The notes beneath the pieces were generated by a model. It was not told the DNA's origin. It worked only from the letters and a program-made list of their open reading frames with translations, and ran no database searches. Positions 1 to 23,155 of a stretch of DNA of 23,155 bases are shown one piece after another. Where the stretch lies: the IMG/VR virus record IMGVR_UViG_3300030202_003123, positions 1,277-24,431 of that record; one strand, given 5' to 3'. Each line of letters opens with the position of its first letter. The stretch's first letter is position 1. Source of the stretch: a virus. Made by a program: the position numbers and the translations under genes.

Positions 1-3000
1 GCTTGGTTAGTAAGCATTCTACCTGTCTGCGTTACAAGCGCTTTAATTCTAGAACTAGTATTTCTATCAGATAAATTTGGTTGACCAGCAGGAGTGATAC
101 CAAACAACTCGTTAAACTCTTCTTTGGTTATATTATCTCTCTTAGTCTGCTCTTTTAACCCAGCTTTACTACCAGTCTTTGCCATAACAGCTCTATCACC
201 TTTAGTATAAAAAGCATCTAGTAAAACTTTTTGAACACCAGTAGATGTACCAGATGGAGTTGCTCCTTCAGGTAACATTGCGATTAGTACATCTGCGTTC
301 TTAGATATAAACTGCTGAGCATTCCTTACATCCGCTTTACTTAAGTTACCAGGCTTAGGAGATATACCAAACATTTCCTGAGTCATTTCAGGTGTAAGAT
401 CTTTTAATGTTTTAAAGTCTACAGTTTCAAGGTCGATGTCTTTACCACGTTTCTTAACTTCTTCGGTTATCTTAACAGCATCGTCACCTAATCTTTCTTT
501 TAACTTGATCTGTTTTGTAGGTGTTTTTTCTTCAACAGTTACCGTTTCAGTTTCTGCAGCTACACCTTTAGCTTGGTCGATGTCTTTAGTAATACCTTGT
601 TCTACGCTTTTAATACCTAGTCTTTTAGCTAAACTGTTAGCTCTTAAATAACCTCTACTAGTAATAAACTTTTCTATATCTTGCTTTTGCTCAAACTCCT
701 TAACAATCATAGTCTCAATATCTGAAACCATAGACTCTCTAAACGCTTGCCTAGTCACATTGTTTCTAGCATCTGGTGCTATAGGATCAAATAGTCTTTT
801 AGTTTGAGACTCAACAAAACTATCTATAGTAGGTTTAAGTTGATCTTTAAGTATTGACTGTTCTAATCTTTGTTGCTTAGCTGTAGGTATAGGTTCTTTA
901 CCAAACCTCTTAGCGATGTCTTCATTTTCTTTAATCTCTTGCTTTAAGTCTAATATGCTTTGTTCTACAGCAGTTGTTTTTTCAGGAGATAATTTTTTAG
1001 AAAGCTTTAACTTAACAGGTTCACCTTTAGAATTTTTAAATTCAACATCTAAAAACTTGTTAGCAAAATCCATTCTGCCAGTTCGTTCAACTTTAACACC
1101 TTTTTTAACAGCTGCTTTTTGAGCTTTAGTAGCTTTACTTTTTTCAAAAGACTTGTTATAATCTTTTATAAACTTATAAACATTCTCAGCTGAATCAAAT
1201 TTTATCTTACCAAACCTACTATTAGGTGCTATATTTTGAAATATTCTTCTTATTAAATCTTGTATTTTAGTAAAGAAACCTTCGTTAAATTTTACATCAC
1301 CAGTTGTAATTGCTTCGGATAATAAAGTTAATAATTCTTCAGCTTGCTCGACCTTGGGCTGGTCCCTATACTCTAAAAATCTTCTAGCAAAGTCAGTATC
1401 TCCTAGAGTCTTAGGATCTATTTCCATCAACTTTTCTCTTATTGCATTACCTAGTGCTAATACATCAGTTTCAGTAGCGTCTTTTAAAGCCTCAAATAAA
1501 ACCGCATGCAATGTTTCGTGTTGAGCTGTGGTCCACTTGCCAACTTTAGCAATATCTGCTTCGTTTAATACAATTTTTCTTTTACCGGTTTTACTGTCTG
1601 GCTTAGGAACAAATACACCAAAAGATGTTGCAGCTACGTCCTTAGATTCTTTAGCACTATAACCGCTATCTTCAAGGACTTTAGCAACTTCCGCTTCGCT
1701 TGTAGCGGATATTACATCAAACTTATCAGTTACTCCTAAGTCTTCAACAAGTTGTTTAGCTTTTTCAGTTGAAGACAAACCTTTTAATTCTTTATCAATT
1801 TCTTTTATTCTAGCAATATCATCTTCTACAAATACAGCGTCACTTGCTTTTACTTTATCCTCTAAAGTCTTTTTTTCTAATAATAAATCTAAAGATTTTT
1901 GCCTAGATTCTGGTGAAAAGTTTTTAGGAATTTTAAGGCCAGAGTTTCTAAGGTTAGCTAAGCTTTCACCTTCTTGTTGATACTGTTCCTTTGTTATTTT
2001 ACCTGACTTGTAAAGTTGTTCTAACGAGATAGCAGCATCACTAAAAAAGTTATTAAACTGTTTTATACCTTCTGCACTTTGTAAATTTAAAGCCACGGCA
2101 GCTTTGTAACTAGCTTCTCTTATTAAAATTCTACCTCCTTTTAGCATGGATCTAGTTCCTGGTAAAACTACGCCAACAACCCCACCAGCTGTACCTTCTC
2201 TAAGAGCTTCTTCAAAGTTAAATCTTTCTATAGCGTCACCACCCAACGTTTGAGATATTGAAGCTTGATTAGTAACTGATTGTAAACCTTCAGTTAAAAA
2301 TTCTGTCAAGCCATTTTTACCTATAGAAGCTAACTCTTTACCGCCATCTCTTAACATGTCTTTAAACTGATTTTTACCAGTTTTAATCATCATGTCTTTT
2401 AAGTTTTTATATCCAGATTTTTTTGCAAACTCCTTAAGAGTCTCATTTAACTGTTTAGAAGCTTTTATACCAGTGGCTTGCTCAAGTAATGAAGAAACAG
2501 CAGCCCATCCAGCTGCTTCACCTTGACCTTGATACTTGTCATTTAATAATGCATCAACTATTTCTTCATTGGTAGGTGGTCTTTCTAGTTCTTCTGATAA
2601 TCCTGTAGCTAAAGCATCCCAATAATTATTACCATATTCCATACCCCACATAAACATGGTAGACGCAATTAAAGAAGCTCCACCTGTTACACCAGCTAAA
2701 GTACCACCAGCTGTTGATGCTGCTAATTGAGGAGCCATTTGAAATACTGTAGAAACAACATCTTTAATAGTAGCTCCATCTTCATCAAAAAAATCAGCTT
2801 GATCTACTAAAGACATTAACTCTTCAGCATTAAGAATTTCTTCTATGTTACCTTCTATTTGAGTTTTAAAATACTCTTGTTGACTTCTTTTTTGCTTAAC
2901 CCATTCACCATAAGTCATCTCCGTGGTTTGCATTTTTCCACCACCAATACTAACAGGTCCAGTTATTAACTCTCCTTTTGCATTATATCTAGGAACGTTT

Positions 3001-4226
3001 TTACCGCTAGTATATACATCTAAAGCGCTTTGACCTGCTGTAGCAGACATGGGTCTTTTTATACCACTACCTTCATAGTCAATAGCACCGTTAGCAAAAA
3101 CTTTTATAACTTGATCGTCTCTAATTGGCATTGCTGTCGCTTGAGACTCTTGAATTTCTTTTTCTATATTTTGTATTCCAAGTTGTTCCATTGAAACTTT
3201 AGCAGCTCTAAAACCTTTTTCAACTTGCAAGTTCCCAAGTTGAGCACTTTCTACTGCAGTACCAACTAATGAAGGCACGCTACCAATAATAGGAATATCT
3301 TCAAATACAGTTCCTTTACCAAGTCCTTTTAAATAATCTGCAACATCAAAAGCTACACCAGTAACACCACCAGCGTTATCCCTTTTAAACTGAGTAAACA
3401 AAGGATCTGAAACTTCATTTACCGCTTTTTGAGATTCTTTAAAAATACTTTTAAATAATGGAGATTCAGATAAGTTATTATACGCGTTTTCTCCGTACTT
3501 TCTAAATTCTTCTTGAAGACTTTTAACGTCTGCTTGAACAGCTGCAGAGTTTATTTTTTCATTATATATTCTTGTAAATTCTTTTTCAGCTTCCACTACT
3601 TGTTTAGCGTCGCTAAAATCATATTTCTTAGACAACTCTAAACTTATCGCCTTAGGATCAATACCATGTTTAATTTTAATAGCTTCTAAACTTTTGTTGA
3701 ATTCTACTTGTAAGTCTTTAGCTATTTTTTCTTTTTCAGCTGCAATTTCAGGATTGCTTTTTATTAAGTTATCTCTTACTTGATTTGTATTTTCTACAAA
3801 CTCTAAATCATTTTCAGGTGGTAACTCAGTATTAATACTTGAAATTTGCTGTTCCGCTTCTTGCTTTAGTTTTAGTTGATTTTCTTTAACTTTTTTATCT
3901 AACTCACCTTGCTCTATTACGTTAACTTTGTCTGGAGTAATGCTTGTTACTTTAGCAGGTTCACTTTTAATTTGTTTTTGTTTCCAAGTCTCGTAGTTAG
4001 CTCTTTCTTTATCCATTAAAGGTAAAGCTTCATAGTCAACATTAGGATTAGGCTGCCATTCGTCTTTTTTCTTTTTCTTATCGTCTCCTTCTATATCAAC
4101 CTCAGCTTCGTATTCAGGATACTCACTAACAACCATTTTAGTCAATTCCAAGTCATCCATCTCTGCATAATCTGGATATTCAGTCTTGATTAACTCAGCA
4201 AATTCTTGTACGTTATATTTAGCCAT
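1..4226 (-). CDS. Giant internal virion (ejection-type) protein with HETLH zinc-peptidase motif, partial
   Basis: The frame is open without a stop from an ATG at 4226 to the left edge, giving at least 1408 residues; the C-terminus lies outside the window. The start is 3 bases after the stop of the preceding gene. The N-terminus (residues 1-40) carries two YPxY motifs in an acidic helical segment, a pattern I associate with large ejected phage proteins. A Lys/Glu-rich helical region follows. Residues 497-531 are hydrophobic and Gly/Ala-rich, followed by TEGLQ near 645 and a Gly/Val segment at about 678-688; these could insert into a membrane. HETLH lies at 903-907 (H903, E904, H907), with an acidic AEELLT segment about 50 residues later that might supply a third metal ligand. 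Large size and position after the tail genes suggest a T7 gp16-like ejected protein or crAss-like cargo protein. Proteolytic activity is inferred from the motif only. Confidence 0.8.
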   Translation of the reverse strand, partial: MAKYNVQEFAELIKTEYPDYAEMDDLELTKMVVSEYPEYEAEVDIEGDDKKKKKDEWQPNPNVDYEALPLMDKERANYETWKQKQIKSEPAKVTSITPDKVNVIEQGELDKKVKENQLKLKQEAEQQISSINTELPPENDLEFVENTNQVRDNLIKSNPEIAAEKEKIAKDLQVEFNKSLEAIKIKHGIDPKAISLELSKKYDFSDAKQVVEAEKEFTRIYNEKINSAAVQADVKSLQEEFRKYGENAYNNLSESPLFKSIFKESQKAVNEVSDPLFTQFKRDNAGGVTGVAFDVADYLKGLGKGTVFEDIPIIGSVPSLVGTAVESAQLGNLQVEKGFRAAKVSMEQLGIQNIEKEIQESQATAMPIRDDQVIKVFANGAIDYEGSGIKRPMSATAGQSALDVYTSGKNVPRYNAKGELITGPVSIGGGKMQTTEMTYGEWVKQKRSQQEYFKTQIEGNIEEILNAEELMSLVDQADFFDEDGATIKDVVSTVFQMAPQLAASTAGGTLAGVTGGASLIASTMFMWGMEYGNNYWDALATGLSEELERPPTNEEIVDALLNDKYQGQGEAAGWAAVSSLLEQATGIKASKQLNETLKEFAKKSGYKNLKDMMIKTGKNQFKDMLRDGGKELASIGKNGLTEFLTEGLQSVTNQASISQTLGGDAIERFNFEEALREGTAGGVVGVVLPGTRSMLKGGRILIREASYKAAVALNLQSAEGIKQFNNFFSDAAISLEQLYKSGKITKEQYQQEGESLANLRNSGLKIPKNFSPESRQKSLDLLLEKKTLEDKVKASDAVFVEDDIARIKEIDKELKGLSSTEKAKQLVEDLGVTDKFDVISATSEAEVAKVLEDSGYSAKESKDVAATSFGVFVPKPDSKTGKRKIVLNEADIAKVGKWTTAQHETLHAVLFEALKDATETDVLALGNAIREKLMEIDPKTLGDTDFARRFLEYRDQPKVEQAEELLTLLSEAITTGDVKFNEGFFTKIQDLIRRIFQNIAPNSRFGKIKFDSAENVYKFIKDYNKSFEKSKATKAQKAAVKKGVKVERTGRMDFANKFLDVEFKNSKGEPVKLKLSKKLSPEKTTAVEQSILDLKQEIKENEDIAKRFGKEPIPTAKQQRLEQSILKDQLKPTIDSFVESQTKRLFDPIAPDARNNVTRQAFRESMVSDIETMIVKEFEQKQDIEKFITSRGYLRANSLAKRLGIKSVEQGITKDIDQAKGVAAETETVTVEEKTPTKQIKLKERLGDDAVKITEEVKKRGKDIDLETVDFKTLKDLTPEMTQEMFGISPKPGNLSKADVRNAQQFISKNADVLIAMLPEGATPSGTSTGVQKVLLDAFYTKGDRAVMAKTGSKAGLKEQTKRDNITKEEFNELFGITPAGQPNLSDRNTSSRIKALVTQTGRMLTNQ

Positions 4227-4229
4227 GTA

Positions 4230-6143
4230 TTATTTAACTTTAAACTTATTTAATTGATCATCGCTTAATTTATAGCCATAAGCTTTAGCCATATCTTCTA
4301 CTCTTCTTTTATATTGCTTTTGAAAACCTTTGTCATTAGGGTTGGTATTTGAATAAATATCTACCCATTGATCAAACATTTTTTGATCATCTATATTCTT
4401 AAACTTAGCTTTATTTTCATTGTAAAGTTCAGTTGTAGCTTCATAATCTCCTAAATATTTTGATCTGTTGTCTTTACCTTTTATATCGCCAGTAGCCATC
4501 AACATAACTACTCTAGGATCCCATGGTATATTAACATGCATCATTCTCATCATAGCTTGTTGGCCATCAGGTAAACCATTATAAACATCTTTACCTAAAT
4601 CAGTTTTTAAACCTTTTTTAGGTTGTCCTGATTTACCATAAGTTGCTCCTTTACCATCAACTTCTCTAACAACTTGATCCTCACTGTTTAAGTAAGTTTG
4701 AAAGTCATAATTTTTATAGCTAGATAATCCAACAGTGTCATCTCCACTCTTGCCGCCATATTCAACCTCAGAATTCCTCATTAAATCCTCTTGCTTTTTG
4801 TTTTCAGATGTAATATCACGAGTATTAGTTGGTTTTTGTTCAACTATTTCTTCTTCAGCTATAACCTTATCAGGTGTTTCAACTACTTCTTCTACAACTG
4901 TTTTTGCAGGTGCATTTTTAAACAAACCTAATGGATCGTTTTTAGGTTTAACTATAGATGGTATATTTCCTTGCTCTAGATTAGTAGGAGCAGCTATTGT
5001 CTCTTTACCAGCTTCAACAACGTCTTCAACTTTAGACATTTGTGGTGATTCAACTTTTTGCCTTTCTTCAAACTCTAATACAGTTCCTTTTACTGGTTCA
5101 CTACCTGCAGCTTGTTCAATTAAGTAATTGGTGAATATATCTTCGTTAGCATATGAATCCCAGTTTTCAAAATCTGTAACTGAATCTGGAGCAATACTTC
5201 TCCAATAATTCCTTGTTACATCGTTGCCATCTATTTTAGTTATGCTTTCAATATGTTCTTTACCTTCAGGAGTACTTAACTTTTCTTTAAGTTTTATTTG
5301 ATCTATTTTTCCATTTGCACCAATTAAAGTAGGATCGGCTTTTATCATTTCTGAAACACTGGTATTAAAAGCTTCTTGTATGCCAGGTTCAATAATCTTG
5401 ACAGTATTAAATAAATTTTCTCCATTAGTAACTGCTTGAGTTAACTCTTGTGATGACAAATCAAAAACACCTTCTGGTATAGTACCTTCTTTTATTTGGC
5501 CATTTTCAATACTTCCAGAAGCATAGTCTACTAAAGAGTAGTTTCCGTTAAAGTTATACTCGCCTAATTCCTTCTTTTTGTTGTTGTTAAATAAAGTAGC
5601 TGAACTTTTACCACTATCTACATTTTTAATAATTTGAGCTAATTCTTGGTTAGGTCCGCCAGAAAGTAAATAACCTTCTTCATTTGGCTTTTTAGAGATA
5701 GCGTTAGAATATTGACCTTCAGCAGCGCTTAAATTAACCAATGCTTGTGTTAATTGATTTACATTATTTCCAGCAGCTTCAACTTTAAACGCTATTTCAG
5801 CTGTTGTTAAATCTTGATCTCGCAATTGATAAGCAAGGGCTTGTCTAACGTAATCTAACTCACCTATTAAATCTTCATATAAACCTTTGTTAGTGTTATC
5901 TTCACCTAAAGCTTTTTGAACTTGTTTAATCTTTCCTTTAACCTGCTTGTCAAAAGGACTTAACTTTTTATCAATATCTTTTTGAAAAGCTCTCTCTGCT
6001 TCAACACGCTTTTTCTTATATTCTTCTTTACCTTTAGCTGCTTTAGTTAAAACATTTTGAAGATTAGTATAGTATTGATTAATGCCTTGTGCCATCACAG
6101 AGTACTTATTGTCTATGTTTCTTTGTGGATTTCTATAACTCAT
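4230..6143 (-). CDS. Putative internal virion/cargo protein, 637 residues
   Basis: I do not recognise a named family. The N-terminal 150 residues are highly charged and helical (Lys/Glu/Gln-rich, likely coiled coil). Residues of roughly 380-470 are a low-complexity Pro/Glu/Val/Thr linker with repeated VVE and EEE runs. The C-terminal 140 residues look folded, with a Met-rich segment (QQAMMRMMHVNIPWDPRVVM) and several Tyr/Trp/Asp motifs. There is no signal peptide and no clear membrane helix. It sits between a small gp14-like protein and the giant putative ejection protein, 5 bases after the former's gene and 3 bases before the latter's start, so the three are probably co-translated and act together inside the virion or in DNA delivery. 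The role is inferred from context only. Confidence 0.75.
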   Translation of the reverse strand: MSYRNPQRNIDNKYSVMAQGINQYYTNLQNVLTKAAKGKEEYKKKRVEAERAFQKDIDKKLSPFDKQVKGKIKQVQKALGEDNTNKGLYEDLIGELDYVRQALAYQLRDQDLTTAEIAFKVEAAGNNVNQLTQALVNLSAAEGQYSNAISKKPNEEGYLLSGGPNQELAQIIKNVDSGKSSATLFNNNKKKELGEYNFNGNYSLVDYASGSIENGQIKEGTIPEGVFDLSSQELTQAVTNGENLFNTVKIIEPGIQEAFNTSVSEMIKADPTLIGANGKIDQIKLKEKLSTPEGKEHIESITKIDGNDVTRNYWRSIAPDSVTDFENWDSYANEDIFTNYLIEQAAGSEPVKGTVLEFEERQKVESPQMSKVEDVVEAGKETIAAPTNLEQGNIPSIVKPKNDPLGLFKNAPAKTVVEEVVETPDKVIAEEEIVEQKPTNTRDITSENKKQEDLMRNSEVEYGGKSGDDTVGLSSYKNYDFQTYLNSEDQVVREVDGKGATYGKSGQPKKGLKTDLGKDVYNGLPDGQQAMMRMMHVNIPWDPRVVMLMATGDIKGKDNRSKYLGDYEATTELYNENKAKFKNIDDQKMFDQWVDIYSNTNPNDKGFQKQYKRRVEDMAKAYGYKLSDDQLNKFKVK

Positions 6144-6148
6144 TATTG

Positions 6149-6859
6149 CTAATCATTTTTAAATTTAAAGAATGAAACATTTCCTTTATCATCTAGATAA
6201 GATTCACCTTGCAAAAAACTTGTAGCCAAACTTCCTGCAGCTCCTAAACCTTGAGATAATGCTTGTTGACCTTGTTGTTGATAAGCAAATTGCTGAGCTT
6301 CCGCGTTAGCAGCTAATGCTTGCATCCTATCAAGTTGTGCTAAATCTCTCTGTTCTTGTTGCTGATAAGCGCTAGCTTCCGCACCTAAAGCAGCTTGATC
6401 TAATTGAAGTTTTTGGCTTGCTAATTGAGCTTCACCTTGTAATCGTTGTTGTTGATTACTTAACTCTTGCTTTTCTAATGAAGCACTTATTTGAGCTTTA
6501 CTAGCCATAGCCATTTTAGCTAAAGCTGTAGCACTACCAGCTCCACTACCAGATCTATTTATAGAGTCTAAAGTATTTGCTAAAGCTTGATCTGTTTGTT
6601 CCATTTGTAAATTACTAGCTTGAACAGCAACACCTAAATTAGCGTATGGATTTGATAGTTGAGATTTAAAAGCTCTTATATCACTAGCTTGATTTAGCAC
6701 GGGTTGTCTGCTATTTTCTAACTGAGCAAGTTTTCTTTCGTATTCTCTCTTTTTATCTCTTTGTAGCCTAGCGTCAAATTGAGCTTTAGAGTTATTAACT
6801 CCTCCTATTATTGCTGGTATTGCCGATGCTGCTAATCCTAATATTAATGGTACTGGCAT
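6149..6859 (-). CDS. Putative small internal virion/DNA-injection protein (T7 gp14-like)
   Basis: This 236-residue protein opens with a hydrophobic Gly/Ala/Ile-rich stretch (about residues 3-20), then a basic segment, then a long Gln/Ala-rich helical region (about 40-195) of coiled-coil character with many LAQ and QQQ runs. A second Gly/Ala-rich short hydrophobic segment (GLGAAGSLATSFLQG) lies near 203-217. Small proteins with an N-terminal membrane-like segment and a Gln/Ala-rich coil are common just after the tail genes of podoviruses, where T7 gp14 and relatives are ejected first and help form the channel in the host envelope. Similarity here is in composition and position, not in a sequence motif I can name. 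Ten bases separate it from the preceding gene. Confidence 0.7.
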   Translation of the reverse strand: MPVPLILGLAASAIPAIIGGVNNSKAQFDARLQRDKKREYERKLAQLENSRQPVLNQASDIRAFKSQLSNPYANLGVAVQASNLQMEQTDQALANTLDSINRSGSGAGSATALAKMAMASKAQISASLEKQELSNQQQRLQGEAQLASQKLQLDQAALGAEASAYQQQEQRDLAQLDRMQALAANAEAQQFAYQQQGQQALSQGLGAAGSLATSFLQGESYLDDKGNVSFFKFKND

Positions 6860-6869
6860 GTTTTAAATT

Positions 6870-8816
6870 TTAATATGATGATAATACAAAGTTGGATGAA
6901 ACCGAAAACAGTTCTTTCATCCCACCTGAATCTGTATTAGTATCTGTTGATACTTTCACTGTAGCTATATAACCTTTTATTCCACTTACTTGATTACCAA
7001 ATATGATCTCTCCAGGTCTAGCAACGCTAGAACTAATAAGGTTAGCTACGTATTTATTTTCTTTTCTATTAAACCCTGCTCTATAAGTTACACCATTGGT
7101 AGTATATTTACCTTCTTCATAACTTTTAACAGAGTTAGTGGTATCTTGATATTGATTACCAGCACTGTATGCTAACGGGTTTGTAAATGGTACGTTAGGA
7201 TCAATACCTTCAAAATCAGATTTAAACGAATCTACCTCCCATCCATTTCCACCTTCGTAAGCAACTGTATTAAAGTTTTTAACTACAGTAGGATTAGGAT
7301 TAAAAATAAAGGTTATACTTGTTTCAGCTGGAGTTGTAGCTCCATAAAACTTGCCTCTATTGTTAGCAGTAGTGTTATCGTAATGTTCGTATATAGTATT
7401 TTTATAAAAAGTGTAAAACTTATTTTTCAAACTATCTAACTGGTTAGGTTTGTAAGTATAAAAACTTGTCCAACCTGAAGCACCTTCGTCAAAAGATACT
7501 GTAGTAAAAGTAGAAGCATCAGTTGATATATTTGCTGGGGTTGTTTGTAAAGACACTACGTAGTTTTGATTGTGAATATCGTAACCACCTAGAGCTTTAT
7601 CTTTTCTATATGTAATAAATATAATCTCATCGTCATTAGCTGCTATAGTTATACTAGGACTAACCTCAACCGTACATGTGGCGCCAGCGTCAGTAACCTT
7701 AGTTACGATGCTAGTAGTAGAAGTTGTAACCTCAGTTGTAGAATTATATAAAGAGATTTGAGCACCTACTTCAATATCACAACATGAGTCACTTGTAACA
7801 GAAACTGATGAGTAAGGTCCACCAGCAGCTGTTGCTAAATCTTTGTATACTGTAGTTGGTTTATACTCATTGTCTATAGTTGCTAAGTAATCTCTGAAGT
7901 AATCTCTCATACCGTAAGCTGAGATTTCAGTTATACCATCTCTTGATAATCTCAGTACTGCAGCTCTGTTTCTATCAATGAAATACTTCCTATATCCAAA
8001 GATTGCAAATGATTCGGGATTTTTACTTATTCCATATTCTCCTAAGTAAGGAACTAGTTGACCTATAAAACTAGGTAAACCTAAAGCTTCGTTAGCTCCT
8101 TGCTCTCCAGAATATACAGTTGTTTTGTTTATTAAAGCTTTACTTACTTTGTTTTCTTGGAATATTATTAAGTTGGTGTCTTCACTATACAGTTTTTGAA
8201 TACTACCGTTTATAGGTTCAGCATCTTTCATTATAGCTTCGCTAACAGAAAACACGTTAGTTTCGTTATAACCAGTTCTTATATTATAAACTCCAGAAAA
8301 TATTAAACTATGAGATCTATTTATTTTATCTCTATTATCATTTACAGCATAAGCTCTAATACCTAGATCTACAATACTGTTATTAAATCCACCTTTTATC
8401 CTAGCTTCTTCTACATAATAATTTTGAGTGCCAGACTTTGGAGTTCCTGATGATCCACCAGAACCAAAAGGAAATGGTTTAGTTGTTAATGTTAAAGTAC
8501 AATTATTACCTCCTCCGTTCACTGTGAATGTGTTACCAGAAACAATATTTGTTCCAGGATTAACAATAGTAACAGCTGTTATTGCGCCTGCTACAGCCGT
8601 AGTGTCTACTATTAAACCTCCACCAGCACCTGTAACCGTTGTTGTTGCAACGTCTGTTGCGCTACTATATCCAGTATTAACACCACTTATAGCAACGCTA
8701 AAAGCGCCATATGGATTCCATGGTAAACCAGGCCAACTAGGATCTGTATCTCCATTTTTAACAACTTTTTTTAACCAAAAAGAATTAAAATAATTTACCT
8801 CTATTGTTGCTGCCAT
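6870..8816 (-). CDS. Tail structural protein, crAss/uvMED-like, 648 residues
   Basis: Residues 134-320 and 405-424 carry segments I associate with a conserved marine and crAss-like tail protein: YVEEARIKGGFNNS, then GSIQKLYSEDTNLIIFQENK, then GYRKYFIDRNRAAVLRLSRD, then ALGGYDIHNQNYVVSLQ. The composition is beta-rich. Two regions look inserted. Residues 39-112 form a divergent copy of the repeated Gly-rich beta cassette. Residues 336-404 are a Thr/Val/Ser-rich beta segment between the DNEYKPTTVYKD and RKDKALGGYD parts of the core. The start codon overlaps the stop of the 1311-residue gene by one base (TAATG), which implies translational coupling. It probably forms part of the distal tail with that protein. 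The exact position in the tail is not deducible from sequence. Confidence 0.75.
   Translation of the reverse strand: MAATIEVNYFNSFWLKKVVKNGDTDPSWPGLPWNPYGAFSVAISGVNTGYSSATDVATTTVTGAGGGLIVDTTAVAGAITAVTIVNPGTNIVSGNTFTVNGGGNNCTLTLTTKPFPFGSGGSSGTPKSGTQNYYVEEARIKGGFNNSIVDLGIRAYAVNDNRDKINRSHSLIFSGVYNIRTGYNETNVFSVSEAIMKDAEPINGSIQKLYSEDTNLIIFQENKVSKALINKTTVYSGEQGANEALGLPSFIGQLVPYLGEYGISKNPESFAIFGYRKYFIDRNRAAVLRLSRDGITEISAYGMRDYFRDYLATIDNEYKPTTVYKDLATAAGGPYSSVSVTSDSCCDIEVGAQISLYNSTTEVTTSTTSIVTKVTDAGATCTVEVSPSITIAANDDEIIFITYRKDKALGGYDIHNQNYVVSLQTTPANISTDASTFTTVSFDEGASGWTSFYTYKPNQLDSLKNKFYTFYKNTIYEHYDNTTANNRGKFYGATTPAETSITFIFNPNPTVVKNFNTVAYEGGNGWEVDSFKSDFEGIDPNVPFTNPLAYSAGNQYQDTTNSVKSYEEGKYTTNGVTYRAGFNRKENKYVANLISSSVARPGEIIFGNQVSGIKGYIATVKVSTDTNTDSGGMKELFSVSSNFVLSSY
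8481..8702 (-). repeat. Divergent beta cassette copy in the 648-residue tail protein
   Basis: This stretch encodes about residues 39-112. It has GAITAVTIVNPGTNIVSGNT, which keeps the strand-PG-turn-strand pattern, with GTNIVSGN in place of the Gly-x-Gly-Tyr-x-x-Gly-Asp core. Confidence 0.5.
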
Positions 8817-11800
8817 TATGTTATCGTTATTGTTATTACACTAGACTTTTTACTTAAACCACCACCATCAACTACTTTTAATCTGACAGTGTAAACGCCT
8901 ACAGATAGACCAGCTATTGCATCTAACGCAGCATTTTGAGTTGTACCGTCTGGAGTTAAAGTGAAGTATCCAGTAGTACTAACATCAACACCACCTAATT
9001 TTACACTAACTATAGACCAATTAAGTTCAAGTCCTTTTAAAGCTGTAGTTCCACTACCATTAGTAGCTACAGCATTAAATACATTGCCACCAGCAGCACT
9101 TGTGCCACTGCCTGAACCTCCTAAGAAAGGTGCAGGTTGTGTAAATGTAGGTGCTACGTTCAACATTCTGAAAGGATTACCTTGTAGTGGTAGATCCATA
9201 GATATTGTTGTTCCGTCTAAAGCCCACGTACTACTCTTAACAACCACCCTCACAACAAAAGTCCAATCATGATGTGAATTAGAAGTTGCTCCATAGTATA
9301 AACCGGTATTAGATGTTATCTTAAACAGCCCAGCGCCACTTCCTGATGCCGTAGCAAACGAACTAACCCAGTCTACACCTCTTCTATCTAGAGCTGATAT
9401 TAATGTAGTAGATAGCATCTCTGTTGCTAAGCTTGCTCCACCAGCGTTATATGCTGTAAAATCTCCAGTAACATTTGTAGTGCTACCTTGGATTAAAGTG
9501 CCTTCTGTTACTAAAGAAACAACGTCTCCACCTGAACCATTTTTCAAAGTGCTTGGAGTATTTGGATCTGAACCACCACCACTTACAATAGCTGTATTTA
9601 ATGTAGATATTAAACCTGCTGTTGATGTTTCCCAATAGATGTCTAGTTTAGATTCTAGTGGCTCTGTTTCATATACAGTAAGTATAGGATACATATTATT
9701 AAAGTCAGAGGCCTTGAGAGTTATTATAGCAGGTCTAGAACCTCCATAAGTTCCCGTGGCTAATGTTATAGTATCTCCAGGAATAAAACCTTCACCAGGA
9801 TCTGAAACAGTTAACACTGTTATAACTCCACCTGCAACAGTAAAATTTAATTTTAGACCTTCACCATTGGAACTACTTGTAGTAACACCTGCGGTTACTC
9901 CAACTTCTTGATTAACATAACTGGTATTCGTTGCTCCATCAAAGTTTTGTGTTATACTGTCTAGTAAATCCACTCCATTTGTAACTGTTCCATAACCTCT
10001 TTTATTAACGGTTAAAGTAAAAGTAGCATTGTTATCTCCAGCTAGTATTTTACAATTTGTTATAGTCATTGGATATGAAGCATTAATTAAATCCCAACCT
10101 TCACCTTCATCGTCTATAGAAATTGAGTTAGGAATACCAGCACCAGTAATACTCCAAACAGCTACTTGCAGTCCAGTTCCTGCTCCTACAGGTGCGTCGC
10201 TTGGAAACTCAACAGCTATATTTCTCGAACCAGCAACATAATTTAATCCACCAGATAAACCACCACATTGAAACCATAACTTACCTGCGTAAGGACTAGG
10301 TCCTGTTTCACCAACAGTAAAATCAGAAGTGTTTATTCTAGCAATGTAAGGGTTGTCTTCATAATTATAAAACACTGGAGCAACATTAAAAGGAACTATA
10401 GCAGATGGATCCCATAAACCTAAATCTTGACCTGTACCTATAGTTGTTACTAAATCAGTATTAGTGCCTGGATACCATTGCTGAGTTGTAGATCCTGAGT
10501 TGTTGTTAACCCTAAGTGACATTTTAATACTAGCATTTGTAACTTGACTACCTGAATCTAAGTCCCTAACTCGATCTCTAAGAGATAAAAATCTTTCTCC
10601 TTCTTCAGAATATGGATCAACAGTAAATAGTTCACCGTCAGTGTTTGTAAATTTGTAATAATCTGGATCTTCAGAAAAACTAGGTCTACCACTTCTAAAT
10701 ATATTTTGATTAGGACCTACTAAACTTAAGTCTCTAGGTATTTTATTTATATTGTCACTATATAAAGCTATGTGAGCTATAGGTTCTCCAGCTTCGGCAG
10801 GTAGTGGATATTTCATATCACCATTTATGTATCCATTTAGTATACCTGGAAAATAAACATTATAATAATCTTGCTGTTGTTGCTTCACAACTATCTTATA
10901 GCTATACCAACCCAGTGGATTAGTAGTTGCATCGTATAATCCTGGAGCTCCTGTAGCTGAAGACTTATCAGAAAGTATTTGATCTATAAAAGTAACTTTT
11001 AAAGAATCACCAGGCCAAGTATCTGACGATGTAAGTAAATCTTCAGCATTAGTATTTGGATAAGTTGAAAAAGGAGATTCTTTAAATGGATGGAAAAGAG
11101 TTGAACCTTTCAAAGTAGTAGAACTAGAACTAGTATCTATTTCTGAAAGTAGTGTTGTTGATTGTCTACCATACCTGTCTGATAATACAACTCCTACTTG
11201 ATAGTTCCTATTTTGCTTTAAAGTATGGTTTTGATATTCTTTTTCTAATGTTAAAGTATCTTTAGTATCAGCTGATACGTTGTAGTTCAGTGCTATTGGA
11301 GGAGTGGGTTTATCAATAAAGTTGCCATATATAACTCTATTCGCACTAACTTCTTGGGCTAAAGCCCTGACAGGTACTTGATCAAAAACTCTAGTCAATT
11401 CTTTATCAGGTAGTACTTTATAAGGTTTTAATGATTGATATTCGTATTCATAATTTAAGTTAGGTGATAAGTTAAATACATCTACAGAAACCGTGTCTAC
11501 AACTCTTATTGATGTTTCACCCGCTAACTTCATAAGAATATCCATTTCAACAATATTTAAATCTGAACCTACTTGACTCCAAGCATTACCACTAGGCGTA
11601 GGTATTTGCAAAAGAATATTATTTATTTTATTCTCCATGAAAGATACCTCAGTGCTTTTAAACGTTCTATCTTCATCATCACCTATAAAATAACCATCTT
11701 GCTTAGGAACAAAACAAGCTTGAGTAAATGGTGCTATTAAAGAATATTCGTCGTCATCAAATTTAAATCTATAACTAAAACTAGCAAATTTATCTTTTAG

Positions 11801-12751
11801 GTAATCTTCATCACCAGGCCAGTTTTTATTATATAAAGGATTGCTTGTACCGTCTGGCAAAGTTTCACTAACAACATCTTGCATCGTACTTACAATGCCC
11901 GTAACAATAGTAACTTGACATTGTTGAGTTATGGTTCCAGACACTGGATTATTTCTAGGAATTAATTGAATCACATCGCCATTAGCATAACCTGTGCCTG
12001 GCTCGGATATAGAAACAGCTGTTACTGCACTAGCAGCAGTATTATCTATGTTTACTGTCATACCACTACCTGAACCACTTATAGTAGTTGTCTTACAACT
12101 AGGATCAACAACTGTAAAACCACTACCGACACTACCATCTCCTGCGCCCGCTTGAGTAATAGTTAAACCAACTACTTCTTCTTTATATAGTAATATAGGT
12201 TGATAAGGATATATTTTAGCTACAGATATATTATCTTCAGATTGATAATAAGTGTTGTCAGCTATAGCGGTTGTTAAGTTTATTTTTCTAGGTTGGTTTC
12301 TATTATCAGTCCAAAACAATAAATCTTCTATTAAGTTAACACCATACACTTCTTGTGTTTTAGAAAAATTAAGAAACCTACCACTAACAATTACTTGAGA
12401 TTGACCTGTTAAAACGTGATGAACACCTATAGCATGTAAAGAATCTGCACTAGCAAAGTTAGATAAATTATCTCCAGATGTATCAACAAAGTTAGTCATA
12501 AAGACTATTATCCTGTCATTTACAACATCCATATATTTACCTATAATACTAATGTTACAGTCAGCATAATCAGCACCCCAAGTATTTAGCGCTAAGTTAC
12601 CTAACACGTTCTCTAAAGCTCCTACATCATCTCCTTCAGATTTACTAATCATCACGTTAAAAGCCTCTCTATACTCACCAGAAGGCACTAGTCGCGCGTC
12701 TAAATCCCTGTTCATTCGAGATTTGAGGAAATTGTTTCTTACTTCAGCCAT
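8816..12751 (-). CDS. Large tail protein, crAss-like muzzle candidate, 1311 residues
   Basis: The N-terminus (residues 6-52) has the NNFLKSRMNRDLDARLVPSG start followed by a Glu/Asp-Val-Gly-Ala-Glu-Asn segment, which I recognise as a signature of the large tail protein of crAss-like and related marine phages, where the counterpart forms the tail muzzle. Further core motifs include NRVIYGNFIDKP (471-482) and QVGVVLSDRYGRQS (518-531). Beta-rich cassettes with a G-x-G-[YFW] core lie at about 195-283, 840-913 and 934-1018. The C-terminal 115 residues begin with NVAPTF and end in a YTVRLKVVDGGGLS strand typical of cadherin-like or Ig-like folds. There are 4 bases to the preceding gene and a 1-base overlap with the next. 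The muzzle role is inferred from family resemblance. Many Gly/Ser/Thr linkers suggest a surface-exposed multi-domain fibre-like part. Confidence 0.75.
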   Translation of the reverse strand: MAEVRNNFLKSRMNRDLDARLVPSGEYREAFNVMISKSEGDDVGALENVLGNLALNTWGADYADCNISIIGKYMDVVNDRIIVFMTNFVDTSGDNLSNFASADSLHAIGVHHVLTGQSQVIVSGRFLNFSKTQEVYGVNLIEDLLFWTDNRNQPRKINLTTAIADNTYYQSEDNISVAKIYPYQPILLYKEEVVGLTITQAGAGDGSVGSGFTVVDPSCKTTTISGSGSGMTVNIDNTAASAVTAVSISEPGTGYANGDVIQLIPRNNPVSGTITQQCQVTIVTGIVSTMQDVVSETLPDGTSNPLYNKNWPGDEDYLKDKFASFSYRFKFDDDEYSLIAPFTQACFVPKQDGYFIGDDEDRTFKSTEVSFMENKINNILLQIPTPSGNAWSQVGSDLNIVEMDILMKLAGETSIRVVDTVSVDVFNLSPNLNYEYEYQSLKPYKVLPDKELTRVFDQVPVRALAQEVSANRVIYGNFIDKPTPPIALNYNVSADTKDTLTLEKEYQNHTLKQNRNYQVGVVLSDRYGRQSTTLLSEIDTSSSSTTLKGSTLFHPFKESPFSTYPNTNAEDLLTSSDTWPGDSLKVTFIDQILSDKSSATGAPGLYDATTNPLGWYSYKIVVKQQQQDYYNVYFPGILNGYINGDMKYPLPAEAGEPIAHIALYSDNINKIPRDLSLVGPNQNIFRSGRPSFSEDPDYYKFTNTDGELFTVDPYSEEGERFLSLRDRVRDLDSGSQVTNASIKMSLRVNNNSGSTTQQWYPGTNTDLVTTIGTGQDLGLWDPSAIVPFNVAPVFYNYEDNPYIARINTSDFTVGETGPSPYAGKLWFQCGGLSGGLNYVAGSRNIAVEFPSDAPVGAGTGLQVAVWSITGAGIPNSISIDDEGEGWDLINASYPMTITNCKILAGDNNATFTLTVNKRGYGTVTNGVDLLDSITQNFDGATNTSYVNQEVGVTAGVTTSSSNGEGLKLNFTVAGGVITVLTVSDPGEGFIPGDTITLATGTYGGSRPAIITLKASDFNNMYPILTVYETEPLESKLDIYWETSTAGLISTLNTAIVSGGGSDPNTPSTLKNGSGGDVVSLVTEGTLIQGSTTNVTGDFTAYNAGGASLATEMLSTTLISALDRRGVDWVSSFATASGSGAGLFKITSNTGLYYGATSNSHHDWTFVVRVVVKSSTWALDGTTISMDLPLQGNPFRMLNVAPTFTQPAPFLGGSGSGTSAAGGNVFNAVATNGSGTTALKGLELNWSIVSVKLGGVDVSTTGYFTLTPDGTTQNAALDAIAGLSVGVYTVRLKVVDGGGLSKKSSVITITIT
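9698..9952 (-). repeat. Beta cassette copy C in the 1311-residue tail protein
   Basis: This stretch encodes residues 934-1018 with the core DPGEGFIPGD. It is the close partner of the cassette in the 347-residue connector protein. Confidence 0.8.
10013..10234 (-). repeat. Divergent beta cassette copy B in the 1311-residue tail protein
   Basis: This stretch encodes about residues 840-913. The core is DEGEGWDLIN, with the Gly-x-Gly-aromatic step kept but the GD lost. It is preceded by GTGLQVAVWSITGAG in place of the usual GLK-x-x-x-TV-x-GG strand. Placement in the family is by pattern only. Confidence 0.5.
11903..12169 (-). repeat. Beta cassette copy A in the 1311-residue tail protein
   Basis: This stretch encodes about residues 195-283 with SGSGMTVNIDNTAASAVTAV and the core EPGTGYANGDVIQL. 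It lies between the conserved ILLYKEEVVG and VVSETLPDGTS parts of the tail core, consistent with an inserted domain. Confidence 0.65.
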
Positions 12752-12755
12752 TCAA

Positions 12756-13928
12756 TTAGTGTTTAATCCATTTAGATTTACCTCTCATTATTTGAGTAAA
12801 TTCTTCTAACTTAATATTTGACAATCTTATTTTAGCATTTCTTAAAGCAGCTCTTCTATCGACTTTATATCTTCTAACAACATATTCAGGTACGTTAACT
12901 CTACCAGCTAATATAGAGTAAGCTATATGCATATAAATAGCTTCTTCAGCCATCTTAGGTATACGCATATCATAGTCTACAGATAAACCATCAGAAACAT
13001 ATTCTAATAATATTAATCTACCTTTTAAATTACTACTAAAAGAAAATTTACCTTCTCTATAGTTTATAGTAAACCAACCATTCTTCTGTGAAGTTTCTGG
13101 TTCTAATCCATATCTTTGACCATAAGCGACTTTATCCCATGTCCAACCTAGTATATTAGCGTTGTAAAAGTCTAAGTCTATATTACCAGATATTAACTTA
13201 TCATTAGCAGTATCCCACCTTTGTTCTATAATAGAAGGTCCTTGTTCGTTTTCACCTAGACTGTTTTGAGTTGGTATACCACTACCATCCGAGTTTGGTA
13301 CAGGTATTTCATAAGGATTACCTGTTAATGTTGTTGGGTATATAATATGTTTAACACCAAAGTCATCGATCCAAGACATTTGTACGTAGTTAACGTAGTC
13401 TTGAGGAATAATAACAGATAAACTATCTGGTATAGTTAACTCTTGAGATTTAATACTTCTTAATGTATCATAGCTAAACTCCTGCAATCCACGCTTAGCG
13501 TGAAACATTACATCAGTTCTTTTAACATGTGGTATTAATTTTCCAGCTCCAACATATGCTACTAAAAAGTTATTAATAACGTCAGCCATAGAAATATATT
13601 CATACCCACCGTAGTTAGCTTCCATAGCTAGTGTAGTAAGTTGAATCTTAACTTTATCACCAGCACCTAAAGCAACTACTGAAATAGTGTTATTGTTTAC
13701 TCCAACAGAGTATTGAGCTGCACCGATAGGAGCAGGTGGAATAACTTCTGTATACTTAACATAACCAGCGCCTGTATCTACATATACCTCCACATTGGTA
13801 TTAGTTGTTGAAGTAGTGCCTACTAGTATAGTATCACCAGTCCATACAAAATTTGTTTGTGCTGCTGTAGCTGTAATTATCTGTTGACCAGCATAATATT
13901 GTTGATTAGTTTCTGTTAGTAGTCCCAT
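12756..13928 (-). CDS. Tail ring/connector protein, crAss-like, 390 residues
   Basis: The C-terminal 65 residues (IPKMAEEAIYMHIAYSILAG at 323-342, LRNAKIRLSNIKLEEF at 362-377, then RGKSKWIKH ending at 390) form a pattern I associate with the conserved tail ring protein of crAss-like phages. The middle (about 105-200) is a mixed helical/beta region with YISMADVINNFLVAYVG and the QDYVNYVQMSW strand. The N-terminal 100 residues are a Thr/Val/Gly-rich beta region that looks like an added domain and includes EVIPPAPIGAAQYS at 61-74, closely matching SVIPPQPIG in the 205-residue head protein. The gene lies between another connector-like gene and the large tail gene, with 7- and 4-base gaps. The proposed role is a neck or tail ring joining the portal to the distal tail. 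Confidence 0.8.
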   Translation of the reverse strand: MGLLTETNQQYYAGQQIITATAAQTNFVWTGDTILVGTTSTTNTNVEVYVDTGAGYVKYTEVIPPAPIGAAQYSVGVNNNTISVVALGAGDKVKIQLTTLAMEANYGGYEYISMADVINNFLVAYVGAGKLIPHVKRTDVMFHAKRGLQEFSYDTLRSIKSQELTIPDSLSVIIPQDYVNYVQMSWIDDFGVKHIIYPTTLTGNPYEIPVPNSDGSGIPTQNSLGENEQGPSIIEQRWDTANDKLISGNIDLDFYNANILGWTWDKVAYGQRYGLEPETSQKNGWFTINYREGKFSFSSNLKGRLILLEYVSDGLSVDYDMRIPKMAEEAIYMHIAYSILAGRVNVPEYVVRRYKVDRRAALRNAKIRLSNIKLEEFTQIMRGKSKWIKH

Positions 13929-13935
13929 GTTTTAT

Positions 13936-14979
13936 TTAGCTTTTTTCTAATACTTCATCTTGTTGTACCATGCTAGCAGCAGTTTGTACAATTTGTGGAT
14001 CTCTTATAACAACGCCACTATACATTAGTATTTGTAGTATTAGATTAGTTTGTTCTGTTGGGTGTAGTTCAAATTGAGTAGAACCATAAGTAGATCCAGA
14101 ATTTAAATCTGCAGCTGCTAAAGTAACTATTTGGTTGGTAGCACCACCAAAAGTAACTCTATCAAATTCAACTTGATCACCTACAGAAAAACCAGTACCT
14201 ACATCAGTTACAGTAAGTACTGTTGTCACACCACCAACTACAGTCATACTCATTTTTAAACCTGTGCCAGAACCGCTTGTTGTTACTCCAGCCGAAACAC
14301 CTGGTTCTAGATTAGTATAAGAAGTATTTGTAGCACCTGAAAATTGAGTAGTTATACTCGTTAATAAACTGCTGTTTATGTTTAAAGATCCTGAATTGTA
14401 AGTAGTACTATCATAAATATATTGCCCTAAGCTACCTACTGAGTAACCCCATCTAGGATCAACTGGAGCTTTTATATAGTTACATCTAACATTAGATGTT
14501 ATAGAACTAGGATGCACTACTATTTGACTAGGCGCAGCAGATGGTGCACCTGTAGTTTCTCCAATGTAAACTGGGTAAGAAGTTGTTGGCTTTGTTAATG
14601 GAGAGTTGTTTAGTAAAGTATACTCTGCCCTATTAACTTTTTGAATACCTATTGAAGGTATAACTGAACTACCGTCTAATTTTATAGATCCTATACGATG
14701 AACATCTGTTGGTAGTGTAAAATGAGGATTAACATAAGTGCATAAATTACTTGTGTTAAATATATCTATTTTCTCTTCTAAGTTTGCTACACGATTAGCA
14801 TATTCGCTATCGTTTTGTGGTATACGTAATTGTTGATTTAACTCTTCAAAATACGCTTCAAATATTTCTCTTTGTACTTGCGTGCCTAGAGTGTTAAATT
14901 CGTCTGGTGTTATATATCCTCTCTGCTCTTTGTTTAAGATATATAGCACTGTTTTATAAACTGTATTTACGTTTACCAT
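13936..14979 (-). CDS. Head-tail connector/ring protein with inserted beta cassette, 347 residues
   Basis: The N-terminal 75 residues are helical (TVYKTVLYILNKEQRGYITP, then QREIFEAYFEELNQ), followed by a beta core with LPTDVHRIGSIKLDG and KAPVDPRWGY (170-179). The C-terminus resumes with TQFELHPTEQTNLILQILMY (301-320). In relatives I recall, the WGY strand and the FELH segment are close together. Here about 85 residues (211-293) of Gly/Thr-rich beta cassette lie between them, flanked by short Ser/Gly linkers (STTYNSGS, SGSTYGS). The start ATG follows an A/T-only leader immediately after the terminator at 14997-15026, so this gene opens the tail module. The role as a neck ring protein is inferred from position next to the 390-residue ring protein and the remembered family pattern. 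Confidence 0.75.
   Translation of the reverse strand: MVNVNTVYKTVLYILNKEQRGYITPDEFNTLGTQVQREIFEAYFEELNQQLRIPQNDSEYANRVANLEEKIDIFNTSNLCTYVNPHFTLPTDVHRIGSIKLDGSSVIPSIGIQKVNRAEYTLLNNSPLTKPTTSYPVYIGETTGAPSAAPSQIVVHPSSITSNVRCNYIKAPVDPRWGYSVGSLGQYIYDSTTYNSGSLNINSSLLTSITTQFSGATNTSYTNLEPGVSAGVTTSGSGTGLKMSMTVVGGVTTVLTVTDVGTGFSVGDQVEFDRVTFGGATNQIVTLAAADLNSGSTYGSTQFELHPTEQTNLILQILMYSGVVIRDPQIVQTAASMVQQDEVLEKS
14101..14349 (-). repeat. Beta cassette copy in the 347-residue connector protein
   Basis: This stretch encodes residues 211-293 and aligns by hand with residues 934-1018 of the 1311-residue tail protein at about 49 of 85 positions. Shared blocks are GATNTSY, AGVTTS, GLK, TVLTV, GF-x-x-GD and a final TL-x-A-x-D-x-N. 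It is the clearest pair of the family in this window. Confidence 0.8.
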
Positions 14980-14996
14980 ATTAATATTTTTTAAAA

Positions 14997-15026
14997 AAAA
15001 AGGATGGCGGTTAAGCCACCCTTTTT
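14997..15026 (-). terminator. Rho-independent terminator after the 256-residue gene
   Basis: On the minus strand a 12-base-pair stem (AAAAAGGGTGGC with GCCATCCTTTTT, one G-T pair) encloses a 6-base loop and is followed by further T residues. It begins 13 bases past the stop of the 256-residue gene and ends just before the leader of the 347-residue gene. It therefore separates head and tail transcription units. Confidence 0.85.
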
Positions 15027-15038
15027 AATAATCACTTG

Positions 15039-15809
15039 TTATTTGAGTTTTTTCTCTATCGACTTGTAAACTTCTAAACCTTCATCTGTTTTAAACCAAG
15101 CAGCCATAGCTGAATATGGGTTTTCTTCAAATGGAACAGTCATTAACTTACGACCATTACTTCTCCATTTAAAAGTTCGTTGATCATCTTCTAAAGATAT
15201 GATATTGTTTTCAACCGCTACAATAGCGAAGTTTCTTAATACAACATTTTCATCATTAGCAAGATTAAGAAAAAGCTCTGGGTTTCTTTTTGCAAATAAA
15301 ACACCATCTCTTTTAAGTTCTTTACTAGATAAATTGTTTACACTAGATCCCATTTCAACTCTCAATATAGCTTCTAACTGATCTATATCCATAGCGTGAG
15401 CATTATTCATAGCTTCTAGTTCTACTTCTAGTTTATCAAACTCGTCAACAGCTTCTTTAACTGCATCAAACTCTTCAAATATAACACCTTTGTGAGGGTG
15501 TTTAGCTAGAAATTGTTGTAAACTAGGTTTTTCTTTAGGAACCATTAAATGCCCACTTTCAAAAACAATATGCTTCAATGTAGCACTTCCTTGTTGTTCA
15601 TCAACAAAAATACTTTTTTGATTAGTAGCATATCTCATCTCTCTCTCATAACCTTTCTCTTCATCAAACCATACTAATGGATATCTTCTAGTGTGTCTAG
15701 AGGTTATAGTATAGTTTAAAGGTTTTTTATTTCCTAGTAAATAGTAGTTTCTATCTTTATATTCCCAAGTATCTTTTACTTGAGTAGTTTTTTCTTTTGT
15801 TTTTTCCAT
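15039..15809 (-). CDS. Conserved phage protein of unknown function, 256 residues
   Basis: I recognise no named domain. The N-terminal 85 residues are basic and beta-like (NYYLLGNKKPLNYTITSRHT). Residues 95-100 and 112-150 are acidic and helical. About 175-215 form Leu/Asn/Val-rich helices (FAKRNPELFLNLANDENVVL). The C-terminus has GRKLMTVPFEENPYSAMAAW and ends Lys-rich; I have a general memory of this C-terminal pattern in marine phage structural clusters but cannot name it. There is no signal peptide or membrane segment. It is a single-gene unit: it has its own AT-rich 21-base repeat leader upstream, which recurs only before the scaffold-like gene, and a strong terminator downstream. That suggests expression set apart from its neighbours. 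A virion or assembly role is inferred from context. Confidence 0.75.
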   Translation of the reverse strand: MEKTKEKTTQVKDTWEYKDRNYYLLGNKKPLNYTITSRHTRRYPLVWFDEEKGYEREMRYATNQKSIFVDEQQGSATLKHIVFESGHLMVPKEKPSLQQFLAKHPHKGVIFEEFDAVKEAVDEFDKLEVELEAMNNAHAMDIDQLEAILRVEMGSSVNNLSSKELKRDGVLFAKRNPELFLNLANDENVVLRNFAIVAVENNIISLEDDQRTFKWRSNGRKLMTVPFEENPYSAMAAWFKTDEGLEVYKSIEKKLK

Positions 15810-15812
15810 GAT

Positions 15813-15833
15813 ATAATATAATATAATAATTAA
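15813..15833 (-). promoter_or_regulatory. AT-only 21-base repeat leader, copy 1
   Basis: It lies 3 bases upstream of the ATG of the 256-residue gene and is identical over 21 bases to the leader of the scaffold-like gene at 19903-19923. On the minus strand it reads as repeated TTATA/TATTA units. It could be a promoter element, a translation enhancer or both; the sequence does not decide. Confidence 0.4.
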
Positions 15834-15858
15834 ATACTCGAATAAACGAGTTTGTTTT

Positions 15859-16476
15859 TTACTTTCCGCTAATAGCTTTTAGTGAACCGGAACTAACACT
15901 AACGCCTGGCGGTAGTGGACGTAAATTAACATCTAGACCGGGGTTTTGATATAATTCTAAAACAGCTCGGTCAAACACTTCTGCTACATTTGCGCTATTG
16001 TTAGCTGTTACTCCTTCCACTCCTAACTCCCATTTTCTGCGAGCACCTGGTTGTATTTGTGCTATTGAAATTGTACCAAAATCACCAATAGGTTGAGGTG
16101 GAATAACACTAGTAATCTGTCCAGTTCGTGGTACAACCACATATACTGTAGATCCTTCTGCATTTAACATGTTTGCTGTAACTGTAAAACCAATACTACC
16201 TGTAAAATTAGTAGTATTTCCAGCTATACTTAATACATCTCCCACTGAGTAACCTGAACCAGCTGTGGTTATTTCAACTTGAGTCATAGCTGTTCCTCCA
16301 CCAGCAATTGTAACTGTTGCTTTAGCACCGCTACCTGAACCACCAGTTATAGGTAATCTCGTAACAACACCATCAGCAACCCACACCATAGCTGTTACAT
16401 CTAAATCTAAAGGACCAAGTAATGTTTGTCCAGCGAGTGAACTACTATCAAGTGGTATTATAATTCCGTTTTGCAT
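15859..16476 (-). CDS. Putative head-associated (auxiliary capsid or head fibre) protein, 205 residues
   Basis: The N-terminus (residues 1-40) is a beta segment starting MQNGIIIPLDSSSLAG. Residues 47-105 are a copy of the Gly-x-Gly-Tyr beta cassette. Residues 108-150 hold SVIPPQPIGDFGTISI, a motif nearly repeated in the 390-residue ring protein. The C-terminal 45 residues have a helix ending in YQNPG (176-180), followed by a Pro-rich tail. The helix-then-PG pattern also ends the two small genes upstream (101 and 114 residues), suggesting the three share a fold. Position shortly after the capsid gene argues for a capsid-surface, vertex or head-fibre protein. The leader AATTTAAAAATAAAATTATG has no Shine-Dalgarno sequence. 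I know no family name for it. Confidence 0.7.
   Translation of the reverse strand: MQNGIIIPLDSSSLAGQTLLGPLDLDVTAMVWVADGVVTRLPITGGSGSGAKATVTIAGGGTAMTQVEITTAGSGYSVGDVLSIAGNTTNFTGSIGFTVTANMLNAEGSTVYVVVPRTGQITSVIPPQPIGDFGTISIAQIQPGARRKWELGVEGVTANNSANVAEVFDRAVLELYQNPGLDVNLRPLPPGVSVSSGSLKAISGK
16162..16338 (-). repeat. Beta cassette copy in the 205-residue head protein
   Basis: This stretch encodes about residues 47-105 with SGSGAKATVTIAGGG, QVEITTAGSGYSVGDVLSI and a trailing FTVTANMLN that parallels the L-x-A-x-D-x-N ending of the other copies. Confidence 0.65.
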
Positions 16477-16486
16477 AATTTTATTT

Positions 16487-16831
16487 TTAAATTGTCAATA
16501 ATGGTGCTGCAATAGGTAAACCAATACCATCTTCAGTTTTAAGGTAAAAATTTTTACCTAAAACCGTTGAAGCTTTTACAATTCCACCTGGTTGTGAATT
16601 TACTCTTTTTACAAGCTGCCACAGAGCATCGGATTGAGCTTGGGTAGGAAGAGATTGAAAACCTAAACTAACAGTAAAGTCACCATCTCCAGCTGATACA
16701 ACAGTAGAAGCGTAATTATAGTGAAATATAAATCCGTTGATTCTAAAGTTGTAAACTAACTTGTACACGTTGCTGACGTTTAAATGGACACTTCTATTAG
16801 CGTCTAATTCAAACTCTATGAAGTTTGCCAT
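16487..16831 (-). CDS. Putative small head protein, 114 residues
   Basis: It is a small beta-rich protein (IEFELDANRSVHLNVSNVYK, YNFRINGFIFHYNY) followed by a helix (QAQSDALWQLVKRVNSQPGG, about 73-92) and a final strand region. The helix ends with a PG turn as in the neighbouring 101- and 205-residue proteins. No known domain is recognised. It lies 10 bases before the 205-residue gene and 64 bases after the 101-residue gene. The gap to the latter contains a strong terminator hairpin, so this gene may depend on read-through or on a promoter I cannot identify. The A-rich leader GCAAATAAAATTATG matches other leaders here. An auxiliary capsid role is inferred from position only. Confidence 0.7.
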   Translation of the reverse strand: MANFIEFELDANRSVHLNVSNVYKLVYNFRINGFIFHYNYASTVVSAGDGDFTVSLGFQSLPTQAQSDALWQLVKRVNSQPGGIVKASTVLGKNFYLKTEDGIGLPIAAPLLTI

Positions 16832-16859
16832 AATTTTATTTGCTTTTAAATGTTAATAA

Positions 16860-16883
16860 AAGATCCCACCGAAGCGGGATCTT
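16860..16883 (-). terminator. Rho-independent terminator with cUUCGg loop after the 101-residue gene
   Basis: On the minus strand AAGATCCCGC pairs with GTGGGATCTT (10 pairs, one G-T) around a UUCG tetraloop closed by C-G, an exceptionally stable loop type. TTTTATTAAC follows. It starts 12 bases past the stop of the 101-residue gene. Confidence 0.8.
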
Positions 16884-16895
16884 ACTTTATTTTAA

Positions 16896-17201
16896 TTAAC
16901 TGTGAGATTGAACACAATCAGAAACCGCGTAAGTAGAAGTATCAATTGATACAAGTTCACCTGGGTTTTGTTGTGCTTCTCTAAGAGCATCAACTACTAG
17001 TTTAATAAAAGTTGGTACTGCAGCTCCAACAGCAGCATGAGTCAAAGTAATAATTTGATTCTTGTCAGCAACCATAGCGTAAGTAATTACGGTAGAAGTA
17101 GATCCTCCTGTAACTGCTACTATGTTGTCTGTTGGAATTGGTTTTGTAGTGTTTTCTGATCCTGTTCCAGAACCAGCTACCGTCACATAAATATAGCTCA
17201 T
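16896..17201 (-). CDS. Putative small head protein, 101 residues
   Basis: This is the first gene after the major capsid gene. The protein is short and beta-rich (MSYIYVTVAGSGTGSENTTK, VITYAMVADKNQIITLTHAA) with one helix at about 65-78 (FIKLVVDALREAQQNPGE) ending in a PG turn, then VSIDTSTYAVSD and an unusual CVQSHS end. No known domain is recognised. Hairpin terminators lie on both sides (17228-17249 and 16860-16883), which isolates it as a short unit and fits an abundant capsid-decorating or cement protein expressed with, or shortly after, the capsid protein. That role is inference. The leader TTTTAAAATAGAAATTATG lacks a Shine-Dalgarno sequence. Confidence 0.7.
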   Translation of the reverse strand: MSYIYVTVAGSGTGSENTTKPIPTDNIVAVTGGSTSTVITYAMVADKNQIITLTHAAVGAAVPTFIKLVVDALREAQQNPGELVSIDTSTYAVSDCVQSHS

Positions 17202-17227
17202 AATTTCTATTTTAAAATGTTAATAAA

Positions 17228-17249
17228 GAGAGTGACCTAAGCCACTCTC
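17228..17249 (-). terminator. Rho-independent terminator after the major capsid gene
   Basis: On the minus strand GAGAGTGGC pairs with GTCACTCTC (9 pairs, one G-T) around a TTAG loop, followed by TTTATTAA. It starts 12 bases past the capsid stop codon. The short T tract suggests partial rather than complete termination. Confidence 0.75.
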
Positions 17250-17261
17250 ATTATATAAATA

Positions 17262-18737
17262 TTAAGCTCCTTGGAATAATACGAAATTATTAGCAGCTTG
17301 AGTTACTAAACATCTTTCAGTTAAGAAATTAACTTTCATTACATCTAGATCAGAAGTGTAAGCACCTCCAACAGAACCAGTGATCCAAGATTTAAATCTT
17401 CTATCCTCTGTTTCTGAAGCTCTGTATCGAACGTGTAAGAATGGACGTCTAATATTAGAACCTAACATTTGATCATATACTGTCGAAGTTCCAGCAGGAA
17501 CTAAAACACCATCAATTGCGTTAGACATACCTCTAGTAGTAGCATCGTTTAGATATTTCCAATCAGTTTTGTAGAAGTCATAAGAACCTCTTCTGAAACC
17601 AGAAAATCCAAAGTTTAACGCCATTTCAGCTTCGTTGTCAAAAAGACCATAAGAAGCAGCAGCAGTTGAAGCGTAGTTACCATTCATAGCAGCGATCATA
17701 TCATCGAAATCAAGAGCAGTAGCTCTAGATAAAAATAACATGTTTTCTTCAATAGCACCTTGCTTATCTAATTGCTTAAGGATTTCATCGAAATCTCCTA
17801 ATGCACCTGAACCAGGAGCAGCAGCACCAGCAAAACCAGAGTATACATTACCTCTTGCTTCGATAGCAGCAAATAAACCTTCAGTACCTTTGATGTTTTG
17901 TGCAGCACCACCTGGAGTAAAACCAGCACCAAAAGGTGTAGCAGCATTAGTCATAAGTTCACCTTCAACTAATCCCATCTCCATGTAATCTTCAAATCTA
18001 AGTCTAGTTTCAGACTCAGCTTTTAGATACCATAAGAAACCAGATGTTCCATCTTCAGTAGCAACTTCGATCCAACCAATTTGAGCAGCATCAGAACCAC
18101 TTAACTCATAATTATCTTTCATAATAATTGGTGAGTTGTTGTAAGTTGTAACACCAGGCTCAATAGCTCCAGACATTCCGTTACTTCCTTTTGGAAATTC
18201 AGAACCGTATACAAATAAGCTGTTAGTAGCAGCACCTGTAACGATACCAGCTGGAATAGCAGCAGCAGTTGTTTCGTATAACTCACAAGTTAAAGTATAA
18301 CCTGTAGCGTTGATAGCAGTTACTAAAGCTTTAGCAGTAACTAAACCAGTAGCATTGTCAGAAACTAAAATTGTATTACCAACTCTAACACCTGAAGTAG
18401 CAGGGTTACCAGCACCAGGAGTGATAGTAACTGTAACTGTTGCACCAGCACCAGCAGCAACTTGTACGGTGTTGTACGCTACGTGTAATCTATTTTGTTC
18501 AGACCAAATTACTTGATCAGAAGTCATTGGCATTTCAGCGCCAACCATTCTTAAAAATCCAGATAAGGTTCTGTTACCATATCTCTCTACCTCTTGCTCA
18601 TAAAGCTCAGGTAAGTATTGTTGTGCCCACTGCGAAACAGCTAGGTTATTAAAGTCAAGATAGTTATCTTGAACCGTAACCTGGTTCGGCATAGGTACGA
18701 TTGATGCGGGAAAACTCCCACCTGTTACAAAGCTCAT
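17262..18737 (-). CDS. Major capsid protein, crAss-like HK97-fold candidate, 491 residues
   Basis: The protein has the size, composition and place of a phage major capsid protein: after portal and scaffold, followed by a terminator, and with even Ala/Gly-rich codons (many GCA and GGT) unlike its AT-richer neighbours, consistent with high expression. The segment GWIEVATEDGTSGFLWYLKA (221-240) followed by ESETRLRFEDYMEM (241-254) matches the crAss-like capsid pattern I know. The C-terminal half contains the mixed domain typical of the fold (MLFLSRATALDFDDMIAA at 333-350, RRPFLHVRYRASETEDRRFK at 430-449). Residues 93-185 are a Thr/Val/Gly-rich beta insertion. No protease gene is visible, so maturation cleavage is uncertain. 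The leader CAAAAACTATAAATTATG is A/T-rich without a Shine-Dalgarno sequence. Confidence 0.85.
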   Translation of the reverse strand: MSFVTGGSFPASIVPMPNQVTVQDNYLDFNNLAVSQWAQQYLPELYEQEVERYGNRTLSGFLRMVGAEMPMTSDQVIWSEQNRLHVAYNTVQVAAGAGATVTVTITPGAGNPATSGVRVGNTILVSDNATGLVTAKALVTAINATGYTLTCELYETTAAAIPAGIVTGAATNSLFVYGSEFPKGSNGMSGAIEPGVTTYNNSPIIMKDNYELSGSDAAQIGWIEVATEDGTSGFLWYLKAESETRLRFEDYMEMGLVEGELMTNAATPFGAGFTPGGAAQNIKGTEGLFAAIEARGNVYSGFAGAAAPGSGALGDFDEILKQLDKQGAIEENMLFLSRATALDFDDMIAAMNGNYASTAAASYGLFDNEAEMALNFGFSGFRRGSYDFYKTDWKYLNDATTRGMSNAIDGVLVPAGTSTVYDQMLGSNIRRPFLHVRYRASETEDRRFKSWITGSVGGAYTSDLDVMKVNFLTERCLVTQAANNFVLFQGA

Positions 18738-18755
18738 AATTTATAGTTTTTGAGT

Positions 18756-19904
18756 TTATTTATTTCTTGTTTTTATTTTTAACTTCGAGCTATTTGCACC
18801 ACTTATTGCTTTTACTTTCATTCCATTTATAAATACTTCACCACTACTTGATTGTCGTAGTTCACCACTTATATTTTTAGACTTAGCAGTCATATCTTTA
18901 ATTGCATCGGTTTTACCTTGCTCATAAAAATGACTAGCTATAGTATCTGCATTACGTGCTGCATAGATTGCTTTGTGATATCCTTGATAATCTTTTACAT
19001 TGCCTTTGTCATCTAGGAACGTCCCAAACACTTCTGACAAGTTTGATTGATTGGATGCAACTTCACTCGGGTTATTTACTCCATACCTAAATCTTTTTTC
19101 TCCTAAGTTAAACTCAAAACCTTTGAAATCCTCTGAGAAAAGTTTATTAGTATCTTTTTTAAACACATTGTGACGTTGTGATATAGCTTCTTGCTCTTTG
19201 TTATATCTATTGAAAAAGTCCATAGCTTTCTGGTGCTCTTGAGTTACTCCGGGTCTCAACTTGATCTCCTCATAGTATTTACTCTTTAAGTCGTCCATAT
19301 AGCTTCTGGCTTTTGCAACTTCTTCTTTCATTGCGAGTTTCTTTTTTCGGATATCTCGCTCCTCATCCATATCTTCATCGTAAGCAAATTTATCATCCAT
19401 AAGAAAATTAATTTCTTCAGAATCTAAATGTGGTTTACTATGTAGATAATATTCTTTTAATATTGTTTCATCATTAACAGTACTATAATCAGCATTTAAT
19501 CTAATATAGTCTTTTAAATCTCCACCTGTTTCTTTCATAAACTTTACCAGTTTTTCTACGTTTTCTGGTAAATCTATTTCAGGATTTTGTTTAGCTTGTT
19601 CTGCTACAGCAGGTTCAAGTTCAGTTTCTTTTTCACCAATATTTATTTCCTCTAATGGAGGTTTTTCTTCTTTAACTTCTTCGGTAGCTTTACTTTCGGT
19701 GTTTCCTTCTCCCACCTCTTGGCCATTGCTGGGAAGTTCGCGTACATCCACTTTCGTTGTGCTTGACTCTTGAACGGCATCTTCTTCTTTTTTAGTTAAA
19801 TCTAGTTTTACTGGTTCCTTTTTGTTTGTTAACTTTTTAGGTCTTCCAGGTTTTCTCTTCATTTTAAATTCACCTTCTTGAGGTACTGTTTCTTTTGTTG
19901 ACAT
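18756..19904 (-). CDS. Scaffold-like capsid assembly protein with N-terminal AT-hook-like motif, 382 residues
   Basis: It lies between the portal and major capsid genes, the usual place of a scaffolding protein, and has the expected make-up: almost no hydrophobic core, very rich in Lys, Glu and Asp, and largely helical. Residues 16-24 read KRKPGRPKK, an AT-hook-like minor-groove DNA-binding motif. Residues 40-110 are acidic low-complexity. About 110-260 form charged helices (KKKLAMKEEVAKARSYMDDL). The C-terminal part (YHKAIYAARNADTIASHFYE, then KSKNISGELRQSS) looks conserved and folded, and may be the capsid-binding end. The last residues are basic (SKLKIKTRNK). Gaps are 22 bases from the portal gene and 18 bases to the capsid gene. 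Scaffolding is inferred from place and composition; a DNA-bound internal head protein is the main alternative. Confidence 0.7.
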   Translation of the reverse strand: MSTKETVPQEGEFKMKRKPGRPKKLTNKKEPVKLDLTKKEEDAVQESSTTKVDVRELPSNGQEVGEGNTESKATEEVKEEKPPLEEINIGEKETELEPAVAEQAKQNPEIDLPENVEKLVKFMKETGGDLKDYIRLNADYSTVNDETILKEYYLHSKPHLDSEEINFLMDDKFAYDEDMDEERDIRKKKLAMKEEVAKARSYMDDLKSKYYEEIKLRPGVTQEHQKAMDFFNRYNKEQEAISQRHNVFKKDTNKLFSEDFKGFEFNLGEKRFRYGVNNPSEVASNQSNLSEVFGTFLDDKGNVKDYQGYHKAIYAARNADTIASHFYEQGKTDAIKDMTAKSKNISGELRQSSSGEVFINGMKVKAISGANSSKLKIKTRNK

Positions 19905-19923
19905 AATATAATATAATAATTAA
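19903..19923 (-). promoter_or_regulatory. AT-only 21-base repeat leader, copy 2
   Basis: It is identical to 15813-15833 and runs into the ATG of the scaffold-like gene, filling the 22-base gap after the portal gene. It may be a promoter or translation-initiation element for the head module. Confidence 0.4.
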
Positions 19924-19926
19924 TAA

Positions 19927-22380
19927 TTACTCAGGTTGTAACTGAACTTGTCCTTGATTACCCATCATCCCAGGAGGTGGCGGTAATGGTGGCTCAGCTC
20001 CACCTAAGTTTGGTGTTGCGTTTGATTCAAAGTCAGTAGGTAATAAATCATTTTTTCTTTGATCTATTAACTTGCTTTGCTGCGTGGCTTGTATTCTTGT
20101 TCTTTCGTCTTTACGATCTTCAATGTCTTTTTCTTTTTGAGACATTTGTTTAAGATCCATTGTTTTTAATTGTTGATCGTAACCAAATTGTTGAGACATA
20201 AGCTCTTTTTTAATCTGACCATCAACTTGCATTTGCTGTATTTGAAATTCAGATTTACCTTTTTCAATCTGAAGTGAAGTCTCAGCTATTGCTTGCTGCT
20301 TTTGAACTTCATACATAGCAGCTTTTTCTGCCGTCTCTTGGTTAGCTTGTGCTTGAGCTTGTATGTTAGCTTGTTGCATTTGCTGATCTCTAGCTTGCTT
20401 TTGTTTTCTTCTTTTCTTTAATAACTCATTAGCAAGTTTCAAGTTGTTTATATTCCTGATATCTATAGCATCTTCTAAGTCTATACTTCCTTGTTGCAAT
20501 GCAACTTGAATGTTTTGTTCTAGTTGAGCTTTTTCTTCATCATCAGGTTCTAATTCTATAAATATCCCAAAGTCATGTAGATTAGCATCTCTTATTTCGT
20601 CTAGTGTAGCAACGTTGAAAGTAGATACACTGTTTTGCAGAGCCATTCTAGTTAACGGAAACATTAAAGAATCAGTTGCTCTAAGCGCTATACTCTCACA
20701 AGTTTTTAAAGTTAAAAACAAACTAGCTTGCAATATGTGTCTAGTGGCTACATTTGAATTAGCAGCAGCTAACTTCTGTAAACCTACTAAAGCATTTTTA
20801 TCTGGAGTACTTGCGTCTCTAGCTTCATTAAGTCCGGTTACATCTCTTATCATTTGTAAGTAATACTGATAAGTAGATATTAACGCTTGAATCTTTTGAC
20901 CACCGCTAGAACTTTGTAATTCTTGTATAGGAACTTTACCACGATTCATTTCACCATCTTGGGTTAATGACCTACCAACTACAGATCCAGTTTGAAAATA
21001 CATATTCAACGCTTCTGCTGGGTTATAGTTTGTTCCATTGCCTAAATCAACCTCTGCTAGTCCATCCATGTCTAAGTAAACACCATCTGGAACCATACGA
21101 GAAATAACTTGTTGCAGCTTTAACGATGTAATTTGTATCATATCAGCAAATCCAGTTATCCTACTTACTAAAGAATCTATTCTACCTCTATACATTCTTG
21201 GAGCTACAATATTGTAACTCATATTAACTTTAACAGTGTCTCCATAAGGCTTAGTCATGTTTTCAGCTAATTCCCACTTTAACATGTTTTCAAATCCTAA
21301 TACTTTAGCTCCTGAGTATAACACTTCAATAGCTCTAAATGCTTTCTTAAAGTTTTCTGTTTCTGGTGGATTAAACGTATCTGTTTTTTCTAAAGACTTT
21401 TCTAAACCAGAAGCTGTTTCTTTAATTTTCCAAACTTGATTAGCGTAAGACTTCCACTCAAAGAATAATACTTGAATACTTTGATCATTTGTTCTACCGT
21501 TCCAAGATCTAGAATAAGTTCTATTTCCTTGGTACTGCTGTATCTTCATTAGCTCATCAGCAGTAAGATTAGGAAATTGTTTTTTAATCTCTACTAAACT
21601 TAAATTTCTCACCTCACCTACGTAATATAAATCTTCAAAGTTAGGATCTTCAGTGTATGAATAAACAATCCTAGCAGGATCAACATAGTCTATAACAATA
21701 CCTTCTGACTTGTTAAAGCTAGTTTTAACTGCGGCTATACCTAAAACAGTTAAATCATAGTTTAATCTTTTCCTAACTAAATGATATTTGTTTTTATCTA
21801 GTACTTGGTTTATTAATTCTTCTTCTGCAATCTCTATAGAATCTTTATAGTTTAATTGCATGTGAGTTGGAAGCTCATCTATACTAGCTGGACTGTTTTC
21901 GTTTTTTTCACTTTTAGAAAGATCAATACCAAACTGTTGTTGAACCTGAGCATCAAATTGCTGAAGCTGAATATCTTCTATTATGTTCTGGGCGTACTGA
22001 GTTCTCTTCTTTATAGACTCAGGATCTTGAGCCATAGTCTTAACTTCATAACTACGTTGTGACATTCCATTAACTACTATATCTACAAACTTAGATATAA
22101 CAGGTACAGGTTTCCAGTCTAAATTCAAATAAGATAAATCTCCATTTATAGAAAGTTCATCTTTATATTTTTGTACAGACTGCTCACCTCTAGCATATAA
22201 CCTCAAATTATGAAAGTTGTTATAAGTAGAATCAAATCTATAACCATTGTTCATTTGGTTACTAAACCATTCCCCTTCAATAGCTCGAGCTACCTTTAAT
22301 CCATACTCCCAAGTCTGCTTTTCTGCATCAGGTACCACCTGATCTGGAAACGAACTATTATTACTTGTATAAATCTGCAT
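19927..22380 (-). CDS. Portal protein, crAss-like, 817 residues
   Basis: Portal proteins form the dodecameric ring at one capsid vertex through which terminase packs DNA and to which the tail ring proteins attach. Family signs are the early WKPVPVISKFVDIVVNGM segment (89-106), a DYDLTVLG-like helix with VDPARIVY, the long helical stretch after MVPDGVYLDMDGLAEVD, and VTGLNEARDASTPDKNALVG (about 514-533), which I associate with crAss-like portals. Residues 646-778 are a very long charged Gln/Lys/Glu-rich coiled coil, plausibly the C-terminal barrel that projects into the head. The protein ends in a Pro-rich tail (EPPLPPPPGMM). Length is in the range I expect for this group. The ATG directly abuts the terminase stop with no spacer, so translation of the two is probably coupled. 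Confidence 0.9.
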   Translation of the reverse strand: MQIYTSNNSSFPDQVVPDAEKQTWEYGLKVARAIEGEWFSNQMNNGYRFDSTYNNFHNLRLYARGEQSVQKYKDELSINGDLSYLNLDWKPVPVISKFVDIVVNGMSQRSYEVKTMAQDPESIKKRTQYAQNIIEDIQLQQFDAQVQQQFGIDLSKSEKNENSPASIDELPTHMQLNYKDSIEIAEEELINQVLDKNKYHLVRKRLNYDLTVLGIAAVKTSFNKSEGIVIDYVDPARIVYSYTEDPNFEDLYYVGEVRNLSLVEIKKQFPNLTADELMKIQQYQGNRTYSRSWNGRTNDQSIQVLFFEWKSYANQVWKIKETASGLEKSLEKTDTFNPPETENFKKAFRAIEVLYSGAKVLGFENMLKWELAENMTKPYGDTVKVNMSYNIVAPRMYRGRIDSLVSRITGFADMIQITSLKLQQVISRMVPDGVYLDMDGLAEVDLGNGTNYNPAEALNMYFQTGSVVGRSLTQDGEMNRGKVPIQELQSSSGGQKIQALISTYQYYLQMIRDVTGLNEARDASTPDKNALVGLQKLAAANSNVATRHILQASLFLTLKTCESIALRATDSLMFPLTRMALQNSVSTFNVATLDEIRDANLHDFGIFIELEPDDEEKAQLEQNIQVALQQGSIDLEDAIDIRNINNLKLANELLKKRRKQKQARDQQMQQANIQAQAQANQETAEKAAMYEVQKQQAIAETSLQIEKGKSEFQIQQMQVDGQIKKELMSQQFGYDQQLKTMDLKQMSQKEKDIEDRKDERTRIQATQQSKLIDQRKNDLLPTDFESNATPNLGGAEPPLPPPPGMMGNQGQVQLQPE

Positions 22381-23155
22381 TTATTCTATTATTTTTGAAG
22401 TTAATCCTTTGTTGTCATACTTTTTAAACTCTAATCTCATCTTTTGAGAAATTCTATTTTGAACAGGTCTATATTTATTTTTGTTACAAGCCATTAAAGC
22501 TAAACCAGAACTTATTGAAGCATCGTGCTTGGTTCTTTTATTTATGTCAAACCTTGCCCAATCTTCTAATGTTCTCTGCAAATACATATCACCATAGCTT
22601 TCATCTAATCTACCAACATGAGTATCTATATAAGATTCAATAGCCGCAGCATGTGCCTGCTTAACATCTTCACTAGAGTTAGGTATACCACCTATTTCTC
22701 TTTCTGTAACCGATAGCTTGTGTGTTAGTTTGTCTGGTCTGTTTATAGAAAAATCCCTATATCCTCTACGTTTTAAATAGTATAGTAATCTAGGTTTGTT
22801 ATTCTCTGCTAATATAGGCATACCATAAAAATGTAATGCCATTAATACATCTTCAAAAAATATTTCAGCTGTAGGAGGTCTAGATATATATTCTAAAAAA
22901 AAATGATTAGGTGGCACATCTTCCATGCTATATTTAGTTAGTCCATGTAGTGCACCATTAGAACCTCTTCCATCTACAGTTCCACTAATATCGTAACTAT
23001 CACAACCAAATGCGCCAACGTGTTCATTTCCAGGATACTTCCTCCCATTTTTTATTATCACTTGGTTTTGTAAACTTTTAGGTGGAACCCAGGTAATAAA
23101 GAACCTACCGTTTAGGCTAGGGACAAATATTACTCTTGTATCTATAATACCATTC
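22381..23155 (-). CDS. terL: Terminase large subunit, C-terminal nuclease domain, partial
   Basis: The frame is open to the right edge, leaving 257 complete codons of the C-terminal part; the ATPase domain lies outside. A GTG at 23061 could be mistaken for a start, but the protein continues upstream of it. The segment is the RNase H-like headful nuclease that cuts concatemeric DNA during packaging. Counting from the first full codon at the edge, GAFGCDSYDISGT places the first catalytic acid near 52, ILAENNK gives a glutamate near 117, and KHDASISSGLALMA gives the last aspartate near 211. These match the three-acid layout of terminase nucleases. SNGALHGLTK after the first acid fits the second strand of the fold. 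The stop is followed immediately by the portal start, the usual terminase-portal order. Confidence 0.88.
   Translation of the reverse strand, partial: NGIIDTRVIFVPSLNGRFFITWVPPKSLQNQVIIKNGRKYPGNEHVGAFGCDSYDISGTVDGRGSNGALHGLTKYSMEDVPPNHFFLEYISRPPTAEIFFEDVLMALHFYGMPILAENNKPRLLYYLKRRGYRDFSINRPDKLTHKLSVTEREIGGIPNSSEDVKQAHAAAIESYIDTHVGRLDESYGDMYLQRTLEDWARFDINKRTKHDASISSGLALMACNKNKYRPVQNRISQKMRLEFKKYDNKGLTSKIIE

Follow-up and report, generated by a model that had tools for sequence, protein, structure and literature searches.

In phages, the exchange of accessory domains is known best from Ig-like and receptor-binding domains. That phage proteins are domain mosaics is well established, and RIFT-related domains of tail and neck proteins are among the known examples (PMC10684548). 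Thus, the kind of phenomenon described here is already known. For Ig-like accessory domains, weak binding to surfaces has been postulated (PMC9230969). In crAss-like phages of the gut, BACON domains are accessory beta domains of tail-associated proteins (PMC6949934). Domain I of the T4 tail sheath protein gp18 is an outward six-stranded barrel with a helix, which is inserted in a virion protein (PMC3004832). RIFT barrels, which owe their name to riboflavin synthase, F1-ATPase and translation factors, have a GD box (PMC4802759). In phicrAss001, IG1 of the muzzle comprises residues 163-292; insertions are behind the length variation of muzzles, and surface properties can be changed by them (PMC10172136).

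We analyzed a stretch of 23,155 nucleotides (the window) from a virus record, which is a 24.4-kb fragment. Five copies of one homologous module of about 85 residues, which we call the cassette, are present in four genes of the window. Its fold is a different and apparently unnamed one, inserted in machinery that is usually conserved: the tail-barrel ring protein, the gatekeeping muzzle and a neighbor of the capsid protein. No model in Pfam or NCBIfam covered the cassette convincingly, and no Pfam family scored above its cutoff. In the open-access literature, we found no description of the cassette in ring, muzzle or head-associated proteins of crAss-like phages.

The cassette resembles Ig-like domains in being an optional beta domain that is shared horizontally and added to different virion proteins. 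However, it is a GxG[YF]xxGD barrel that weakly resembles the EF-Tu type, in contrast to the Ig sandwich. No Ig family was among the Pfam hits, and the top PDB fold matches were EF-Tu-type barrels, none of them significant. The cassette differs from BACON in that it occurs as single inserts in the ring, muzzle and head-associated proteins, whereas BACON domains form tandem arrays. BACON was absent from the Pfam matches at E 0.1, so the cassette belongs to a different family. With T4 gp18 domain I (PF22639), the cassette has a [S/T]-x-P-G-S-N-Y-x-V-G-D hairpin in common, and weak matches were seen in 8 of 39 copies. PF22639 is the nearest Pfam entry: the best E-value among the 39 copies was 0.0029, the g205 copy scored 16.6 bits against a cutoff of 27, and hhalign gave 89%, but over 23 columns only. 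Because the match comprises only the GD hairpin (22-23 columns, below the Pfam cutoff) and gp18 is absent among the PDB fold matches listed, we rejected domain I as a homologue and do not claim membership of PF22639. The cassette copies matched marine cyanophage families such as phrog_6005, phrog_32294, phrog_438 and phrog_460 (best E 2.6e-9 to 1.8e-6), which thus have the same profile, and the same fold is seen in BFVD models. The cyanophage copies are in different proteins (baseplate wedge, fiber and head closure) of unrelated phages, and the domain is unnamed in the libraries searched. The cassette is common to a crAss-like phage and to unrelated cyanophages.

The phage and the proteins that carry the cassette

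All main genes are encoded on the minus strand; their order is terminase, portal, scaffold-like protein, major capsid protein (MCP), two small proteins (g101 and g114), g205, g256, g347, g390, g1311, g648, g236, g637 and g1408. The phage belongs to the Crassvirales and is related to the Pervagoviridae. This placement is given by the Pfam muzzle models, the PHROG families, the ring fold of 7qoj and synteny with Cellulophaga phage phi38:1 (Pervagoviridae), which runs from the portal onward, except for the small proteins that lie between MCP and g256. The phage is probably marine, as judged by its closest cultured relatives rather than by metadata.

The coordinates of the genes and cassettes are given in Table 1. 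The predicted structure of g347 matched chains F, E and D of 7qoj, the tail-barrel ring proteins of phicrAss001 (E 2e-5 to 5e-5). Thus, g347 is a crassvirus tail ring protein, and the label of connector, given to it in a previous interpretation made from the DNA alone (the sequence-only reading), was wrong. In that reading, the 1311- and 648-residue products were two tail proteins; the Pfam and PHROG matches identify them as the halves of one split muzzle. The 205-residue "head protein" is a paralogue of the MCP-adjacent proteins g101 and g114, and its place in the virion is putative. A core profile of g205, from which the cassette had been removed, found g101 at 6e-15 on iteration.

Table 1 Genes and cassette copies in the window. 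Positions are counted from the first nucleotide of the window.
Feature	Position	Strand	Description	Evidence
g648	6870..8816	-	C-terminal part of split muzzle	Pfam crAss_MUZ_C, E 1.3e-7; phrog_14478 positions 919-1096
g1311	8816..12751	-	N-terminal part of split crassvirus muzzle	Pfam crAss_MUZ, E 6.5e-10; phrog_14478
g347	13936..14979	-	Tail-barrel ring protein	Model compared with phicrAss001 ring proteins
g205	15859..16476	-	Paralogue of g101/g114 (small, MCP-adjacent) with a cassette	Iterated core profile and alignment
g491	17262..18737	-	MCP; phylogenetic anchor	phrog_13704, E 4e-95
Cassette in g648, about residues 43-112	8481..8690	-	Most divergent copy	Window-free HMM, residues 43-104, E 1.3e-7; own-record search, 7.7e-10
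Cassette in g1311, residues 933-1019	9695..9955	-	Modeled alone	Window-free HMM, E 1.7e-16
Proposed third cassette in g1311, residues 853-914	10010..10195	-	Unconfirmed	E 0.02, 4.7 bits; hhalign 7%
Cassette in g1311, residues 207-285	11897..12133	-	N-terminal variable site; 15-32 residues there in relatives with the shortest connection	Window-free HMM, E 6.2e-12
Cassette in g347, residues 207-294	14098..14361	-	In ring protein; barrel strands, high pLDDT in full-length model	Window-free HMM, E 4.7e-17
Cassette in g205, residues 34-105	16162..16377	-		Window-free HMM, E 8.6e-18; own-record search

Several further features of these genes should be mentioned. The stop of g1311 and the start of g648 share one base at position 8816. 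The muzzle is a single gene in phi38:1 (1324 aa) and phicrAss001 (1371 aa) and two ORFs (1311 and 648 aa) in the window; it is also split into two ORFs in most relatives with sequence at that place. The second ring-type protein, g390, has about 100 additional N-terminal residues compared with phi38:1 gp096 (283 aa), and this extension (residues 1-105, positions 13614-13928) is probably another add-on beta domain. The small MCP-adjacent proteins g114 and g101 (positions 16487-17201) form a paralogous group with the g205 core. Only one such small protein is found in most relatives, and phi38:1 has none at this place.

Five copies of one beta cassette

The first family model was seeded with five copies from the window and iterated over the proteins encoded at 80 related viral loci. 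No reversed-protein decoy scored below E 0.01 with this model. Because the model had been seeded from the window, we rebuilt the profile from 106 copies on other contigs, none of them from the window. This window-free profile recovered five copies with E-values from 8.6e-18 to 1.3e-7. Thus, the proposal that a glycine-rich beta cassette recurs in four proteins is confirmed. The five copies scored 21-54 bits, whereas the maximum for shuffled sequences (200 shuffles per protein, all 15 window proteins) was 9.5 bits. When the complete 24.4-kb record was searched in six frames, the matches fell at these five places, and leave-one-gene-out profiles recovered g205, g347, g648 and both strong g1311 copies. 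Furthermore, separately built profiles matched each other (ring versus head, 98.3%, E 1.5e-14; ring versus muzzle, 96.4%; head versus muzzle, 95.4%).

The g648 copy had been described as more divergent, and it is the weakest of the five. Up to three copies had been proposed for g1311: those at residues 207-285 and 933-1019 stood, and the third was rejected since its score lies within the shuffle range. MCP was also considered as a carrier and was rejected, with an hhalign match to the cassette of only 7%.

Insertion sites and distribution among related phages

We compared 53 ring proteins, namely that of the window and 52 orthologues or paralogues. The cassette was present in 15 and absent in 38. 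Ring proteins with the cassette have 331-364 aa, in contrast to 229-266 aa without it, and the flanks close over cleanly. The syntenic ring protein of phi38:1 (about 232 aa) does not possess the cassette. On the MCP tree, the ring-cassette trait changes 8 times, and at least 7 of these changes are forced by well-supported branches. The window falls within a 100%-supported set of 8, the other 7 members of which have no ring cassette. In one relative, L025, there are two ring paralogues (8474-9466 and 10069-10821), and the extra one has the cassette in another loop than all others. The natural pairs of ring proteins with and without the cassette make its function directly testable.

The N-terminal variable site of the muzzle, which aligns inside phicrAss001 IG1, holds 15-352 residues between conserved anchors in 36 sequences, and a cassette is present in 8 of them. 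In the cassette-free sequences, the site is short or is occupied by a different sequence; for example, it is nearly empty in phi38:1 and L035. In L004, L005, L009, L014, L031 and L032, the slot contains unrelated sequences instead, up to 352 residues long, for which a Pfam search gave nothing significant. A second portable module was considered for the V..GM.V inserts at this site and was rejected: an iterated search recovered only its own four seeds. The g648 site has 110 residues in the window versus 29-68 in 21 of 22 relatives.

The absence of the cassette from most ring proteins and muzzle sites of relatives agrees with the suggestion that the copies are insertions between conserved core segments. 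Because the ring insert is clean and optional and the muzzle site is variable among relatives, the term "modular" is justified for these proteins. In g205, the cassette is placed between the conserved N-terminus and the remainder of the protein, and it was found in all nine proteins of the longer g205 type among relatives. Thus, it is a fixed, non-optional part there.

Copies were counted in 41 loci with MCP, the ring protein and at least the beginning of the muzzle. Twenty loci have none, 12 have one and 8 have two; the window has five confirmed copies (six by the family model). These counts are lower bounds because the muzzle is truncated in several loci and divergent copies may be missed. 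The complete phi38:1 and phicrAss001 genomes do not contain the cassette. Therefore, a genus-wide decoration system, as had been imagined, is not supported: half of the 40 comparable relatives have no cassette, the other half have one or two, and the window phage is an outlier.

For only 3 of 57 copies does the nearest copy lie in a different protein at the same locus. Most are closest to a copy of another phage and thus look like separate acquisitions. The g1311 copy at residues 933-1019 is one of the three exceptions: its nearest copy is in the ring protein g347 (58% over 85 residues; DNA, 62%), and it may be an old internal duplication. Single copies matched 18 PHROG families, and every named one is a virion protein (baseplate wedge, tail fiber, head closure and others). 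A search with the g205 copy found 54 cultured-phage records, almost all from cyanophages. Records in cultured phages are undercounted, as some consensus or glycine-rich tblastn queries came back empty, probably through low-complexity filtering. A scan of genome contigs with one copy found only two MAG contigs. In marine phages unrelated to this one, the cassette occurs sporadically in proteins of the fiber, baseplate and neck and behaves there as an exchangeable addition to the surface. If the domain were given a name, parts of many "virion structural proteins" could be annotated.

Predicted fold and possible role

AlphaFold modeled full-length g347, including the insert, with a mean pLDDT of 91.5 and the isolated g1311 copy (933-1019) with a pLDDT of 92.0 and a pTM of 0.80. 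The strand order is identical in the two models (3-5, 13-19, 26-28, 37-43, 46-54, 64-67 and 78-81, then a short helix; the offset is about 206 in g347). The copies had been expected to share a fold, and both models give one barrel at a pLDDT of about 92, although they are not fully independent because both input alignments include related copies. The cassette is thus predicted to fold autonomously. In a Foldseek search of predicted viral structures (BFVD), it matched many marine-phage fiber, tail, baseplate and "virion structural" proteins with a probability of 1.0 and a TM of up to 0.71. In contrast to these matches, no PDB entry was found below E 0.001, and no RIFT barrel matched significantly (best E 1.2, TM 0.34; TM at most about 0.36). 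The weak PDB matches (E above 1) were mostly EF-Tu, with V/A-ATPase among them; these are RIFT namesakes (PMC4802759). A conserved G-D (80% and 83%) directly precedes a strand (64-67) and is reminiscent of the GD box known from RIFT and cradle-loop barrels. These features hint at a RIFT-like barrel, which we regard as a lead and not as a classification.

The core pattern of the cassette is GSGxGA...GG...G-x-G-[YFW]-x-x-G-D. The positions conserved among copies are turn glycines, one aromatic residue and one Asp, which speaks against one ligand site common to all copies. Because the conserved positions look structural, the scaffold would be shared and the exposed loops would be free to vary.

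We consider it probable that the cassette is a portable barrel, which was recombined into permissive loops of virion proteins and which most likely projects from them as a weak, variable add-on for surface contact or bracing. It would be an independently folding beta-barrel of about 85-90 residues with seven short strands and a one-turn helix. Recombination would have placed it in permissive loops of the tail-barrel ring protein, of the split tail-tip muzzle (several sites) and of g205. The core folds of the ring and muzzle proteins would not need it. Since the cassette is predicted to fold alone and its insertion into a loop would leave the host fold undisturbed, it could be gained and lost freely. 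As an accessory surface domain, it may make weak contacts or brace its neighbors, as is supposed for phage Ig-like and BACON domains. We infer that the cassette is displayed outward, because 12 extra barrels would not plausibly fit in the DNA-conducting channel, and that it contributes to adhesion or stability instead of having no role. With 12-subunit rings and a hexameric muzzle, as in phicrAss001, each particle would carry 12 cassettes from g347 and 18 from the muzzle.

The barrels may instead be host-surface adhesins, which bind envelope or capsule glycans of Bacteroidota and keep the virion near the cell. We regard this idea as possible but somewhat doubtful. It is consistent with the location of cassettes at the tail tip and ring, and a comparable role has been suggested for Ig-like and sheath add-on domains of phages (PMC9230969) and for BACON repeats associated with tails (PMC6949934). 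However, no aromatic or polar surface patch was seen to be conserved across copies, no carbohydrate-binding family scored above threshold in the Pfam search of the copies, and phages of cyanobacteria, which are unrelated hosts, have the cassette as well. Glycan binding is only a working hypothesis.

Another conceivable explanation, which we hold just as tentatively, is structural bracing or a selectively near-neutral spacer: the cassette would fill permissive loops and stabilize its neighbors, or simply be tolerated, with no ligand. The sporadic occurrence with frequent gain or loss, the other inserts in the same muzzle site and the glycine-rich, scaffold-only conservation are in line with this explanation, whereas the wide persistence of a conserved fold in virion proteins of many phages suggests selection.

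It is very unlikely that the cassette is an integral, ancestral part of each host protein, immobile and lost in some relatives. The presence of the cassette in every g205-type paralogue found and the repeated use of the same ring loop in distant clades would fit such a history, but the ring alignment largely refutes it: most ring orthologues, including that of phi38:1, have no cassette, the L025 paralogue uses a different loop, and one profile is common to copies in unrelated proteins. A compositional artifact, in which independent Gly/Ser/Thr-rich beta segments resemble each other, is hardly credible despite the low-complexity flavor of the cassette and its weak antibody light-chain matches in PDB sequence searches (taken as composition-driven), and it is refuted for the five copies by the decoys, the shuffles and the confident common fold, although the rejected sixth copy (g1311 853-914) may be one.

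In addition to the portable add-on favored here, a broader and rather unlikely idea can be considered. An unnamed cradle-loop-type barrel might be a common-currency surface module of aquatic phages, used by unrelated virus groups in every compartment of the virion, from head-associated proteins, neck and tail ring to baseplate, fiber and tail tip, and its exceptional load here might provide the entire particle with a single contact chemistry.

Tandem arrays of the cassette are present in three other viruses (L115, L132 and L159). The period of these arrays is about 42-50 residues, which suggests a smaller repeating unit.

Follow-up and report, generated by a model that had tools for sequence, protein, structure and literature searches.

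How does the same segment of about 90 residues come to lie in two tail proteins of one virus? The question is raised by a marine crAss-like virus whose structural block, a 23,155-nucleotide stretch of a 24.4-kb virus record (IMG/VR IMGVR_UViG_3300030202_003123), was analysed at its full length and is called the window below. A preliminary description of this stretch reported that a 347-residue connector and a 1311-residue tail protein agree at about 49 of 85 positions, and proposed that a near-duplicate cassette had recently been copied between the two genes. We favour another reading, which we hold to be likely: the cassette would belong to a family of plug-in accessory domains that are exchanged between phages, with an older copying from a ring protein to the muzzle and a putative binding role on the outside of the tail.

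The shared segment and its host proteins

The match between the two proteins is real and far above chance. BLASTP with composition adjustment aligns residues 205-294 of the 347-residue protein with residues 929-1019 of the 1311-residue protein (53 of 91 identical, one gap, E 3e-24), which bears out the agreement first estimated. The coordinates initially given to the two segments (14101-14349 and 9698-9952) are correct, and the motifs GATNTSY, AGVTTS and TVLTV as well as the flanking WGY and FELHP are all present in the sequence. "Near-duplicate" is nevertheless an overstatement, as BLASTN aligned no DNA similarity between the two copies and their codon-aligned DNA identity is 60% (43% at third positions). 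A profile search found five cassette copies in the window, i.e. three beyond the pair first noticed. These three weaker copies match the ring protein with E from 5e-7 to 8e-5 in direct pairwise BLAST without composition adjustment, the E-values of the profile itself being in-sample, since it was iterated on these same loci. The features concerned, all on the minus strand, are as follows.

13936..14979 (-): tail-barrel ring protein, 347 aa, relative of phicrAss001 ring protein 4/5 gp34 (predicted model and profile match)
14095..14355 (-): ring cassette at site B, residues 209-295, between the WGY strand and the FELH helix (BLASTP, profile, model)
14704..14709 (-): ring site A, between residues 91 and 92, empty in the window (alignment position of inserts in relatives)
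8816..12751 (-): N-terminal part of the muzzle protein, 1311 aa (Pfam crAss_MUZ, residues 9-211)
9695..9955 (-): muzzle cassette, residues 933-1019 (BLASTP and profile; aligned only in the window and L003 of 26 muzzles)
11903..12133 (-): second, divergent muzzle cassette, residues 207-283 of the 1311-aa protein (profile)
6870..8816 (-): C-terminal part of the muzzle protein, 648 aa, a separate gene (Pfam crAss_MUZ_C)
8472..8702 (-): cassette in this second muzzle protein (648 aa), residues 39-115 (profile)
15859..16476 (-): 205-aa protein, between the capsid and ring genes (ORF)
16159..16386 (-): cassette in the 205-aa protein, residues 31-106 (BLAST and profile)
12756..13928 (-): second connector-type protein, 390 aa, homologue of phi38:1 gp096 (phrog_13977)

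The 648-aa gene overlaps the stop of the 1311-aa gene by one base. In two relatives (L091 and L030), a cassette lies within the homologue of the 390-aa protein.

Predicted structure and sequence profile both identify the 347-aa protein as a relative of gp34, the distal tail-barrel ring protein (ring 4/5) of phicrAss001. Its AlphaFold2 model, for which 50 homologues were used, has a pLDDT of 85 (blocks at 92-96 over residues 201-300) and shows the three conserved helices and the beta-sandwich of the gp34 ring fold. The best PDB match of this model is 7qoj_E, the phicrAss001 tail barrel chain named "Ring protein 4/5 gp34" (Z 13.2 over 202 residues, rmsd 5.7), other phage tail adaptors scoring 9.7 at most. 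When six crAss001 proteins were compared with a cassette-free ring profile, gp34 was the sole match (E 1.1e-8). An hhalign comparison of the ring profile with the single gp34 sequence was weak (23%), and a PDB sequence search with ring profiles returned nothing useful. The 1311-aa and 648-aa proteins score 38.2 bits for crAss_MUZ and 32.3 bits for crAss_MUZ_C, respectively, both above the Pfam cut-off of 27, and thus represent two parts of a split tail-tip muzzle. Having two genes (1311 + 648 aa) for the muzzle instead of one polypeptide is the usual state here: among 73 distinct muzzles with both parts, the genes are split in 68 and fused in five.

The two host proteins had been described as otherwise unrelated. 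This holds for their sequences, but PMC10172136 reports that ring 5 (gp34) of phicrAss001 binds the muzzle, so that the ring 4/5 protein and the muzzle touch. Given this contact, the ring and muzzle cassettes would, by homology, probably lie on neighbouring parts of the distal tail.

Gain, loss and replacement of the ring cassette

Ring proteins can do without the cassette, which is found at two of their sites, and even phages with almost the same ring body differ through its gain, loss or replacement. Reducing 116 rows at 97% identity left 96 distinct ring homologues for the host tree (rows with more than 35% gaps were excluded). A cassette is present at site B in 29 of them, as in the window, and at site A in two (L063 and L076); the other 65 have none, 44 being without insert and 21 carrying a different insert elsewhere. 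The proposed check of whether some connector relatives lack the segment thus has a positive outcome, and the cassette is not a shared possession of all connector homologues, the condition that would have refuted the initial proposal. On the host tree, the state of site B requires 11 changes, and the starred branches of a quick tree force no fewer than seven of them. Site A lies in the same loop, after residue 91, in every one of the 32 proteins that have a large insert there (two with a cassette and 30 with another insert of about 80 aa, counted before the 97% redundancy cut). That the other site-A insert would be the N-terminal domain of the 390-aa protein, or a cassette, was not supported. 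The muzzle copy at residues 933-1019 is restricted to two of the 26 aligned muzzles (window and L003), and the nearest muzzles, L038, L053 and L071, are without it.

Cassette-bearing crAss-like loci are all metagenomic contigs, and no cassette was found in the ring or muzzle of the isolates phi38:1 and crAss001. Cellulophaga phage phi38:1 (Pervagoviridae, Callevirus), filed under Pervagoviridae without Crassvirales, is the nearest cultured relative found: its gp093-gp097 are homologous capsid, 256-aa, ring, 390-aa and muzzle genes in the same order, but its ring protein gp095 (232 aa) and its muzzle gp097 (1324 aa, one gene) are without cassette. In phicrAss001, where gp34 and the muzzle gp44 are the counterparts of the cassette host proteins, the muzzle is likewise one gene, unlike in the window. 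Length variation of muzzles through insertions is noted in PMC10172136.

Is the cassette simply an ordinary insert that diverges fast in place under diversifying selection? Cassettes are indeed usually more variable than ring bodies at a given distance. The comparison took in the 30 ring proteins that have a single site-B cassette followed by no fewer than 20 residues (435 pairs), and in these the identity of two ring bodies is a poor guide to that of their cassettes (Spearman 0.34). Where the bodies reach an identity of 90% or more (23 pairs), the cassettes have a median identity of 0.47 (range 0.31-1.00), and ring bodies 97-99% identical may hold cassettes just 34-46% identical. Synonymous distances, however, rule out ordinary divergence, as they jump about tenfold at the cassette, and do so in both directions: L016 and L019 differ by a dS of 0.09 in the ring and 1.03 in the cassette, while L003 and L005 show the reverse, with 0.58 in the ring and 0.07 in the cassette. 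Empty and filled alleles in near-identical genes also argue against divergence in place. So does the low dN/dS of most closely related cassette pairs (0.07-0.31), which marks purifying selection and indicates that the variety of cassettes comes from exchange. We therefore rejected fast evolution in place on the dS reversals and give it next to no credence.

Near-identical bodies with divergent cassettes, together with the reverse case, show instead that cassettes are replaced wholesale. DNA profiles show a divergent or absent block between nearly identical flanks. For example, L023 and L020 form a mosaic in which the ring is 88-100% identical on both sides of a cassette at 45-63%. Similarly, the empty L044 and the filled L019 are 93-100% identical upstream, with one 71% block at the junction, and 85-100% identical downstream. 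Flank residues adjacent to the cassette covary with it: several empty alleles read WAYTTGS and several filled ones WGYY, so that the exchanged tract extends slightly beyond the domain. Such tract ends are what homologous recombination in the flanks would be expected to leave, and this, acting in conserved flanking sequence, is the probable mechanism of the replacement. The mobility of the domain is thus confirmed, and is stronger than first claimed.

History of the window's ring and muzzle copies

If cassettes are exchanged at the ring, did the window's muzzle copy come from its own ring gene? For the cassette tree, 104 matches were reduced to 75 by dropping rows more than 95% identical or contained in others; the tree rests on 91 columns with several long branches, and 29 of its 72 inner branches are open. 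It places the muzzle copies of the window and L003 together (support 100/98), within a group that also comprises the ring copies of the window and L004 (100/99), the window ring copy joining that of L004 weakly. The L003 ring copy falls elsewhere, in a group with support 95/85, although the L003 ring body is 82-98% identical to that of the window. In AU tests, a clade formed by the ring copies of the window, L003 and L004 was not rejected (p 0.19), nor was a sister relationship of the two window copies (p 0.176).

The latter result would suit a recent copying in the immediate lineage of the window, from ring to muzzle or the reverse, as would the fact that the window muzzle copy ranks first among 30 muzzle cassettes when compared with the window ring copy. 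Recent copying is nonetheless not supported. The two copies differ by a dS of about 1.5, which, with their 60% DNA identity, led us to reject a recent duplication; and the window muzzle copy is closer to its L003 orthologue (63/91) than to the window ring copy (51/88). The tree check that had been proposed likewise gave no support to the two copies in this genome being sisters. We regard a recent event in this one genome as very improbable.

The intragenomic part of the initial claim fares better. In 11 genomes, ring and muzzle cassettes of the same genome resemble each other somewhat more than permuted pairs do (p 0.0004; 0.0036 when the window is left out and 0.0068 when L003 is left out as well), these values being uncorrected for genome relatedness. 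The own-genome muzzle cassette ranks 1, 3, 3, 4, 4, 7, 16, 19, 20, 23 and 24 of 30, i.e. 16th or worse in five of the 11 genomes. Ring and muzzle could also each have taken similar cassettes from other phages, with no direct copy between them. Cassettes clearly move between genomes, and ring and muzzle types are interspersed in the tree, with a minimum of four to five forced changes, which makes such a shared pool a serious possibility, to which we give roughly one chance in three. It accounts less well for the excess of own-genome similarity, and for the muzzle copy at 933-1019, all known cases of which accompany ring cassettes of the clade it belongs to.

Ring-to-muzzle copying in an ancestor is thus plausible but unproven. 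The window ring and muzzle copies would have a common ancestor younger than most other ring copies, and the simplest history would be a ring-to-muzzle copy before the split of the window and L003, followed by replacement of the L003 ring cassette.

Relatives and possible role of the domain

The cassette is confidently predicted to fold on its own as an all-beta domain of about 90 residues: modelled alone (69 of 78 cassette fragments used), the ring copy forms a compact, mostly beta domain with a pLDDT of 92.3. Across 69 copies, the consensus is G-x-G-Y-x-x-G-D-x-I-T-I with near-invariant glycines. Neither Foldseek against the PDB (best E 3.8) nor a VIA structure comparison with 85 chains (best Z 2.0) gave a convincing match; this neither excludes an Ig fold nor proves a new one. 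A PDB sequence search with the cassette profile returned mostly antibody chains and T4 gp18, none convincing (best E 0.016), and Pfam and NCBIfam yielded nothing convincing, with no Pfam family at its curated cut-off. In the literature searched, we found no description of this ring/muzzle cassette.

Sequence matches with E up to 0.01 link 48 of the 69 copies to phrog_6005 ("virion structural protein") and 29 to a baseplate wedge family, with 22 families in all. Predicted viral structures shaped like the cassette are mostly marine phage or cyanophage virion proteins among the 50 matches listed of 176, one of the 176 having an E under 0.001. The window ring cassette had no tblastn match in phage records, and a pattern scan of genome contigs with the window cassette gave 203 matches with no relative among them. 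A different cassette (L155), in contrast, matched at least 56 cyanophage-named records by tblastn (E 5e-5 to 8e-3 among the matches listed). The cyanophage "YadA domain-containing structural protein" (S-TIM4 ORF108, Syn19_095) provides an example: like the window proteins, S-TIM4 ORF108 carries cassettes, four in tandem at residues 1852-2145, and ORF105 and gp8 carry one each. These cyanophages are Kyanoviridae (T4-like), and the protein is large and fibre-like, with tandem arrays instead of one insert. According to an excerpt of PMC6224464, S-TIM4 ORF108 was strongly mutated in a host-adaptation experiment, a gene-level observation that lies outside the evidence base here.

The proposed picture is that of a family of all-beta accessory domains plugging into fixed loop sites of virion proteins, the hosts being the distal ring, the muzzle and the 205-aa protein in the window, and the homologue of the 390-aa protein in relatives. 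In its variable presence in virion proteins, the cassette behaves like the promiscuous Ig-like domains of bacteriophages, reportedly treated by Fraser et al. in 2006, without implying membership of the Ig fold. Both are small beta domains found in many unrelated virion proteins, gained and lost, horizontally moved and mostly of unknown function. The cassette differs in matching no Ig family in Pfam and no PDB fold, in being an internal in-frame insertion at fixed loops, and in showing measured wholesale replacement at one site.

A likeness may also be proposed with domain I of the T4 tail sheath protein gp18 (PF22639, Gp18_dom_I), an insertion domain protruding from the tail, which has in common with the cassette a motif around G-x-x-Y-x-V-G-D-x-I. 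PF22639 matches 11 of the 69 cassettes weakly (best E 0.0057), the match of the 205-aa protein being under the curated cut-off. However, gp18 belongs to a contractile sheath, and its domain I aligns with the cassette over 25 columns only (hhalign probability 84.6%), the rest being unalignable.

By inference only, the cassette would point outward from the distal tail and act there as an accessory or binding domain. Most tentatively, it might bind host surface glycans or another part of the virion, in which case swapping the domain might retune that surface contact. Alternatively, it could dock or retract the virus's own fibres, or stabilise the tail, by analogy with gp18 domain I, an outward insertion that binds the baseplate and the retracted long fibres according to an excerpt of PMC3004832. 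The common 25-column motif fits such a role, which we consider possible but doubtful: just these 25 columns align, and free variation of the cassette in near-identical rings would be odd for a domain fitting a conserved partner. The results here fit the binding of host glycans as well as a docking of virion parts.

As related viruses gain, lose and swap the cassette, virus tails appear to be built partly from exchangeable modules. The usual view of ring proteins is that of conserved conduits, but in the present case their loops serve as sockets, and what these hold is exchanged more rapidly than the ring itself diverges. The same module also sits in the tail-tip muzzle, which the ring touches in the solved relative. 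Should the domain bind host or fibre, its exchange would account for differences in contact behaviour between phages whose tails are almost the same. As the family is found in two widely differing groups of marine phages and has no convincing match in Pfam, NCBIfam or the PDB (Foldseek), one structure would help to annotate many "virion structural proteins". More speculatively, an unrecognised virion domain, possibly with a new fold, may be a common plug-in of marine phages, present in crAss-like rings and muzzles as well as in cyanophage baseplate and fibre-like proteins. Swapped at fixed sockets by homologous recombination between near-identical phages, it might change the binding of the distal tail and offer a second route to variation in host contact beside tail fibres.

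One or two genes for the muzzle

In the window, the muzzle, or tail-tip protein, is encoded by two genes (6870-12751) that overlap by 1 base, whereas both phicrAss001 and the Cellulophaga phage phi38:1 have a single muzzle gene. Among 73 distinct relatives having both parts, the muzzle is split in 68 and fused in the other 5. Separately, the muzzle frames of L107 and L151 and the second muzzle gene of L106 are each interrupted, giving two ORFs; each case concerns a single contig, and these interruptions are possibly sequencing errors.

The ring protein and its neighbour

The 390-aa protein encoded next to the ring (12756-13928) has an N-terminal domain (about 100 codons) that is present or nearly absent among relatives: it measures 104 aa in the window versus 15 aa in L034 and L048. 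A cassette is found inside homologues of this protein in L091 and L030. Within the near-identical pairs L018/L019 and L021/L019, the DNA is divergent downstream of the ring gene. In the ring itself, the second site, at residue 91, is filled by another beta-type insert of about 80 aa in 30 proteins, including those of L125 and L101; two full proteins carrying this insert were compared with Pfam, and neither gave a match.

Additional genes and tandem cassettes

In the window, three genes separate the capsid gene from the 256-aa gene; phi38:1 lacks any at this place:

15859-17201: three genes (101, 114 and 205 aa)

Cassettes also occur in tandem in a cyanophage:

L171, 20210-26920: S-TIM4 ORF108, four tandem cassettes

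A published study of host adaptation (PMC6224464) reported ORF108 as a strongly mutated gene, with recombination suggested.
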